Positions 1 to 64,000 of a stretch of 64,000 nt of DNA are shown here, piece by piece. Each line of letters starts with the position of its first letter. The stretch's first letter is position 1. The position numbers were made by a program, and so were the translations under genes. This DNA is from Halobacillus massiliensis (lineage in GTDB: Bacteria > Bacillota > Bacilli > Bacillales > Halobacillaceae), in contig NZ_LT800499.1 in the NCBI RefSeq assembly GCF_900166625.1, positions 3,545,213-3,609,212 on the forward strand. Direction: 5' to 3'. A model generated the notes under the pieces. That model was not told where the DNA came from, did no database searches, and was given only the letters and a program-made list of their open reading frames with translations.

Positions 1-2
1 CC

Positions 3-734
3 AATTACATTAGTTCCGGGGATCAGGTATCTGAAGCGGAAGGATTCACATTTGAAACTGAGGAAGAATCATGGTTTTGGCTTGAGTCCGTAGATGTCAT
101 AGCTGATTCATCTGTAAAAGGAGCTCTCGTTGTAGTCGGAAGTTCCATTGCAAACGGAAACTATTCAGAAGTAAATGCCAACCACCGCTGGCCTGATTAC
201 TTGGCAGACCGTATGAATTCTGAAGACCCAGCAGTAAAACTGTCAGTATTAAATGCCGGTCTCTCTGCAAATCAGCTGATCGACAGTCCGCCGGAAAAAG
301 GGGAAAATGCGCTCGACAGACTCGAAAGAGATGTATTTGACCAAACCGGAGTAAAAGGAATTCTCCTGCACATGGGAGAGAACGATATTAGGCATAACCC
401 CGATTACAGCTCTGAAAAAATAATTGATCGGATGAAAGAAATTATTAAGGCAGCACATGAGAAAGATCTTAAAATATACGGTGGCACTCTTATGCCTTTT
501 AAAGGTTCCAGTATGTTTACAGAAACAGGCGAGAAAACCCGTCAGGAAGTGAATGAGTGGATTCGAACAAGCGGAGAATTTGATGGAGTGGTCGATTTTG
601 ATAAAGCAGTAAGAGATCCAGAAGAACCAGAACGTTTCCTTGCTGAATACGATTCTGGTGACCAGCTGCATCCGAATGACAAAGGGTACAAAAAAATGGC
701 CGAGTCCGTCGACCTTTCTATTTTTGAAAAATAG
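3..734 (+). CDS. SGNH/GDSL-family hydrolase, 5' end outside window
   Basis: Serine ester hydrolase of the SGNH/GDSL superfamily, probably acting on a sugar ester or lipid. The frame is open to the left edge, so the start is outside the window; the visible part is about 243 codons. Block I is VVVGSSIANGN at about 139-171, where the usual GDS is GSS but the second serine sits in the nucleophile position. It is followed by HRWPDYLADRMN, the block III motif GENDIRHNP, and the catalytic block V DQLHPNDKGYKKMAE near the C-terminus. The substrate cannot be told from sequence. An ATG at 201 lies after block I and is unlikely to be the real start. Confidence 0.85.
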   Translation, partial: NYISSGDQVSEAEGFTFETEEESWFWLESVDVIADSSVKGALVVVGSSIANGNYSEVNANHRWPDYLADRMNSEDPAVKLSVLNAGLSANQLIDSPPEKGENALDRLERDVFDQTGVKGILLHMGENDIRHNPDYSSEKIIDRMKEIIKAAHEKDLKIYGGTLMPFKGSSMFTETGEKTRQEVNEWIRTSGEFDGVVDFDKAVRDPEEPERFLAEYDSGDQLHPNDKGYKKMAESVDLSIFEK

Positions 735-952
735 TCGACTCGCTTTCTATGGGCGAACAGGTAGCTTCCAAGAGGCTTCTTTGGTTCTCACTAAAACGGG
801 AAGAGAGTTCCGTTTGCCTGAATATTGAGGATCCGGCCTTGGGAAAGACTCGTTCCAAGGGCGAACGGTGAGCTTCCTCGGGCTTTTAGCTTTCCGGGAT
901 CTCACCCTTGTCCTTTACTCCCCTAAAGGCTTCTTAGATTAAAGAGAATTCT
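735..952. repeat. Degenerate copies of a small intergenic inverted-repeat element
   Basis: Two degraded copies in a non-coding stretch. The better one begins at 807 with GTTCCGTTTGCCTGAATAT, and its core GCGAACGGTGAGCTTCCTCG starts at 861. An eroded copy lies at about 735-800 (GACTCGCTTTCTATGGGCGAAC). Both match the complete unit at 953-1122. No gene was seen in this stretch. Confidence 0.7.
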
Positions 953-1122
953 GTTCCGTTTACCTGAATATGGAGAACCGGGCCTGGGGAAAGACTCGCT
1001 TTCCATGGGCGAACGGTGAGCTTCCTCGGGCTTTTAGCCCTCCGGGATCTCACCCTGTTCTATCCTCCCATAGGAGTCTCGCCGTTTCCCCAGGCCCTTT
1101 ATGTTTTGTAGAGTAACGGAAC
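953..1122. repeat. Inverted-repeat element, complete unit A (170 bp)
   Basis: The unit is bounded by GTTCCGTT (953-960) and its exact reverse complement AACGGAAC (1115-1122). Inside is a second palindrome: CCTGGGGAAAGACTCGC on the left and GTCTCGCCGTTTCCCCAGG on the right. It carries no ORF and looks like a non-autonomous, hairpin-forming dispersed element of the kind common between genes in Bacillaceae. The core runs in the opposite orientation to units B and C. Confidence 0.75.
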
Positions 1123-1172
1123 ATTGGATTAGAGAAGACTAATTCCTTTAAAGCGGTTTCTGAAACTACAGC

Positions 1173-1336
1173 GTTCCGTTTATATAACTAATGATAAAGA
1201 GGCTGGGAAATGGCGAGACTCCTGCAGGGAGATAGAGCCAAGGTGAGATCCGCGAGTGCAACGAGCTAGCTCACCGGCTCCCCGCGGAAAGCGAGTTATT
1301 TCCCAGCCGCTTTTCTCTTACTACAGATAACGGAAC
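1173..1336. repeat. Inverted-repeat element, complete unit B (164 bp)
   Basis: Bounded by GTTCCGTT (1173-1180) and AACGGAAC (1329-1336). The inner palindrome has arms GGCTGGGAAATGGCGAG (from 1201) and CTCGCTTTCC-type sequence ending TTTCCCAGCC (to 1308). Its core, ATGGCGAGACTCCTGCAGGG, is repeated almost exactly in unit C. Confidence 0.75.
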
Positions 1337-1369
1337 AGCCTTTTCCTTCCTCAATAATTTAGAACAAAG

Positions 1370-1496
1370 GAATGGCGAGACTCCTGCAGGGAGAAGAGCC
1401 AGGGGGGATCCGCGAGTGCAGCGATCTAGCTCATCGGCTCCCCGCGGAAAGCGAGTTATTTCCCAGCCGCTTTTCTCCAAACGAAATAAACGGAAC
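1370..1496. repeat. Inverted-repeat element, unit C (left end eroded)
   Basis: Same orientation and nearly the same core as unit B: ATGGCGAGACTCCTGCAGGG from 1372, and TCCCCGCGGAAAGCGAG followed by TTATTTCCCAGCCGC up to about 1470. The right boundary AACGGAAC is at 1489-1496; the left boundary GTTCCGTT is missing. A short reading frame across it is only the repeat read as codons. Confidence 0.7.
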
Positions 1497-1598
1497 AGCT
1501 CTTTCTCTATTTATCATTAAGAAGAGCAACGAAAAAGGTGAGATGGGCAAGTTCTTCACAAGTAAACAGAACATGTCAAAAGAAATTATTCCACACCA

Positions 1599-1631
1599 AG
1601 AGAGCCCGAAAGAATTCCGGACTCTCTTTTA
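1599..1631. terminator. Stem-loop after hutH
   Basis: AGAGAGCCCG (1599-1608) pairs with CGGACTCTCT (1618-1627) with one mismatch. It ends two bases from the hutH stop codon. The T-run is better on the plus side (TTTT 1625-1630), so its strength as a hutH terminator is uncertain. Confidence 0.55.
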
Positions 1632-3149
1632 AGTTCTATTCACCATCTCATCCTGCACCGACCAGTTGAACCGGCCGCTGATCAGCCAATCGTCCAACGC
1701 CTCTATATCCTTCGAGAAGATACGATCTTCCTGGATTGAAGAGACAACTGTTCTTGCTTTAGAATAAAGCTCTCTAGCGCAGGAAGAAGCCAATGTGATG
1801 CCTCGATATTCAAGCGCCTGCATGGCACAGATTAGTTCAATCGCCGCTACTTTCTGCGCATTCCTAATAATTTGATAGCAATGCCGGGCGGCGGTTGTTC
1901 CCATACTGACATGGTCCTCCTGGTTAGCCGAAGAAGGTATCGAGTCTACACTTGCCGGATGGGCAAGTGTTTTATTTTCTGAAACGATTGATGCTGCCGC
2001 GTATTGCATAATCATGGCTCCAGACTGCAGCCCAGGATCAGGGCTTAAGAAACCAGGCAGGTCATTAAGCTGAGGATTAACCAACCGTTCTATCCTTCGT
2101 TCGGAAATGCTGGCCATCTCGGCAGCAGCAATTTTCAAAAAGTCCATCGCCAGGGCGATTGGCTGACCGTGAAAGTTGCCTCCTGACACAATGGTCTGAC
2201 CGTCTTCAAGAATAAGCGGGTTATCTGTGGCTGCATTCATTTCGATTTCCAGTTTTTCTTTTACATACCCCAGACTCTGACGGGAAGCCCCATGCACTTG
2301 AGGAATACAGCGGATCGAGTAGGCATCCTGGACACGTTTTTCTCCCTGGCGCGTAATCAGTCTGCTCCCTTTAGTAAGAAAACGTATTCGTTCTGCTACC
2401 TTCATTTGTTCTGGATAACCGCGTGCTTCATGGATGGCCGGATGAAAGGCATCAATAATCCCTTCCAATGCTTCCATTGTCATCGCAGCAATCCAGTCAC
2501 ACTGATCAACCAGCCGCTCTGCTTCGATATAATTAACGGCTCCCATTGCCGTCATTGCCTGGGTCCCGTTAATAAGCGCAAGTCCTTCTTTCGCTTTCAG
2601 CTCAAGAGGGAGAAATCCCTGTTCCTGATAAACCTCTTGTGTCGGTCTTACCCTTCCTTTCTCATGAACTTCCCCTTCCCCAATAAGTACAAGAGCAAGA
2701 TGTGAAAGCGGCGCAAGATCTCCTGAAGCTCCCAGCGATCCCTGACATGGTATAACTGGAATGATATTGTGGTTGACTAGATCGCACAGCCTGTTTACAA
2801 TGCAAGGTCTTACCCCGGAGAAGCCTTTTAACAGAGCATTCAGCCTGAGGACGACCATTGCTTTACTCACTCTCTCAGGAAAAGGATCTCCAAGCGCACA
2901 TGCATGCGAACGAATTAAATGCAGCTGAAGTTTATCGACATCATCTTCTCTAATTCGCACATCACTGAATTTCCCAAACCCTGTATTTATGCCATATACG
3001 GTCTTCTGATCCATTACAATCCTTTCGACAGCTTCCCGGCTTTGCTTTACCTTTTCCATACTGTCAGGATCAATCGAAATGGGTTCATCTTTATATAAGA
3101 TTTTTTTCATTTGCTTTAGATTTAAGCTCGAACCGTTTAAAACAATCAT
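1629..3149 (-). CDS. hutH: Histidine ammonia-lyase
   Basis: Catalyses the first step of histidine breakdown, histidine to trans-urocanate plus ammonia, in the cytoplasm. The 506-residue product has normal family length and carries [14 protein letters not shown], whose Ala-Ser-Gly forms the MIO electrophile. ATG start at 3149 behind AAAAGGGGG. It is transcribed after hutP, separated by the attenuator hairpin at 3172-3217, so its expression should depend on HutP plus histidine. Unlike in B. subtilis, it is the last gene of the cluster rather than the second. Confidence 0.97.
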
Positions 3150-3171
3150 CTGTATTCCCCCTTTTATACAT

Positions 3172-3217
3172 AAAAAGGAGGCGACAATGGCATACCAAAT
3201 ACCATTGCCGCCTCCTC
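3172..3217 (-). terminator. hut attenuator (HutP-controlled terminator)
   Basis: On the transcribed strand, GGAGGCGGCAATGG (3215-3202) pairs with CCATTGTCGCCTCC (3190-3177) and is followed by five U (3176-3172). This strong intrinsic terminator sits between hutP and hutH, where B. subtilis HutP acts as a histidine-dependent antiterminator. Confidence 0.9.
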
Positions 3218-3229
3218 ATAACTTTTGAC

Positions 3230-3256
3230 TATAGGCAGCTATTCTATCCTATATGA
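3230..3256 (-). promoter_or_regulatory. Candidate HutP-binding UAG cluster
   Basis: The transcript around the hutP stop reads AUAUAGGAUAGAAUAG and then CUGCCUAUAG: four UAG triplets, three of them spaced five nt apart, just ahead of the attenuator. B. subtilis HutP recognises spaced NAG (mostly UAG) triplets in this place. The hutP stop codon is itself one of the triplets. Confidence 0.65.
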
Positions 3257-3684
3257 TTTATTCCAAGACCGAACGTTTCATGTTCCAGTCCTTTAACCGG
3301 TGCCCCTATCGTTCCATAAAACGCGACAGCAAGCCATTCTCCTTCATCCAGCTTCTCATATGGAGATCCGCGCACCACAGCAAATCGAAGTCCTACGGTC
3401 CTCATCATGTCTCCGGCTGCCATCTGCCCGCGCATAACCCCTTCTAATGCTTCCAGAATCGCATGATAGAGGGCATGTGTCTCCCGGTAAAGCTCATCAG
3501 AAATAATTTCATTTCTTTTGGCAGAAGTCTCTACAGCTGAAATTACTTTCTGCATGTTCATCGATCCTGATTTACCCTGACAGTAATCTACATCATTTAA
3601 TTGATCAGCAAAGGGCTCTAATTCTTCCGGCGTCAGGGAAGCTACAAGCATTGCCAGCTTTCCAATTGGAATCTTTTGTGTCAT
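3244..3684 (-). CDS. hutP: HutP anti-terminator protein
   Basis: RNA-binding regulator that, with L-histidine and Mg2+, opens the terminator ahead of hutH. The C-terminal half is very close to B. subtilis HutP as remembered: [47 protein letters not shown] and [27 protein letters not shown] at 3684 is preferred, giving 146 aa; an in-frame GTG nine bases upstream (3693) is possible. It is the first gene of the hutP-hutH unit, with its own promoter at 3721-3750. Confidence 0.95.
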
Positions 3685-3720
3685 TCTACTCACCCAGCCT
3701 GGTAACTACTTACTAAGTAA

Positions 3721-3750
3721 ATTGTAAACGCTTTCTAAACATAATGTCAA
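3721..3750 (-). promoter_or_regulatory. hutP promoter with overlapping cre box
   Basis: Minus strand: TTGACA (3750-3745), 18 nt, TACAAT (3726-3721). A full match to the catabolite element WTGNAANCGNWNNCW, TTGTAAACGCTTTCT on the plus strand (3722-3736), covers the spacer and -10. CcpA should therefore repress hutPH when a preferred sugar is present. Confidence 0.85.
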
Positions 3751-3795
3751 ACCTGCTTATTTTATATTATGTCCACCGGTCTGCCGGCGTTTCCC

Positions 3796-5124
3796 TTAGA
3801 GTAAAAGATAGGCAATCGGTGTCACAATAATAATAGTAAGTATCGTCCGTTCTATCCAAATTACGATTAATTTTGGAAGGCTGACTGGAATCTCTGTTGA
3901 AAGGATACAAGGAATCAGGGCAGAGAAGAATAAGACAGCCGAAATGGAGACCGTCCCGATCACAAATTTAGTAATTAACGGAGCATCAGCTGCGAGCAGT
4001 GCCGGCAGAAACATTTCCGCTATTTCAATCGCAGACGCTTTAGCAGCTAGGAGCGGCTCAGGAACCTGCATCAGAAGTGTAAATGGATAAAAGATATAGC
4101 CAAGGATATCAAATAGCGGAGTAAATTCTGCAAGAACTAACCCGAGCAGACCGACAGATAAAATGGATGGCAATATAGCCATTGTCATAATGAATCCATC
4201 TTTTAAATTCAACCAAACATTCCGGACTAAAGAAGGAGAGTTCTCTGCTGCTTTCATAGCTTGATGCCAGGCTGCCTTGATACGTTGTTCTTTAATTACT
4301 TCCTCAGGATGGGCCTTGCCTTCGTAATAATCTTCACTTATTTTATTAAGAGGCCATATCCGCACAGTTATAGCTGTAACAGTAAATGTAACAAAAAGTG
4401 TGACCCAGAAATAGATGTTCCAAATTTCCATTAAGCCTAGCGTTTTAGCTACAACGATCATAAATGTCGCAGAAACGGTTGAAAAGCCTGTTGCAATAAT
4501 CGTTGCTTCTTTAATATTGTACTTTCCTTCTTTAAATACACGGTTTGTAATTAACAAACCTATAGAGTAGCTTCCGACAAATGAGGCGACGGCATCAATA
4601 GCCGAGCGTCCCGGTGTTTTCCAAATTGGTCGCATGACCGGCTGCAAAAGGACCCCAATGAATTCAAGAAGCCCGTAGCCGACAAGCAATGCGAGAAAGA
4701 CCGCCCCTATCGGAACAAGAAGGCCGACTGGAATGACGAGTTTTTCATATAGAAATGGTCCCATATCGGGAATGAATAACCAGGCAGGTCCAAACTCAAA
4801 TATAAGCATGACAGCAACAGCTGCTCCAAGGATTTTGAAAAAAGACAATACCGTCTGCACAGTGTTCTTATTCCAGCTCCCGGCGGCAAACGGATAAACA
4901 GCCCCAAATATAATTACAGTGAGAGCATAATAGGAAACACCAGTGGAAAAAGTATTTTGCAGAAAGGTCACCATGTGATCGAGCAGGATTGAGGATGAAC
5001 CATTAATCGTAACAGGGATGAAAAATGTCAGAATGCCGATAAAGCTGAAAATAAAGAATTTCCAGACGTTCGAGCGAGAGTTCACAGGCGTTTGAATCGG
5101 TGCTTCTGTTTTAACAGATTCCAA
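3796..5124 (-). CDS. YjiH-family membrane protein with nucleoside-recognition (Gate) domain, hut-linked
   Basis: Polytopic inner-membrane protein of 442 aa with about ten hydrophobic segments and Gate-type signatures such as PGRSAIDAVASFVGSYSIGLL (start of the core) and TGFSTVSATFMIV. Its place between hutG and hutP suggests a role in moving histidine, urocanate or glutamate, taking the slot of HutM; that role is inferred from context. TTG start at 5124 is chosen because GGGGGAAGG lies just upstream; a longer in-frame version from 5205 would overlap hutG and has no ribosome site. Confidence 0.75.
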   Translation of the reverse strand: MESVKTEAPIQTPVNSRSNVWKFFIFSFIGILTFFIPVTINGSSSILLDHMVTFLQNTFSTGVSYYALTVIIFGAVYPFAAGSWNKNTVQTVLSFFKILGAAVAVMLIFEFGPAWLFIPDMGPFLYEKLVIPVGLLVPIGAVFLALLVGYGLLEFIGVLLQPVMRPIWKTPGRSAIDAVASFVGSYSIGLLITNRVFKEGKYNIKEATIIATGFSTVSATFMIVVAKTLGLMEIWNIYFWVTLFVTFTVTAITVRIWPLNKISEDYYEGKAHPEEVIKEQRIKAAWHQAMKAAENSPSLVRNVWLNLKDGFIMTMAILPSILSVGLLGLVLAEFTPLFDILGYIFYPFTLLMQVPEPLLAAKASAIEIAEMFLPALLAADAPLITKFVIGTVSISAVLFFSALIPCILSTEIPVSLPKLIVIWIERTILTIIIVTPIAYLLL

Positions 5125-5179
5125 GTTTCCTTCCCCCTTAATATTAAAAAAATTATAAAAGAAAAAGACGAAGTATTCC

Positions 5180-6175
5180 CTATCGCCCTTTCCTTTTACA
5201 AACACCAGTCAAAAATGACAGCATGACGTGCACGGCACTTTTCACTCCGATACTCTGAATATCCTTCCTCGGATCGAGGCAGACAATATCCATCGCTTTC
5301 ACTTTTGGATGTTCTCCTGCCTGCTGCACCATTTCAAACAGTTCATGTGTATACATCCCCCCTGGTGTTGCAGCAGGAGCGGCCGGATTATGTGTGATAT
5401 CGAGTACATCCATATCAACCGTTAAATAAATGGTATCGACACTCCTGCTTAATTGATTCAGCGCCTCTTCCACCACCTGTGTCATTCCTTTTTTTCTTGC
5501 CTGTTTCATTGTTGTATAGTGAACGCCCTGCTCATCTGCATAATCCTTCAGTTCTCTGGCATTAAAAAATCCATGGAGCCCAATGTTGTGGACATTCTTT
5601 CCTTGAATTGTTCCGCTTTCAAGTAAATTGCGAATCGGCGTCCCGTTTGCCGGACCAAATTCGTTAGTATCACGCAAATCAAAATGAGTATCCAGCTGAA
5701 GGATGCCGATTGATTCGTCTGGATGACTTTGTTTCAAGCCTTTAACCAGCATCGCTGTAATCGAATGGTCACCGCCTAAAACGACAGGCAGAGTGTGAGG
5801 ATGATGAATTCTCATCGCTTCCATAGCTTCCTTCGTTTTTTGATGGGTGAGCGAAATATCGGTCGCATGCTGCCTTACGTTTCCAAGGTCCATCACTTTC
5901 AGCTGGGCGAGATCGATGTCTTCCTCAAGGTTGTAAGTGCTAAATGACTTCCAAACCTGTCTCATCGCTTCAGGGTTATCGCTTGCGGCGGAAGTGCTGA
6001 TCGAGGATTTGGAAAGCGGCACACCCAGAATCGTTACATCATATTTCTCCCAATCCAGCGATGAGCTGCCTGCATTTTCGATCCATTCGTGGACTTTTAA
6101 GTCCGCCGATTTATCCGTTGTTTTCGGATAAATCATTACAGGAGGCTCAAGCATGGGATATGGATATTCATTCAT
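5180..6175 (-). CDS. hutG: Formimidoylglutamase
   Basis: Last step of the hut pathway: N-formimino-glutamate to glutamate plus formamide. A member of the arginase/agmatinase fold, 331 aa, with the binuclear Mn ligand motifs GGDHSIT, LDTHFDLRD and DMDVLDITHNPAAP. The start overlaps the hutI stop as ATGA, so the two are translationally coupled; GGGGG lies upstream. The enzyme yields glutamate directly without formylglutamate, as in other bacilli. Confidence 0.95.
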   Translation of the reverse strand: MNEYPYPMLEPPVMIYPKTTDKSADLKVHEWIENAGSSSLDWEKYDVTILGVPLSKSSISTSAASDNPEAMRQVWKSFSTYNLEEDIDLAQLKVMDLGNVRQHATDISLTHQKTKEAMEAMRIHHPHTLPVVLGGDHSITAMLVKGLKQSHPDESIGILQLDTHFDLRDTNEFGPANGTPIRNLLESGTIQGKNVHNIGLHGFFNARELKDYADEQGVHYTTMKQARKKGMTQVVEEALNQLSRSVDTIYLTVDMDVLDITHNPAAPAATPGGMYTHELFEMVQQAGEHPKVKAMDIVCLDPRKDIQSIGVKSAVHVMLSFLTGVCKRKGR

Positions 6176-7434
6176 AGCAGGCGGCCCCCTGCCACTAGCG
6201 TCCTTCCCTCTTTAATTACCGTATCTACATGGTTCATTCCATATTGATAAGACAGTGTTAAATAATTAGGGACATCAAAAATGGTGACATCGCCTTTTTT
6301 ACCTTTCTCCAGGCTTCCAGCTTCTTTTTCAGCACCGATAGCATGGGCTGCATTAATTGTGACTGCTGTTAACACTTCTTCAGGTGTCATCCCCATTTTT
6401 AAACAGCCTAAATTCATAATAAAAGGCAGTGAGATGGTCGGAGATGATCCAGGATTGGCGTCAGTAGAAAGGGCAACTGCCACTCCGGCATCAATCATTT
6501 TTCTTGCCTGGGCGAATTCAGCCATGAGAAAGAATGCGGTCCCAGGAAGCAAGACCCCAATCACTCCAGCTTCGGCCATATCCTTGATCCCCTGCTCTGA
6601 CGCTCTTAAAAGGTGATCGGCAGAGATGGCTCCGACAGCAGCAGCTAATTCCGCTCCCGCATACGGTTCAATTTCATCTGCATGAATTTTTGGTACAAGG
6701 CCATATTCCCTGCCCGCTTCTAAAATTCGTTTTGATTGTTCAGGAGTGAACACCCCACGCTCACAAAAAACATCATTAAAAACAGCCAGCTTTCTTTTAG
6801 CGACCTCTGGAATCATTTCATTAATAACACGGCTGACGAAAGGCTCCGGGTTTTCTTTTTCTTCCATCGGTATCGCATGGGCCCCCATAAAGGTAGATAC
6901 GATATCTACTGGATGATTATCATTGAGCTGCTTTGCGACTTCCAACTGCTTGAGTTCATGTTCAAGAGTTAAACCATAACCGCTTTTAGCTTCAATCGTC
7001 GTAACCCCGTGCAATAAAAATTGATTAAGACGCTTTCTTGACTGTTCATACAGCTCTTCATGACTTGCTTCCTGAGTAGCTCGGGTTGTGGAATGAATTC
7101 CGCCGCCGGCTTCCATTATTTCCATGTACGATTTTCCTTTAAGCCTCATCGCATATTCATTTTCCCGGGTTCCCGCATGCACGAGATGTGTATGAGGATC
7201 AATTAAACCAGGCGTTACTACTTTGCCTGTCGCATCGATTTCTTCTGCAGCTGTATATTTCCCTTCCAATTGCTCATGAGGACCAGCTTCGACAACTTTA
7301 CCGTCTTCTATATAAACAGATCCATTTTCAATAATATTGAAGCTGGACATTTCTTCCCGAACGGCCGGTTTATCACAATGTCCTTCCATTGTAATTAACT
7401 GGGCAGCGTTTTTGATGAATAATGAATTTCCCAT
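6172..7434 (-). CDS. hutI: Imidazolonepropionase
   Basis: Amidohydrolase that opens imidazolone-5-propionate to formiminoglutamate. 420 aa, family-typical. Metal-binding signature near the N-terminus (GLIDPHTHLVHAGTRENE), later PKIHADEIEPY and the aspartate motif ALSTDANPGSSPT. ATG start at 7434 has GGAGG nine bases upstream. It lies 14 bases after hutU and overlaps hutG by four. Confidence 0.96.
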   Translation of the reverse strand: MGNSLFIKNAAQLITMEGHCDKPAVREEMSSFNIIENGSVYIEDGKVVEAGPHEQLEGKYTAAEEIDATGKVVTPGLIDPHTHLVHAGTRENEYAMRLKGKSYMEIMEAGGGIHSTTRATQEASHEELYEQSRKRLNQFLLHGVTTIEAKSGYGLTLEHELKQLEVAKQLNDNHPVDIVSTFMGAHAIPMEEKENPEPFVSRVINEMIPEVAKRKLAVFNDVFCERGVFTPEQSKRILEAGREYGLVPKIHADEIEPYAGAELAAAVGAISADHLLRASEQGIKDMAEAGVIGVLLPGTAFFLMAEFAQARKMIDAGVAVALSTDANPGSSPTISLPFIMNLGCLKMGMTPEEVLTAVTINAAHAIGAEKEAGSLEKGKKGDVTIFDVPNYLTLSYQYGMNHVDTVIKEGRTLVAGGRLL

Positions 7435-7448
7435 AGATGGTCAACCTC

Positions 7449-9119
7449 CTACTGTTTATTTTTTAACATTGGCATCTGAATTCCTTTTTCGGCTGCCGTC
7501 TTTTCAGCCAATTCATATCCAGCGTCTGCATGCCGAACGACACCCATACCAGGATCTGTTGTAAGCACTCGCTCCAGCCGCTGCTCCGCTTCTTTCGTCC
7601 CGTCCGCCACGATAACCATCCCTGCATGGAGGGAATATCCCATTCCAACACCGCCTCCGTGATGGACACTGACCCAGCTTGCCCCTCCAACACTGTTGAT
7701 CATAGCGTTTAAGATCGGCCAGTCAGCTACTGCATCACTGCCGTCCTTCATTGCTTCTGTTTCTCTGTTCGGTGAGGCTACCGAGCCCGAATCCAAATGA
7801 TCACGGCCAATAACAATCGGTGCGCTTAATTCGCCATTTGCCACCATATCGTTAATAATCTTTCCAAATCGGGCACGTTCCCCGTAGCCAAGCCAGCAGA
7901 TTCTTGCCGGCAGCCCCTGGAAGCTGATTTTCTCCCGCGCCATTTTAATCCAGTTACAAAGGTGCTTATTGTAGCTGAATTCTTTTAAAATTACTTCATC
8001 CGTTTTATAAATATCTTCCGGATCTCCTGATAAGGCGACCCAGCGAAAAGGACCTTTTCCTTCACAGAACTGAGGACGAATGTATGCGGGAACAAAACCA
8101 GGGAAGTTAAAGGCATCCTCTACTCCTTCATCTTTAGCTACCTGGCGAATATTATTGCCATAATCAAAAGTCACGGCCCCCTTGTTCTGCATTTCAAGCA
8201 TCGCTTTCACATGTTCAGCAATGCTTTGCTTAGAAAGACGGGTATATTCCTGCGCATTCTCTTTTCTAAGCTGGGCTGCAGACTCCAGACTCATCGTCAT
8301 AGGCACATATCCGTTAAGTGGGTCATGTGCTGATGTTTGATCTGTCAATATATCAGGAATAAACCCTTTTTCAATCATTTCAGGCAGCACTTCCGCTGCA
8401 TTTCCCAGCAGTCCTATCGATAATGCTTTTCCTTGAGTTTTGGCATCTTGTGCCAGCTTGATCGCTTCTTCTAAGCTTTCAGTGGAAGTGTCTAAGTACT
8501 TTGTTTCGAGGCGGCGCTGGATTCGATGCGGGTCTATTTCAATTGCGATACAGACTCCCTCGTTTAACGTTACGGCTAACGGCTGTGCTCCCCCCATGCC
8601 TCCTAAACCGGCCGTTAAGGTGATCTTTCCTTTTAAACTTCCATTAAAATGCTGCTTTGCACATTCCGCAAACGTTTCATAAGTACCTTGAACAATTCCC
8701 TGACTTCCAATATAGATCCAGCTTCCAGCTGTCATCTGCCCGTACATCATTAAACCTTTTCGATCAAGTTCATGAAAATGCTCCCAATTTGCCCACGCGG
8801 GCACAATGTTTGAATTAGCGATTAATACTTTCGGTGCGTCTGTGTGGGAACGAAAAACAGCTACAGGTTTACCCGACTGAATTAAAAGGGTTTCATCATT
8901 TTCCAGTGTCTTAAGGGAGGCTGTAATTGCTTCATAGCACTCCCAATTACGTGCCGCTTTGCCAATACCTCCGTAGACAACGAGATCTTCAGGGCTTTCA
9001 GCTACATCAGGGTGAAGATTGTTACTGAGCATCCGTAATGCCGCTTCCTGGATCCATCCTTTGGTATGAAGTTCTGTCCCGCTATATTGGATTACTTTGT
9101 CGGACTGTGTTTTTGACAT
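7449..9119 (-). CDS. hutU: Urocanate hydratase
   Basis: Converts urocanate to imidazolone propionate using tightly bound NAD+. The product is 556 aa when started at ATG 9119 (MSKTQSDK), which has AGAGGACGG upstream; an ATG 42 bases further up (9161) has no ribosome site. Recognisable stretches include [16 protein letters not shown] (NAD-binding glycine motif) and [11 protein letters not shown]. It is the first gene of the hutU-hutI-hutG-yjiH-like unit; in B. subtilis it is third. Confidence 0.96.
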
Positions 9120-9183
9120 CTCATCCGTCCTCTCTAACTGTTTATAATGTAAGGTTAGCATTAGGAATTTTCTGAAAATAGAT

Positions 9184-9282
9184 CACTTACTTTTGAATAA
9201 GTGGATTTATTTTATGGCAACAATAAAGTTATGATGCCAAAATGGGGATTATGATAGCATTTACTTTAGAAAGTGGACTTTC
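9184..9282 (-). promoter_or_regulatory. Three inverted repeats upstream of hutU (candidate operators)
   Basis: Three palindromes in 100 bp between the regulator gene and hutU: CACTTA-N8-TAAGTG (9184-9203), TGGCAACA...TGATGCCA (9215-9239), and GAAAGT-GG-ACTTTC (9269-9282). The first and third share AGTGGA. They are good candidates for binding sites of the adjacent AraC-type response regulator. No clear sigma-A -35/-10 pair was found for hutU. Confidence 0.5.
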
Positions 9283-9306
9283 TTTGGTTTTTTATATTTT
9301 TCCAGT

Positions 9307-9339
9307 AAAAAAAAGCCGCTTCATTAAGCCGCTTTTTGT
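9307..9339 (-). terminator. Terminator of the AraC-type regulator gene
   Basis: Minus strand: AAAAAGC-G-GCTT-AATG-AAGC-G-GCTTTTTTT, an 11-bp stem with one central mismatch, a 4-nt loop and a U-run. Confidence 0.7.
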
Positions 9340-9380
9340 TTATTTTTTATAATTTTATGCTCCATCAGCCATTTCTTAAG

Positions 9381-10835
9381 CTAATACCGATTGCGATACT
9401 GATTAGGTGTCTCGCCGGTAATTTTTTTAAATACTCTGCTGAAATAGTTCGGTTTTGAATAACCCACTTGTTCAGCGATTATCTGGATAGAGTCATGTGA
9501 AGAAATAAGCATCTCTTTTGCCTGCTGAATACGAATGGCACTCAAAACCTCTCGGAAGGATTTTCCATACTTGTTCATAAAAAGATAGCTTAGATAAGAA
9601 GCATTGCGCTCTACATGATCGGCTACCTTATTCAAGGTGATGTTGTTATCGCCATAATGCTTTTCCATATAATCAATCGCTTCTTCAATCGTATCTTTTA
9701 CGAGGGGCCTTGGCTTTTCGAAAATATCCTCGAGCAGCCGATTGATGAACAAGACAAACTCCTGAACGATCCGATAAAGGACGGGACTATATAGAATGCT
9801 GTCAAAGACGCGTTTGTACATCCTTTCATTATCTTCATCTGTCAGCCCTTTTTTAATCATAAAACGGCGGATCTGCGCCAGAATGCTCGTCAACCTCGTT
9901 CTAAGCAGACCGGGATCTGGATAAGGAGGACTTATATTAAAAAACTCTTCATAAAGCCAGCTTTTAATTTTATCTTTCTGCCCCTCATCCAGCATATAAA
10001 CCCACGTCCTCTGTTCGGTCATTGTTAAAAAAGGGTCCATATCCTGCCATTTGTAAACCTTTGTCAGTACCTGCTGGTAACCAGTAAAGAAGGTCGTCTC
10101 CATTACCTGGCGCAGCTTCATATAAATCTGACTGAGGGATTCTCCCTTTGCTTCTGAGTGCACCGCAATTACGAGCGGCTTGCCAGCTGCCCTGTCCCAC
10201 TCCTGCATAAAGTTCTGGGCTTGCTTAAGCGATTTAGAGAAATCTTCTTGAAAGACAAGAGCAATTCGATCACTTGTTGAAAAAACGAGCGGCGGATAAT
10301 AAAAATCAAATTGGTCAATAAACGAACGCAAGCCGGGAAGGTCATCCATCGATTCTGTTTTCATAAGATACACGGGATATGGAAAGGGAAGATGGTCTTC
10401 CAAAAAAAGCGATTCGTAGCGAATAAGCGTCTTCGACTTTCTATTTTCTAAAGTCTGTACATTGGCAGACAGCTTGCGGAAAGCCTGCTGAAGGGACCGT
10501 TTAACGGTGTTGGGTGATAAAGGCTTTACCCACAAATCTAAAGCCTTTAAGTTCATTGCCTGCATCGCCCTCTCAAACGTAGGTTCAGCCGTTACCGCTA
10601 TTACCTCATGGACAGTTCGATCAACAAACGATTTCACCATTTCCCACTTTTCATCAGGTATCATATCAAGCTCCAGACAGAGGATATCAGGACGTTCATT
10701 TTCAAGTTCATCCAGAAACTTTGCCAGAGTGGAAATCTGTAAAACTTTTGAAATTGGAAATGTATATTTATCAACCAGCCAGTTGAGTCCTGCGGCTTCC
10801 TGCTGGTCTCTATCAGTAATCATCAATTTATACAT
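9381..10835 (-). CDS. Response regulator with C-terminal AraC/XylS DNA-binding domain
   Basis: Transcription factor, 484 aa. Residues 1-120 are a receiver domain: phospho-acceptor aspartate in ILCLELDMIP, conserved Thr in AVTAE and Lys in WVKPLSP. A long middle part without recognised motifs follows, then an AraC double helix-turn-helix at about 385-484 with the typical GYSKPNYFSRVFKKITGETP. Architecture is YesN-like. It stands directly upstream of hutU in the same direction with its own terminator, so it probably controls hut. No histidine kinase is nearby, and the receiver may be an orphan or non-phosphorylated. Confidence 0.85.
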   Translation of the reverse strand: MYKLMITDRDQQEAAGLNWLVDKYTFPISKVLQISTLAKFLDELENERPDILCLELDMIPDEKWEMVKSFVDRTVHEVIAVTAEPTFERAMQAMNLKALDLWVKPLSPNTVKRSLQQAFRKLSANVQTLENRKSKTLIRYESLFLEDHLPFPYPVYLMKTESMDDLPGLRSFIDQFDFYYPPLVFSTSDRIALVFQEDFSKSLKQAQNFMQEWDRAAGKPLVIAVHSEAKGESLSQIYMKLRQVMETTFFTGYQQVLTKVYKWQDMDPFLTMTEQRTWVYMLDEGQKDKIKSWLYEEFFNISPPYPDPGLLRTRLTSILAQIRRFMIKKGLTDEDNERMYKRVFDSILYSPVLYRIVQEFVLFINRLLEDIFEKPRPLVKDTIEEAIDYMEKHYGDNNITLNKVADHVERNASYLSYLFMNKYGKSFREVLSAIRIQQAKEMLISSHDSIQIIAEQVGYSKPNYFSRVFKKITGETPNQYRNRY

Positions 10836-11038
10836 AAATATTCCGCCTCTCCACTAATCCAGGTTCTTTAAATTCATAGTAGCACAGTCAGGAGATTTTT
10901 CAGGAAAAAAGCCCTCTAAACAGAAGCTTAAAAGTCTGGGATTAATAGAGGTTGTAAGACACCTAATAATCAGCAAATCAGATTTCTAATTACTTTCTCT
11001 GACGTTTAGATAAAGAAAATCAAGCAGAAAGAACATAC

Positions 11039-11072
11039 AAAAAAACCGCACTCCAAAATTATGAAGTGCGGT
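11039..11072 (-). terminator. Terminator after the NERD-like gene
   Basis: CCGCACT (11046-11052) pairs with AGTGCGG (11065-11071); on the minus strand it is followed by seven U. The remaining intergenic DNA up to 10836 holds no gene that I can see. Confidence 0.85.
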
Positions 11073-11097
11073 GTGATTTTGATTAAATTCATGACAG

Positions 11098-12024
11098 TTA
11101 ATGAATACTTCCATTAGTAATTAGATATTTAATATTTTCTAAGTCCTCGTCTGAGTATATTTTGTTTTCTTCCTTTGCTTCCCTTACAAAGTAATCTTTA
11201 AGCTTTTGTTTATCAGCAAAAACATAAGGAGTTTTCAGCTCGGAAAAGTTAATGAGACGATTTCCATGTAGATCAAAATAAAGAAGTGGGGTAACAGTTT
11301 TATAGTCTTCATGCTCAGCTAGTAATTGGCTGAGAGCTTCGACTCCATTGGCCAATTGTTTTGCTGGACTCTCCGCGGTATTTAGATTCACCCCTAATTG
11401 ATCAACATGTTTATTTGAAACAACTATTGTTTTTTCTGTATCTTTTTCCTGTAAAGGAAAAAGATCATCTAGTATAAAGGAAAATTCTTTTGCTCTGTCA
11501 TTTGTAATTCCATAAAATACATTACCGTGGTACTCACTTGTATCAATTATATAAATACCTGTTCTCATCAACAGTATATGATCGATCTTTACTGGCTGTA
11601 TTTCCCCATTATTTTTCTTGAAAGGGATAAATATATTTGACAAGACATACATTTGCAAAGGTCTTATCATACCTTCTGTAATCAGGTTCTTCTTCAAATT
11701 AGTTAACAACATATCCGTTTTAACTTCGCTCGTTGTTCTTGATATTTTTTCTACCTTTTCAACATGTGTTTTAAAGTTTTCTAATTTTGCTTTATAATCA
11801 TTTTCAATTTTTAATGCTAATTTTTCTTTTTCATTCTCAAAATCTTTTTCTACTTTAGTAAGACTTACCACTGCTTCTGATTCAAACTCAGACATCATTT
11901 GATCATAATGTTTAAGTTTATTTTTTATAGACACGATTAATCCAATAATGATAAACACTAATACAACAATTACAAGCATTAATAAAATATTATCCATAAA
12001 ATAATTAATCATTTGGTTGCTCAT
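11098..12024 (-). CDS. Membrane-anchored NERD-like (nuclease-related domain) protein
   Basis: 308 aa. One N-terminal transmembrane helix (about residues 13-32, MLVIVVLVFIIIGLIVSI), then a charged coiled-coil to about residue 105, then a domain resembling NERD: IDHILLMRTGIYIIDTSEYHG at about 148-168. In typical NERD proteins this is IDHLV...GIFVIETKNYKG; here E-T-K is replaced by D-T-S, so the nuclease lysine is lacking and the protein may be non-catalytic. Function unknown. It follows the LCP gene but has its own terminator. Confidence 0.6.
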   Translation of the reverse strand: MSNQMINYFMDNILLMLVIVVLVFIIIGLIVSIKNKLKHYDQMMSEFESEAVVSLTKVEKDFENEKEKLALKIENDYKAKLENFKTHVEKVEKISRTTSEVKTDMLLTNLKKNLITEGMIRPLQMYVLSNIFIPFKKNNGEIQPVKIDHILLMRTGIYIIDTSEYHGNVFYGITNDRAKEFSFILDDLFPLQEKDTEKTIVVSNKHVDQLGVNLNTAESPAKQLANGVEALSQLLAEHEDYKTVTPLLYFDLHGNRLINFSELKTPYVFADKQKLKDYFVREAKEENKIYSDEDLENIKYLITNGSIH

Positions 12025-12113
12025 TGTTAACCTTCCCTCACTAACTTCTTAATTTCTCTATTTGCATAAATTTACATCCAATGCTTAAATTGGTAAAAAT
12101 ATCGAACAAACTA

Positions 12114-12146
12114 AGAAAAAGAGGGATTTATATTATCCCTCTTTAA
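12114..12146. terminator. Terminator between LCP gene and NERD-like gene
   Basis: AAAGAGGGA (12118-12126) pairs with TCCCTCTTT (12136-12144), nine perfect pairs, with A/T runs on both sides. It ends the glycosyltransferase-LCP operon. Confidence 0.8.
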
Positions 12147-12186
12147 CATTTAATATGGCAAATTTCTAAAGTGAAACTATTTCTGG

Positions 12187-13782
12187 TCATTTTTTATCAT
12201 TTTCATGGAGTATTTCCACTTTGGCAGGTTTATAACCTGTCCCTTCCACCCATGAGACATAGACACGGAAATTCTCAGTCTGTGCTTTATTAGTCACAGT
12301 CGCTTCAACACTGTTTACTCCATTACCACTTACCCACCAAAGAATCATGTCACTCTCTGCCAATCCCGCTCCTTTAGAAATCGCTTCAGTCATCTCTTTC
12401 CAATCCTGTGTGCCTTTTTCAAAAGTTACTCCTGAATATTTCTCCTGTTTAGTAGGTACTGGCTCCCAATCTTTAGTTATTACTTTAGCAACGTTTGGAC
12501 CGCCGTCACTCTCATTGTTCTCTCCCGATTCATTTGATTCTTGAGCTTCTTTATGATTTTCCGTGGAATCATCAGCTGCATTTCCTTCTGATTCATGAGA
12601 AGCATCTTCATTAATGTCTTCATCCTGTGTTTTCTTTTCAATCGGCTCTTCCGGCTCCTCAGCTGTATTCTCCCTGCTGTTTTCATCAGGGTTCACGGAG
12701 TCTTTATCCTCTTTATCGGCTTTCTCGGTTTCTTTCTGTGGCTTAGATTTTTCTTTGGGCGAATCATTATTCTGTTCTTCTTCCATCGATTTAGAACTAT
12801 CTTCTTCTGAATGAGCTCCTTTACTTTGATCAGGTTCCGCTACATCAGCATATTGATTCTCATCTATTATCTCGAGGTGTTTTTTCAAATGAATAGACAG
12901 CTTATGAAGATTCTCTTTATCAGGCATATAATAGTAAGTGCCATCAATCTTATTATCTTCACCTGAAATTTCATATTGTTTTATATTTTGTGAAGCATTC
13001 AGATAGTTTGATTGAAGGTGCCAAAAATTGAAAATTCCCAGGTTGGTGTTAATATTTTTCCCAACCACTTTAGCAAGTTCTTCCACTTTTGTAATTGTAG
13101 ATACCTCAGACGTTTGTTTCAGGATAGACTCAATCACCTGACGCTGACGCTCCTGACGTCCTAAATCTCCACGCGGATCTGCTTTTCTCATGCGAGCATA
13201 CAATAAGGCATCATTTCCATCTAACGTAAGTTTTCCTTCAGGGAAGTGTACTTTTTGATTGGTGAATTTTTCTTTATTGGTATTCCACTCAAATTTATTG
13301 TTTACTTTTACTCCCCCTAGAGTATCAATAATACCCGTAAAGCTTTTCATATCGACTTCTACGTAATAATCTACCGGAACATCCAGGAGAGTCTCTACCG
13401 TATCCATGGTCATACCTACATTTCCGATTCCATAAGCACTGTTAATCTTATTAAGGCCGCCTTCAATATTCACGTACGTATCTCGTGGAATACTTACCAT
13501 CTTGATGGACTCTGATTCAGGATTAACCGTCAGCAGGACTAATGTATCTGTCTGTCCGCCTTGCTCACCTACGCGTGTGTCCACTCCCATGACTAATACT
13601 GATATAGGCTCTCCCTCTTTAAGACTGATTTCTTTCAAACGCCCTTCAAAATGTGCGTTTCTGTCAACCTCTTTAAAAATATTCGCTGAAGTTGTTGTTG
13701 TAAATTGAAACACATAACTAATTATCCCTAATGTTAATACGGTACCAGCGGTTAAAATAAAAAGTACAACTTTCTTACCCAT
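12187..13782 (-). CDS. LytR-CpsA-Psr (LCP) ligase fused to a DUF1510 (YrrS-like) domain
   Basis: Cell-envelope enzyme of the family that transfers glycopolymers from lipid carriers to peptidoglycan. N-terminal signal-anchor (residues 5-27), then the LCP domain at about 50-230 with VLVMGVDTR, VSIPRDTYVNI, LNKINSAYG and the arginines of YARMRKADPRGDLGRQERQRQV. Residues about 290-400 are a very acidic Glu/Ser/Asp/Lys linker. The last 110 residues (VITKDWEPVPTKQ...FEKGTQDWKEM...ILWWVSGNG) match the YrrS/DUF1510 domain, which is normally a separate protein. ATG at 13782 has TGGAGGA upstream; the GTG at 13797 lies inside that ribosome site. Cotranscribed with the glycosyltransferase upstream. Confidence 0.88.
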   Translation of the reverse strand: MGKKVVLFILTAGTVLTLGIISYVFQFTTTTSANIFKEVDRNAHFEGRLKEISLKEGEPISVLVMGVDTRVGEQGGQTDTLVLLTVNPESESIKMVSIPRDTYVNIEGGLNKINSAYGIGNVGMTMDTVETLLDVPVDYYVEVDMKSFTGIIDTLGGVKVNNKFEWNTNKEKFTNQKVHFPEGKLTLDGNDALLYARMRKADPRGDLGRQERQRQVIESILKQTSEVSTITKVEELAKVVGKNINTNLGIFNFWHLQSNYLNASQNIKQYEISGEDNKIDGTYYYMPDKENLHKLSIHLKKHLEIIDENQYADVAEPDQSKGAHSEEDSSKSMEEEQNNDSPKEKSKPQKETEKADKEDKDSVNPDENSRENTAEEPEEPIEKKTQDEDINEDASHESEGNAADDSTENHKEAQESNESGENNESDGGPNVAKVITKDWEPVPTKQEKYSGVTFEKGTQDWKEMTEAISKGAGLAESDMILWWVSGNGVNSVEATVTNKAQTENFRVYVSWVEGTGYKPAKVEILHENDKK

Positions 13783-13841
13783 TGACCCGTCCTCCACTAT
13801 AAAGCCTACTCCCAGAAAATGTTAGAGGTTTTAACCTGTGA

Positions 13842-15284
13842 TTATGCCACATTTTCAGAATCCTTTTTATGATAATTTCTCCCTGTACGTTCAACTTTGT
13901 TCCATTTCTTATTAAAGAAGTAAGAAATACTTCCGTACATAACAAAATACATCGTCACAAATCGATAAATTAAAATATCAAAGAGAATGGCAGACAGAAG
14001 ACGGAAACTTTCTTTCCAGTGAAAAGTAAATCCATAGTACTTTCCAAGTCTTAACGCTGCCAAATCATATACTACTCCAAATATAAAGATCCAAAACATA
14101 TAGAAAAGCACATAATTCAAATATGAATTTTGAGGATCGTGCACCATGTTGACGATAACAATAATTGTCATTATATAAGAAGCAAGCGTCCCAATTAGAA
14201 AAGCCTCAAATACATAAAAGAAGGAAACGGCTTTTGATAATAAGGTTTTCCCAAAAAAAGACCGAAAATGAATAATACAGTCTATATACGCTTTCTGCCA
14301 TCGTAGGCGCTGCTTCGTTAAGTCCTTCCATGTTTCAGGCAGTTCGGTAAAACCAACAGCTTCTGATATAAAATTGATTCTCATATTTTTATGGTTCGCT
14401 ATTAACTTATGAATACGCAAGGTAATATCAATATCTTCACCTATGGTTTTTCGATAACCTCCCACGTCTTGAAGTACTTGTTTTCGAAAGATACCGAAGG
14501 CTCCGGATATAACAGCCAAACCTTTAAAACGCACAAGTGACAACTTAGAAATATAGAAAGCTTTTAAGAAATCTAAAACTTGTACTCTTAAAAGCATGTT
14601 AGCATTTCGTAAAGACAGACGGTGCCTAGAATGATTGGATTTAGTTTGTAAGACATGTACCATTCCTCCGGCAGCCACAACATTTTCATCCTCTAAAGTC
14701 TCATTGACAGCATGTAATGCCTTATCTTCAAGTATGGTGTCCGCATCTAACGTAACGATGATCTCTTGATCGGAATATTCTATTCCTGCATTTAACGCAT
14801 CGGCTTTTCCGCCATTTTCTTTATCAACTACATAAATATTAGGATACAATTCGGAATGATAGGTTCCTACAACCTTTTCATAAGATAACTTGCCATCTGG
14901 ATGTAGAGTACACTTTTTAAGGCTCAACATTTCACGTAAATAATCCATTGTCTCATCAGTAGATCCGTCATTAATGTAAAGAATCTGTACTTTTGAATAA
15001 GGTAAAGATCTCATATTCTTAATGGATGTTTCTAGAATACCGGTTTCATTAAAACAGGGGATTAAAATACTCATCCCCTTTTCCTCTTCATGCCCATGGA
15101 CCCTCATCCAATCTTTCAACCTAGTATTTCGTTTTTTGGGTAATTCACCAGATTCGCGGAACCATGGTATAGAATGATATAGATGTAGAACTGGAAACGT
15201 GACACTCAACAAGAAAAAAATTGTAATTAATATATCCAACTTAACACTCCTTTTTATACCAAAACTCCTTTTATACAGCTTCAT
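13842..15284 (-). CDS. Family 2 glycosyltransferase, membrane, processive type
   Basis: Builds or extends a surface polysaccharide on the inner membrane. 480 aa: one N-terminal membrane helix (about 18-38), a GT2 catalytic domain with ILIPCFNE, INDGSTDET, NGGKADALNAG, TLDADT, GEDIDITLR and the QRLRW motif of hyaluronan/chitin/PgaC-type synthases, then four or so C-terminal membrane helices. The next gene is an LCP ligase, so the product polymer may be attached to the wall (inference). ATG at 15284. The leader contains an attenuator-like hairpin. Confidence 0.88.
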   Translation of the reverse strand: MKLYKRSFGIKRSVKLDILITIFFLLSVTFPVLHLYHSIPWFRESGELPKKRNTRLKDWMRVHGHEEEKGMSILIPCFNETGILETSIKNMRSLPYSKVQILYINDGSTDETMDYLREMLSLKKCTLHPDGKLSYEKVVGTYHSELYPNIYVVDKENGGKADALNAGIEYSDQEIIVTLDADTILEDKALHAVNETLEDENVVAAGGMVHVLQTKSNHSRHRLSLRNANMLLRVQVLDFLKAFYISKLSLVRFKGLAVISGAFGIFRKQVLQDVGGYRKTIGEDIDITLRIHKLIANHKNMRINFISEAVGFTELPETWKDLTKQRLRWQKAYIDCIIHFRSFFGKTLLSKAVSFFYVFEAFLIGTLASYIMTIIVIVNMVHDPQNSYLNYVLFYMFWIFIFGVVYDLAALRLGKYYGFTFHWKESFRLLSAILFDILIYRFVTMYFVMYGSISYFFNKKWNKVERTGRNYHKKDSENVA

Positions 15285-15307
15285 AATGCTAAAAGATAAT
15301 GGACAAT

Positions 15308-15340
15308 TAAAAAAAGCGTTATCCTATAAGTGATAAACGC
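15308..15340 (-). terminator. Attenuator-like terminator in the leader of the glycosyltransferase gene
   Basis: Minus strand: GCGTTTATC (15340-15332) pairs with GATAACGC (15323-15316) around an 8-nt loop and is followed by seven U (15315-15309). It ends only 24 nt before the start codon, and no gene lies between it and the previous terminator at 15704, so it can only act on the leader of this operon. Confidence 0.6.
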
Positions 15341-15703
15341 CAGTAAAAAGTAAAATTGTATAGATACATGACTTCATACTTGATTATCAGATTTTAATAC
15401 AAAGACAATAAAACTTTTAAAATACAAAGAAACATAATCAACACGTATAGCATTCCGTTAAGCTTCCTTGTTTTTAGGGGGTAAATATTAATACAGTGTA
15501 AACATCTTAAATTTAATGTAAATATTATAAAAAATATTGATAAGTTTTCTAATTGAGGAGGTATTAATACCTGGTATTATTTTAATGGCTATTCCAAAAT
15601 CCTTCTTAAAACCACTCATTTTACTATTTATTAACTCTTTTTGAATGAAGATTTAAATTTTTAAAATAGTATCTATTCTGAACCAAAACTTCTTAGGAAA
15701 CAT
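15341..15703. other. AT-rich stretch without genes (leader/promoter region)
   Basis: About 360 bp of very A+T-rich DNA between the dehydrogenase terminator and the attenuator. I see no coding frame. It must hold the glycosyltransferase promoter, but several weak -10-like hexamers make an assignment unsafe. Confidence 0.4.
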
Positions 15704-15733
15704 AAAAAAACCCCTCCCGGCTAAGGAAGGGGG
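15704..15733 (-). terminator. Terminator of the Fe-ADH/GntP/MMSDH operon
   Basis: Minus strand: CCCCCTTCC, loop TTAGCC, GGGAGGGG and seven U. A strong, GC-rich intrinsic terminator. Confidence 0.9.
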
Positions 15734-15739
15734 TGATAG

Positions 15740-17200
15740 CTATACCCAGCGTGTCGTTAATACCTTTTTCCTTGTGTAAAACTCAAGTCCGTCTTTTCCG
15801 TTTGCGTGTAAGTCACCATAGAAAGAATCCTTCCAGCCCGAGAATGGGAAGAAGGCCATAGGAGCAGGTACTCCGATGTTTACACCCAACATACCTGCAT
15901 CAATAGTTTCACGGAACTGGCGGACTTTCCCTCCATCCTTCGTAAACAGACAAGCTCCATTGGCAAAGCGCGATTCGTTTGTCAGTTCAACAGCTTCCTC
16001 AAGATCTTTTACGCGTGCAATCGAAAGAACAGGTGCAAATATTTCATCCTGCCAGATTTTCATTTCAGTCGTTACATTATCGAAGATCGTCGGTCCTACA
16101 AAATAACCTTCACGGCGCGCTCCTTCATCTGTGCGGCCATCTCGGACAAGCTTAGCCCCTTCTTCTTCCCCTGATTCAATATAATTCAGTGTACGCTTTT
16201 TATGAGCCTCCCGAATGACCGGGCCAAGAAAAACACCTTCATCCAATCCATTTCCAATCGTTACTTCATTTGCTTTCTGTGTCAACATCTCGGTAAACTC
16301 ATCGGCTACAGAATCTTTTACCGCAACCACTGAAGCGGCCATGCAGCGTTCGCCCGCAGACCCGAAAGCAGCGTTCAATATTTGCGTTGTCGCATTGTCG
16401 ATATTAGCATCTTCCAATACAATGGAATGGTTTTTCGCACCCGCTAAGGCTTGTACACGTTTAAGGTTCTCGGTACCTCGTTTATAAACATATTCAGCCA
16501 CCGGCTGGGATCCAACAAACGAGATTGCCGGGACATCTTTATGGTCAAGCAGACCGTTTACGACATCGTGCGCACCGTGGACAATATTGAAAACTCCTTT
16601 AGGCAGACCCGCCTCTTCTAACAGTTCGGCCAGACGGTTGGCAAGCAATGGCGTTCTTTCTGAAGGCTTCAGTACAAACGTATTTCCAGTCACAATGGCC
16701 ATCGGGAACATCCATGCCGGAACCATCATTGGAAAATTAAATGGGGTAATGCCGCCGATCACTCCAATCGGATAACGATAAACTCCTGAATCGAGACCGG
16801 CTGCGATGGATGGAAGCTGTTCCCCCATCATTAATGAAGGGGCACCCGCAGCGAATTCTACATTCTCAATCCCACGCTGAACTTCCCCTTTTGCTTCTTT
16901 AAAGTTTTTCCCGTTTTCTTTCGTTATGATTTCAGCGAGCTCGTCCCAATGATCTACGAGAAGCTGCTGGAACTTAAAGAGAATACGAGCTCTTCTCGGC
17001 ACAGCCACTTCCTTCCATTCCTGAAAGGCTTCCTTTGCTGTAGTAACCGCCCTGTCTACATCCTCTTCTGTAGAAATCGGAACATGGGCAATCACTTCTC
17101 CTGTTGCCGGATTATAAACTTCTTCTGTTCTGTCAGTGGCAGCATCAACCCACTCTCCGCCGATATAGTTTTGAAGTTGTTTTACAGTAGTTTGTGTCAT
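15740..17200 (-). CDS. mmsA: CoA-acylating methylmalonate-semialdehyde dehydrogenase
   Basis: NAD-dependent oxidation of methylmalonate or malonate semialdehyde to propionyl-CoA or acetyl-CoA plus CO2. 486 aa, full length, with the family signature [11 protein letters not shown] that contains the catalytic cysteine (about residue 285), [14 protein letters not shown], and [12 protein letters not shown]. The homologue IolA works in inositol breakdown, but no inositol genes are here; with the Fe-ADH and permease upstream, a 3-hydroxy acid such as 3-hydroxyisobutyrate or 3-hydroxypropionate is a better guess (inference). ATG at 17200 behind AAGGAGAG. Confidence 0.9.
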
Positions 17201-17220
17201 ATCAATCTCTCCTTAGTCAT

Positions 17221-18570
17221 TTAAAAAATAGAATACAAGATAACAGCCAGCAACATAGCTGCTAGTGGAAGAACAACACTTAATAACAAGATAGGTTTAT
17301 AGGCTCTCTTATGAGTCTCTCCGCATATTGCCCTGATGGTCGTTACAACATAGCCGTTATGAGGCAGGGAATCCATCCCGCCGGATGCTAAAGCAGATAC
17401 TCTGTGCATTTCTCCAGGGCTCAACCCTTGAGACATGTAAATCGGTGCAAGAATCGGCAGGGCAATTCCTAAGCCGCCAGATGCTGATCCTGTAATTCCA
17501 CACACGAGCGTTACTCCGACAGCCAGTCCTAAAAGCGGTGGCCCCGGCAGGTTAACTAAACCGTCGACTAAGCTGTCAAATGCGGACACCTGGGCAGCAA
17601 CACTTCCAAAGCCGACAACCGCACAAGTATTAGCCAGAGCGACCAGCGCATTCTGTGTTCCAACAGCAAGCGACTCCCAAAATTGTTTTAAAAATTTCGC
17701 CATCATCGTACAAGCTAAAAAGATCCCGAGCGTCAATGCAATCAGCAGCGCAGTTGTAGGATTCATAAACTGTCCTAATACATTAAGAAGTACAATGACG
17801 ACAACAAGTGGAAGAATCGAAATAAAAATATTCGGCAGCCGTTCGTTCTCCGGCTTCACTTCCTCTTCGGGTCTTGCCTCTGCCGCTGATGCTGATTCAT
17901 TTTTGCCGGCTGCAGCTTCTGACGGAAGCATAAACGTTTCCCCCGCCGCAGAAGCTTTCCTTACCATGCGTCCAAGCCATAACCCGCCTGTAACCATTAT
18001 AAGCAGCCCAATAATTACCCCAATGATTCCGCCAGCTGTAGGGGTAGTACCAAAAAATTCTGTAGGGATAATATTTTGGATCTCTGGAGACCCAGGAGAC
18101 GTCATCGTAAAGGATACTGAGCCGAATACCAGAGCTGCCGGAATAAACCGGTGAGGCAGATTAGCCGTCCGAAACAAAGATACGGCAATTGGATACACGG
18201 CAAAGCCAACGACAAACAAACTCACACCTCCATAGGTCATAATGGCGGCAGCAGCAACTACGGCAAAAACTGCCCGTTTTGCGCCAAACGTCTTTTTGAT
18301 CCACTGGGCAATACTTTCAGCTGATTTCGTCTCCTGCATTACTTTTCCGAAAATCGCTCCTAGCAGGAAGACGAGAAACCATGAGGCAAAGTAGTTGGTA
18401 AATCCGGTCATATAATTCTCTGTAATCGCTGTTTCTAAATTCAATCCTCCCGTCACCGCAATTAAAACTGAGCTGAGGAGGGCAGCGATGACAATGTTGA
18501 TTCCTTTCATCGTTAAATAAATCAGCAGGGCTAGTGAAGCAATCAATCCGAGCATTCCGACTACATCCAT
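17221..18570 (-). CDS. GntP-family permease
   Basis: Proton-coupled carboxylate importer, 449 aa, about twelve membrane segments. GntP signatures are seen in GGVSLFVVGFAVYPIAVSLFR (core), TMTSPGSPEIQNIIP and GITGSASGGLGIALP, with a charged cytoplasmic loop near residues 225-250 (EARPEEEVKPEN). It lies between the alcohol dehydrogenase and the semialdehyde dehydrogenase in one operon, so it should import their substrate, probably a short hydroxy acid rather than gluconate. ATG at 18570, ribosome site AGGGGG. Confidence 0.88.
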   Translation of the reverse strand: MDVVGMLGLIASLALLIYLTMKGINIVIAALLSSVLIAVTGGLNLETAITENYMTGFTNYFASWFLVFLLGAIFGKVMQETKSAESIAQWIKKTFGAKRAVFAVVAAAAIMTYGGVSLFVVGFAVYPIAVSLFRTANLPHRFIPAALVFGSVSFTMTSPGSPEIQNIIPTEFFGTTPTAGGIIGVIIGLLIMVTGGLWLGRMVRKASAAGETFMLPSEAAAGKNESASAAEARPEEEVKPENERLPNIFISILPLVVVIVLLNVLGQFMNPTTALLIALTLGIFLACTMMAKFLKQFWESLAVGTQNALVALANTCAVVGFGSVAAQVSAFDSLVDGLVNLPGPPLLGLAVGVTLVCGITGSASGGLGIALPILAPIYMSQGLSPGEMHRVSALASGGMDSLPHNGYVVTTIRAICGETHKRAYKPILLLSVVLPLAAMLLAVILYSIF

Positions 18571-18593
18571 CTCGTTTTCCCCCTAATTAAAAG

Positions 18594-19790
18594 TTATCTG
18601 GCTGTACTTGCTGCTGAAAAACTATAGTTGTAGCAGGTTCTATACAGCTCTTCTATTTCCATTTGTTCGGGAACTCGAGGGTTGTTACCCGGACTTCCAC
18701 TCGCTAATGCATCAGAAGCCATTTTACTGATAACGCTTTCAAACTTTTGCTGTTCAATTCCCCATCCGCTCAGATTAGGAATGTTTAAGTTCAGGCAGAG
18801 CTTTTTCACAGATTCGACAGCTAATTCAGCACTTTCTGCTGTTGTATACTCCTCATCATCCTTCATAAAAATCGCCCCTAAATCAGCCAGTCGTTCCACA
18901 GCATCTTCCTTGCTGAATTCAAGAACTGCCGGCAAAAGCATGGCATTGGAATATCCATGGGGCACATGGAATAAAGCTCCAATCGGCCGTGACATTCCGT
19001 GAACTAAACAAACAGATGAGTTGGAAAAAGCCATTCCCGCTTGAAGAGATCCTAAACACATCGCTTCCCTTGCTTCAAGATCGTCTCCATTCTCATAAGC
19101 TTTTTCAATATTGGTTACGATTAATTTCATTGCAGATAAAGCAAGAACATCTGTCATCGGATGAGACTTTCTTGAGATATAAGCTTCTACGGCGTGGCTT
19201 AAAGCATCTACACCCGTTGCCGCCGTTACGTTCTGGGGTGATGACATTGTAAACAGTGGATCTACAATGGCGATATCCGGCATAAAAGCAGGCTGCTTAA
19301 TCATCATTTTTACGTCCGTAGTTGTGTTTGTAATAATGGTAGCATCCGTTGCTTCCGATCCAGTCCCTGCCGTTGTTGGTACGGCAATATGAGGGAATGG
19401 ATCAATGGAAGCTTTCTTATTCCCCCCCATATAATCACCGATATATCCGCCATTTGTGGCTAGTACGGCGACTGCTTTTGCCGTATCAATGCAGCTGCCT
19501 CCTCCAATAGATATAACGACATCGCAGTTTTCCTTTTCGCATAAAGATACAGCTTCTTCCACGTAAACATCGGTTGGCTCGGATTCTACCCCCAAATAAA
19601 CAACACTATTCACATCAGCTTGACTAAGGTGGTTTTTCCCTTCCTGTACGTATCCTAACTGGTCCATAATTTTATCACTGATAATCAGGGCTTTTTTTCC
19701 CTTCCCAGCAGCTTCTTCTCCAACTTTTTCAAAAGCTCCTCTCCCATAATTTATCGTTTGAGGCATTCTTAATGCAGCATAACTTTCCAC
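18594..19790 (-). CDS. Iron-containing alcohol dehydrogenase
   Basis: NAD(P)-dependent group III alcohol dehydrogenase, 398 aa. The dinucleotide motif is ISIGGGSCIDTAK, the substrate/cofactor region PTTAGTGSEATD, and the Fe ligands lie in VDALSHAVEAY, LVHGMSRPIGALFHVPHG. It is the first gene of an operon with a GntP permease and an MMSDH, which suggests oxidation of an imported hydroxy acid to its semialdehyde. GTG start at 19790 with AAAGGAG upstream. It is driven by the sigma-54 promoter at 19829-19846. Confidence 0.9.
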   Translation of the reverse strand: MESYAALRMPQTINYGRGAFEKVGEEAAGKGKKALIISDKIMDQLGYVQEGKNHLSQADVNSVVYLGVESEPTDVYVEEAVSLCEKENCDVVISIGGGSCIDTAKAVAVLATNGGYIGDYMGGNKKASIDPFPHIAVPTTAGTGSEATDATIITNTTTDVKMMIKQPAFMPDIAIVDPLFTMSSPQNVTAATGVDALSHAVEAYISRKSHPMTDVLALSAMKLIVTNIEKAYENGDDLEAREAMCLGSLQAGMAFSNSSVCLVHGMSRPIGALFHVPHGYSNAMLLPAVLEFSKEDAVERLADLGAIFMKDDEEYTTAESAELAVESVKKLCLNLNIPNLSGWGIEQQKFESVISKMASDALASGSPGNNPRVPEQMEIEELYRTCYNYSFSAASTAR

Positions 19791-19828
19791 AATATTTCAC
19801 ACTCCTTTATTTTCCCTTATTTTTATAG

Positions 19829-19846
19829 ATGCAAAAACTGTGCCAA
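19829..19846 (-). promoter_or_regulatory. Sigma-54 (-24/-12) promoter of the Fe-ADH operon
   Basis: Minus strand: TTGGCAC (19846-19840), 5 nt, TTGCAT (19834-19829). This is a full match to the RpoN consensus TTGGCAC-N5-TTGC and sits 39 bp before the GTG start, next to a gene for a sigma-54 activator. Confidence 0.92.
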
Positions 19847-19859
19847 GTTCACACCCCTT

Positions 19860-19873
19860 TGATAACGCTTACA
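19860..19873. promoter_or_regulatory. Candidate cre box upstream of the sigma-54 promoter
   Basis: TGATAACGCTTACA differs from TGNAANCGNWNNCA at one position. Its place between the sigma-54 element and the upstream palindrome would let CcpA block activator looping. Confidence 0.5.
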
Positions 19874-19874
19874 T

Positions 19875-19916
19875 AAAACAACAGAGTGTATCATTAATAC
19901 TACACTCTGTTGTTTT
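19875..19916. terminator. 16-bp perfect stem-loop: regulator terminator or activator site
   Basis: AAAACAACAGAGTGTA (19875-19890) and its exact reverse complement (19901-19916) around 10 nt. It begins ten bases after the restored stop of the activator gene and ends in UUUU, so it may be its terminator. It is also about 60 bp upstream of the sigma-54 promoter, where an enhancer would lie. Confidence 0.65.
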
Positions 19917-19925
19917 AACACTACA

Positions 19926-20054
19926 TTACAGGCCATATTTCCTTAGCTTGTGATATAAGGTCGTCCTGTGAATGCCTAACGCTTTTGCTGTTTCTGATTT
20001 GTTGCCGTTCAAGTCTTTTAATTTTCTACGAATAAGCTCTTTTTCACTTTGCAT
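19926..20054 (-). pseudogene. Frameshifted Fis-type helix-turn-helix tail of the sigma-54 activator
   Basis: In the -1 frame directly after the activator's body, the sequence encodes MQSEKELIRRKLKDLNG, then NKSETAKALGIHRTTLYHKL and RKYGL before a stop at 19926. This is a canonical Fis-family DNA-binding helix-turn-helix, the domain the upstream frame lacks. A single missing base in the A-run at 20054-20057 (four A where five would join the frames) explains the break. Confidence 0.85.
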
Positions 20055-21703
20055 TTTAGTCTTCTGAATAAGCCCATTTTCTGATCAACTGTACTTTTGT
20101 TTTTTATAAAAGAAGGGAGGTCGCCAAGTTCAATTGTTTTCCTCTCAACAAGTATGACGAGTTTTTCTATTGTATTAATAAGTTCCCGAATATTACCAGG
20201 CCAAGAATAGCTTAAAAATGCTTTCATAGCTTCAGAGGTTATAGCCTTTTCACTTAATTGATGCTTTTCACTTAGATCTGTCAGATAAGAAGAAACGAGC
20301 AGCGGGATATCCTCTGGCCGTTCTCTCAGGGGAGGGATAGTAATTTCTATCACATTGATCCGGTAATAAAGGTCCTCCCGAAACTCTCCTTTATCTACCA
20401 TCCCTTTCAAATCACGGTTAGTCGCTGCAATAATTCTTAAGTCGATCGGCTGTTCTTTTATAGCCCCGATTCTCCCAACTTCTTTCTCCTGAAGCACGCG
20501 CAGCAGTTTTGTCTGCATCATCAGCGGCATTTCACCTATTTCATCAAGAAAGAGTGTACCGTTTGCGGCAAGTTCAAATTTCCCCGGCTTTCCACCCTTT
20601 TTAGCCCCTGTAAAAGCACCCTCTTCATAACCGAATAGTTCAGATTCGAATAAGGCTTCTGGAATCGCCCCACAGTTTACACTAATAAAAGGACCTGGAG
20701 AAATAGAGCTTAGATGGTGAATGCCTCTAGCATACATTTCCTTTCCTGTCCCACTTTCACCTGTTATTAGAACGGTTACATTAGTCTTTGCGACTTTACG
20801 AGCAAGACGCTTAATATAGGAAGCTTTTTGACTGTCTCCAATGATTTGATCTAACGTCATTCGGTCTGCCTGCTTATCTTTTGATAAATAAGGCTGAGTT
20901 TCCTGCTTTTCCGCAGAGTTTTTCTGAATTCTTTCATAAATCCGATAAACCTCAGATACTCCTTCAAATATTAATATGCCAATGGCTCCTACCACTTTGT
21001 TGTTTTTCCAGATGGGGATCCGGTGAACGATCATCGCTTGACCTTGAATGTATTGAATGACGCCTCGCTCAGGCATGCCTGTCTTAAGTGTTTCCGGCAG
21101 ATGAGTGTTGTCGATCACCTCTTTTACGTGTCGGCCAAGAGCATCTTTCTTATCTATGCCTGTAAAAATGCTGTAAGCCTCATTAAATTCGAGCAAAATT
21201 CCATTCTCATCCACAACAGCGATTCCCTCATACGTGCTTTCAAGAATTTCACTTAAAATAGCTGCCGTATGTTCTTTCTCATTGAGGTCCTCAATAATTC
21301 CAGAAAGAGCTTCCACGACGCTGTTTTTAGAAATCATGCCTGTTAACTTCCCGTAATTATCCACTACGCAAAAATGATCATACGGACTTGTTACAATGTT
21401 AAGAATGGACTCACGACACTGGACGATTGAATGAGTGGTACGAATGAACTTGCCAACAGGCTCCTCTTCTTTTCCGGCAACCATTAGTTGCAATAACACT
21501 TTTACTGTAATAACTCCAATGGGGTATTCCCCTTTATCAAGTACCGCCATACAGTCAGCGTCCATATCAATTGCTTTCACAGCAGCTTCCCGCACTGTTT
21601 CTTCAATGGTTATAGTATACAGAGAAGGAGACATCCAATTCTCGACAAGCAGTGATGTCTCCTCTTCCTTAACCTGTAAATCGTGAAAAAATTCATTTTG
21701 CAT
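20018..21703 (-). CDS. Sigma-54 enhancer-binding regulator (CBS-PAS-AAA+), C-terminus shifted
   Basis: Activator of RpoN promoters. Order: two CBS repeats (about 20-140), a PAS domain (about 145-255), and a AAA+ core with Walker A GESGTGKE, the sigma-54 loop GAFTGA, Walker B TLFLDEIGE and the arginine finger region RINVIEITIPPLRERPEDIP. As read it ends with FRRLKCKVKKSLFVEN, having lost the Fis helix-turn-helix, which continues intact in another frame to 19926; the restored protein would be about 592 aa. ATG 21703 has AGAAGGTGA upstream; GTG 21712 is possible. It should control the adjacent Fe-ADH operon. Confidence 0.88.
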   Translation of the reverse strand: MQNEFFHDLQVKEEETSLLVENWMSPSLYTITIEETVREAAVKAIDMDADCMAVLDKGEYPIGVITVKVLLQLMVAGKEEEPVGKFIRTTHSIVQCRESILNIVTSPYDHFCVVDNYGKLTGMISKNSVVEALSGIIEDLNEKEHTAAILSEILESTYEGIAVVDENGILLEFNEAYSIFTGIDKKDALGRHVKEVIDNTHLPETLKTGMPERGVIQYIQGQAMIVHRIPIWKNNKVVGAIGILIFEGVSEVYRIYERIQKNSAEKQETQPYLSKDKQADRMTLDQIIGDSQKASYIKRLARKVAKTNVTVLITGESGTGKEMYARGIHHLSSISPGPFISVNCGAIPEALFESELFGYEEGAFTGAKKGGKPGKFELAANGTLFLDEIGEMPLMMQTKLLRVLQEKEVGRIGAIKEQPIDLRIIAATNRDLKGMVDKGEFREDLYYRINVIEITIPPLRERPEDIPLLVSSYLTDLSEKHQLSEKAITSEAMKAFLSYSWPGNIRELINTIEKLVILVERKTIELGDLPSFIKNKSTVDQKMGLFRRLKCKVKKSLFVEN

Positions 21704-21729
21704 TCTGTTCACCTTCTCTATGCCTCTGT

Positions 21730-22629
21730 TTAATTAATGGATGTAATTCTTTCCGGAAAATCTATGAAAGGATTGCGGTTACCCTGAATCTCATAAATGG
21801 CCTGATTACGGTGAAATTCATATTCCCCCGGAGGGTCTTCCTGATGCCACTTAAATAGAAGCTCTGTATCTATTTTTTCTATATGTTCTTTCGAAATGGC
21901 TTTTGGATATCTTACTAAAAAGTAGAGCATCGCCCTTGCTGCTGATCCTTTTGCATTCTCGGGCTCAAACAGGTGCTGTTCTGCTTTGCCGCATTTCTCT
22001 TCAATTCTGTTCATTTTCATTTTTTCAGGCTCATAGCCGGGAAAATCATGATACGGATAGTTGCTTCGAATTGAATTACAGACAGGTTCACAAGTAAATA
22101 AGTGATGCAGATCACCGCGCATAGGTTCCTTCTTTTCAAACCACGATTGTGGAACGATATGTTCACAGTTATACTTCAGCTTTCCGGCAATCTTCTGCAG
22201 CACTATTTCCTGATCCTGTTCAACAGCCTCTGCCATTTCAATCGCTTCCTCACGTTTTATAGAAGTTTCATAATCTTCTCTAATGACAGCCTCCGCTTCC
22301 CGTTCCTCGCCTGAATAGATACTTCTCAGCTTTCCGTTTGGTCTCAGATCTACCCAAGGATAGACATGCTCACTAGGATCGTAATGAACGGGACGGATAT
22401 GCGTTTCTTCGAGAAGTTTCTGTAATGCTGTGATGTTGATGTCGTCAAAACTAATAGACTGATAGTATTCTTCTATCGCCAGCTTGTCTTTTTCTTCATC
22501 GTAATAAGACCTTTGCCTTTCCTCAAGTTCTCTCTTGCTCTTCACCGCTTCCGATATGATCCTGTTTAATCGTTTAGAATCTGTCGTTACAGACAGGAGC
22601 TCTGCTTTTTGCTGTAAACTGATAGCCAA
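21730..22629 (-). CDS. Endonuclease I (EndA/Bsn) family nuclease, no signal peptide
   Basis: 299 aa with the beta-beta-alpha-metal nuclease core of the Endonuclease_1 family: CEHIVPQSWF at about residue 155 (His/Gln active site), MRGDLHHLF, NSIRSNYPY and AARAMLYFLVRYP. Relatives such as B. subtilis Bsn are secreted, yet this one begins MAISLQQKAELLSV and shows no signal peptide, so it may act inside the cell or leave by another route. TTG start at 22629 behind AAGGAGGAG. It lies 26 bases before the sigma-54 activator, and the two could be cotranscribed. Confidence 0.82.
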   Translation of the reverse strand: MAISLQQKAELLSVTTDSKRLNRIISEAVKSKRELEERQRSYYDEEKDKLAIEEYYQSISFDDINITALQKLLEETHIRPVHYDPSEHVYPWVDLRPNGKLRSIYSGEEREAEAVIREDYETSIKREEAIEMAEAVEQDQEIVLQKIAGKLKYNCEHIVPQSWFEKKEPMRGDLHHLFTCEPVCNSIRSNYPYHDFPGYEPEKMKMNRIEEKCGKAEQHLFEPENAKGSAARAMLYFLVRYPKAISKEHIEKIDTELLFKWHQEDPPGEYEFHRNQAIYEIQGNRNPFIDFPERITSIN

Positions 22630-22832
22630 TTTTACTCCTCCTTATTACGTTCATCGGTATAAGTAAGAGTTTCTCTATTTGTTGAATGATTCCTTCAATA
22701 ATTTCCAATAAACAGGAATTCCTGACAGAAACGGCGTTATTCTTCCTATCTTCCCGCCCTTTGACCTGCTAAGAATGTTGCTGTCTTATTCTATATTGCT
22801 ATTTTACAAAAACATTTCAAGTTCCATATCCT

Positions 22833-22860
22833 GTTTAACTCCCCCCGGGGCAACGGGTAT
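22833..22860 (+). promoter_or_regulatory. Candidate sigma-B promoter of the DUF2512 gene
   Basis: GTTTAA (22833-22838), 16 nt, GGGTAT (22855-22860). Both hexamers match the general-stress sigma-B consensus; the spacer is a little longer than usual and contains a CCCCGGGG palindrome. Confidence 0.5.
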
Positions 22861-22904
22861 ATCTGTAGTAAGATCAATTTTTCAAAAGGAGGCCGTTCAA
22901 CGAT

Positions 22905-23288
22905 ATGGAACACGCTAAAGCATTAGCGATTAAAAGCGGAATGACTCTTATCGGATTACTTCTTGTGCTTACAGCAGGCTTTGGAGTTTCCTTCGGGACC
23001 GTTCTTGTCATGACCATTGTTCTCGGGGCAGTATCTTATCCCCTTGGTGACTTGAAGCTGTTTCCGAAATCGACAAATATGATCGCCTCAACAGCGGATA
23101 CGGGTGTTGCCTTTTTAATTATCTGGATTATCGGCATGAGCATGGCCGGTAACGCAGTTACAGGGTGGCCATGGGTTTCCCTTCTGGCAGCCGTCGTTAT
23201 AGGTGCAGCGGAATTCTTCTTCCACCTTTATATTGCCAAGAAACCTTTAGGTGACAATAAAAAACTGCATACGGCTCCAAGTCATTAA
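22905..23288 (+). CDS. DUF2512 (YndM-like) membrane protein
   Basis: 127 aa with four membrane segments covering nearly its whole length. LGAVSYPLGDLKLFPKSTN and IASTADTGVAFLIIW are typical of the DUF2512 family of Bacillaceae. The molecular role is unknown. Stands alone, with AAAGGAGG before the ATG at 22905, a sigma-B-like promoter and its own terminator; a general-stress role is possible but only inferred. Confidence 0.8.
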   Translation: MEHAKALAIKSGMTLIGLLLVLTAGFGVSFGTVLVMTIVLGAVSYPLGDLKLFPKSTNMIASTADTGVAFLIIWIIGMSMAGNAVTGWPWVSLLAAVVIGAAEFFFHLYIAKKPLGDNKKLHTAPSH

Positions 23289-23294
23289 AACGCT

Positions 23295-23329
23295 AAAAAG
23301 GCTGTCTCTCAAAGAGGAGACAGCCTTTT
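23295..23329. terminator. Bidirectional terminator
   Basis: AAAAAGGCTGTCTC pairs with GAGACAGCCTTTT around an 8-nt loop, serving the DUF2512 gene and the converging glucanase gene. Confidence 0.9.
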
Positions 23330-23334
23330 ATAGG

Positions 23335-24132
23335 TTAATCGTTTTTTACTTTAAGGATTACATTATCAATCGATATTTTATGCTGACTTTCTGCTTGGCC
23401 CATCAAAAATTTTAAGGAAACCTGGTCATCCGCCGGCATTTCAAACTCATATTCAAATCTTTGCTCTTCTTCTTTCAATGAGACCTTATCTTCAAAAAAC
23501 CTTTGATATTCAGCATTTTCCAGGGTGATCTCTATATCCCTGTCTTGTGTAGAATTAGCTTCAAAAGATAAAACATAAGTGTATCCTTTTTTTAGCTGAA
23601 GACCTTTCTGCTCTACGAGAACACTCCAGGGCTCATTTCCGGCTTCCTGAATATCAATATTTATTCTTTCATTATTATCAGTAACCTGTGCTTGTGCATC
23701 GAAATGAATATACTCTTCCCAATAGTCTAGTCCTGATGAGAAGTCTCCATTTTTTAAGGGATTAAGGTCTTCCTCATCTATTGAAGTCTGAATCATTTTC
23801 ACATTATCTAAATAAATGTCGCCGCTCTTTCCTCCTGCTTTAAATAACAACTGGGCTTTCGGCTCTTCTTCAGGGATTTTGAAAGTAATCCTCTGATTTA
23901 ACATATCTTCTGTCAGAGAAATAGTAGTACTGGAATAGCTTTTGCTTCCATCTTCGTTTACTACTTCTACTTCTATTTCTTTAGGGTGTTGTGCTCTCGC
24001 ATCAAATGAAAGTTCATATTCAGCGCTTTCTTTAAGAGGAATCCCTGATTGTTTTATCACAATATCATCTGTTTTGCTGCCTTCTTTTTGTATATTCAGG
24101 TGTAATTCTCTTTCCTCAGCAGCAACATTCAT
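23335..24132 (-). CDS. Carbohydrate-binding C-terminal part of the GH16 glucanase, out of frame
   Basis: 265 codons holding two family 4/9-type carbohydrate-binding modules (about 1-120 and 125-265; hallmarks YELSFDAR..., NPLKNGDFSSGLDYWEEY, YVLSFEANS, ISIDNVIL). The first module lacks its beginning, which sits in the preceding frame at the end of the GH16 protein (YNGTFDQGD...YWELVASEK). The ATG at 24132 has no ribosome site. One added A in the A-tract at 24147-24151 would fuse both into a protein of about 984 aa, so this is a piece of that gene and not a separate gene. Confidence 0.85.
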   Translation of the reverse strand: MNVAAEERELHLNIQKEGSKTDDIVIKQSGIPLKESAEYELSFDARAQHPKEIEVEVVNEDGSKSYSSTTISLTEDMLNQRITFKIPEEEPKAQLLFKAGGKSGDIYLDNVKMIQTSIDEEDLNPLKNGDFSSGLDYWEEYIHFDAQAQVTDNNERINIDIQEAGNEPWSVLVEQKGLQLKKGYTYVLSFEANSTQDRDIEITLENAEYQRFFEDKVSLKEEEQRFEYEFEMPADDQVSLKFLMGQAESQHKISIDNVILKVKND

Positions 24133-26288
24133 TTCAGCAGCCGCGGTTTTTCTGAAGCAACAAGTTCCCAGTAGTTGGTTCTCGACATATCTCCTTGATC
24201 AAAAGTTCCATTGTAAATAAGATTCCCATCTGCTAAAGGAGGTTTGGCCTTATTTTCTTCCTCTTGTCCTGTAACATTTTCCACACGTACATTACCAATC
24301 CAGACGGGTGCTGTGCCATTGCCTCCTAAGTTAAATTCCAATCTTGCCAATAAATCTGATTCTTGATTCGGTGTAAAGGTGTACTCATAAGATTCCACCT
24401 CATCCGTCAGCTGAATGGTCTTCTCACCGGAATAGTTGGCAAATCCTCTTTCTTCTCCACCGGAAACTTTTGTCATTATATTACGTTTGGCATCTGATTT
24501 AGCGTCAAAAGTTACTTTATACGTATTACCTTCAAGGATGGAGAGTTTTTGGATAAACTGTAGTGACCATAATGCATTTCCCGGGTCCTCTGTTTGAATT
24601 TTGGCGAAAGGACTCCCTTCAATTATTTCCTTCTCTACTGTCCCACTTCCTTCGAAGTCAGGGAGCTGCACAAGATTCCAATAAAGTGAATCTAATTCCT
24701 TCTCAGGGCTTTTTACTATAGTGAACGGCTCATTGTACTCGTTATCATAAATAAGATTCCCATCGTCAAGGGGCTGCTTCGCGTCTTCTGGCAGTTCATC
24801 TTTTTTGAGGACAGGTTCTACAGGCTCTTTATATTCTCTGCCTGTTAGCTCAAATGCTCTCACATAATCTACTTCCATTTGTGCGGGAAACTCAGTCGTA
24901 TCATCCGGGTTACCGCCATACCATCCTCCTACTGCCAGATTCATAATTAAGTAGAATTCCTGATCAAAAGGTGCCGGAAATGAGTATTTATCCGCTTGGT
25001 TCTGCCCCTTACTGAACCAGTTATCTAATGTTTGATAAAGATTACCATCTACGTACCAGCGTATTTCCCCCGGTTCCCACTCTATAGAATAAGTATGAAA
25101 GTCGGTATAATCTTCTCCCTCGGGAAAGTGATACTCCGTGCCTTTGTAAGTATTATTTGGATATTCCTCGCCATAATGAATGGTTCCGCCAATCGTTTCT
25201 GTATCTTTCCCGGCGGCTTCCATAATGTCGATCTCGCCGGAAACGGGCCAGTCTCCATATACTTCATCCTCAGGCATCATCCAAAAAGCAGGCCAGAAAC
25301 CCTGCCCCTCAGGCAGTTTCATTCTAGCTTCAAACTTTCCATATTTCTGACTGAACAGCCCTTTGGTTTTTAATTTAGCAGAGGTGTAGTCATAACTTCC
25401 AAATTGATCACTTACTGACTCTTCCTTAGCTTTAACAATAAGTTTTCCGTCCTCGATATAGGAGTTATCCGGCGAGTCAGTATAATACTGCAATTCGTTA
25501 TTTCCCCAACCTGGAGAAATAGGCTCGCCTTTTTCATCCACCATCCAATTTCCCGTATCATATGTCCACTTAGACTCATCGATTTCAGTCGAAATAAATT
25601 CATCTGACCATACAAGAGACCAGTCAGAGGCTTCCTGCCTCTCTTTCACGATAACCACTTGGTTTAACTTTGAGTTCAACGATTTCACTTCATTTTGGAT
25701 ATTCTCTGCAATATAAACTGTGCCGCTCACTTTTGTGTTTTCAAGTAGAATATTTCCAGGAGCAGCCCCTTGTGTTATGAAAAGATTACCTTCAATTTCG
25801 GTATCCGCTACGGTAATGTCGGAATGATTGATCCACGCATTTCCTTTAATTTGCTTTTCTGAATATTTTCCTTCTTTGTAAAAATACCCCTCAATCAAAG
25901 AGTCGGCCAGGAATACGGCATCTATTCTTTTAAGCGGTTTGCCTTTACCTTCTTCCCATTGCTCTGTAAAGGATTTAGGCAATAGATTTTTTAAGATCTT
26001 TTGTGCCTCTTCTTGTTTGATCACTTCATTTTTGTTATTTACTGAAAAACCGGCTTCTTGAATGTTTTTAAAAACGCGTTCACCGCTGATATTAAATAAG
26101 TTTCCGATTAGCAAAGTAAATTCACTATAGGACATCGCTGCATTTTCATTCTTTTTCTTCAAGTCTTTTAGGAGACCTCTTTCTTCCCAACGTTCAAAAC
26201 TTTCTTCCGCTTTCTCTGCATCAGCAGGGAATGCCATAGTTTGAAAAACAACAGCTGCCACTAAAAGAGCGACTAAAATTTTTTTCAA
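24129..26288 (-). CDS. Secreted GH16 endo-beta-1,3-glucanase (laminarinase-type), frameshifted near the end
   Basis: Signal peptide (1-24, ending FPADA), an unidentified N-terminal region to about residue 215, GH16 catalytic domain at about 220-480 with the retaining-enzyme motif GEIDIMEAAG, PAFWMMPE and WEPGEIRWYVDG, and a binding module at about 510-675. The reading frame stops in the middle of a second module; the rest follows at 23335-24132. TTG start at 26288 behind GGAGGAG. It is the last gene of the beta-glucan cluster and has its own GAAACCGGTTTC operator upstream. It cleaves beta-1,3(-1,4)-glucan outside the cell for import as oligosaccharides. Confidence 0.9.
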   Translation of the reverse strand: MKKILVALLVAAVVFQTMAFPADAEKAEESFERWEERGLLKDLKKKNENAAMSYSEFTLLIGNLFNISGERVFKNIQEAGFSVNNKNEVIKQEEAQKILKNLLPKSFTEQWEEGKGKPLKRIDAVFLADSLIEGYFYKEGKYSEKQIKGNAWINHSDITVADTEIEGNLFITQGAAPGNILLENTKVSGTVYIAENIQNEVKSLNSKLNQVVIVKERQEASDWSLVWSDEFISTEIDESKWTYDTGNWMVDEKGEPISPGWGNNELQYYTDSPDNSYIEDGKLIVKAKEESVSDQFGSYDYTSAKLKTKGLFSQKYGKFEARMKLPEGQGFWPAFWMMPEDEVYGDWPVSGEIDIMEAAGKDTETIGGTIHYGEEYPNNTYKGTEYHFPEGEDYTDFHTYSIEWEPGEIRWYVDGNLYQTLDNWFSKGQNQADKYSFPAPFDQEFYLIMNLAVGGWYGGNPDDTTEFPAQMEVDYVRAFELTGREYKEPVEPVLKKDELPEDAKQPLDDGNLIYDNEYNEPFTIVKSPEKELDSLYWNLVQLPDFEGSGTVEKEIIEGSPFAKIQTEDPGNALWSLQFIQKLSILEGNTYKVTFDAKSDAKRNIMTKVSGGEERGFANYSGEKTIQLTDEVESYEYTFTPNQESDLLARLEFNLGGNGTAPVWIGNVRVENVTGQEEENKAKPPLADGNLIYNGTFDQGDMSRTNYWELVASEKPRLLK

Positions 26289-26318
26289 TTTACTCCTCCT
26301 TCATTCTATTGACACTTC

Positions 26319-26335
26319 AGGGAAACCGGTTTCGT
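26319..26335 (-). promoter_or_regulatory. LacI-type operator upstream of GH16
   Basis: GGAAACCGGTTTCG with perfect 12-bp palindromic core GAAACCGGTTTC (26322-26333), located 31 bp before the GH16 start. The same core occurs near the binding-protein gene at 31976-31987. Confidence 0.8.
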
Positions 26336-26350
26336 CATCAGTAAAAAAAA

Positions 26351-27697
26351 TTAGGTTAATGGAAACCCTTTGTTTTTAATCGTATTTTTGTACCAGTGAT
26401 AACTTTCTTTTCTTGTTCTTTCCAAAGTCTCAAAGTTAACATGGATGATACCAAACCGTTTATCATACCCTTCCGCCCATTCAAAGTTATCGAGCAGTGA
26501 CCATAAGATATACCCTTTAATCGGGACCCCTGCTTTGATGGCTCTGTGCAAAGACGTAATGTGCTGTTTTAAATAGTCAATCCGTTCTTGATCATTTACG
26601 CTGCCTTCTTGAACTTCGTGGTTATAGCAGGCTCCGTTTTCTGTAATATATATTGGAATTTCGCCATAGGTTTCCCTTAGGTTTACGAGTACTTTAAAGA
26701 AACCGTCGGCATAGATCGGCCAGCCAATATCTGTTCTCCGATTATCCAGCGGGACTTCCTCTACTTCAAACAACCCGGAACCTTCCTTGTGACGGCCGAG
26801 GCTTCCTGAGTAATAATTAAGGCCCATAAAATCAATAGGCTGGGAAATCACTTCGAGATCTCCACTTTCCAATTTTAAAAAGGCGTTTTCTTTTTCAAAG
26901 ATTTGAAGCAGCTCTTCAGGGTAAGAACCTTTAAATACTGGATCCATAAACCATTCCTTCTGCCACAACATCCCACGGCGGCTTGCATCGCGATCTTCAG
27001 AAGCAGGGCTGTAAGGTTCCAGCCACCCCATATTTGGCGCATACCCAATCTGCCCATCTGGTACTACTTTCCTAAAGGCCTGCACAGCTTTTCCATGAGC
27101 AACTAATAAATGATGAGACACATCAACTGCAGCCTGCAAGTCTTGTTTACCTGGAGCGTGTATCCCTAAGTAATTTGATAAAAACGAGGCACACCAGGGC
27201 TCATTTATCGTAATCCAGCTTTTCACCTTGTCGCCGAATTCCTTAAACATTGCCTCTGCATACTCCTTAAAAGCCTCTATCGTTTCACGGCTTTCCCATC
27301 CGCCCCTATCCTGAAGAATTTGAGGCAGATCCCAGTGATAAAGGGTAATCATTGGTTCAATATCATGAGCAATCAGCTCTTCAATCAAGTTTCGGTAATA
27401 GTCCACACCCTTGGGATTTAACTCTCCTGTTCCTTCCGGCATCACCCTTGACCAGGAAATCGAAAAGCGATAAAGATCTACACCCAATTCTTTTAGGTGT
27501 TGAACATCCTCTTTATATAAGTGATAGCTGTTACAGGCTGTATCTCCATGATCTCCGTTTTTCACGTTTCCCTTCGTGTGAGAAAACGTGTCCCAGATCG
27601 AAGGACTTCTCCCGTCTTCCCGCGCCCCTCCTTCGATCTGGTAGGATGCAGTGGCAGCTCCCCACTTTAATTCTTTAGAAAACTCTATTGTCGTCAT
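26351..27697 (-). CDS. GH1 beta-glucosidase
   Basis: Cytoplasmic retaining glycosidase, 448 aa with no signal peptide. Acid/base Glu in TINEPWC and nucleophile Glu in YITENGA; N-terminal GAATASYQIEGG and IWDTF, SWSR are family hallmarks. Residues before the nucleophile favour unphosphorylated beta-glucosides rather than a 6-phospho substrate, in line with the ABC importer here instead of a PTS. ATG at 27697 with GGAGG upstream, 27 bases after the LacI gene. It should hydrolyse imported beta-1,3-gluco-oligosaccharides to glucose. Confidence 0.93.
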   Translation of the reverse strand: MTTIEFSKELKWGAATASYQIEGGAREDGRSPSIWDTFSHTKGNVKNGDHGDTACNSYHLYKEDVQHLKELGVDLYRFSISWSRVMPEGTGELNPKGVDYYRNLIEELIAHDIEPMITLYHWDLPQILQDRGGWESRETIEAFKEYAEAMFKEFGDKVKSWITINEPWCASFLSNYLGIHAPGKQDLQAAVDVSHHLLVAHGKAVQAFRKVVPDGQIGYAPNMGWLEPYSPASEDRDASRRGMLWQKEWFMDPVFKGSYPEELLQIFEKENAFLKLESGDLEVISQPIDFMGLNYYSGSLGRHKEGSGLFEVEEVPLDNRRTDIGWPIYADGFFKVLVNLRETYGEIPIYITENGACYNHEVQEGSVNDQERIDYLKQHITSLHRAIKAGVPIKGYILWSLLDNFEWAEGYDKRFGIIHVNFETLERTRKESYHWYKNTIKNKGFPLT

Positions 27698-27724
27698 TTG
27701 CTAACCTCCATGAATATCGGAAAC

Positions 27725-28738
27725 CTACCTTTCAATGCTTGATGACCGTATGACAAGCTCCGGATCCACTTTAACCGGATGGATATCGTTGTTTCCTTGA
27801 ATAAGGTCATTGAGCATATTAGCAGCCAGTTTCCCCAATTTCTGTTTATCTTGTTTAACTGTTGTAAGCGGGGGATCACTGTATCGACAGGCTTCAATAT
27901 CATCGCAGCCAATCAGCTGAATATCTTCAGGTACAGACAGTCCTTTTTCCTTAATCGCTTTCAGGGCTCCGAGTGCCATCATATCTGAAGCAGCAAATAC
28001 TGCTTCGGGAAGTTCTTTCGTCTGCAGGATTTCTTTCATAGAATCATAGCCGCTCTGCTCGAAGAAATCTCCAAACTTCACCCATTCTTCCTTAATTGAC
28101 ATCCCGAATTGCCTCATGGCATCAATAAATCCTTGATTTCGAATGCCTGCTACTAAAGAATCCTGTTTCCCGCCTATATAAGCAACCTTTCTTATTTGAT
28201 TTAAGTAGAAAAACTCTACGACTTTTAATCCTATTTTTGCGTTATCCGTCATAATATAACTTGATCTTGGCCCATTAAACTCAAGGTCAATACCAATACA
28301 AGGAGTATTGCTGTTAGAGATCTCGTGAATTTCCTCTTCAATTTCATCTCCTGCAATGATTAAACAGCCATCGACATGAAAATGCTTGCATCTCTCTAAA
28401 TACTGGCTTTCTCCCTGATAAAATTTTTCGTTGGAAAATAAGAGGAGATCATATCCTTGGGCACCTACTGTTTTCTTAAACGTATTTACTACCTCATTAA
28501 AAAACGGGTGCTTAAAGTCGACATTAATTTTCCCTGCATATATTAAGCCTATCAAGTTTGATTTCTTAGTAGCCAATGATTTTGCTGAAAACGTCGGCTG
28601 GTATTTGGTATCTTTAATGATTTTATATACTTTATCTCTCGTTGCTTCGCTGATCCCGCCATAATTGTTGATTATTTTTGAAACAGTGGCAGGAGATACA
28701 CCAGCCATTTTAGCAATATCTCTAATTGTCAGATCCAA
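27725..28738 (-). CDS. LacI-family transcriptional regulator of the beta-glucan cluster
   Basis: 337 aa: helix-turn-helix (IRDIAKMAGVSPATVSKIINN) and hinge at 1-60, periplasmic-binding-like effector domain after that (IGLIYAGKINVDF...). TTG start at 28738 behind AAGGAGATG. It stands between the permeases and GH1. The three GAAACCGGTTTC-type palindromes in this cluster (26322, 31976, 32091) have the centre CCGG expected for a LacI family dimer, so it probably represses until a gluco-oligosaccharide binds. Confidence 0.9.
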   Translation of the reverse strand: MDLTIRDIAKMAGVSPATVSKIINNYGGISEATRDKVYKIIKDTKYQPTFSAKSLATKKSNLIGLIYAGKINVDFKHPFFNEVVNTFKKTVGAQGYDLLLFSNEKFYQGESQYLERCKHFHVDGCLIIAGDEIEEEIHEISNSNTPCIGIDLEFNGPRSSYIMTDNAKIGLKVVEFFYLNQIRKVAYIGGKQDSLVAGIRNQGFIDAMRQFGMSIKEEWVKFGDFFEQSGYDSMKEILQTKELPEAVFAASDMMALGALKAIKEKGLSVPEDIQLIGCDDIEACRYSDPPLTTVKQDKQKLGKLAANMLNDLIQGNNDIHPVKVDPELVIRSSSIER

Positions 28739-28804
28739 TCTTTACATCTCCTTAATAGCCGCTATCTCAATAATTGTATCAACAATTGGCCAGAGTAGCA
28801 TTGC

Positions 28805-29641
28805 TTATTTAATCGATCCTTCCGTAATACTGGAAATAAACCATTTGTTAAATATAAGAAAAATAACAATTAACGGTACTGTTGCCCAAAATACTCCTGA
28901 AAGCAGCATCCCAAAATCAACACGAAACGCATTGTTTAAAGATGCCAGCGCTACTTGCAGTGTATAGGAAGAAGGATCGCGTAATACGGTAAACTGCCAT
29001 AAGAACTCTCCCCAGACAAGTGTGAATACAATGATCCCAAGAGTAGCGAACGCAGGCTTAATAATAGGAAGTACTATGCTTCGGTAAATTCTGAAATTGG
29101 AACAGCCATCTAACTTAGCTGCCTCAATTAGCTCATCTGGTACTGACTCACTAATATACTGTCTCATTAGAAAAATCCCTAAAGGATTAAGAAGAAACAA
29201 GATACCCGCACCAAACAATGTATCCAGCCACCCTAACTGAGATACAAGATAAAACTGTGGAATCAATCCTAATTGAGGCGGGATAACCATCGTAAGCAGA
29301 ATACAGATAAACAAAAAGTTTTTACCTGGAAATGTAAACTTAGCAAAAGCAAAGCCAGAAAGTGAACTAATCAATAACACGACGATCGTAACACTTGTAC
29401 ACAATAGAACTGTGTTCCACATAGCTTGAAAAAACGGGATCGTATCCAATACTTTCAGGAAGTTCTCTACAAGCATGTTTCCAGGCACAAGTGTAGGCGG
29501 TATAGAATTGTAAGCGGCACTCGGCTGTGTAGCCATGACGAACATCCAGTAAAACGGAAAAATAGACAGGGCAGAGGCAGTACCCAACAGTATATATATA
29601 GGAAGACTACCAGACTTTAGTTTTTTCCCTTGTTGATTCAT
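28805..29641 (-). CDS. Carbohydrate ABC transporter permease, MalG type
   Basis: 278 aa with six membrane segments and the EAA loop EAAKLDGCSNFRIYRSIVLPIIKPA that contacts the ATPase. It pairs with the MalF-type permease five bases upstream. The cluster has no ATPase gene, so a shared MsmX-like ATPase elsewhere in the genome is needed. It imports the products of the GH16 enzyme (context). Confidence 0.92.
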   Translation of the reverse strand: MNQQGKKLKSGSLPIYILLGTASALSIFPFYWMFVMATQPSAAYNSIPPTLVPGNMLVENFLKVLDTIPFFQAMWNTVLLCTSVTIVVLLISSLSGFAFAKFTFPGKNFLFICILLTMVIPPQLGLIPQFYLVSQLGWLDTLFGAGILFLLNPLGIFLMRQYISESVPDELIEAAKLDGCSNFRIYRSIVLPIIKPAFATLGIIVFTLVWGEFLWQFTVLRDPSSYTLQVALASLNNAFRVDFGMLLSGVFWATVPLIVIFLIFNKWFISSITEGSIK

Positions 29642-29645
29642 ATCT

Positions 29646-30593
29646 CTAAGCCCCCTTCTTTCTTCGGCCCGCTCCTGAAGTTAACCACGTATTGAGAGCA
29701 GCAGCTGCTACAATTATAATCAGCAGCAGAACAGCTGTTGCGGATGCTGTTCCAAATGATCCTAAACTAAACGCATCTCTGTACAGATACATAACGACTG
29801 TCATGGCTTCATCACGTGTAAAGGCAGAACCGCCTAAAAATACAGTAGGCTCAGCAAAAAGCTGAAGTGCCCCTACGGTAGACATGAAAACGGTTAGTAA
29901 AATAAATGGTTTTAATAACGGGATGGTAATATGAAAGAACTGCTGTGCCTTATTAGCGCCGTCAATCGTTGATGCTTCATATAGATGTTTAGGAATACTT
30001 TGCAGTCCGGCTAAATAAATAATCGTGTTATATCCGACCCACCTCCAGAAAACCATAAGGGAAATTGCAAATTTAGCTCCCCACTCTGAAGTTTTCCAGC
30101 TCACAGGGTCAATTCCAAACCAACCGATAACATAGTTAGCAAGAGCTGTTTCATTGCTGCTGAAAAACACGCCAAACACTAAAGCGACCGCTACCATCGA
30201 TGTGATATATGGCATAAAGATGGTCACTCTAAAAAAGTTGGTAAACCGAATGGCTGCCATGTTTAAAAATACAGCGATAATCAGGCCGACGATCAGCTGA
30301 GGTGCCGTTCCCATCAAACCAATAATTACAGTATTATATAAAGATTTCCAAAATAGCGGGTCCTGAAGTACAACCACAAAATTGCTCAGACCGACAAAAT
30401 CCATTTCTCCTAGACCATTCCACTCCTGAAAAGCAAGTAAGATGCTAAAAATTGCAGGATAAAGGCCGATGATTCCGAAGATGATAAAGAAGGGAGCTAC
30501 ATATAAATACCCAGATATCATATCCTTCTTTTTTTCAGACATTCGCCTTCCTTTTGAAGAAGAGACGTATTGCTGTTTTTCTACATTTTCCAA
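29646..30593 (-). CDS. Carbohydrate ABC transporter permease, MalF type
   Basis: 315 aa, six main membrane segments, EAA loop EASTIDGANKAQQFFHITIPLL. TTG start at 30593 (residues LENVEKQQYV) is preferred because AGGAGGT lies seven bases upstream; the in-frame ATG at 30611 would place that ribosome site inside the gene. It follows a hairpin that separates it from the binding-protein gene, a usual way to make less permease than binding protein. Confidence 0.9.
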   Translation of the reverse strand: MENVEKQQYVSSSKGRRMSEKKKDMISGYLYVAPFFIIFGIIGLYPAIFSILLAFQEWNGLGEMDFVGLSNFVVVLQDPLFWKSLYNTVIIGLMGTAPQLIVGLIIAVFLNMAAIRFTNFFRVTIFMPYITSMVAVALVFGVFFSSNETALANYVIGWFGIDPVSWKTSEWGAKFAISLMVFWRWVGYNTIIYLAGLQSIPKHLYEASTIDGANKAQQFFHITIPLLKPFILLTVFMSTVGALQLFAEPTVFLGGSAFTRDEAMTVVMYLYRDAFSLGSFGTASATAVLLLIIIVAAAALNTWLTSGAGRRKKGA

Positions 30594-30625
30594 TTTTCTA
30601 CCTCCTGACATAGGAAAGCTGGCAT

Positions 30626-30662
30626 AAAAAGGGCCGAATCAGAAAAACATTCGGCCCTTTAT
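30626..30662 (-). terminator. Intra-operon hairpin after the binding-protein gene
   Basis: Minus strand: GGGCCGAAT and ATTCGGCCC (30657-30649 with 30639-30631) followed by UUUUU. Probably a partial terminator or mRNA stabiliser between binding protein and permeases. Confidence 0.8.
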
Positions 30663-30665
30663 TAA

Positions 30666-31937
30666 TTACCGTTGAATCAAGCCTTCAATACGTTCAACGG
30701 CATTCTGCCACTCTTTCTCTGGGTCTCCGCCTTCCTGTACATTTCTAAGTGCTGTTAACACTTCATTGTTAACGGTTACATACTTAGGCCCCTTGTAAAC
30801 TTCCGGAATCTCTTTAGCTGCTTCTGCGAAATAAGCCGCCGTGTTCTGCCCGCCAAAATATTCATCTTCGTTTTCTTTGAATTCTTCCATCTCATATACT
30901 TCTGGAGTAGATGGGAACAGACCGCTTTCGGTAAAGGACTTCATTTGATTTTCTGGAGAAAGAAGCCATTTAGCAAATTCATAAGCTTCTTCACTCTGCT
31001 CTGTTTCAGCAGGGATAGCTACGTAAGAGCCTCCCCAGTTTCCAGCAAACTGGTCAGGAAGTGTAGTTACTCTCCATTTTCCAGAAGCTTCCGGTGCATT
31101 CTCTGTCATATATCCTTTCAACCATGCAGGCGCCATTTCAACTGCAAAATCTCCCTTGTTTAATGCATTTGCCCACTCAGGCGTCCACATTTCATAGTCA
31201 CCTACATAGCCTTTTTCATTCAACTCAACAGCATAATCATAAGCATCTTTCACGCCATTATCTTCTTCGTTAATCAATAACTCCCCGTCACGATTAAAAT
31301 AGCTGACTTCAAGAGCATCCATATTCGCTCTAAACGCCATTTCCATACTATCTACCATTGGTTTGTCTGTGCTTTCCAACACTTTATCCGCAGCATCTGC
31401 AAATGCTTCAGGTGAAGAAATTAATTGACTCACTTCATCTGGGTCTGTTGGAAGACCTGCATTTTCAAATACCTCCGAATGATAGTACATAGCTTTTGGA
31501 CCAATATCTGTTGGAAGACCAAAGAGGAAATCTCCTTCCCCGTTCTCCGCCACATTCCACTTCCATTCTAAGTATCCATCCTGAATTTCATCTGCACCTA
31601 AATCATACAAATTAACAAACCGTTCCTGAGCATCTCTGTAACGATCCAGCTGATCCACTTCAATCATAGTAAGATCCGGTGCTCCTGTCCCGGCTGATAT
31701 TGCAGTAAATAAACTATTATGATGGTCATCAAGTTCAGATGTTTTAATATTAATTTTAACCTCAGGGTTTTCTTCCTCATACTCTTTTGCTAATTCTTCA
31801 TAGTTTGTTGCTCCAAATACCCAAAAATCTAAAGTAACATCTTCTTCTCCAGAAGCTGAATCATCTCCGCTGCAGGCAAACAAAAAGACGCTGATACTGA
31901 TCAACAGTACTAAAAGCAGACTTCCTTTCAATTTCAT
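30666..31937 (-). CDS. Sugar-binding lipoprotein of an ABC transporter
   Basis: Family 1 extracellular solute-binding protein, 423 aa. Signal peptide with lipobox LFAC (lipidated Cys about residue 22), acidic linker SGDDSASGEED, then the maltose-binding-like fold (LDFWVFGATNYEELAKEYEE, GTGAPDLTMIEVDQLDRY). First gene of the beta-glucan operon. It has a near-perfect sigma-A promoter at 32031-32059 flanked by two operators. The ligand is most likely laminari-oligosaccharide, inferred from the neighbouring GH16 and GH1. Confidence 0.93.
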   Translation of the reverse strand: MKLKGSLLLVLLISISVFLFACSGDDSASGEEDVTLDFWVFGATNYEELAKEYEEENPEVKINIKTSELDDHHNSLFTAISAGTGAPDLTMIEVDQLDRYRDAQERFVNLYDLGADEIQDGYLEWKWNVAENGEGDFLFGLPTDIGPKAMYYHSEVFENAGLPTDPDEVSQLISSPEAFADAADKVLESTDKPMVDSMEMAFRANMDALEVSYFNRDGELLINEEDNGVKDAYDYAVELNEKGYVGDYEMWTPEWANALNKGDFAVEMAPAWLKGYMTENAPEASGKWRVTTLPDQFAGNWGGSYVAIPAETEQSEEAYEFAKWLLSPENQMKSFTESGLFPSTPEVYEMEEFKENEDEYFGGQNTAAYFAEAAKEIPEVYKGPKYVTVNNEVLTALRNVQEGGDPEKEWQNAVERIEGLIQR

Positions 31938-31968
31938 CTAGACTTTCCTCCTTGTTATTGTGCTGAAT

Positions 31969-31994
31969 CATTTAGGAAACCGGTTTCCTAAATG
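31969..31994 (-). promoter_or_regulatory. 26-bp perfect palindromic operator (O1)
   Basis: CATTTAGGAAACC and its exact reverse complement meet at 31981/31982. It lies about 30-55 bp downstream of the transcription start, so a bound LacI protein would act as a road-block. Confidence 0.88.
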
Positions 31995-32030
31995 TTCAAA
32001 AAAAATCAATTGATTGAACAACTTAAATTG

Positions 32031-32059
32031 ATTATATGCGGTTTTGTATTCGTTTTCAA
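32031..32059 (-). promoter_or_regulatory. Sigma-A promoter of the beta-glucan operon
   Basis: Minus strand: TTGAAA (32059-32054), 17 nt, TATAAT (32036-32031). Near-consensus and flanked by operators on both sides. Confidence 0.88.
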
Positions 32060-32089
32060 GCATTTTTTCAGAAAATTCATCTTTATTTT

Positions 32090-32103
32090 GTAAACCGGTT
32101 TCC
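32090..32103 (-). promoter_or_regulatory. Upstream LacI-type operator (O2)
   Basis: GTAAACCGGTTTCC with 10-bp palindromic core AAACCGGTTT (32092-32101), centred 115 bp from O1. The two could be bridged by a tetramer, looping out the promoter. Confidence 0.75.
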
Positions 32104-32154
32104 ATAACTTACATCTCAATGTTTAATATCCCAACAAATCCTATTAAAACAATT

Positions 32155-32170
32155 ATGTAAACGCTGACAT
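32155..32170 (+). promoter_or_regulatory. cre box between the beta-glucan operon and the structured RNA
   Basis: TGTAAACGCTGACA fully matches TGNAANCGNWNNCA. It is centred about 60 bp upstream of the predicted RNA start, the distance used by CcpA-activated promoters, and about 138 bp upstream of the divergent operon start. Confidence 0.75.
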
Positions 32171-32221
32171 TTTATTCGAAAAACTATGTACCTTTTCTTC
32201 TTTCAATGTTATAATAAAAGT

Positions 32222-32690
32222 GTACAAAAGATAAAATCAATTAAATAAACAGTTTAGGCGGCTCAACCATCTAAAATTCGTTTCCATTACGAATAGATTT
32301 GATGGTCATAAAAGGGAACACAAAACCTGTGGATAGGAATGGGAAACGCCCTGTTATGAGGCCATCCGGATTGGCTCTGCATGTATAAGCATAGCAGAGA
32401 GAGCAGATTTACCCATTTAATTTGTAAGACTATGACCCTAATATAGGTTTGAATCCCACCTATAAAGGTAGTTGTACAATTAAGTGTATTTTTGCAAAAA
32501 CCACCCTTTCTTTAAAAAAGGAGGGTAAAAATTAGACTTAACCACTGACTGGAGGAAGCGGATTTTTAAGAATTATTCTCGAGTTATAGTTGGAAAGAAT
32601 GTAAGATCGCGAATGATTCTTACATGGTTGGGTCACCTAAGCTGTTTATCCTCTTACCTGTTCCTTTAAGGAACAGGTTTTTATTTTTTA
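32222..32690 (+). ncRNA. Large structured non-coding RNA, class not recognised
   Basis: No coding frame, but strong RNA signals. A TATAAT -10 (32210-32215, weak -35) precedes and an intrinsic terminator (32657-32690) follows. The ends are locked by a long-range helix: 32245-32258 pairs with 32636-32649 and 32260-32268 with 32626-32634, 23 of 24 positions counting G-U, with one C/A mismatch. Inside lie ATTCGT/ACGAAT (32275-32293), CTCTGC/GCAGAG (32375-32399), TATAGGT/ACCTATA (32442-32464), CCCTTTCTTT/AAAGGAGGG (about 32504-32525), and ATGTAAGA/TCTTACAT around a GCGA loop (32599-32625). From memory it is not tmRNA, RNase P, SRP or 6S RNA. The size and closed topology recall large bacterial RNAs such as OLE, without the usual neighbours. 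No downstream gene on this strand is near, so it is not a riboswitch leader. Confidence 0.7.
32657..32690 (+). terminator. Terminator of the structured RNA
   Basis: CCTGTTCC (32657-32664), loop TTTAA, GGAACAGG (32670-32677), then TTTTTATTTTTT. Confidence 0.92.
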
Positions 32691-32702
32691 TGAACGCTAT
32701 GC

Positions 32703-32738
32703 AAAAGGGATCACCTGTATGGATGGTGATCCCTTTTT
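32703..32738. terminator. Terminator of the carbonic anhydrase gene
   Basis: AAAAGGGATCACC pairs with GGTGATCCCTTTT around 9 nt; A/T runs on both sides make it bidirectional. Confidence 0.88.
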
Positions 32739-32766
32739 GTTAACCTCTTTTCTTCTTAGCAGCTCA

Positions 32767-33567
32767 TTAGTTTTCAATGACTTCCCGTTCATTTACGGGC
32801 TGGACTGGCCGATCTGTATCATTATGAATCTGTTTGAATTCCTCAATTTGTTCTTTTGAGGCCTGGACAGGTTCTTTAAACAAAGCCCAATTGATCTCCT
32901 CAGTACAAGGAGGGGTGGTTAATGAGCCTTCATAATGGAGGGTAGTTTGATCTTCAGGAATTAATCCTTCTACATCAATTGGTTCCTCAAGCTCTACATT
33001 CTGTTCGGTTTCCTCAGCAGGGAGTTCGTCCCAGAATTCTGATAATGCCTCATTCTCTTTTCCTTCTTCTATCATGATTCCAATGACAGCCGAGTTCCCA
33101 TCTTCACTTTCATGTACAAAATGCAGTTCCATGTCATACGTCTGGTCACTAATTAAATGCTCACTGGGTGCATGAAAATGAAACTGCTTAAGCTGATATT
33201 CCTTTTCTCCCAGCACCATCGTATTAACTGCCCCTTTCGCATTTGCCTGAACGGCGTGACCGTTATTAGCTAATGAGAAATTAGAAGGTTGATAGTTTAA
33301 CGATATGTCCTCCATCTCCTCACTTTCATTTGTATCAGATAGACTTATATTTATCGGCGATTGTTCTTCCCCCTCAGCGCAAGCTGCATATTCAGGGTCT
33401 AATTCCCCCCAATTTTTAGGACCTGTCTCCCCATCATAGGACCATGCAGCCCCTTCTTCCTCTTGTTCTTCCTGTGATCCTGTTTCCCGTGACGACTCCT
33501 GACAGCCCCCTAAACCAAAACTGATTGAGGCAGCTAAAAAAGGGTAAGCTAATAACTTCTTTGACAT
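32767..33567 (-). CDS. Alpha-type carbonic anhydrase, lipoprotein
   Basis: Zinc enzyme interconverting CO2 and bicarbonate at the outer face of the membrane. 266 aa: signal peptide with lipobox LGGC, a Glu-rich spacer (SQEEQEEEG), then the alpha-class domain. Zn ligands are in QFHFHAPSEH and ELHFVH; also EQSPINI, NNGHAVQ and the active-site LTTPPCTEEINW. The ATG at 33567 follows GGAGAGGAG; the GTG at 33585 is part of that site. Beta and gamma classes are more usual in bacilli. Alone, with terminator at 32703. Confidence 0.93.
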   Translation of the reverse strand: MSKKLLAYPFLAASISFGLGGCQESSRETGSQEEQEEEGAAWSYDGETGPKNWGELDPEYAACAEGEEQSPINISLSDTNESEEMEDISLNYQPSNFSLANNGHAVQANAKGAVNTMVLGEKEYQLKQFHFHAPSEHLISDQTYDMELHFVHESEDGNSAVIGIMIEEGKENEALSEFWDELPAEETEQNVELEEPIDVEGLIPEDQTTLHYEGSLTTPPCTEEINWALFKEPVQASKEQIEEFKQIHNDTDRPVQPVNEREVIEN

Positions 33568-33723
33568 ATGTATACTCCTCTCCACTACTACTTCCTTTCT
33601 CTTTCTGATTCCCTTATTTGGTAAAATTCGAATCTAGGCTTTACTACTAAAAGTTTCAAAGTTATGCCAACTGAATGGTAACTTTTCTCCTTCTATAGTT
33701 CGAGAGGTTTCCATATAAGCAGC

Positions 33724-33760
33724 AAAAAAAGCAGACCGCTCTATGAGTGGTCTGCTTTTA
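33724..33760 (-). terminator. Terminator of the MFS exporter gene
   Basis: GCAGACC (33731-33737) with GGTCTGC (33749-33755), followed on the minus strand by seven U. Confidence 0.88.
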
Positions 33761-33764
33761 TAAA

Positions 33765-35018
33765 CTATATTTTCCCGCTCCCTGTTCTTTCACGGGTTAT
33801 TTGTTCTGCTTCTGTTTCCTGCTTCTCCGGATGCTTTGTTAAGGTAAAGAATAAGATTAAACCTATTAAAGAAGTAGTGAATAAAATGGCCCCCATCGGT
33901 ACAGCTGTCGTTTCATTAATACCTACTAGAGGTGAAACTAGTGAACCAAATAAGAGTGGAAGCATTCCTAAAACAGCGCTCGCACTTCCTGCCCGGTGTC
34001 CCTGTTTTTCCATCGCCAGTGTAAACGTACTTGTTAAAACCATTCCCATCGCTGTCATATAAATAAAGATCGGGATAACGATGGAAGGCAGCGGCCCTTC
34101 CACGATAGTCATCGTTAAAAGTACTGTCGTGGCACTTGCTGCAATAATTACCGCCGTTTTCAGAAGGGTCCTTTCATGAATATATCCTCCCAGGCGTCCG
34201 ATAATAAAGCTTCCTGAAATAATTGCCAGCCCGTTTATGCCAAAAAGGATACTAAACACCTGGGGAGAAACACCATAGATTTCCTGATAAACAAACGGTG
34301 TTCCTGACACATAAGCGAAACTGCCGCCATGGACAAATCCTATAGTTAATGCATAACCAATAAAGGAAGAGTCTTTAAACAAACTGCCAATCGTTCCAAT
34401 TGAGCTGCCCACTGAGCTTGGAATTCTCATCTCCACTGGAAGGGTTTCTTTTAATTTTAGAAAAACAGTTAATACAATTAACAGTCCAAGTAAACTAAGT
34501 GTGTAAAAAATGGTCTGCCAATTGGCAAATGGCAGCAGCAGAATTGCTCCTCCAGCCATTGGAGCAATCATCGGTGCTGTAGCATTAATGACCATAAGCA
34601 ATGCGAAAAATTTCGTCAGCTCTCTTCCTGAGAACACATCACGAACGACGGCACGTGACAGCACCACACCTGCTGATGCGGTAAACCCTTGTAAAAAGCG
34701 GGCCGCTACTAAAGTAATAATATTTGGAGCCAGAGCACACAGTAGAGAAGAAACAGCAAATAATAAGAGAGAAATAATTAACGGCTTTCTTCTTCCCTGA
34801 GCATCGCTGATCGGACCAACGACAATCTGCCCGACTGCTAGCCCGATTAAACAAGTCGTTAAGCTGAGCTGTACTAGTGAAGCACTCGCTTCTAAATCAC
34901 TCGCAATTCCCGGAAAGCTCGGTAAATACATATCAATATTAAGAGGTCCGAGGATCCCAAGCATTCCCAGAAGAAAAGCGAGTGCTATACGTTCTTTTCC
35001 TGTTGGATTATGAAGCAT
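33765..35018 (-). CDS. Bcr/CflA-type MFS drug exporter
   Basis: 417 aa, twelve membrane segments. Motifs of the drug:H+ antiporter-1 group are seen: LGILGPLNIDMYLPSFPGIA at the start, GQIVVGPISDAQGRRKPL (motif A), and RFLQGFTASAGVVLSRAVVRD (motif C region). Substrate unknown; relatives export bicyclomycin, chloramphenicol or sulfonamides. ATG at 35018 with AAAGGTG. Single gene, divergent from the phosphate operon. Confidence 0.9.
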   Translation of the reverse strand: MLHNPTGKERIALAFLLGMLGILGPLNIDMYLPSFPGIASDLEASASLVQLSLTTCLIGLAVGQIVVGPISDAQGRRKPLIISLLLFAVSSLLCALAPNIITLVAARFLQGFTASAGVVLSRAVVRDVFSGRELTKFFALLMVINATAPMIAPMAGGAILLLPFANWQTIFYTLSLLGLLIVLTVFLKLKETLPVEMRIPSSVGSSIGTIGSLFKDSSFIGYALTIGFVHGGSFAYVSGTPFVYQEIYGVSPQVFSILFGINGLAIISGSFIIGRLGGYIHERTLLKTAVIIAASATTVLLTMTIVEGPLPSIVIPIFIYMTAMGMVLTSTFTLAMEKQGHRAGSASAVLGMLPLLFGSLVSPLVGINETTAVPMGAILFTTSLIGLILFFTLTKHPEKQETEAEQITRERTGSGKI

Positions 35019-35282
35019 GATGAAAACACCTTTCCTGACAATCTATTTTCCTTCATTGAATCTACCATCTTTTTAACTCTTTTAAACTCGCTGGCCAATA
35101 TTTTAAATATTACCACAATCTATGGGAATATTTAGTTTTCATGGATTATCTGTTAAGAATTTTAGGATTATTTTACTGATTCCCCTGTACTGGCATCATG
35201 CTTAGAACACGAAGTGACTAAAATCCCTTTGGTCCAAATTAATAAAACATAGGCCGTTTACCCTGCAAGCCTCCTCAATCAA
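35019..35282. other. Divergent intergenic region, no gene seen
   Basis: About 260 bp, A+T rich. It must contain the exporter promoter; I see no coding frame or repeat. Confidence 0.4.
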
Positions 35283-35324
35283 TTTACATTCATTTACAAT
35301 TCATTAAAAATTACCACCTATAAT
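35283..35324 (+). promoter_or_regulatory. Pho box and promoter of phoD operon
   Basis: Direct repeats TTTACA (35283), TTTACA (35293), TTAAAA (35304) and TTACCA (35311) at roughly 10-bp spacing stand in place of a -35, followed by TATAAT (35319-35324). This is the layout of PhoP-activated promoters in B. subtilis. Confidence 0.8.
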
Positions 35325-35360
35325 ACCAAGTGTTACTTAAACAGGAAAGGAGCAGAACGT

Positions 35361-37106
35361 ATGACTGAGAAAAAATCAATGGAGCAATTAATTCAACAGC
35401 TGAATGAAAAGACATTAGAAAAAGATTTGGACAGAAGGGATTTTATTCACGGAGCCGGTAAAATTGCCGGAATTTCCCTTGGTATGGTTATTGCACAGTC
35501 CTTAGGAACCGTTCATGTAAAAGCTGAAGAAAAGTTTAAAAACTACCCTTTTACGCTTGGCGTTGCATCTGGAGATCCTCTCCATGACAGTATTGTATTA
35601 TGGACAAGATTAGCAGCTGATCCTTTAAATGGCGGAGGGATGCCACAGCGCAGCATCCCGGTGAAATGGGAAATAGCAACAGATGAGAATTTCAGGAATA
35701 TCGTTCAGCGAGGTACAGAAATTGCCTCCCCGGACCTTGCTCATTCTGTTCATGCAGAGGTGGAGAACCTTCAGCCAAATACTATTTATTATTATCGCTT
35801 TAAAGCAGGTCAGGATTTCAGTCCAACAGGCAAAACGAAAACCCTTCCTGCCTCTGGAACTCCTGTATCAGAACTTACTTTTGCTTTTGCATCCTGTCAG
35901 CAATACGAACACGGATATTTCACGGCTTATAAACATATGGCAAAAGAAGACCTCGACCTTGTCTTTCACCTCGGGGACTACATATATGAATATGGCCCAA
36001 ATGAATATATTTCAGGAAGCGGTAATGTAAGGATGCATAAAGGCCCGGAAATCAGATCACTTGAAGATTATCGCAATCGCCATGCCCAATATCGGTCAGA
36101 TAAGGACCTTCAGGCCGCCCATTCTGCTTTTCCATGGGTAGTGACGTGGGATGACCATGAAGTTGAAAATAATTATGCCGATCAAATCCCTGAAAAAGGA
36201 CAGTCTGTAGAGGAATTTGTTAAGCGGAGAATTGCTGCCTATCAGGCTTATTACGAACATATGCCGCTTAGAAAATCTTCCATGCCGCATGGGCCGGATA
36301 TGAAATTATACCGCGATTTTTCTTATGGCAGCCTTGCTGACTTTTATGTACTGGATACCCGGCAGTACCGTTCTGATCAAGCAAACGGCGATAAAAGTTC
36401 CCCTCAGACAGAAGAATCGCTTGACCCTTCCCGGACACTGCTCGGAAGTGAACAGGAGCAATGGCTGCTCGATAGGATGGATCATTCAGAGGCTCAATGG
36501 AATGTTTTAGCTCAGCAGATTTTCTTCTCTAAGCGTAATTACGGACCAAGTGAAGAAGAACCATTATTCAGTATGGATGGTTGGGATGGATACACACCGG
36601 CACGTGACCGTATTACAGACTTTGCCAATTATAAAGAACTAAATAATTTAATTGTACTAACAGGAGATGTCCATGCCAGCTGGGCATCGAATCTTCTCGC
36701 TGATTTTAATGACATAACCTCCCGCGTTCTAGGAGCAGAGTTCGTCGGGACTTCTATTACATCGGGAGGAAATGGCGCTGATAAGCGGGCTGATACAGAA
36801 CGAATATTAGAACAGAACAAACATATTAAGTTTTTTAATGACTACAGGGGATATGTTCGCTGTAAAGTCACTCCTACCCGATGGAAAACAGACTATCGCG
36901 TCATTCCGTTTGTAACCCACCAGGGAGCAGATATCTCAACAAGGGCTTCCTTTGTTTATGAAAAGGATCAGGAAGGTTTAAAAGAGGTTTCAGCCTCCAT
37001 CGTTCCACAAGGCAAGCAATTTTCGGATGAGGTGGAAACGGACCGTTATAAAGCACATGACAACGCCCACAGCATTCAGTCTAAAAAGCAAAAGCAGCTG
37101 AATTAA
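35361..37106 (+). CDS. phoD: Alkaline phosphatase/phosphodiesterase D, Tat-exported
   Basis: Releases phosphate from phosphodiesters outside the cell, including wall teichoic acid. 581 aa. Twin-arginine signal [14 protein letters not shown] at about residue 24, N-terminal fibronectin-like region ([21 protein letters not shown]), metal-binding phosphatase domain with [20 protein letters not shown] and [12 protein letters not shown] at 35361 with AAAGGAG. It leads an operon with tatA and tatC, which is how B. subtilis arranges its dedicated PhoD translocase, and is under a Pho box. Confidence 0.95.
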
Positions 37107-37125
37107 TAGAGGAGGAATAAAAACC

Positions 37126-37353
37126 ATGCTCACAAACATCGGCATTCCAGGATTGATTTTAATTTTAGTCATTGCCCTGATCATTTTCGGTCCTTCCAAG
37201 CTTCCCGAAATCGGACGGGCCTTTGGCAAAACACTCACAGAATTTAAAAATGCTTCTCAAGATTTGATCTCAGGTGAAGGAAAAGGTAAGGAACAGAAGG
37301 AGAAAGAAACAAAGGATGAAGAGCAGAATAACGAGCAGTCCTCAGCACGTTAA
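37126..37353 (+). CDS. tatA: Twin-arginine translocase subunit TatA
   Basis: 75 aa: one N-terminal membrane helix ([16 protein letters not shown]), the [19 protein letters not shown] amphipathic helix of TatA/TatB, and a charged Lys/Glu tail. [10 protein letters not shown] is the family signature. It corresponds to TatAd of B. subtilis and should form the export pore for PhoD. RBS GAGGAGG. Confidence 0.95.
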
Positions 37354-37375
37354 GGCTTAAGGAGGGGAACAAAAG

Positions 37376-38107
37376 GTGGAAGAGAAAAAACTGCAGCTGA
37401 TCGGACATTTAGAAGAGCTGCGAAACCGTATTATTTTTACTCTCGCAGCCTTTATAGGTTTTATCATATTCGGCTTTGTTTTTGTAAAACCCATTTATAG
37501 CTGGCTGATCAGGGATTTGAATGCGAAACTTGCCATTCTGGGACCAGGTGACATCCTTTGGGTTTATTTAATGATTGCAGCCGTCATAGCCATCTCACTC
37601 ACAATTCCGGTAGCTGCCTTTCAAATCTGGCTGTTCGTATCCCCTGCCTTAAGCAGCAGGGAAAGAAAAATCACTCTGCAGTTCATTCCTCCCCTCTTCC
37701 TTCTTTTCTTAGGAGGAATGGCCTTTGGATATTTTTTCTTATTTCCAATTGTGCTTAATTTCTTATTGGGGTTGTCTGAAGGCCAGTTTGCCATGATGTT
37801 TACTGCAGATAAATACTTTCGCTTTATGCTCAGCCTTACCGTTCCTTTTGGATTATTGTTTGAAATGCCTTTAATCGTATTGTTCTTAACACGTTTAGGT
37901 ATTTTAAATCCGTTACGGCTTAAAAAAGCGAGAAAAGTTTCTTACTTTTTATTAATTGTCTTATCTGTCCTTATTACACCACCTGACTTTCTTTCAGATG
38001 TACTGGTTATCGCACCTTTACTGCTTCTATATGAAATAAGTATTACGTTATCCAGCTTTGTTTATAAACGGCAATTAAAAACATCAGCTGAACATAAAGC
38101 GGCTTGA
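37376..38107 (+). CDS. tatC: Twin-arginine translocase subunit TatC
   Basis: 243 aa, six membrane helices. N-terminal LIGHLEELRNRII is the TatC substrate-recognition signature; FMLSLTVPFGLLFEMPL and ITPPD are conserved. GTG start at 37376 behind AAGGAGGGG. It recognises twin-arginine signals of PhoD and probably also of the next gene product. Confidence 0.96.
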   Translation: MEEKKLQLIGHLEELRNRIIFTLAAFIGFIIFGFVFVKPIYSWLIRDLNAKLAILGPGDILWVYLMIAAVIAISLTIPVAAFQIWLFVSPALSSRERKITLQFIPPLFLLFLGGMAFGYFFLFPIVLNFLLGLSEGQFAMMFTADKYFRFMLSLTVPFGLLFEMPLIVLFLTRLGILNPLRLKKARKVSYFLLIVLSVLITPPDFLSDVLVIAPLLLLYEISITLSSFVYKRQLKTSAEHKAA

Positions 38108-38120
38108 GGAGGAATAATGA

Positions 38121-39551
38121 ATGAATAAAAATATCAATCGCAGGGACTTTCTTAAAGTAAGTGGAATCAGTACCGCAGCCATGGCTTTAAGTACTACAGG
38201 ACTTTTTTCTTTTAGTGAAAGCAAAGCACTGGCATCTCCGGGCAGAGCAAAAAAAGCAGTTGCTGGGTATGGTCCTCTTTCCAAAGATCCCGGCGGAGTT
38301 CTTAACCTTCCCAAAGGGTTTCAATATCGAATAATTTCTGAAGAAGGGAAAAAACTATCTGACGGACGTCCGATCCCTCAAAAATTCGATGGTATGGCTG
38401 CTTTTCCAGGTAAAGACAATTCTACTGTTCTCGTAAGAAATCATGAACTTGATGGAAATACGAAATATCCTGTCATTGGAAAAAACCCTTATCAAAAAGA
38501 TCGTACAGGAGGAACGACTACTCTGGTTGTAGGCCCTGATCGAAAAATCCAGAAAGAGTACGTCTCCTCTTCTGGTACCATCCGTAATTGCGCAGGAGGT
38601 GCCACACCTTGGGGCACTTGGCTGACTTGTGAAGAAACATTGAAAGAAGGACATGGTTACGTTTTTGAAGTTGATCCATTGGACCCTGAAAACAAGTTGT
38701 CCCGTACGCCTATTCGTGACATGGGAGCATTTTCACATGAAGCAACGGCCATTGACCCGGCGACTGGCATTGTATATTTAACCGAAGATGCAGGACCGAG
38801 TTATCTATACCGCTTCATTCCTAATGACCGCAGCCAAAGAGTCGGTGCCCTTCAAAAAGGTGGAAAGCTGCAGGCAGCGGCCATGGAGAAAATGAGTGGT
38901 AATCACACAAGTGAATATTATACAGGGCAGGAATTCGGAATTGTATGGAAAGATGTCGATCCTGAAAAACCAACCTTTGATGCTGGACAGAAAGGCTGTA
39001 TCCAGTTCAGCCGTCTAGAAGGAGCTTATTTTGAAGGCGGGGTCTTCTGGTTTGATGATACATCAGCAGGCAGCAAAGACTTAGGTCGGGTTTACCGGTA
39101 TATTCCGGCTTCAAATACACTCGAGCTCTTCTATGAATCAACTTCTGCCAATGACCTTGAAATGCCGGATAACATTTGTATTACCCCATGGGGAGATTTA
39201 TGGATTGCCGAAGATGGAGATGGAGTAGACCGCATTATCGGAATGACACCAGAGGGAGAAACCTATGTATTTGCTGAGAATCTACTAAATAATTCTGAAC
39301 TCGCAGGTCCTACCTTTTCAGCAAAAGGCGATACATTTTTTGTGAATATCCAGACACCAGGGCTGACATTCGCAATCTGGGGTCCATTTGCCCGCAGGAA
39401 TGCCGGACGCAGGAGACAAATGGGATATGCCGCACCGCCTGACGCTTATGCTCCGAGAATCAATGAAAAGGTCTCAGCGTTTGCAGAAATGAACGGGATT
39501 TCTAGTTTAGAAGCAGCAGCTTACCAGCGTCATGGAATGCCAATTGGATAA
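38121..39551 (+). CDS. PhoX-family (DUF839) phosphatase, Tat-exported
   Basis: 476 aa. Twin-arginine signal NRRDFLKVSGISTAAMAL at the N-terminus. The body matches PhoX/DUF839: FDGMAAFPGKDNSTVLVRNHE, NCAGGATPWGTWLTCEE (with the conserved Cys), GAFSHEATAIDPATG, and NICITPWGDLWIAEDGDG. PhoX enzymes are Ca/Fe-dependent phosphomonoesterases, used under phosphate starvation. Last gene of the phoD-tatA-tatC operon, so a Tat substrate with its translocase. The monoesterase activity is inferred from family. Confidence 0.88.
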   Translation: MNKNINRRDFLKVSGISTAAMALSTTGLFSFSESKALASPGRAKKAVAGYGPLSKDPGGVLNLPKGFQYRIISEEGKKLSDGRPIPQKFDGMAAFPGKDNSTVLVRNHELDGNTKYPVIGKNPYQKDRTGGTTTLVVGPDRKIQKEYVSSSGTIRNCAGGATPWGTWLTCEETLKEGHGYVFEVDPLDPENKLSRTPIRDMGAFSHEATAIDPATGIVYLTEDAGPSYLYRFIPNDRSQRVGALQKGGKLQAAAMEKMSGNHTSEYYTGQEFGIVWKDVDPEKPTFDAGQKGCIQFSRLEGAYFEGGVFWFDDTSAGSKDLGRVYRYIPASNTLELFYESTSANDLEMPDNICITPWGDLWIAEDGDGVDRIIGMTPEGETYVFAENLLNNSELAGPTFSAKGDTFFVNIQTPGLTFAIWGPFARRNAGRRRQMGYAAPPDAYAPRINEKVSAFAEMNGISSLEAAAYQRHGMPIG

Positions 39552-39555
39552 TTTT

Positions 39556-39598
39556 AAAAAGGCTAGCCAGGGGATCTCCTGACTAGCCCTTATTTTTG
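39556..39598. terminator. Bidirectional terminator after the PhoX-like gene
   Basis: GGCTAG (39561) and CTAGCC (39583) with inner CCAGG/TCCTG pairing; A-run left, TTATTTTT right. Confidence 0.85.
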
Positions 39599-40651
39599 CA
39601 AGGATTTTCTTTCATGTTGAATCATCCATTTCTTTCGTGGAATTCCACCGCCATATCCCCCTAATTCTCCATTTGAATTTATTACACGATGACAGGGAAG
39701 GATGACAGCAATCTGATTTGCTCCATTAGCACGGGCCACCGCACGATAAGCAGTAGGCTTACCAAGAGAAGCAGCCATCTCTGCGTAGGACAGCGTCTCC
39801 CCATAAGGGATTTTCTGCAAGGCTTCCCATACTTGCTTTTGAAATGGGGACCCGAGCAATTTTACAGGAGTTTTAAACTCTGTTAATGTCCCTTCAAAAT
39901 ATTTATCTAATTCTACTTCAAGGGAACTTATAATTGCGGTAGATCCCGGAATTATGGCAGACTTCGTTTTTTGCCGTAATCGTTCAATTTCACGTTCAAG
40001 CCCCCGGCGTTGTACAAATTCGAGCAGATAAAGAGCTTCATCATCTGCTGCAGCCACCATAGGTCCAAGCCTAGTATCCATCCAGGATGCCTTAAGAACA
40101 TTACAATTCTCCTGAAGTCCGGGAGGTGTACCCATAATGCTAGAGAACGCGTCTCTAAAACCGCTGCTTGATTCATACCCCGTGGAAATCTGTGTATCAA
40201 TTACGGAATGGCCGTTTCTTATGTGTCTAAATGCCAATCCCATTCTTCTGGCTCTGGCATATTCTACAAAAGTCATTCCAAACCTCTTCTTAAATTGTCT
40301 CCTTGCCGTTGAAGGATCAACCGAAAAGCGTTGAAGGTCTTCATCTTTCCACCGTTTCTCTGGTTCTTTTTCAACGGCATCCACCAAAACAGACACAATT
40401 TCTGATACAAGGTCTGGATGAGAGAGAGGCCGGCATCGTTTACAGGGGCGGAATGAGGCTAAAAGTGCCTCTTCTGCCGTTTCAAAAAATTCACAGTTTT
40501 CCCATTTAGGTTTTCTCGCCGGACAGGTAGGCCTGCAAAAAACACCTGTTGTCTTTACACCAACAAAAAAGACACCTTCATACTCTGTTTTTCGATCTAT
40601 TAATGCTTGATAGTACTCTTTTTCTAATTCCAGTGGCAGCAACTGTGTCAC
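39590..40651 (-). CDS. ada: Ada-type bifunctional DNA alkyl repair protein and regulator
   Basis: 353 aa, fusing two functions that B. subtilis keeps in AdaA and AdaB. Residues 1-85: zinc/methyl-phosphotriester acceptor domain (GVFCRPTCPARKPKWENCEFF, CKRCRP). About 90-185: AraC-type helix-turn-helix. About 190-353: O6-methylguanine-DNA methyltransferase with FQKQVWEALQKIPYGETLSYAE and acceptor cysteine in ILPCHRVI. GTG start at 40651, with weak ribosome site TTGAGG. Probably self-activating after methylation of the N-terminal cysteine. Confidence 0.93.
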   Translation of the reverse strand: MTQLLPLELEKEYYQALIDRKTEYEGVFFVGVKTTGVFCRPTCPARKPKWENCEFFETAEEALLASFRPCKRCRPLSHPDLVSEIVSVLVDAVEKEPEKRWKDEDLQRFSVDPSTARRQFKKRFGMTFVEYARARRMGLAFRHIRNGHSVIDTQISTGYESSSGFRDAFSSIMGTPPGLQENCNVLKASWMDTRLGPMVAAADDEALYLLEFVQRRGLEREIERLRQKTKSAIIPGSTAIISSLEVELDKYFEGTLTEFKTPVKLLGSPFQKQVWEALQKIPYGETLSYAEMAASLGKPTAYRAVARANGANQIAVILPCHRVINSNGELGGYGGGIPRKKWMIQHERKSLQK

Positions 40652-40905
40652 CTCAATTTATAGGTTTGATTTGATACCTTTATTATAAATCGCCGGGACA
40701 GAGCGTGCAGCCGAAAATCAGGCATTAATTTTTTTGTGGCATGCTATCACCTTGACACCGTCTTTACCACCTGACTCAAATTCAATATGTTTATGTTACT
40801 GTTATTAACCCGCCATTATTTTCTATAATCTCCAACCACTATTGGAGGATAATATTCTTAGTCTATGTTAAGGTTGGTTCATGCCTGATTTAAGGAGTCA
40901 TTATT

Positions 40906-41142
40906 TTGGAATTACTTCCACTGATTAAGAATGCAGGATTTACAGAAGCTCTGTTTATGGATAGTGTCGGTAATGAATGCAGCCTTCTCTTAAAAAACGT
41001 TCATTCCAATGAACAGTTTTTTCATCAACTTAAAATTGTTCCGACAAGAATAGAATACTACCCCTTAGAAAGAAAACCATACCTTTATTTTTTCGAAAAA
41101 GAAAAACCCACAAAAGTTAAGCTTATAAAACAAGTGTTATAA
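40906..41142 (+). CDS. Small uncharacterised protein (78 aa)
   Basis: I do not recognise this family. TTG start at 40906 behind TAAGGAG at ten bases, and a good terminator at 41182, make it a credible gene. No signal peptide or membrane helix; basic C-terminus (EKEKPTKVKLIKQVL) and a central TRIEYYPLERKPYLYFFE stretch. Single transcription unit. Confidence 0.6.
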   Translation: MELLPLIKNAGFTEALFMDSVGNECSLLLKNVHSNEQFFHQLKIVPTRIEYYPLERKPYLYFFEKEKPTKVKLIKQVL

Positions 41143-41181
41143 AAGCCTGAACCTTCCGTTCTCCTAAATCTAATTAAAGAT

Positions 41182-41213
41182 AAAAAAACTCTCTAATTTT
41201 AGAGAGTTTTTTT
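41182..41213. terminator. Bidirectional terminator
   Basis: AAAAACTCTCT pairs with AGAGAGTTTTT around AATTTT, shared by the small gene and the converging membrane-protein gene. Confidence 0.88.
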
Positions 41214-41221
41214 ATACTGGC

Positions 41222-42247
41222 TTATATCTTAAATGGGAAATCCCCTGAAGATACCCATTTAGATCCTGCCCATACAATAATCTCTGCGGCCAGGAAAAAG
41301 AAAACCACCCAGACGCCTAAGGAAAGGAGGGTCTCATGGAAATCATACATGCCAGGTAAATAATAAGCACCTTCATGTCTCATCATCGTGAAAGCGTAAA
41401 ACATGCCAAATGTGAAATTTCTCGACCATTGGCTGACATTATAGGTGAAGACACCTTCTTTCCAGCCATATGTCCGAACTCTCTTTACAGCCCTTAATAT
41501 TTCTAACAATTCTACAAGGAGAACCATACTAAATACAATCAGCCAATAAATTAACATAAAAAACGGCGAGATGCCGCCTGCTGCGATGAGGGCCAGACCC
41601 GTAATAGATAAAGCTCCATGAATAATACAATTCGTACTTGTCCAATCTTCTGCGATCGACCAATGATGAAGTTTATATCGACGGCCAATTAAAAAGATTC
41701 CAATAAAGTAAAAAACAATCCCAGCCAGGGTGGCCGTCATCAATAGTGATGTAGGAAGGAAAGGAAACATATCTCCCCAAAGTATAACTAGAGACTGGGT
41801 AGCTACCGTGGATAATAAAACCGTTCCGTGGGGCGAATGAGCTCCAGAATATTTGATCAGCTTTGTAAAGCTGTAAATGCAAATAACCATAAATAAAACA
41901 TAAAGGCCTGTATTTAATACGGCAATCGCTTGTGCGGCTGCCAGCAAATCAGGATAGTATTTTAAAGTTACCTCACTCAAAACGGAAAGTCCCGCGATCC
42001 ATGATCCTATGACAAATGAATTTACAGGGTTTTTCAAAAGACTATAAAAGAAACCGCGAAACAGCTGACGGGCAAGGGCTGAGTAAATGATGATTCCAAA
42101 AACTGCAAGAACCCCCGTGAGTACCTGTCCTATAACCAAATGAAAAAAAGGAAGGGCTTCTATTGCTGCGTAAAGAAAAACGCCTAAAGCCATAATGATT
42201 GAAGCGGAGGCCGGATTTACAATTTTCAATGAATGATCGTTAGTCAT
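41222..42247 (-). CDS. TDT-family (TehA/SLAC1-like) membrane transporter, putative
   Basis: 341 aa, about ten hydrophobic segments, no soluble domain. The start VNPASASIIMALGVFLYAA and STNCIIHGALSITGLALIAAGG look like the tellurite-resistance/dicarboxylate transporter group, but no decisive motif is seen. ATG 42247 with GAGAGTG upstream is preferred over GTG 42256. Possible roles are sulfite, dicarboxylate or anion export. It stands alone next to a DedA gene in the same direction. Confidence 0.55.
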   Translation of the reverse strand: MTNDHSLKIVNPASASIIMALGVFLYAAIEALPFFHLVIGQVLTGVLAVFGIIIYSALARQLFRGFFYSLLKNPVNSFVIGSWIAGLSVLSEVTLKYYPDLLAAAQAIAVLNTGLYVLFMVICIYSFTKLIKYSGAHSPHGTVLLSTVATQSLVILWGDMFPFLPTSLLMTATLAGIVFYFIGIFLIGRRYKLHHWSIAEDWTSTNCIIHGALSITGLALIAAGGISPFFMLIYWLIVFSMVLLVELLEILRAVKRVRTYGWKEGVFTYNVSQWSRNFTFGMFYAFTMMRHEGAYYLPGMYDFHETLLSLGVWVVFFFLAAEIIVWAGSKWVSSGDFPFKI

Positions 42248-42347
42248 AAGAGACACTCTCTTCTCTTTATTATCGTTCCCATTATAAGGTTTCCGGCAAA
42301 TAAAGAGAAGAATTCTTTTATAAAAAAATGAATGAGAAAACGAAGAT

Positions 42348-42950
42348 TCACCTTCTTTTTCTTATATACAAAACAACCAGGCTCACAATGAGAACAGCCA
42401 ATATGGCATAAATAAATTTTGAATACACTTCCATGTAACGAACAATCTCTGACCACGATTCCCCAACAGAGGCTCCTAAAACTACAAGTACAACATTCCA
42501 AATCAGCGTTCCGAATGTAGTAAATACTAAGAAAACACCTATATTCATTTTAGACATACCTGCAGGTATCGAAATCAGACTTCTGATCAAAGGGACAAAT
42601 CGGCAGAAAAATACCGTCCATGGACCATAACGGTCAAACCACTTGTCCGCTTTACGGACATCCTGCTTCGTCAGACGTAAAATATGCCCCCATTTTTCAA
42701 TAATCCTTTCAAGTCTTTCAGTATTTAACAGTAGACCTATTCCATAAAGAATGACCGCACCGGCAACAGATCCCCCAGTCGAAGCCAATACCACACCAAA
42801 TACACTAAGATGAGAGGTAGTCGTTACAAAACCTCCAAACGTTAAAATAACCTCTGAAGGTACGGGCGGGAAAATATTCTCTAGCGAAATTAATAAGAAA
42901 ATGCCTAAGTAGCCGTATTCATTGATAATACGCATAAGCCATTCTTCCAT
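42348..42950 (-). CDS. DedA-family membrane protein
   Basis: Integral membrane protein of 200 aa in the DedA/VTT family, which includes scramblases that recycle undecaprenyl phosphate or phosphatidylethanolamine. Hallmarks: ENIFPPVPSEVILTFGGF, RYGPWTVFFCRFVPLIRSLISIPAG with the conserved F-R-x-x-P-x-x-R. ATG at 42950 has AAGGAGGA; a longer version from 43010 lacks a ribosome site. Single gene. Confidence 0.9.
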   Translation of the reverse strand: MEEWLMRIINEYGYLGIFLLISLENIFPPVPSEVILTFGGFVTTTSHLSVFGVVLASTGGSVAGAVILYGIGLLLNTERLERIIEKWGHILRLTKQDVRKADKWFDRYGPWTVFFCRFVPLIRSLISIPAGMSKMNIGVFLVFTTFGTLIWNVVLVVLGASVGESWSEIVRYMEVYSKFIYAILAVLIVSLVVLYIRKRR

Positions 42951-43106
42951 GATGTTCCTCCTTATACAGTATAGGTCTATGTAATTCACAAATTGATTGC
43001 CGAAACACATTCTCCCTCAAATTTTACGTTTAACTCTTTACATGTTCGGTTATAAATCCTATGAGATCAGATTTACAAAATTATGTATTAAAGGAGATGT
43101 TTAACT

Positions 43107-43295
43107 ATGGCAGATCGTTACAAAACAGGTGAAAAGGCTCCAGAAAACGGCACTTATGAATTTGATGGTTTAACTGATGGAAGAAAAAGCAGTAACCCTA
43201 CAGAAGATGAAAAACAAGTAAAACTTGAAAGCGGAGAAACTTTCCCGCCACTTCGTTCCAGCAAAGAAGCTGCATACTGGAAAAAAGTAAAATAA
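43107..43295 (+). CDS. YjzC-like small protein
   Basis: 62 aa, hydrophilic. RYKTGEKAPENGTYEFDG and the end KLESGETFPPL...AAYWKKVK match the YjzC family of Bacillus, whose function is unknown. ATG at 43107 with AAAGGAGATG upstream. Confidence 0.75.
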   Translation: MADRYKTGEKAPENGTYEFDGLTDGRKSSNPTEDEKQVKLESGETFPPLRSSKEAAYWKKVK

Positions 43296-43390
43296 CCTCT
43301 CTATAACCTATGCAATAATAACCGGGAAATCGAAGCAGCAAATAATTTTTTATAAAAATAACAGCATTTAATTTAGCAGGAAAATTTAAG

Positions 43391-43425
43391 AAAGACCTTT
43401 ACCTTATGGAGGTAGAGGTCTTTTT
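43391..43425. terminator. Terminator of the 186-aa membrane protein gene
   Basis: AAAGACCTTTACC pairs with GGTAGAGGTCTTT around TTATGGA; A/T runs on both sides. Confidence 0.85.
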
Positions 43426-43438
43426 CATTTTTAAGAGA

Positions 43439-43999
43439 TCAGCCAAACAAACGGGGTTTATTTTCTTTAATCTTTTTAGGAAAAATAAAATGACTGAGAG
43501 CAATTAAGAAATCAAGGCCTAAAACTAGTGTCCATAACTTTAGGACACCGTCCAAAGCTTCTGTTCTCTCTTGATCATTTATAAGGAAAATAAGAGCAGC
43601 TAGAAATCCAGCACCCATCAGATAAGCAAACACATGACGGATCCAGCTCTTAAAATACTGCCTGGCATACGGTAATCCGCCGAGTTTTTCAGGTGCAGGT
43701 CCCTCTTTCGTAATGTAGTACTTAAACCGCACATCCGCCCATTCGATCATACTCTTGCCAAAAGCAACCGAAACACCGATATAAACTGCAGCTATCGCAT
43801 GAACCGTACCTGCTTCTGCCCCTCTGTATAAATCAACACTTGTAGTAATCAAAAGAATTAAATCAATTAGAGGTGTTAATGCCAGAAAAAACAGCCCTAA
43901 CTTTTTCCTCTTAAAAATATATCGTATAATTAATCCTGTTAAAATAAAGACCCAGAATCCGACTTCACTTGCTACAATCAGCCAGCCAAGAAAATTCAT
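43439..43999 (-). CDS. Integral membrane protein, YmcC-like
   Basis: 186 aa, about five membrane helices (7-26, 37-56, 66-85, 125-142, 152-170). VIASEVGFW-type start, LGLFFLALTPLIDLILLITTSVDLY and AAVYIGVSVAFGKSMIEWAD resemble B. subtilis YmcC as I remember it. Function unknown. ATG at 43999, divergent from the MerR gene. Confidence 0.65.
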   Translation of the reverse strand: MNFLGWLIVASEVGFWVFILTGLIIRYIFKRKKLGLFFLALTPLIDLILLITTSVDLYRGAEAGTVHAIAAVYIGVSVAFGKSMIEWADVRFKYYITKEGPAPEKLGGLPYARQYFKSWIRHVFAYLMGAGFLAALIFLINDQERTEALDGVLKLWTLVLGLDFLIALSHFIFPKKIKENKPRLFG

Positions 44000-44090
44000 C
44001 TATACCGCTTCCCCTTACCTGTTTGTTACCTTAACTATACTAGGTTACGCAGCGTCATTTGCAAGATTTTTTTTGATAAGGAGAATGGAA

Positions 44091-44831
44091 ATGGAATATT
44101 ATACGTCTGGTGGAGCCGCCAAGCATTTAAATATTTCTGTACGAACTTTAAGATACTATGACCAAATTAAACTAGTAGTACCGAATAAAAATGAATCCGG
44201 AAAACGGCTGTATACGAATAAAGAGCTGATTCAACTTGAAAAAATCTTGTTGCTTAAATCTTCGGCAATGAGCCTTGCGGATATAAAAAAAGTATTGAAT
44301 AAAATTACGATAGAAGAAGTGCTGACTCTCCACAAATTGAAGCTTGATGATACCATCAGCCAGCTTGAGAAGTCACGGCAGCAAACGCAGGCCCTCTGCC
44401 ACGTTCTAAAGCTTGAAGGTGATTTGAACTGGGACCAGTTACTTCCGCTTGTTAGAGAGAACACCGAAAAAAATCACTGGGAAGACTATTTTAGTAAGGA
44501 GGAAATAACTAAGCTGAAAAGCCGACTTCCGAAAATGGAAGATCCATCAAGCCAGGAATGGATTGACCTAATTAACCAAATAAAATCATGTTTGAAGAGA
44601 AGAGTAGAACCTCAATCAGAGGAAGCCAGCATCATCGCTCAAAAATGCCTACTCTTATCTAAAGACCTTTTTAAAAAGGATCCTGAATTAGCCGATAAGT
44701 TCTGGGAAGCGAGAAAGTCTCCTCAAGCTTCCACTGAGCTGGGCTTATACCCCCTCTCTCCTGAGATTCTTCAATTTTTGGAAGAGGCGCTCCAACACCT
44801 GGATGGAGAAAGTTTTTCATCCATGGGATAA
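44091..44831 (+). CDS. MerR-family transcriptional regulator
   Basis: 246 aa. N-terminal winged helix-turn-helix: YTSGGAAKHLNISVRTLRYYDQI, KRLYTNKELIQLEKILLLKS. A coiled-coil dimer helix follows (about 75-115), then an all-helical C-terminal domain of about 110 residues with the feel of TipAS-like effector domains. ATG 44091 is chosen since AAGGAG lies seven bases before it. Inducer unknown; it may control the divergent membrane protein gene. Confidence 0.85.
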   Translation: MEYYTSGGAAKHLNISVRTLRYYDQIKLVVPNKNESGKRLYTNKELIQLEKILLLKSSAMSLADIKKVLNKITIEEVLTLHKLKLDDTISQLEKSRQQTQALCHVLKLEGDLNWDQLLPLVRENTEKNHWEDYFSKEEITKLKSRLPKMEDPSSQEWIDLINQIKSCLKRRVEPQSEEASIIAQKCLLLSKDLFKKDPELADKFWEARKSPQASTELGLYPLSPEILQFLEEALQHLDGESFSSMG

Positions 44832-44850
44832 ATAGGGGAAGTATTTTCAT

Positions 44851-44886
44851 AAAAAAAAGCTGGACCTGTGTTAGGTACAGCTTTTC
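44851..44886. terminator. Bidirectional terminator
   Basis: AAAAGCTG-GACCT pairs with AGGTA-CAGCTTTT, between the MerR gene and the converging kinase gene. Confidence 0.85.
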
Positions 44887-44914
44887 CTATTTAGGATAAA
44901 TGGTTCGCCTCTCA

Positions 44915-45991
44915 TCATTCAGCTACAGGCAGCTTTACAATAAACTGGTGCAAATTACCATCCGTTTCTAATGCAAGAATGCCTCTGTGACGCTCAACGA
45001 TCTCTTTACTAATAGCTAACCCCAGGCCCGATCCTCCAGACCGCCGGTTACGGGAAGCGTCAATTCTGTATAGACGTTCAAATATTCTAGTACGCTCTTC
45101 TTCCGGTATAGGCTGCCCGGGTCCCGTTACAGAAATCACATAAAAACTCTTTTGAATTTCCCCGACTAAGGTAACTGCCCCTTCCCCCTCATAATAACTA
45201 AGAGCATTGCGTAAAAGGTTTGTAATGACTTGCTGGATTCCACGACTATCAGCAATTAAGAGTGCAGGTTCAGCTGTAACGGCAAGTTTAATATTTTTTC
45301 GTTCAAACTCTAATGAAAACAATTGAGCTACTCGCTGGATAACTTCATCAATTTTTATTTTCTCCGGAGTTATTGGAGAATTATCTTTGCTCCCGTCCCA
45401 CTCTTTAATCCAGTCAATTTGGCTGAGCAGATCTGTGAGCCGATCCGCTTCGTCAGCTAATGATTGATAAATCTCAGGACTTCCTGCAATGACCCCTTTA
45501 TTTAAAGCTTCAAGATAACCTTTTAAATTAGAAGTAGGTGTTCTTAGTTCATGAGATATATCACTAAGCATACGGTTTCGACTTTCTTCGTTCCTCTGCA
45601 ATTGCAAATTTAAATCATTGAAATGAGAGATCAGCTCACTGATTTCATCCTGTTTGCCGTTCACCTTCATAGGAGCCGGGAAGCACCCTTTACGAATCTC
45701 CTGAACGGATTTTTTTAAATCCTCAATAGGCCGTAGCATTGACCGTGTGACTTTCCAATACATTACGCTTCCTACCAGAATTGTAAATACGCTGATTACC
45801 CAGAAATAACGAAGAAGTTCAACAGAAAAACTTGTCTGGCGGCCCCCCCTCACACCTTCAATGTTGCCTACTAAAAAACAGGCAGATTGATAGATTATCA
45901 AGCCACTGAATAAAATAAAACCTGCTAAAATCAGGATATGAATAAGAGTAAGCCGCCCCTGCATGCTGAGTTTCACTCTATTAAAGGGCAA
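44915..45991 (-). CDS. Sensor histidine kinase
   Basis: 358 aa, membrane bound. Helices at about 15-35 and 50-70 with only a short external loop, a HAMP linker, the phospho-acceptor box SDISHELRTPTSNLKGYLEAL, N-box NLLRNALSYYE and G-box GSGLGLAISKEI. Overlaps the response-regulator gene by 11 bases. TTG start at 45991 (GGGG site) or GTG 45976. The small sensor loop and the CcdA/TlpA genes upstream suggest a redox- or envelope-related signal (inference). Confidence 0.9.
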   Translation of the reverse strand: MPFNRVKLSMQGRLTLIHILILAGFILFSGLIIYQSACFLVGNIEGVRGGRQTSFSVELLRYFWVISVFTILVGSVMYWKVTRSMLRPIEDLKKSVQEIRKGCFPAPMKVNGKQDEISELISHFNDLNLQLQRNEESRNRMLSDISHELRTPTSNLKGYLEALNKGVIAGSPEIYQSLADEADRLTDLLSQIDWIKEWDGSKDNSPITPEKIKIDEVIQRVAQLFSLEFERKNIKLAVTAEPALLIADSRGIQQVITNLLRNALSYYEGEGAVTLVGEIQKSFYVISVTGPGQPIPEEERTRIFERLYRIDASRNRRSGGSGLGLAISKEIVERHRGILALETDGNLHQFIVKLPVAE

Positions 45992-46664
45992 ATTTATACC
46001 CCATTCCTCTTACCGTAAGAATACGTGCAGGCTGACTGGAATCTTCTTCGATTTTCCTTCTCAGTTTTTTTACATGGGCGTCAATCGATCGAGGAAAAAT
46101 CTCTGATTCTTCATATGGATGAATATGGTTCATGAGCTGTTCACGTGTAAATACCTGGCCGGGATTTTCCATAAAAAGATAGAGTAAATTAAATTCATAA
46201 GAAGTCAGTTTGATTTCCTTGTGATTCAGCCAGACTTCCCCTTTTCTAGGTTTAATAATAAGTCCATCATGAACGATTTTTTGACAAAGCCGTCCTGTGC
46301 GTCTCAGGACGGCTTCAACATGGGCCATGAGCTCTTCGGGGCTGAAGGGTTTTGTCATATAGTCATCAGCACCAAGACGCAGACCGGTAATTTTGTCATC
46401 CACACGCGCTTTCGCTGACAGCATTATGACAGCGGGATCCTCTGGTGCTTCACTGCTTTTTACCCAGCGGCAAAACTCTTCTCCGCTCAATGAGGGGAGC
46501 ATTAAATCCAGAATAATTAAACAAGGAGTATGTTTTAAATACAGATCCCGGGCTTCTTCGCCATCATAAGCCTGAAGAGTCTGGTAATTATCACGAACTA
46601 AGTAAAGTTTAATCAAATTAGAAATTTTAACGTCATCTTCCACTATTAAAACTTTCGGAATCAT
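45981..46664 (-). CDS. OmpR/PhoB-type response regulator
   Basis: 227 aa. Receiver domain with phospho-acceptor Asp in CLIILDLMLP, Thr/Ser and Lys in MLSAKAR and MTKPFSPEE, and a C-terminal winged helix (LTSYEFNLLYLFMENPGQVFTREQL). ATG 46664 behind GAGGATTAAG. Partner of the kinase encoded immediately downstream. Confidence 0.94.
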   Translation of the reverse strand: MIPKVLIVEDDVKISNLIKLYLVRDNYQTLQAYDGEEARDLYLKHTPCLIILDLMLPSLSGEEFCRWVKSSEAPEDPAVIMLSAKARVDDKITGLRLGADDYMTKPFSPEELMAHVEAVLRRTGRLCQKIVHDGLIIKPRKGEVWLNHKEIKLTSYEFNLLYLFMENPGQVFTREQLMNHIHPYEESEIFPRSIDAHVKKLRRKIEEDSSQPARILTVRGMGYKFAL

Positions 46665-46681
46665 CGCTTAATCCTCATCTC

Positions 46682-47257
46682 CTAAAGTTCTTCATAACGT
46701 TGCATCATCATATCATAATTCATTCCACCGAGCATAACAGACTGTACTTTACCTTCTGCATCAATAAAGACAGAAGTAGGGACAGGCCCTATCTCGTAAA
46801 GCCCCATAACATCAAGATCCTGATCCATTAGTATCGGAAAAGTCAGACCGAATTCCTGTACAAACGGGTCAACATCCATACGGGAGCTTTCGGTTCCAGT
46901 TAAATTAACAGCTAAAATCTTTATATCATTATTTTCATAAAACTTCTGCATATCAGGCATTTCAGCTCGACAGGGAGGGCACCATGTAGCCCAGAAGTTA
47001 ATAAGTACTTTTTCCCCTCGATAATCTGACAGCTTGACCTTTTCCCCTGCTAAAGTGTTCAGTGTGAAATCAGGAGCCATCTCCCCTTCCTGTACACCTG
47101 AAGAGGGCTTAGACTCTCCATCTCCTTCTGCTGACATCTGTGCCCCTTCAGGTGGGTTGGGATCAACTGGTGATTCCGAATCTTCTTCTCCCAAATAATC
47201 ATAAACAGCCCACCCAAACAAAGCGACAATCAATGTAACAATGATCCATTTTTTCAT
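46682..47257 (-). CDS. Membrane-anchored TlpA/ResA-like thiol-disulfide oxidoreductase
   Basis: 191 aa. N-terminal signal-anchor (3-20), Ser/Pro/Glu-rich spacer, then a thioredoxin fold with active site WATWCPPCRAEMP (CPPC; ResA has CEPC) and the cis-Pro in GPVPTSVF. Reduces or isomerises disulfides of exported proteins, with electrons from the CcdA protein encoded upstream. ATG 47257 with AGGAGG. Confidence 0.92.
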   Translation of the reverse strand: MKKWIIVTLIVALFGWAVYDYLGEEDSESPVDPNPPEGAQMSAEGDGESKPSSGVQEGEMAPDFTLNTLAGEKVKLSDYRGEKVLINFWATWCPPCRAEMPDMQKFYENNDIKILAVNLTGTESSRMDVDPFVQEFGLTFPILMDQDLDVMGLYEIGPVPTSVFIDAEGKVQSVMLGGMNYDMMMQRYEEL

Positions 47258-47272
47258 AATATATTTATCCTC

Positions 47273-48028
47273 CTATAGAAACAAGACTGAGCCTAAATTA
47301 GAAAACCACGTATCCTGAACGAGGCGAAGCAGCATGTTTGAAATACGGGTTAACTGCCCGGTGTATAACAAAAGCCCCATAATAATCATAAGACTCCCTC
47401 CCGCTTTCATGATGATCCCGCTGTATTTGACAACTGCCCGGCTTTTTCCGATGAAAAAAGTAAACAATAAAAAAGGAACAGCAAAACCAACTACATAAGC
47501 AATAGTATAAAGGAGCCCCTTTCCAGGCTCATTGGCGGCCATAACTAAAATAGAAGCAAAGATAGGACCAATACAAGGTGTCCAACCTGCCGCAAAGCCC
47601 ATACCTACAAAGATAGTCCCCGCGTAACCTAACGTCCTTTGAGGTTTTACAGAAAGCCGCTTTTCTTTCATTAACCAGCTGAAGTTCAGCCAGCCGGCAA
47701 TAAATAACCCCATGGCAATAATGAAAACTCCTGCCAGTCTTTGCACAAGAAGCCCTGAACTACCAGCAAATAAACCTTGAAGAAAATCGCCTACTAACGA
47801 AGCTCCCAGACCGAGTCCAATAAAAATCAACGCGAGACCCAAAAGAAAAAATACAGAATGGATAATTAATTTACGTTTAACCTTGATACTCTTATCACCC
47901 TGTATTTCTTTGACACTCATACCTGTAATATAGGACAGATATGCAGGGAAAATTGGTAAAGTACAAGGAGACAAAAATGAAATAACGCCCGCCCCAAAGG
48001 CAAGCCATAACGTAACATCAGTTCCCAA
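47273..48028 (-). CDS. CcdA-family thiol-disulfide electron carrier
   Basis: 251 aa, six to seven membrane helices. The two redox cysteines sit in FLSPCTLPIFPAYLSYITG (helix 1) and GWTPCIGPIFA (helix 4), the CcdA/DsbD signature. Passes reducing power from cytosolic thioredoxin to the TlpA-like protein. TTG start at 48028 behind AAAGGGGG; overlaps the preceding gene by 11 bases. Confidence 0.92.
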   Translation of the reverse strand: MGTDVTLWLAFGAGVISFLSPCTLPIFPAYLSYITGMSVKEIQGDKSIKVKRKLIIHSVFFLLGLALIFIGLGLGASLVGDFLQGLFAGSSGLLVQRLAGVFIIAMGLFIAGWLNFSWLMKEKRLSVKPQRTLGYAGTIFVGMGFAAGWTPCIGPIFASILVMAANEPGKGLLYTIAYVVGFAVPFLLFTFFIGKSRAVVKYSGIIMKAGGSLMIIMGLLLYTGQLTRISNMLLRLVQDTWFSNLGSVLFL

Positions 48029-48635
48029 TTTTATAGAACCCCCTTTGCTTTAATAAGAGAAACAGAAATACTCCAATTAAAATAACGTAGAAAAAACTAT
48101 GGACGCGAATCGCCATCACATCCGGTACTATGTATGTAAAACTTAAGACAGATGCGGCAATCATGCATAAGAGCCAAAGTACTAAATAATATTTTTGAAT
48201 AATTAATGATCCTGTAAAAATAAAAAACCATAACGTCAGCTCCACCCAGACCTTATCGTCTTCAATGACCCTCAAAAAAAAGTAAAAAAAGAATTGAGAA
48301 CCAGCCATCATCTGAAGCATGGCCTGTAAAAACGATGAAGTATATTCCTGGCGGGCAGTTTTTATGTAGTGGACAGCCGTCGCCATTAATGCGAGGTAAA
48401 ATTCCAATGTCCCACTAGGATAAGCAGCCACAGCCCCAGGGTATTCGAGAAGCATAGAATAGTTGGTAATGAATTTCATAAGAAACATATAGATAAAAAC
48501 CGTTGATATGAACGATAGAAAAGAACTCGTCCATTCTTTTTTCTGTTCATTTGTCCCTGAGTTTAGGGCGTAAAATACGGCAGCAGCCATAAGAAAAGCA
48601 AGAATCCTAAATACCATATATGGAGGAATACTCAA
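48018..48635 (-). CDS. Polytopic membrane protein of the CcdA/TlpA operon, unknown
   Basis: 205 aa with about six membrane helices and few polar stretches; no motif I recognise. TTG start at 48635 with AAGGAGGTGG. First gene of a five-gene operon (this, ccdA-like, tlpA-like, regulator, kinase). A role in redox or cytochrome maturation follows only from context. Confidence 0.7.
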   Translation of the reverse strand: MSIPPYMVFRILAFLMAAAVFYALNSGTNEQKKEWTSSFLSFISTVFIYMFLMKFITNYSMLLEYPGAVAAYPSGTLEFYLALMATAVHYIKTARQEYTSSFLQAMLQMMAGSQFFFYFFLRVIEDDKVWVELTLWFFIFTGSLIIQKYYLVLWLLCMIAASVLSFTYIVPDVMAIRVHSFFYVILIGVFLFLLLKQRGFYKIGN

Positions 48636-48721
48636 TTATTCCACCTCCTTCAGTTCACCATATAGTATAAATTTCTTTTGTGAAAATTAGATGAATACTT
48701 AAGAAGATTTATAAAAGACAT

Positions 48722-48752
48722 AAAAAAAGCACAAGCTGACTTTAGCTTGTGC
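48722..48752 (-). terminator. Terminator of the 73-aa gene
   Basis: GCACAAGCT pairs with AGCTTGTGC around GACTTT; followed by U-run on the minus strand. Confidence 0.8.
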
Positions 48753-48786
48753 CTAATTTACTCATCTAGTTGTGAATGATAAATAT

Positions 48787-49008
48787 TTATTCTTTACTTC
48801 CTTTAATCACCTTAAACTTAGCCGGCTTGTCCCCTGGTGCTGAATCAAAAGCACGGATTGTCGCACCGGCTCCTATTTTAAGCGAACCATCAGCCTCTAT
48901 TATAAACAATGCTCCTGGTTCTTTTACTTGTATGGACTGAACATTATGCTTCACAAAAACCTTCTGTAAATCCTGGATCAATTCTATTTTACTGTAAGTG
49001 AATGCCAT
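48787..49008 (-). CDS. Small protein of unknown function (73 aa)
   Basis: Starts MAFTYSKIELIQDLQKVF; no membrane helix or signal. Pattern of short strands (IQVKEPGALFIIEADGSLKIGAGATIRAF, seen at mid-length) suggests a small beta-rich domain. The ATG at 49008 lies nine bases after GGGAG; the ATG at 49017 would be too close. Followed by its own terminator. Family not recognised. Confidence 0.6.
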   Translation of the reverse strand: MAFTYSKIELIQDLQKVFVKHNVQSIQVKEPGALFIIEADGSLKIGAGATIRAFDSAPGDKPAKFKVIKGSKE

Positions 49009-49092
49009 ACCATTCATCTCCCTGCTATTTGATCGGTTAATAGAAGGTTATGTGAAAATAGAGAGAAAAATACATATAAAAATTTCATTTGA

Positions 49093-49635
49093 TTATTTTC
49101 TAGTAAATACACCAGGATAATTTACTACTAATCCATCTGAATCAACTGTAATTGTTGTCCTATAATCTCGACACTTATATTCAAACCTTCGTACATGTAG
49201 GAATTTTCCCAAATAAGTGTATTGCTGCTCAAGTTTTTTTACTTCTAACGATAATCCGTCCACATAAAGAACTGGAAAAGTACGACTTTGCCCTTCCTTC
49301 CATGAAAAACGATTGATCGGAAGAGAGTTGGAAAAAGGGGTTACAGACAGATCAATATCGATAGTGCCTTCCCCTTCTACTAATACCTCCCCTCCTGACG
49401 TCCATTTTCCTTTACCGTTTGACGCAAGATTTAACTCTTTATTATGTAAGTAAATATTTACTTTCTGTATCGTCCAACCCTCATCCATTTTAAATATGTA
49501 GGATAGGCGTTCGGAAGCTTCCTTTGCCCCCCATAAAACAGAAGCTCTTCCAATTAGTGAAGAGTTTTCTTTCTTTAGCGTTAGGTATTCTCTGCCAGAA
49601 CACTCGATATTTTGCCAGAAAACTTTTTTATTCAT
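49093..49635 (-). CDS. Putative glycolipid-binding family protein
   Basis: 180 aa. WTIQKVNIYL, GKGKWTSGGE, TIDIDLSVTPFSNSLPINR and the Gln-Tyr-Thr-Tyr close to the end fit the family named putative glycolipid-binding (PF06475), a beta-barrel of unclear ligand. No signal peptide. ATG 49635 with AAGGAGAG. Single gene. Confidence 0.7.
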   Translation of the reverse strand: MNKKVFWQNIECSGREYLTLKKENSSLIGRASVLWGAKEASERLSYIFKMDEGWTIQKVNIYLHNKELNLASNGKGKWTSGGEVLVEGEGTIDIDLSVTPFSNSLPINRFSWKEGQSRTFPVLYVDGLSLEVKKLEQQYTYLGKFLHVRRFEYKCRDYRTTITVDSDGLVVNYPGVFTRK

Positions 49636-49707
49636 TTATTTGCTCTCCTTGCCGTAATCTTATATGTTCATTATTCCAAATAGTCTAGGCATACACAATT
49701 CCCCAGT

Positions 49708-49742
49708 AAAAAAGACACTTCCCTTAAGAAGGGAAGTGTCTT
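49708..49742 (-). terminator. Terminator of ggt
   Basis: GACACTTCCCTT pairs with AAGGGAAGTGTC; six U follow on the minus strand. Confidence 0.9.
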
Positions 49743-49746
49743 CGGG

Positions 49747-51495
49747 CTATTTCTTTTTCCCTGGTTTGTTTAACCCTATGGCCGTTCCTTCTCTCGTTGA
49801 ATCAGCGGCACCTACATAGGAGCCATCTTCCAGCATTCGAATAGCCTGAACATTTCCAATATCGACTGGAGTCTTTTGCCATTGATGTCCCCACTGTTCC
49901 ATCATTTGTCGTGCATCAGCAGGAATCCCTTCTTCCCAACGGATCGAAGGATAAGTCGGACTGTAGATTCTCGGTTCTTCAATAGCTGATTTTAAACCCA
50001 TATCATAATCAATAACATTCACAATGGTTTGAAAAACCGATGTTATGATAGTGGCTCCGCCTGGTGACCCTACACTCATAAATGGCTCACCATCCTTAAA
50101 TACCATCGTCGGACTCATGCTGCTCATAGGCCGCTTATTCGGCTCGACTTGATTTGGGCCGCCCGGGACAGCATCAAAATCAGTCAGTTCATTGTTTAGC
50201 ATAAACCCATACCCCGGCACCATAATACCTGTCCCAAAAACTTGTTCAATTGTAGTCGTATAAGTAACCACATTTCCCCATTTATCTGCAACGGAGAAAT
50301 GAGTAGTTTCACCGATTTCTCTGTCATCCTGCTGTGTGACTGTTCCTGTCGATTCACCATCCTGGTAGGCCCACGGGTTCCCAGGTTCGACATTTTGATT
50401 TGCCTGTCCAAATTCAATGAGTGAACGTCTTTCAGCTAAATATTCCTCATTTAACATGCCTTGTACCGGTACATTTACAAACTGTGGATCACCAATATAA
50501 GTATTTCGATCAGCATAGGCAAGATGCATCGCCTCTGCCATCAGATGATATTTTTCAGGAGATTGAACATCGTAAGAACTCATATCAAATCCTTCAAGCA
50601 TTTTCAGCATTTGCAGAACGGTTAAACCACCTGAGCTCGGAGGCGGCATTGAAGCAATTTCATATCCTCTATATGTTCCAGTTACCGGCTCATCTATAGA
50701 GATTTCATAGTTATCCAAATCCTGCTCTGTCATGCTTCCGCCAAAGTCTTGAACAGTATCAGCAAGTGCTTCTCCAATTTCACCTTCGTAAAAAGCTTCC
50801 GCTCCATCTTTTCGTATTTTTTTATAAGTATTTGCTAAATCGCTTTGTACTAATTGCTCTCCTTCCTGAAGCGGCTCACCATCTGGTAAGAACACTTCAC
50901 CTGCAGTACTCCTCGCTAGTTTCTCCTGATTATCAGCGATTGCATCTGCAAGAACTCCATTTACCTCCACCCCTTTGTCAGCAAGTTTAATCGACGGGTT
51001 GATGAGTTGGTTAAATGGTCTCGTTCCCCATTCCTCATAGGCAGTCATTAACCCTTTGAGCGTTCCCGGCACCCCAACTGCATCTCCACTGATATGACGC
51101 TGTGAGAAAGGAATCACATTGCCATTTTCATCGAGAAACATATCAGGTGTCGCACCCGCAGGAGCTCGTTCTCTGCTGTCGATGATCGTTATATCCTCTT
51201 CGCCGGCATCATAAACCATCATAAAACCGCCTCCGCCAATTCCTGACATCATCGGTTCTGCAACATTAAGAGCCAACTGAATTGCGATAGCAGCATCCAC
51301 TGCGTTTCCTCCCTTTTTCAAAACTTCAGCCCCTATTTTTGAAGCTTCAGGATGAGCAGTGGCCACCATTCCTTCTGTACCATAAGCTTCCTTCCCTTCT
51401 TGGAAGTGCGGCGATTTGGCTAAAATTCCTGCTGGGAAAGCCATCGTTAACATAAGAACAAGGACGACAAACAAAAGACCAATTTTTCTTTTCAA
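49747..51495 (-). CDS. ggt: Gamma-glutamyltransferase
   Basis: Secreted N-terminal nucleophile hydrolase, 582 aa, acting on glutathione and poly-gamma-glutamate. Signal peptide 1-26; large subunit to about residue 400. The self-cleavage/nucleophile threonine lies in GETTHFSVADKWGN. Also GGGGFMMVYD and SPGGATIITSVFQTI, typical of the family. TTG start at 51495 with GGGAGG. The C-terminal extension seen in halophile-type enzymes is not obvious. Single gene. Confidence 0.95.
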   Translation of the reverse strand: MKRKIGLLFVVLVLMLTMAFPAGILAKSPHFQEGKEAYGTEGMVATAHPEASKIGAEVLKKGGNAVDAAIAIQLALNVAEPMMSGIGGGGFMMVYDAGEEDITIIDSRERAPAGATPDMFLDENGNVIPFSQRHISGDAVGVPGTLKGLMTAYEEWGTRPFNQLINPSIKLADKGVEVNGVLADAIADNQEKLARSTAGEVFLPDGEPLQEGEQLVQSDLANTYKKIRKDGAEAFYEGEIGEALADTVQDFGGSMTEQDLDNYEISIDEPVTGTYRGYEIASMPPPSSGGLTVLQMLKMLEGFDMSSYDVQSPEKYHLMAEAMHLAYADRNTYIGDPQFVNVPVQGMLNEEYLAERRSLIEFGQANQNVEPGNPWAYQDGESTGTVTQQDDREIGETTHFSVADKWGNVVTYTTTIEQVFGTGIMVPGYGFMLNNELTDFDAVPGGPNQVEPNKRPMSSMSPTMVFKDGEPFMSVGSPGGATIITSVFQTIVNVIDYDMGLKSAIEEPRIYSPTYPSIRWEEGIPADARQMMEQWGHQWQKTPVDIGNVQAIRMLEDGSYVGAADSTREGTAIGLNKPGKKK

Positions 51496-51745
51496 TATTT
51501 TTCCTCCCTTCTTTATTATCTACATTTTACGGAAAATTCTGACATTATTATATAGAGGATAACTACCAATTTTTTAAAAGAGAAAGGAATAGGATTAAAA
51601 ATAATCATAGTTTTCTCCTGCTTTTTTACTATGTATAATAAAATGTCTTTCTTTTCTTTTATTCCATTGACCTAGAACATACGTTCTGTTATAGTGTAAA
51701 TAGAAAGGGAAGGAAACATAAGCTTCGGCCTCCCCAGCTGCCTGT
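51496..51745. other. Intergenic region, no gene seen
   Basis: About 250 bp, A+T rich; must carry the ggt promoter. No reading frame or repeat recognised. Confidence 0.35.
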
Positions 51746-52291
51746 TTATCTGTTCCCTTCCCCTTTAAGATTAAAATTTGTTTGAAAAATAGCTAAGCAC
51801 GTAATCCCGTGCCACTCTCCGTTTCTAAAAAGATGCTCTTTAAGCTCACCTTCCTTATCAAAACCGAGTTTTTCATAGAGATTTATGGCTCTTTCATTAA
51901 ATGAAAACACTCTTAAATAAATCTTATGAAGATTCAATTCCTTAAAACCATAATTTAGTAGTAAGCCCATAGCTTCGCTGCCATAACCACTTCCCCAATA
52001 ATTTTGATTCCCGATATCAATAATACATTCTGCATTTCGATTTTTATAATCTATATTAACGAGGGATACGATCCCTATAGGCATGCTGTTTTCATTGAGC
52101 TCAATCATATAACTTTTCGACTTATCCGAGCAGGCGATATTCTTTATAAATTGTTCTGTTTCATTTAATGTGTAAACATCCAATTCCGGGCTGGTATTCT
52201 CCATGACTTCTAAATTGTTTATCCAGCTGTAGTAAGTCTCTGCATCACTTTCCATTACCTTACGCAAGTGAATCCTCTCTGTTTTAAACAT
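51746..52291 (-). CDS. GNAT acetyltransferase, RimJ/RimL-like
   Basis: 181 aa. Acetyl-CoA-binding region NYWGSGYGSEAMGLLLNYGFKE and the terminal LRVFSFNERAINLYEKLGFDKEG are typical. Likely N-acetylates an amine or a protein N-terminus; substrate unknown. ATG 52291. Directly downstream of the PH-domain gene (17 bp), probably one operon. Confidence 0.88.
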   Translation of the reverse strand: MFKTERIHLRKVMESDAETYYSWINNLEVMENTSPELDVYTLNETEQFIKNIACSDKSKSYMIELNENSMPIGIVSLVNIDYKNRNAECIIDIGNQNYWGSGYGSEAMGLLLNYGFKELNLHKIYLRVFSFNERAINLYEKLGFDKEGELKEHLFRNGEWHGITCLAIFQTNFNLKGEGNR

Positions 52292-52308
52292 TTAACCTCT
52301 CCTCTTAT

Positions 52309-52734
52309 TTAATTAATAATACGCACATCCGGACAGCATTCTTTAATATTTTCTATAAATTCATCTCTATCTTTAGGCGAAATGAGGACAGAACTATGTT
52401 GTCCATAGATAATCTCTATCCTTTTAAGAGATAAAGCAGGACTTGAAATTGGATTCATTGTTTTCTTTAACGATTGAATAGAATTTAACGGGATCCTTTT
52501 TTTAAAAGGGCCGTATATGACGATTAGTTCTTTCTCATCAATTATATAAGCTACTGTCAGCCATAGCCATAGAATAAATAGAGGAACTGCCAACGTTAGG
52601 AAAACAGTGGATACAACTGTCATAGTATTGAGATTCTCTGTGAAAAGAGATTGAACACCGCTTTTTATTGCCATGATTAGGGCTCCCCACAAAATAACAG
52701 CTAACCACCAGTCTTTTTTTGACTTATATATCAA
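52309..52734 (-). CDS. Membrane protein with bacterial PH domain
   Basis: 141 aa: two membrane helices (about 12-28 and 41-65) followed by a bacterial PH-like domain with YIIDEKELIVIYGPFKKRIPLNSIQSLKKT and ISPKDRDEFIENIKE. TTG start at 52734 behind GGGAGGG. Function unknown. Confidence 0.8.
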   Translation of the reverse strand: MIYKSKKDWWLAVILWGALIMAIKSGVQSLFTENLNTMTVVSTVFLTLAVPLFILWLWLTVAYIIDEKELIVIYGPFKKRIPLNSIQSLKKTMNPISSPALSLKRIEIIYGQHSSVLISPKDRDEFIENIKECCPDVRIIN

Positions 52735-53134
52735 TTTGATCCCTCCCAGTTAGAACCTTCCCGTTATCATTTACTAATCTTATGTATACCCCTTGCCCCA
52801 TTCCTCCTATTTCAAGAGAAATTTACAGTTATACAATTTGCCATTAGTTAAAATACGAGTTAAATGGAAATAGAGTTTCATTATTTTCTTATAAAACACA
52901 GTCTCCATAATAGAGCCCTTATTCTCTGTTGAACTGGCAACTGAATTTCCTAGGGTACTCATTAAATCAGCGTATGCCTAATAACAGTAAGCTGACACTG
53001 GGCGCAGGGAGGAGACAGAAGCTCATTATTAATATAATTTTAAATAAAAATTAGACACCCTTAGGCGTCCTCCTCAAACGAAATAAATTCTTGCACGTAT
53101 AATGTGCTAAGAAATAATATGAGGGGGGAACATT
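52735..53134. other. 400-bp intergenic region before the spore-coat island
   Basis: No protein gene seen. It contains a small hairpin GACACC/GGCGTC at 53054-53069 and a TATAAT-like hexamer at 53098, without a convincing sporulation sigma-factor promoter for the coat gene. Confidence 0.35.
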
Positions 53135-53746
53135 GTGAGTTTTAAAGAATATTTAACAGAGAGTTCCAGCTCTTATCATTGGGAAAAAGAAAGCTCCGGC
53201 TTTTACGAATCGAAAGATGATTATAAAGAATGCTGCAAAGAAAAAAAACACGAAAAACATCATCCAGTCAAACATTATAAAAACTGTGTAGAGGAAGTGT
53301 TAGAAGCCATTCTACAGGCCCAAAGAAAAGCACAAAAGGGACATGGCTGCGATACTTCCTGCCAGCAATCGATCCATGATTTATTTAAAGAAGAAAAGAC
53401 GTTCAAAAAGAACACTATACCTTTTATTTTATATTGTGGCTGTGATCCGTTTAAAGGAACCGGGGTTACTACTTATTCCTATAAACCAAAAAAACACAGG
53501 TTTAAGTGTATAGAAAGCCATATTTTCAGGTTAAAGGATTTAAAGAATGAGTGTGCGGTTCTTGAACTGCTATATTTTAAATCCGACTTAAACGATTCAA
53601 ATGAGAAACACTGCCATGATAAAAGCTCGGCCTGTGACCAAATTGACAACAAATGTGTAAGTGATTTAATAGCCACAGGCATATGCATTAATGTTGATCT
53701 TTCATGCTTTTGTGGAATTACCTGCTTACCCGCTGTAAAACTATAA
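53135..53746 (+). CDS. CotY/CotZ/ExsY-family spore coat protein
   Basis: Cysteine-rich crust/exosporium building protein, 203 aa with about 17 Cys. Family signatures: CVEEVLEAILQAQRKA, GCDTSCQQSI, FILYCGCDPFKGTG, CAVLELL and the end GICINVDLSCFCGITCLPAV. N-terminal 45 residues are His/Lys/Ser rich and specific to this copy. GTG start at 53135 behind GAGGGGGG. Disulfide-linked assembly on the mature spore is expected from the family. Confidence 0.9.
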   Translation: MSFKEYLTESSSSYHWEKESSGFYESKDDYKECCKEKKHEKHHPVKHYKNCVEEVLEAILQAQRKAQKGHGCDTSCQQSIHDLFKEEKTFKKNTIPFILYCGCDPFKGTGVTTYSYKPKKHRFKCIESHIFRLKDLKNECAVLELLYFKSDLNDSNEKHCHDKSSACDQIDNKCVSDLIATGICINVDLSCFCGITCLPAVKL

Positions 53747-53770
53747 TTCTGCTGCTTTATACTCTAAGCT

Positions 53771-53811
53771 AAAAAAGAAGGCACCCTCTTTTCCGGGTTG
53801 CCTTCTTTTTA
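53771..53811. terminator. Bidirectional terminator between coat gene and actin operon
   Basis: AAAGAAGGCACCC pairs with GGGTTGCCTTCTTT with A/T runs on both sides. Confidence 0.9.
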
Positions 53812-53815
53812 CCTC

Positions 53816-54184
53816 TTAGCCCAAAAATGCATCAAGCACATCCTCAATTTCTTTCATGTTTAACTTTTGTGAGGATCCGTGTGTTGGAGCAGATGAGGCT
53901 GGCACCTGAAAACTGCTTCTATTTCCACTATTTAATAATTGCTTAATCGCTAACAGTTCGGATAATAATTCATTTGACCCTCCATTTTGTACAGGAACAC
54001 CATGAAAATATTCATGCAGCGCAGAAATAATAAGATGCTTCAGTGTATTATTCTCTGAATGGTACTTTAGTTCTTCGATAACTTTAGGAGAAACGACGAA
54101 TGTTTCTCCCGTTTTTACATCGATGAAGTTTTCAGGAAGAGATAAAACTGTATCATTAAAATAGTCGCTGAAGATTTGTGACAT
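53816..54184 (-). CDS. ParR-like adaptor of the actin-like protein, candidate
   Basis: 122 aa. A beta-helix-helix arrangement at about residues 25-60 (ETFVVSPKVIEELKYHSE, then LKHLIISALHEYF) fits a ribbon-helix-helix DNA-binding fold. A Ser/Pro/Gly-rich linker follows, and the end MKEIEDVLDAFLG is an acidic amphipathic helix such as ParR proteins use to grip ParM. It follows the actin gene by 12 bases with ribosome site GTGAGGG before the ATG at 54184. No direct family match is remembered; the call rests on layout and shape. Confidence 0.6.
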   Translation of the reverse strand: MSQIFSDYFNDTVLSLPENFIDVKTGETFVVSPKVIEELKYHSENNTLKHLIISALHEYFHGVPVQNGGSNELLSELLAIKQLLNSGNRSSFQVPASSAPTHGSSQKLNMKEIEDVLDAFLG

Positions 54185-54196
54185 TTCCCTCACCCT

Positions 54197-55393
54197 CTAG
54201 CTCGTTGTAACAGCATAATTATTTTCATTCTCATAGTTTTGCTGTTTGCTGAATAAATTCATTTTTGACAGAATCATCAGCCCCCGTACATTTAATTTCG
54301 CCATATCTTCGGGGAACATGAGATCGATTGGACGGCCCCTTTCATTCCATTTGACAGCCGCTTCTTTTATTTGTTTCTCCGCAATCTGAGCCGCTCCCCC
54401 AACTGCGATATACCTTGCTGCTCCTTTAATTTCATTCGAGCTGCTTCTAACTCTGTCAAAATGCTCTAAATACTTTATAGCCATTAGACGAAGCTGTGGA
54501 ACAATATACTTGCTAATATCTTTACGCACCCCGGCAAACGGTTCCACATACCACTCTGATTGTCCGGCTGCCAGCTTCTCTTCAAGCTCTGCCCTGGAAT
54601 TAAAACTGTATAACTCGTTTTTATTAACTTTCTGAATAATATTATCTAAGAATTGATTAATACCGAATGTTTCTCCCTCAACGGAAGCCACTGGTTTATT
54701 ATTTTTTATGCCTACAAAGTCAACAGAGTCACCGCCCAGGTCACCAATGATGATCCCTTTCTTCGAGTCTTTCACAAGAGCATCGTCCGTAATCAACAGG
54801 GAATCCATATCACGGGTTAAACTCACATAAGCAAGCGCTCCCTCAGCTCCGATAATGACATCTTCCACGTGAAGTTTTACAACGACTTCTTTTGGTGCAC
54901 TCACACCCGGCATTTTATGAAAGATTACGGTGTGATCTCCCATTAACCGCTGTTTAAAAATTTCTTTCTTTTCTTTATATTGCGTAGTAGGAAGGGATAC
55001 TGCCAGTTGATCGATGTGATAGCTGATATCTGTGATTGAAGGATTAGAGCGTAAAGCATGATAAGCGGCGGCCGCATAAAGCAAAATATAAGTACGTTCT
55101 TCATTTGTTTTCTGATTATTGAAAGAAGTTAAGCTTACGTTTTTCTGCATCATCGCTGATTTCCCTACATAGTAAATCTCACGGCGATCAATAACTGTCG
55201 GGCTTTTTATTTCCACTATTAAGCTCTCTTCTAAATCCATGTCTTCTTCGTCATACGGTTTCTCGTAAAATTCTTCATCAAAAAGGGCAATGGCATTAGG
55301 TATCTGATAATCAGCCATTTCACCATCATCTGATGCCAGTATTTTATACCAGCTGTTTCCAATATCAACGGAAAAAATATTATTACTTTTCAT
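54197..55393 (-). CDS. ParM/Alp-type bacterial actin
   Basis: 398 aa ATPase of the actin superfamily. Phosphate-1 motif FSVDIGNSWYKI at the N-terminus, phosphate-2 GIIIGDLGGDSVDFVGI at about residue 195, and adenosine motif YIAVGGAAQIAEKQIKE near 335. Such proteins polymerise and push plasmid DNA apart (ParM, AlfA, Alp7A). Here it is chromosomal and sits between spore-surface genes. ATG 55393 has GGAGGGAG upstream; 42 further in-frame codons upstream lack a ribosome site. Cotranscribed with the ParR-like gene downstream. Plasmid remnant or sporulation-specific filament are both possible. Confidence 0.85.
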   Translation of the reverse strand: MKSNNIFSVDIGNSWYKILASDDGEMADYQIPNAIALFDEEFYEKPYDEEDMDLEESLIVEIKSPTVIDRREIYYVGKSAMMQKNVSLTSFNNQKTNEERTYILLYAAAAYHALRSNPSITDISYHIDQLAVSLPTTQYKEKKEIFKQRLMGDHTVIFHKMPGVSAPKEVVVKLHVEDVIIGAEGALAYVSLTRDMDSLLITDDALVKDSKKGIIIGDLGGDSVDFVGIKNNKPVASVEGETFGINQFLDNIIQKVNKNELYSFNSRAELEEKLAAGQSEWYVEPFAGVRKDISKYIVPQLRLMAIKYLEHFDRVRSSSNEIKGAARYIAVGGAAQIAEKQIKEAAVKWNERGRPIDLMFPEDMAKLNVRGLMILSKMNLFSKQQNYENENNYAVTTS

Positions 55394-55419
55394 TTTCTCC
55401 CTCCTCATGGTCAATGATA

Positions 55420-55444
55420 TGCACACAGGAATAGTAGTTGTGCA
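55420..55444 (-). promoter_or_regulatory. Inverted repeat upstream of the actin gene (operator or centromere candidate)
   Basis: TGCACA (55420-55425) and TGTGCA (55439-55444), 27-51 bp before the start codon. In parMRC and alf systems the centromere and autorepression site lie in this place. No long iteron array was seen; CCCATAT occurs twice at 55449 and 55473. Confidence 0.4.
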
Positions 55445-55545
55445 AGTACCCATATAAAATAATTTGAAAAAGCCCATATTTTTGTAGTCTTTATAACTTC
55501 CACGTTTATACTGATTCATTTGACCAAGCTTAGTAGAGCCGTTTG

Positions 55546-55554
55546 CATAAAATA
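55546..55554 (+). promoter_or_regulatory. SigK-like -10 element (CATANNNTA)
   Basis: CATAAAATA, 31 bp before the ATG of the first CsxC-like gene. The -35 AC is not well placed, so this is tentative. Confidence 0.45.
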
Positions 55555-55584
55555 CATTGAGGTTAATATAAAGGAGGAAAAAAA

Positions 55585-56346
55585 ATGAAAAAGCATAATA
55601 AAAATTGTGTCAACCTTAATGAGTCTGCCTCTATTGAACAATGTACAAGTGAATCGGTTGATACACCGACTACACCTGCAGGCGATGTCACCATTAGAGT
55701 TCCAGTAGAATTAGGAGCATTTACAGTAACTTCTCATCTGACAGCAAATATTACATTTCCTGATCCAGTCTTAGAAATTAAAGATATTAAGAAAAGAGTT
55801 ATTATTACTCAATGCCGTCTTATGACACGTACTTCAACAGGTGATGATGATCAATTTAGCGATGGTCCTTTCCCATTATTTATTAAAGGATATGTACGCA
55901 AAAACATTCGATACGCCACAACATGTCCCCATTCAAGAGGTGAGTGTGTCTCTTCTGAAATCAAATCTCTTACAGTCAATGTACCTTTCGAATGTGTGAC
56001 GACAGTAGAATTGGACTCCCCTGTTCAGCTCCCTGTAGCTAATACTAGAAGTGAATTCGATTTCTTTAGAGCGCAGAATTTAGGAACAGGTTTTCCTGAG
56101 AAAGATCAGTTTCTATCAAGCGATATTTCTCAGTTCCACCAAACCAGTACTCAAGAATATAATCAGCTTCCTTATTGTGAACTTATTCGAAGCCAGATTC
56201 TTGAATGGGATGAAGCAACAGACCGCCATTCCTTCGGAGATAGCCCTGTAGATGAGGGATACTTCTTCAATTTAGTTGAAAAAATGTCATTAAACTTTAC
56301 TATCAAAGTTTTGCAAAACCAACAAGTTAACATTGATGCTCTTTAA
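55585..56346 (+). CDS. CsxC/SPOCS-like spore surface protein, paralogue 1
   Basis: 253 aa. The short Cys-containing N-terminus is followed by the domain repeated in four genes here: VTIRVPVELGAFTV, FPDPVLEIKDIKKRVIITQC, LFIKGYVRKNIRYAT, VNVPFECVT, LPYCELIRSQILEWDEA and the end KVLQNQQVNID. I take it as the CsxC/BC_2427-type exosporium or coat family with a SPOCS-like (DUF3794) fold, from memory. ATG 55585 with AAAGGAGG. Divergent from the actin gene. Confidence 0.75.
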   Translation: MKKHNKNCVNLNESASIEQCTSESVDTPTTPAGDVTIRVPVELGAFTVTSHLTANITFPDPVLEIKDIKKRVIITQCRLMTRTSTGDDDQFSDGPFPLFIKGYVRKNIRYATTCPHSRGECVSSEIKSLTVNVPFECVTTVELDSPVQLPVANTRSEFDFFRAQNLGTGFPEKDQFLSSDISQFHQTSTQEYNQLPYCELIRSQILEWDEATDRHSFGDSPVDEGYFFNLVEKMSLNFTIKVLQNQQVNIDAL

Positions 56347-56530
56347 GAGTCAGGACACAATCGACTTCACCCGTCGGTTGTGTTTTTACATACTACAGTT
56401 TATTCAAAAAGCAGCTGGACGTTTTTCTTTTATAAGATTTAAAAACAAAATATTTTTTCTTACACGTTCTTTTTTATTATATAGGAAGAGAATCGCCACC
56501 AAACATCTCATCTTCAAGATAAGAGCCCAG

Positions 56531-56557
56531 ACATAGTCATTTATCCCACATACGATG
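56531..56557 (+). promoter_or_regulatory. SigK-like promoter of paralogue 2
   Basis: AC (56531-56532), 16 nt, CATACGATG (56549-56557), one mismatch to CATANNNTA. The start site would be just ahead of the ribosome site at 56573. Confidence 0.5.
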
Positions 56558-56589
56558 TGAGTATATTTTGTATAGGGGGAAATCAAAAA

Positions 56590-57384
56590 ATGACTGATTC
56601 TCATAAGTATTCCAAAGGGTATGACTGTAAAGGAAAAGCCAATTTATGCAGTTGCGACAATACACCAGTCAAACCACAAGTAAGTATTGGGAAAATCATC
56701 ACCAAGGTCCCTGTTGTATTAGCTGAACTTAATCTTCAATTAAACATAGATGAAACGATTACTTTCCCTGAACCAGTATTAGAAATCAAAGATATTAAAA
56801 AGAGGGTAAATCTCACTCAATGCCGCTTATTACTTCCAACTAATAAATTATTCGTAAAAGGTTTTGTCCGTAAGAACATCCAATATGCCAGCCCATCAAG
56901 TGAAATTGAGAAAAGCACTGAGTGCACCGTAGCCTCTGATTTACACTCTTTTACTGTTGATATTCCCTTCGAATGTGTAACTGAAGTAACAGATTTCTTA
57001 TCCATGCCTGTATTGCCTAAACTGAATAACCGTGAAGAGTTTGATTTCGGTGTTTCCAAACATCTTCCAACTGGCTATCCTGAAAAAGATAAATTACTGA
57101 CGAGCGACCTTTCTCAATTCCACCAGGAAAGCCAGCAATATTATAATGAACTTCCTTTCTGTGAGCTTATTTCCAGTAAGATCATTGAATGGGATGAAGC
57201 ACTGGATCGAAAACCTCTACCGGGAAGCGCTCCTTTTAACGAAGGGTACTTTACAAAAGTAGAAGAGAAAATGGTGCTTGATATCTCTCTTAAAGTTCTT
57301 CAAAATCAGCAAATTCGTGTCGCCTCTTCTACTAATGATAAACATGACCACGATTATGAATCATGTGAGAGCCTTGATTATTAA
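56590..57384 (+). CDS. CsxC/SPOCS-like spore surface protein, paralogue 2
   Basis: 264 aa, closest to paralogue 1: IITKVPVVLAELNLQLNI, FPEPVLEIKDIKKRVNLTQC, LFVKGFVRKNIQYAS, VDIPFECVTEV, LPFCELISSKIIEWDEAL, LKVLQNQQIRV. The N-terminus (KYSKGYDCKGKANLCSCDN) is Cys/Lys rich, and the tail His/Asp rich. ATG 56590 preferred, behind AGGGGG; an ATG 33 bases upstream has no site. A 210-bp non-coding gap with poor conservation separates it from paralogue 1. Confidence 0.78.
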   Translation: MTDSHKYSKGYDCKGKANLCSCDNTPVKPQVSIGKIITKVPVVLAELNLQLNIDETITFPEPVLEIKDIKKRVNLTQCRLLLPTNKLFVKGFVRKNIQYASPSSEIEKSTECTVASDLHSFTVDIPFECVTEVTDFLSMPVLPKLNNREEFDFGVSKHLPTGYPEKDKLLTSDLSQFHQESQQYYNELPFCELISSKIIEWDEALDRKPLPGSAPFNEGYFTKVEEKMVLDISLKVLQNQQIRVASSTNDKHDHDYESCESLDY

Positions 57385-57451
57385 TCAATCATTTTTAAAA
57401 ATGTTAGGAGGGAGGAAGGATGCTTTAAAATAGAGCACCTTTCGAGAATAT

Positions 57452-58846
57452 ATGATAAGAAGAGACAGTATCTTTTCTCGAAGACCTTGGGATAAACAGA
57501 CTGACCGAAGGCGTTCTTTCTTTACCACTTATAAGGAAGAATCTTCTGCAGAAAGCCCTGTTGAAAAAAAGGCAGAATCCAGGAAAAATAAAATCTATAC
57601 ACCATCAAATTTAGAAAAGAAAATACATCGTCCCGTAATTCTGCCTCCTCCCCAGCTGAAATCGCAAAAGAAAATAGAAGATAGAACTAACGAAAAAGAA
57701 AATAGGACTAATGAAAAAGAACTAAAATCTTCCCGCCTAAAAGAAAGGATAGAAAATGAGCGTTCACTAATGAATGATTATCTATTTAAATTAGTGGATG
57801 CTCCCTTAACGGCGAAAGATATATTTATTCCAAGTAACAACATAAGAACTGACCTGGAAGAGAAAAGAGATGATTTCTTTCATGAAGAGAAGCTTTCGAT
57901 TTTAAGAGATGTGGTTTCATCTATGGAAGGCGAATCATCGGAAGAAAGTTTTAAGGATTATTACTTTTCCCAAAAAGAAATGACAGATTTTACAGAGAAA
58001 GTATCTTCTCCCCTTCATTCACCAGAAGAAGATAGTCCTTTTACAAACGAAAAAGATCAGTCATTATACGACGAGTTCTTTTCCATGTTAAGTGAGTCTT
58101 CAAATACAGATAACCACAGTGACCATTATGAACGAATGGGTGACGATACTTTAGATGAATCATCCAGCTCTTCTTCTGAGCAGAACCTTCATTATAACAG
58201 TGAATGCCAAACACTGGCTGATGAGTTCTCTAAAATACTGGAAAATTCATCAACTATTGATGAGGAGTCTAAAGAGGAAAGGACAGAAAGTTTAAAGGTT
58301 AATCACCAAATCGTTAAAGAACATACCTATATTGTTAAAGCTCCCGTATTGTTGTCCCATGTTACTCTTAATCTAGACGTAATGGACTCATTCCATGTTA
58401 CAGATGATATAGTTGAAATTTTAAACATCGACTGGTCTCTCGACTCCGCTGAAGCTAAAGTACTTTTACCCTCTTCCCAGGTTTTCTTTAGCGGCGTGCT
58501 GATGGCCGACATAGATTATATTAGTACTTCAGAATTAAATACTATCCATTCTGTTAAAATACCCATTCACTGGAGCAAAACGGTAAACGTCAAGTGGCAG
58601 ACCGCTCCTATACTTTCGACCTCTGACGAAAAAGAATATACGTTTTCATCTCATGACAAACAGCAGGAAATTACCCACTATGAATTTTATCAGCAATTTG
58701 CAAACCCACTGGAGGATCAAGTAAAGAGCATTCAATTCACATGGCATAATTCTTCTTATCCTAAAAATAAAGACCAAAAAATTTCTCTTCAAGGAACAGC
58801 CGAAGTATGTATTGACCTATTTCAAAACCAATATGTCTATTATTAA
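57452..58846 (+). CDS. Large CsxC/SPOCS-like protein with long charged N-terminal extension, paralogue 3
   Basis: 464 aa. Residues 1-285 are hydrophilic, rich in Glu, Ser, Lys and Arg, with a near-repeat NEKENRTNEKELKSSR; a shared phrase DEF(F/S)(S/K)(M/I)L recurs near 210 and 255. Residues 290-464 are a diverged copy of the shared domain (YIVKAPVLLSHVTLNLDV, VEILNIDWSL, VFFSGVLMADIDYIS, VKIPIHWSKTV, DLFQNQYVYY). The strong ribosome site AGGAGGGAGG lies 30-40 bases upstream before a two-codon ORF (ATG CTT TAA at 57420); the ATG at 57452 itself has none. Probably cotranscribed with paralogue 2. Confidence 0.7.
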   Translation: MIRRDSIFSRRPWDKQTDRRRSFFTTYKEESSAESPVEKKAESRKNKIYTPSNLEKKIHRPVILPPPQLKSQKKIEDRTNEKENRTNEKELKSSRLKERIENERSLMNDYLFKLVDAPLTAKDIFIPSNNIRTDLEEKRDDFFHEEKLSILRDVVSSMEGESSEESFKDYYFSQKEMTDFTEKVSSPLHSPEEDSPFTNEKDQSLYDEFFSMLSESSNTDNHSDHYERMGDDTLDESSSSSSEQNLHYNSECQTLADEFSKILENSSTIDEESKEERTESLKVNHQIVKEHTYIVKAPVLLSHVTLNLDVMDSFHVTDDIVEILNIDWSLDSAEAKVLLPSSQVFFSGVLMADIDYISTSELNTIHSVKIPIHWSKTVNVKWQTAPILSTSDEKEYTFSSHDKQQEITHYEFYQQFANPLEDQVKSIQFTWHNSSYPKNKDQKISLQGTAEVCIDLFQNQYVYY

Positions 58847-58873
58847 AGTAAAACAAGGCATATAAATACAGAT

Positions 58874-58901
58874 AAAAGATGGCCATTGGGTCATCTTTTT
58901 A
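58874..58901 (+). terminator. Terminator after paralogue 3
   Basis: AAAAGATGGCC and GGGTCATCTTTTT form an imperfect hairpin followed by T-rich DNA. Confidence 0.65.
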
Positions 58902-58992
58902 GTTCCTTCGTATCGATTTTTTATATAATAACCCCGAACAAGGCACTATTTTATTAGTATCCTTAGCTCGGAGTATAGTACAACTGCCTTTT

Positions 58993-59931
58993 TTACCTTC
59001 CAAATCTTTGGAATAAAGTTTTAGCGGATGTCATATTAGCGGCAGGAGCCGAATCTAAAGGACATACTTTTTTTTCCTTAGGACATTTAGGAGGCTGTGG
59101 ACAATAACCACCACCAGGCGGTGTGTCTCCATTCATTGGAGGATATTTACCATCCATAGGAGGGTGGTTTCCTTTTGCTGGCGGACACCCTCCATTTGGA
59201 GGCGTTCCCCATCCATTCTCATGCTTTTTCTTTTTCTTCTTTTTCTTTTTCTTCTTCTGTTGCAATTGAGACAGTTTAATAACAAGGGTAATATCCATTT
59301 TTTCTGTTACCTTGTTAAAACGTCCGCATCTATCGAAATTCTTAACAATATCGATTTCGTTTATAGCAGAAGCAAGAAGCTTACAGTGAATTTTTTCATT
59401 GTAAAGCTCGTAAGTTAGAGAACCAAATTCACAGCGGTCCGCTCCCATTCCATCCTTGGCAAGTTCTCTATATTGAAGAACATTATCTTTAATGCTGTAG
59501 CCTCCAAGATCAAATGGAAAGTCTACCGGATTAGCAAGTTTGACTTTGTCATATGCTTTAAATGGAATATCAATACTGTAGTCTTTAACTACTCCGTATG
59601 AATCTTCCACATATTGAATATTTTTGTGTACATATCCCTCAACAAACAATTTTACATACTTCGGATTATCTACAACAGGAATAGCTTTACACTGAGTCAA
59701 ATAAACATTTTTCTCAATGTTTTTAATAGCTGTTGCGTAAGTTGGAAGATAGAAATCAGCTTCAGTTAATGACTGAATATAAACATCCCCAAGCACGACA
59801 TTAACTTCCTCCATGCCTTTATGTGCTAATTGTTCTGTTTCCGTAAACAAGCTCCTGGATTTCGCCTCATCGTTCGGCGGAAGTGGCGGGCATTTATCAT
59901 GACCATAGCCGCATCCTGTATTTCTCTTCAT
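58993..59931 (-). CDS. CsxC/SPOCS-like spore protein with polylysine and Pro/Gly tail, paralogue 4
   Basis: 312 aa, opposite strand to the other three. Shared domain at about 35-220: VNVVLGDVYIQSLTEADF, AIKNIEKNVYLTQCKAI, LFVEGYVHKNIQYV, IDIPFKAYDKV, IHCKLLASAINEIDIV, TLVIKLSQLQQ. It is followed by eleven consecutive lysines, then a Pro/Gly/Cys-rich segment with repeats like NGDTPPGG and GKYPPM. ATG 59931 behind AAAGGAG. Polylysine and PG-rich tails are seen in several coat/exosporium proteins and could bind polyanions (inference). Confidence 0.75.
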   Translation of the reverse strand: MKRNTGCGYGHDKCPPLPPNDEAKSRSLFTETEQLAHKGMEEVNVVLGDVYIQSLTEADFYLPTYATAIKNIEKNVYLTQCKAIPVVDNPKYVKLFVEGYVHKNIQYVEDSYGVVKDYSIDIPFKAYDKVKLANPVDFPFDLGGYSIKDNVLQYRELAKDGMGADRCEFGSLTYELYNEKIHCKLLASAINEIDIVKNFDRCGRFNKVTEKMDITLVIKLSQLQQKKKKKKKKKKKHENGWGTPPNGGCPPAKGNHPPMDGKYPPMNGDTPPGGGYCPQPPKCPKEKKVCPLDSAPAANMTSAKTLFQRFGR

Positions 59932-59996
59932 ATTGTTCACTCCTTTATAAAATATTGTCAAAAAGTCAGACTCACTATTACTTCTTGACTCAGTAT

Positions 59997-60005
59997 TAAT
60001 ATATG
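59997..60005 (-). promoter_or_regulatory. SigK-like -10 element before paralogue 4
   Basis: CATATATTA on the minus strand matches CATANNNTA, 66 bp before the ATG. The -35 is unclear. Confidence 0.4.
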
Positions 60006-60106
60006 TATGGTATTTAAAATGGAATGGACGGGTGTCAGTATGCTTTTCATTCTATTAACATTTTATAGGAATTTGGGCTTATATAAGAGACACCACCTAA
60101 TAAAAA

Positions 60107-60142
60107 GCAAAAAAAACAAGCAGTCCAGCTATGCCAGACTGC
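60107..60142 (-). terminator. Terminator of the coiled-coil gene
   Basis: GCAGTCTGGC and GCTGGACTGC pair (two G-U) around ATA, followed by a long U-run on the minus strand. Confidence 0.85.
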
Positions 60143-60182
60143 CCAATCCCTCCCCCCTGCTATTTTACATCCCTGGCCCTTT

Positions 60183-60416
60183 TCAATCTTGTAAAACTTC
60201 ATCTAATATTTCCAGGGATTGATGTACTTGTTCCTCCAGTTCTTCTTTTTCCTTTTTCAAATCCTGAAAGGCCGATTTTAACTCCTTATTCTTTAGCATC
60301 ATTTCTTCAAATTCTGCTTTTTCAGCATTTAGTTCAGCTTTCAATCGATCAACTAAATTCACAGCCTCATCGTAGGTCATTTCTTGTATGGAAGGAAAAC
60401 TCACTCTTTTTTTCAT
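60183..60416 (-). CDS. Small coiled-coil protein (77 aa)
   Basis: Entirely helical and highly charged: residues 13-77 form a continuous heptad pattern (DEAVNLVDRLKAELNAEKAE and on to EQVHQSLEILDEVLQ). ATG 60416 with AAGGAGGT seven bases upstream, and own terminator. Family unknown; lies next to spore-surface genes and may be sporulation related by context only. Confidence 0.65.
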   Translation of the reverse strand: MKKRVSFPSIQEMTYDEAVNLVDRLKAELNAEKAEFEEMMLKNKELKSAFQDLKKEKEELEEQVHQSLEILDEVLQD

Positions 60417-60649
60417 ATGCTGACCTCCTTAAATTTAAACCTGATGTATAAATCTTTCTGTTTCAAACTCCTGAATCCCGGGTTAAAAATCCACCTGCGC
60501 ACCATACAACTATCTTATGATCAAAATTGCTGTACTGCTATTACTTAAGTAAAAGTACTGCCCCACTTTTTTACAACTGAAAAATGAGTATTTAAATAAA
60601 AAATACACATATTAAAAAAGTGGAATCTTATAGAAAAGGAGGACAAGAC

Positions 60650-60892
60650 ATGAAAAAGAAATGGACCATGATCACATTGTCCCTTGCTCTTTCTACCGGA
60701 GTACTGGCAGCGTGCAATTTAGATAACAATGATAGAAATGAAGGACCTGCTGATGTGAATTATAACCCTACTCGTTATAACGATAACTATCCTGATAATC
60801 TTGATGAGCGTGACAGACCTTTTATAGATGAACAGGATATTGCTCCTGGCGACGAAGGACCTGTACAGCGACGTGACCGCTATGTTCAATAA
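60650..60892 (+). CDS. Small lipoprotein (80 aa)
   Basis: Signal peptide MKKKWTMITLSLALSTGVLAAC with lipobox LAAC, then an acidic Asn/Asp/Arg-rich tail (NNDRNEGPADVNYNPTRYND...). ATG 60650 behind AAAGGAGG; an upstream in-frame ATG at 60620 would bury this site. Resembles small sporulation lipoproteins in style, but I recognise no family. Confidence 0.7.
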   Translation: MKKKWTMITLSLALSTGVLAACNLDNNDRNEGPADVNYNPTRYNDNYPDNLDERDRPFIDEQDIAPGDEGPVQRRDRYVQ

Positions 60893-60903
60893 TTTTATAA
60901 AGT

Positions 60904-60928
60904 AAGAGCAGGTCATCCTGCTCTTTTA
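60904..60928 (+). terminator. Terminator of the small lipoprotein gene
   Basis: AAGAGCAGG and CCTGCTCTT around TCAT, then TTAC. May be partial, since the next small gene begins 23 bases later. Confidence 0.75.
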
Positions 60929-60950
60929 CTTTTAATGGAGGACCTCAGTG

Positions 60951-61112
60951 ATGGAAAAAAATAAAAGAAAACAAAAAGAGTCCGAATTTAAAGAAGCTCC
61001 CACTTCTAATGACGCTGATTTGTTTGGTAAAGATGCTTCAGAAGAAGAAATTAGAGAGGGAGAATCCACGAAGGTTACGAAATTGGTTTATGATGAGTAT
61101 GATCCAAGCTAG
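60951..61112 (+). CDS. Very small acidic protein (53 aa)
   Basis: ATG at 60951 with GGAGG about ten bases upstream, stop TAG at 61110-61112, then an intrinsic terminator. The product starts MEKNKRKQKESEFKEAPTS and ends KLVYDEYDPS; strongly charged, likely disordered. No family recognised. The codon use, ribosome site and terminator support a real gene. Confidence 0.6.
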   Translation: MEKNKRKQKESEFKEAPTSNDADLFGKDASEEEIREGESTKVTKLVYDEYDPS

Positions 61113-61117
61113 AATAC

Positions 61118-61147
61118 AAAAAAGGCTGCTCTTGTGGCAGCCCTTTT
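61118..61147 (+). terminator. Terminator of the 53-aa gene
   Basis: AAAAAGGCTGC pairs with GCAGCCCTTTT around a 7-nt loop. Confidence 0.85.
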
Positions 61148-61317
61148 AATTCACCTTAAATTCAGTTTAAGTTATTGCCGATGAACCTTGAAATAATAAT
61201 AACTCAATCAGACGTTTACTAATATAAACATGCGTGTTGAATCCATATCTTTACGTCGATAATATATTGTATACTAGAATGGATTAAATACTTTAATAAT
61301 AAAGGAGAAACACACTA

Positions 61318-62304
61318 ATGAAGCCGAAGATCCAAGACGTGGCAAAAGCGGCAGGAGTCTCTCCAACTACCGTTTCACGGGTATTGAATAACCGTGGATA
61401 CATAAGTGAAGAAATGAAGAAAAAAGTATACACGGCAATGGAAGAGATTAATTATATTCCAAATGATTTGGCCCGATCACTCTATAATAAAAAGACTTAT
61501 ATTATAGGATTAATCGTCCCAACCACTAAGAATCCTTTTTTTGGCGAGTTAACAGCAGATATTGAAAATTACTGCTCGCAGAGGGGATATAAAGCCTTGA
61601 TCTGCAACAGTTTAAACAATGCAGAAAAGGAGAAACAGTACTGGGAGATGTTAAGAAGAAATCAAGTGGATGGTGTAATTGTATGTACATATAACCGAGG
61701 CCTGCTGGACTATAATCAACACCAACTGCCGACGGTGGCCATCGACCATTATTTATCAAAATCCATCCCTGTAGTAGGCTCAAACAATTACCAGGGAGGT
61801 GAAATGGCGGTTCAGAAACTGTTAAAAGCTGGCTGTAGAAAAATCATACACTTAAATGGTCCTAAAGAATTGCAGACACCTGCAAACTTTCGCAGGAAGG
61901 CATACGAAGATATCATGATAGAGAACGGCCTTTCCCCTATTACTTATGAAATCCCGGAAGATTTTGTGGAAGCAGGGGAAAAAGTAAAAATCATCAACAA
62001 AATGTTTGATGAGCATTCTAATATTGAAGGCGTATTTGCCAGTGATGATATGATCGCATTAGCTGTGATTAGAGAAGCTGAGAAAAGACATATACAAATT
62101 CCTGAACAGTTAAAAGTTGTGGGCTATGATGGCACAGAAACCATTCGCACCATCTTCCCCGCATTATCTACGGTGAAACAGCCCATCAGCGATATTGCCG
62201 AATCTGCTGTATCACTTTTGATTCAGCAAATGGAAGGAACAAAACCTGTGAGCAAGGATGAGATTAGACTTAACGCCACTTTCCATAGCGGAAAAACAAT
62301 ATAA
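61318..62304 (+). CDS. LacI-family regulator of the GH32/ABC fructoside locus
   Basis: 328 aa. N-terminal helix-turn-helix IQDVAKAAGVSPTTVSRVLNN, hinge DLARSLYNKKT, then a sugar-binding regulatory core (IGLIVPTTKNPFFGEL, GVFASDDMIALAV, VVGYDGTETI). ATG 61318 with AAAGGAG. Convergent with the GH32 gene, across a shared terminator. It probably represses the fructan operon on the other strand; no operator copy is visible inside the window. Confidence 0.9.
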   Translation: MKPKIQDVAKAAGVSPTTVSRVLNNRGYISEEMKKKVYTAMEEINYIPNDLARSLYNKKTYIIGLIVPTTKNPFFGELTADIENYCSQRGYKALICNSLNNAEKEKQYWEMLRRNQVDGVIVCTYNRGLLDYNQHQLPTVAIDHYLSKSIPVVGSNNYQGGEMAVQKLLKAGCRKIIHLNGPKELQTPANFRRKAYEDIMIENGLSPITYEIPEDFVEAGEKVKIINKMFDEHSNIEGVFASDDMIALAVIREAEKRHIQIPEQLKVVGYDGTETIRTIFPALSTVKQPISDIAESAVSLLIQQMEGTKPVSKDEIRLNATFHSGKTI

Positions 62305-62340
62305 AAAGACCAGATGCTGAAACAGCATCTGGTCTTTTTA
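62303..62340. terminator. Bidirectional terminator, LacI and GH32 genes
   Basis: AAAAAGACCAGATGCTG pairs exactly with CAGCATCTGGTCTTTTT around AAA, 17 pairs. Confidence 0.93.
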
Positions 62341-62345
62341 TTGAT

Positions 62346-63836
62346 TTAATCGATGACTTTTCTCAATGTCCACATATTAATATCTTTAAATATCGCATAA
62401 GCATTCTCCGTAAACGTGTAAATTCCTGTACTTTCTTTTGATGGGTAAATTCTTGAAGTAATCCACGTTCTTCCGTCATCCGTTAAAACCTCTAAAGAAC
62501 AGGTGTCCATAAACAGCCTTAGAGTCAAACAATCTCCAGGATTCTCTACTTTAGCCCTGCTCACTGTAGGGTTTGTCTTCCCACCCGCTAATGTCGTATC
62601 TACCACTAATTCCTGCTCGTTTATATCATAATAAACTTTTGCTTTTGCTTTTCCATCTGCTGAGATTCGAAGATATAGTCCCGCACTCCCTGTTTTACCT
62701 GTATTTCTTAAATCAATAGTAACTTTCATTTCGTAACTGTCCTTAAATGTATTCTGAGTATTTATATCAACTGTTTCATTAGGAGAGAGCTTTATTTTCT
62801 TATATGTTGTCAATTCTTCCCTAAGATTCTTCAGTTCATCTACAGGCAGGAATTTCACTTCCCCGTTCTCTAATATAATCTCCCTCGGGATTGTCATAGC
62901 TCCTGCCCATCCTTCACTTTTTGTCGGAAAGTCTGTCTGCCACGTATCCATCCAGGCAATTAAAATTCGTCTTCCTTTTTCATCTACAAAGGTCTGGGCT
63001 GCATAGAAGTCATCTCCTTCGTCAATTTCTTTTACTGATTCAGGAGTAAATCGACCATTTTCATAATCCATTTCCCCTGCCATAATAATATTTTTACCAT
63101 TGTCCATATTCATTGGAGATACAATAAGCAAATGCTTATTTCCAATAGGAAATAAGTCAGGACATTCCCACATGTCCCCCTGGGTTCCATCTCCTGTTAA
63201 AGCAGGGCCCATATAACTCCATTGAAGTAAATTTTCAGATTTAAATAAAGGAACAGCACCATTTCCATCAATGCTAGAGCCAATTACCATATACCAGGTA
63301 TCACCCTTTTTCCACACTTTTGGATCACGAAAATCTTTACTTACGCCTGCGGGCGGAAGAATCACAGGGTTTTTTTCTGATTTTCTAAAATTAAGTCCAT
63401 CTTTTGAAAAAGCTACAGCCTGAACTTCTTTAGGTGACTTTCCTATGACATGGCCCGTATAGATTAAAGCTATCTCTTCACCAACCGAAACAGCGCTTCC
63501 TGAAAAACATCCAATATCTTCATTTCCTTGCTGAAAATCATAACTTTCAGATGGAGCAAGCGCAATCTCTTCATGTTTCCAATTGATTAAGTCAGTGCTG
63601 ACAGCATGTCCCCAGTGCATCGGTCCCCAGTTTACACTGTAGGGATGGTGCTGATAAAACATATGATAAGTTCCATTATGCTGAATTAATCCGTTTGGGT
63701 CATTCATCCAGTTCACTGGTGCCATAAAATGATAATTTAAGCGATACTGTGCATTTACTACATTCTTTTTTGAAGTTTCTAGAGCATCCATTGCTTTGTT
63801 GATTTGTTCTTTATGTGTCACATTCGTAATTGTCAT
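62346..63836 (-). CDS. GH32 fructosidase (levanase/sucrose hydrolase type), cytoplasmic
   Basis: 496 aa. The five-bladed propeller carries the nucleophile motif WMNDPNG, the stabiliser FRDPKVW and the acid/base WECPDLF; a C-terminal beta-sandwich follows. No signal peptide, so it acts on imported sugar. The neighbour is an ABC permease, not a PTS, so unphosphorylated fructo-oligosaccharide or sucrose is the probable substrate. ATG 63836 behind GGAGGG. Confidence 0.92.
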   Translation of the reverse strand: MTITNVTHKEQINKAMDALETSKKNVVNAQYRLNYHFMAPVNWMNDPNGLIQHNGTYHMFYQHHPYSVNWGPMHWGHAVSTDLINWKHEEIALAPSESYDFQQGNEDIGCFSGSAVSVGEEIALIYTGHVIGKSPKEVQAVAFSKDGLNFRKSEKNPVILPPAGVSKDFRDPKVWKKGDTWYMVIGSSIDGNGAVPLFKSENLLQWSYMGPALTGDGTQGDMWECPDLFPIGNKHLLIVSPMNMDNGKNIIMAGEMDYENGRFTPESVKEIDEGDDFYAAQTFVDEKGRRILIAWMDTWQTDFPTKSEGWAGAMTIPREIILENGEVKFLPVDELKNLREELTTYKKIKLSPNETVDINTQNTFKDSYEMKVTIDLRNTGKTGSAGLYLRISADGKAKAKVYYDINEQELVVDTTLAGGKTNPTVSRAKVENPGDCLTLRLFMDTCSLEVLTDDGRTWITSRIYPSKESTGIYTFTENAYAIFKDINMWTLRKVID

Positions 63837-63867
63837 ATATTTATTTTTCCCTCCAGTTTAATTAGCC

Positions 63868-64000
63868 TTACTTAGATCCTGATCCTGTACTCCCCAACCC
63901 TTGAAGTAAGTACTTTTGTGCCACAATATAAACGATGATCAGTGGTATAGTTGAAATGGTCAAAATGGCCATAATTTGGTTAGTAAATACCGGCTCGGTT
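63868..64000 (-). CDS. Sugar ABC transporter permease (MalG type), C-terminal end only
   Basis: The last 43 codons of a permease gene that continues beyond the right edge. The translation TEPVFTNQIMAILTISTIPL, then IIVYIVAQKYLLQGLGST and GSGSK with stop TAA at 63868, shows the last membrane helix and the Q-K-Y-x-x-x-G-L ending of MalG-type permeases. It lies 31 bases before the GH32 gene, in one operon. Confidence 0.85.
   Translation of the reverse strand, partial: TEPVFTNQIMAILTISTIPLIIVYIVAQKYLLQGLGSTGSGSK

Follow-up and report, generated by a model that had tools for sequence, protein, structure and literature searches.

What kind of gene occupies the roughly 465 nt of Halobacillus massiliensis DNA that a preliminary description, made from the letters alone, had called a large structured RNA gene of unknown class? 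The window analysed here is the whole 64,000-nt stretch of contig NZ_LT800499.1 that contains it, and positions refer to that window. The description had reported a non-coding unit with a promoter -10, a helix joining its two ends and an intrinsic terminator, had found it unlike tmRNA, RNase P, SRP or 6S RNA, and had set aside a riboswitch. From the comparisons given below, it is almost certain that the locus is a genuine gene, encoding a new structured RNA that stands alone.

The locus in Halobacillus massiliensis

The predicted transcription unit has the following features.

32222-32688, plus strand: predicted transcript of about 465 nt, starting 12 nt past the first base of the -10 and ending in the T tract of the terminator
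32207-32215, plus strand: extended -10 promoter TGTTATAAT, with TATAAT at 32210-32215 and TG one base upstream at 32207-32208
32245-32268, plus strand: 5' strand of the terminal helix P1, ATAAACAGTTTAGGCGGCTCAACC, pairing at 23 of 24 positions, with covariation in the family
32626-32649, plus strand: 3' strand of P1, GGTTGGGTCACCTAAGCTGTTTAT, partner of 32245-32268
32656-32688, plus strand: intrinsic terminator, a stem-loop at 32656-32678 with the T tract after it

The unit and the 24-position end pairing, 23 of them paired, are as the preliminary description had them. The minimum free energy (MFE) of the full RNA is -149.5 kcal/mol, compared with -100.5 (sd 5.54) for dinucleotide shuffles (z -8.84), and none of 100 shuffles folded as well; with P1 removed, the interior of this copy gave a z of -4.6 (40 shuffles). 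No ORF of at least 40 aa lies inside the RNA on either strand. A promoter scan did not list the extended -10 and found no -35, and support for the promoter comes instead from its conservation across copies. In the 4.3-Mb genome the RNA is present as a single copy by DNA and profile searches, a second profile match (E 0.77) being the 5' end of this same RNA read on the opposite strand.

The RNA has minus-strand neighbours on both sides, a sugar ABC transporter operon with its LacI regulator on one and the gene for a eukaryotic-type carbonic anhydrase (PF00194, 32767-33585) on the other. Because of this orientation the RNA is not a leader. Downstream come the terminator and then a gene of opposite orientation, so that no co-directional gene follows directly, and a riboswitch was rejected on these grounds, as had already been argued. 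Further elements were seen nearby. Two palindromes of the AAACCGGTTT type, at 31974-31989 and 32092-32103, bracket the sugar ABC operon's divergent promoter and are likely operators of this operon, which carries a LacI-type regulator (27725-28738). An inverted repeat, AAAAGGGATCACC...GGTGATCCCTTTTT at 32703-32738, separates the RNA from the carbonic anhydrase gene and is probably the minus-strand terminator of the latter.

The RNA family and its terminal helix

A blastn search for homologues, one of the checks first proposed, was productive: of 150 genomes 29 gave a match, including the one that holds the window, although family membership is unconfirmed for two weak matches (L029, L030) that lie within the interior. 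The exact pattern of the P1 3' strand was found in 43 stretches of a collection of 84,980 species genomes. Apart from one labelled Pseudomonas, these belong to Halobacillus, Thalassobacillus, Pontibacillus, Salipaludibacillus, Neobacillus, Cytobacillus, Robertmurraya, Mesobacillus and Bacillus, nine genera of Bacillaceae. A looser P1 pattern allowing three mismatches matched 5 of 398 genomes of the class, own included, against 2 for a reversed control pattern; one loose match, L075, was rejected as chance, being an apparent coding region without such an RNA. A profile built from 5'-end sequences (R2) recovered 25 of the 26 genomes known to carry the RNA, missing only the genome with the short copy L076. 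Within one order it was positive in 38 of 249 genomes, representing 19 of 106 genera; some of the weakest among these 38 fall outside the 51 loci in which P1 was checked. Within a sample of the class, 5 of 299 genomes matched R2, namely the window's own, two more from its order and a pair from a different order; this pair made up all the genomes drawn from that order, and each has two loci with both P1 strands visible.

An initial 5'-end search under-recovered copies with CTCAGCC, most of which were added by later searches. Of 72 copies kept, one (L016_1147) was excluded for taking its 3' strand from a neighbouring tandem copy, while its promoter was retained in the upstream set. The remaining 71 complete copies, many of them closely related, measure 158-1003 nt (median 409). 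Several Halobacillus genomes hold two to four copies, partly in tandem. Copy L076 (158 nt, minus strand) has kept P1 (23 of 26 pairs) without the H1 motif described below and without a recognised terminator, and is a minimal or decaying member of the family. In L072, a record named 'Pseudomonas sp. ISL-84', the RNA and its neighbour genes are Cytobacillus-like, and the record is probably mislabelled or contaminated.

In 69 of 70 copies P1 is followed within about 45 nt by the start of a terminator, as against 65 of 700 shuffles. Flanking genes are common to copies within lineages. A conserved gene partner was rejected: the largest neighbour cluster (11 of 43 loci, taking the first RNA match in each) consists of antisense ORFs of at least 70 aa that lie across the RNA region or across a tandem copy, for the most part the RNA itself, and that count against the main reading proposed below; the largest cluster of true neighbours comprises 7 of the 43. 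Short possible reading frames, up to 81 aa in one copy, raise the question of an mRNA for a small protein, or of an RNA both coding and regulatory. We consider this very improbable, and a coding gene was rejected, since the longest sense ORF has a median of 39 aa across the 71 copies and of 42 aa in shuffles, and the window copy lacks an ORF of even 40 aa.

P1 pairs at 22-26 of 26 positions in all 51 loci checked, while the next best pairing site in those loci reaches 15-20, with the exception of one tandem array (24). The 3' strand was chosen by best pairing plus a bonus for GGTTG, a procedure that leans to pairing, although the next best site is far worse. After removal by hand of 12 near-duplicates from 58 P1 pairs, 46 distinct rows were counted. 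In these, 94.1% of P1 cells are paired, compared with 86.4% after shuffling. Two-sided changes affect 12 of the 26 pairs (5.8 shuffled, 3-7 in slid controls) and 82 cells (29.9 shuffled). A tree-based null was also applied to all 58 rows, using our own script in the manner of R-scape, with substitutions reshuffled on the tree; 2 of 1326 column pairs reached E<0.05, and both are P1 pairs. The other 24 P1 pairs are not individually significant because P1 varies too little. The sole mismatch in the window's P1, C32259/A32635, falls at a position that is unpaired in 21 of the 46 rows. The inner half of P1 is near-invariant in sequence. G-U pairs predominate at positions 17 and 19 (31 and 39 of 46 rows), a pattern that fits an RNA and makes a DNA-level inverted repeat unlikely. 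Covariation had been named in advance as the check on the end helix; P1 does covary, and the comparison indicates that it is selected as RNA and kept by covariation.

Terminal inverted repeats, here of 24 bp, and multiple copies in some genomes would also be expected of a DNA element such as a MITE that makes no functional RNA. Of the readings weighed here we hold this to be the least probable. Promoter and terminator stand at fixed places in most copies, the two favoured G-U positions would be mismatches in DNA, neighbours are shared within lineages and the window's genome has one copy. Nor was there a match among mobile sequences, with one query each: the window RNA against a plasmid collection, the RNA of Bacillus sp. 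MM2020_4 against a phage collection, and one exact P1 pattern against viral contigs. A protein-neighbour scan of the viral contigs gave nothing useful.

Comparison of the whole window with Rfam 15 (4227 families) gave no hit at the gathering threshold, so that a known Rfam family was rejected, and low-threshold scans of the window RNA and a Neobacillus copy came near no cut-off. Among 28 relative loci searched at gathering, no hit fell within the RNA; five hits in three loci all lie outside it and represent Bacillaceae-1 RNA (L037, L124) and pieces of group II intron (L098). One Bacillaceae-1 RNA (RF01690) is at 1423-1489 of L124, about 330 nt upstream of the RNA and on the same strand in a Pontibacillus-type genome, and a second is some 4.5 kb from the RNA in L037. 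The intron pieces (L098, 74-675) are just downstream of the copy in Bacillus sp. EB600.

OLE RNA (RF01071) had been named as first suspect. The window's genome has OLE as a gene of its own elsewhere (C2:2048554-2049181), and likewise 6S (C2:1910417-1910604) and RNase P RNA (C2:2208427-2208811). With no hit in the window and these genes located elsewhere, OLE was rejected, as were 6S (RF00013) and RNase P (RF00011), divergent or not; tmRNA and SRP likewise have no Rfam match in the window. The reading first given, an RNA gene of unknown class, is supported by the absence of Rfam matches, the homologues and the covarying P1. Size class and terminal pairing are alike between this RNA and several known large RNAs, and it might be a divergent member of one (OLE, RNase P, 6S, tmRNA, SRP, ROOL, GOLLD or raiA). 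Given the lack of an Rfam match and the separate genes for the three located, there is very little chance of this.

OLE is itself a large structured RNA of Bacillota extremophiles and is found in the same genomes as the new RNA, which differs from it in matching no model, in having its own separate gene and in showing no conserved neighbouring protein gene (43 loci). ROOL and GOLLD are also large ornate RNAs, and a passage of PMC12286853 describes them as homo-oligomers by cryo-EM; the new RNA, unlike them, has no Rfam match, and its phage and viral searches were negative with one query each. The raiA motif or ModT RNA is another conserved structured RNA of Bacillota, as stated in part of PMC11706538, and again the new RNA differs in having no Rfam match. 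Judged by these comparisons it is the RNA class that is new, with no match to any Rfam 15 family, large orphan structured RNAs being already known as a broad kind. No description of it was found in the literature searched, coverage of which was partial, and an earlier account elsewhere is possible; a text search of papers for six 16-nt P1 strings gave 0 matches.

Alternative helices in the interior

Inside P1 the following elements were recognised.

32275-32285, plus strand: 5' strand of the long-range helix P2, forming 11 pairs with 32554-32564 in the MFE fold
32554-32564, plus strand: 3' strand of P2, GGAAGCGGATT, from the MFE fold and a comparative pairing count
32276-32294, plus strand: local hairpin H1, 32276-32281 with 32289-32294, exclusive with P2, from consensus folds
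32551-32580, plus strand: local hairpin into which the 3' strand of P2 folds when P2 is not formed, in consensus folds of Halobacillus-type copies
32599-32625, plus strand: hairpin H3, 32599-32608 with 32615-32625, directly abutting P1 on its 3' side, from consensus folds

The interior sequence is lineage-specific. Without P1, interior z values in 13 copies range from -1.1 to -7.0 and are weaker than -2.5 in four, and fold covariation is scant (3 of 94 pairs with four sequences, 5 of 80 with ten, P1 pairs included in both counts). Among the local hairpins inside P1, recurrence across lineages was seen for H1 and H3. The hairpin singled out for its GCGA loop did not hold up as a conserved feature, as relatives carry ACGG, GTGG, AAGG, CAGG, TAGG and others in its place; a conserved GNRA loop was accordingly rejected. 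Also rejected was a tRNA-like T-arm (GGTTTGAATCC), the sequence of which is not conserved. Neobacillus-type copies have a different hairpin, CATCrG...CTGATG, in place of H3.

A conserved strand, GUUCGUUUCC or GUUCGUUCCG, lies just inside P1. An H1 helix of at least 6 bp is present in 59 of 65 distinct copies and in 21% of shuffles. P2-type pairing is found in 64 of 70 copies (L076 left out) and in 6.4% of shuffles of single bases, for example GUGUUCGUUCCG with CGGAACAAACAC and GAGUUCGUUUCC with GGAAACGAAUUC; the partner strand is usually 52-91 nt before the 3' side of P1. The best P2 site is weak or off its usual place in L100, L106, L129-L131 and L138. Both counts are set against shuffle controls, and as statistics they are not phylogeny-aware, many copies being close relatives. 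Since H1 and P2 use one strand, any single molecule can form only one of them. When folding was constrained to the one or to the other, the two energies lay within 5 kcal/mol of each other in 57 of 70 copies, the median gap being 1.25 in favour of P2, which is the better in 47.

The long, near-perfect terminal helix, the wide differences in copy length (158-1003 nt) and interior sequence, and the several, partly tandem copies of some Halobacillus genomes would also suit a processing precursor. P1 would then be a substrate of RNase III type, and the lineage-specific interior would be released as a small or base-pairing RNA with targets differing by copy. We regard such a precursor as unlikely, because sequence conservation of inner P1 is well above what a generic nuclease needs and the P2 strands are retained on both sides of the variable interior.

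Upstream region and proposed function

Upstream of the promoter in the window is one further element.

32156-32169, plus strand: cre-like box TGTAAACGCTGACA, centred at about -59 from the predicted start, with no mismatch to TGWNANCGNTNWCA

An alignment of 49 promoters of the family has T at -15 in 94% and G at -14 in 96%; it leans that way because its members had to have A at base 2 and T at base 6 of the -10 and because TG earned a bonus. Their consensus reads AAAnGTTCACAAATTTGTCACAA at about -64 to -42, then GTGnTATAATAAAAGTGTAA, lower-frequency bases included. Cre-like boxes were counted in 60 of the 72 upstream regions, near-identical or short ones having been removed and the -10 being misplaced in some (e.g. 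L023, L115, L137). A box within one mismatch is present in 35 of the 60, compared with 2% of shuffles, and a perfect match with central CG in 17, the window's among them. Of the 35, 24 are centred at -58 to -62; the other 11 include six at -33 to -35, where CcpA binding would rather repress. The remaining 25 regions have no box within one mismatch. The box is absent from Neobacillus and its close relatives, for instance L090, L092-L094, L096, L098 and L099, and is perfect in L101 (Robertmurraya) and L103 (Cytobacillus).

In B. subtilis, a cre upstream of the -35 goes with activation, as at ackA, pta and ilvB, with lev as an exception, according to a portion of PMC3463425. By sequence match the boxes at -58 to -62, in 24 of the 60 regions, lie upstream of -35 as in CcpA-activated genes, and the RNA gene may be sugar-controlled via a putative CcpA site.

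The CACA repeats of the upstream regions may also be read as ResD- or Rex-like. By eye, TTGTGAAnnnnTTCACAA is found exactly upstream of L086, L088 and L124, and with one mismatch at the same place in L103, L129 and L131; the family upstream consensus given above points the same way, and the Rex site is TTGTGAAW4TTCACAA in an extract of PMC2883068. The same RNA gene might thus be constitutive or redox-controlled, its cre-like boxes being partial matches to another palindrome of Rex or ResD type. We find this rather improbable in view of the perfect cre matches with central CG, the window's included. Rex-like boxes upstream of some copies recall RoxS/RsaE (RF01820), a Bacillota regulatory RNA under ResDE and Rex control whose Rex site in roxS is downstream of the start, as part of PMC5419742 reports; in the new RNA the boxes are upstream. 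The RsaE model differs in having 112 positions, and at E<=0.001 no RsaE was detected in the window's genome.

Own promoter, own terminator and covarying structure, the marks of a large trans-acting non-coding RNA, are all present at the level of sequence. Our proposal is that a stable RNA accumulates with its ends clamped by P1. Inner P1, which is near-invariant and favours G-U pairs, would together with H3 form a protein-docking site, so that the RNA would work as an RNP. The GUUCGUU(U)CC strand would form H1 first, during transcription, and later be captured by the 3' part as P2; this change, central to the RNA, may be a refolding step or a two-state switch. When sugar is plentiful, CcpA bound near -60 would activate the RNA in Halobacillus and several relatives; in lineages that have no cre box, a related element of CACA repeats may serve instead. 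We hold the reading as a whole, these proposals included, to be evenly balanced: a non-coding RNA of a new family that stands alone, acts in trans and is highly structured. Its mechanistic parts (RNP docking on inner P1, refolding from H1 to P2, activation by sugar) range individually from tentative to evenly balanced. The boldest form, which we put forward as a long shot, is a new bacterial RNA machine under carbon control with a conserved core of two folds (H1/P2), acting as a switch or swapping strands into RNA oligomers, and with an interior free to diversify between lineages and copies.

A passage of PMC11109978 presents large bacterial RNAs that lack an assigned function as rare. The RNA reported here is spread over many genera of Bacillaceae, several of which have named strains, and coexists with OLE RNA in the same genomes. 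The single copy in the H. massiliensis genome and the predicted sugar-controlled promoter would provide an experimental handle, and two conserved, mutually exclusive helices of near-equal energy would make RNA refolding a directly testable question in this family.
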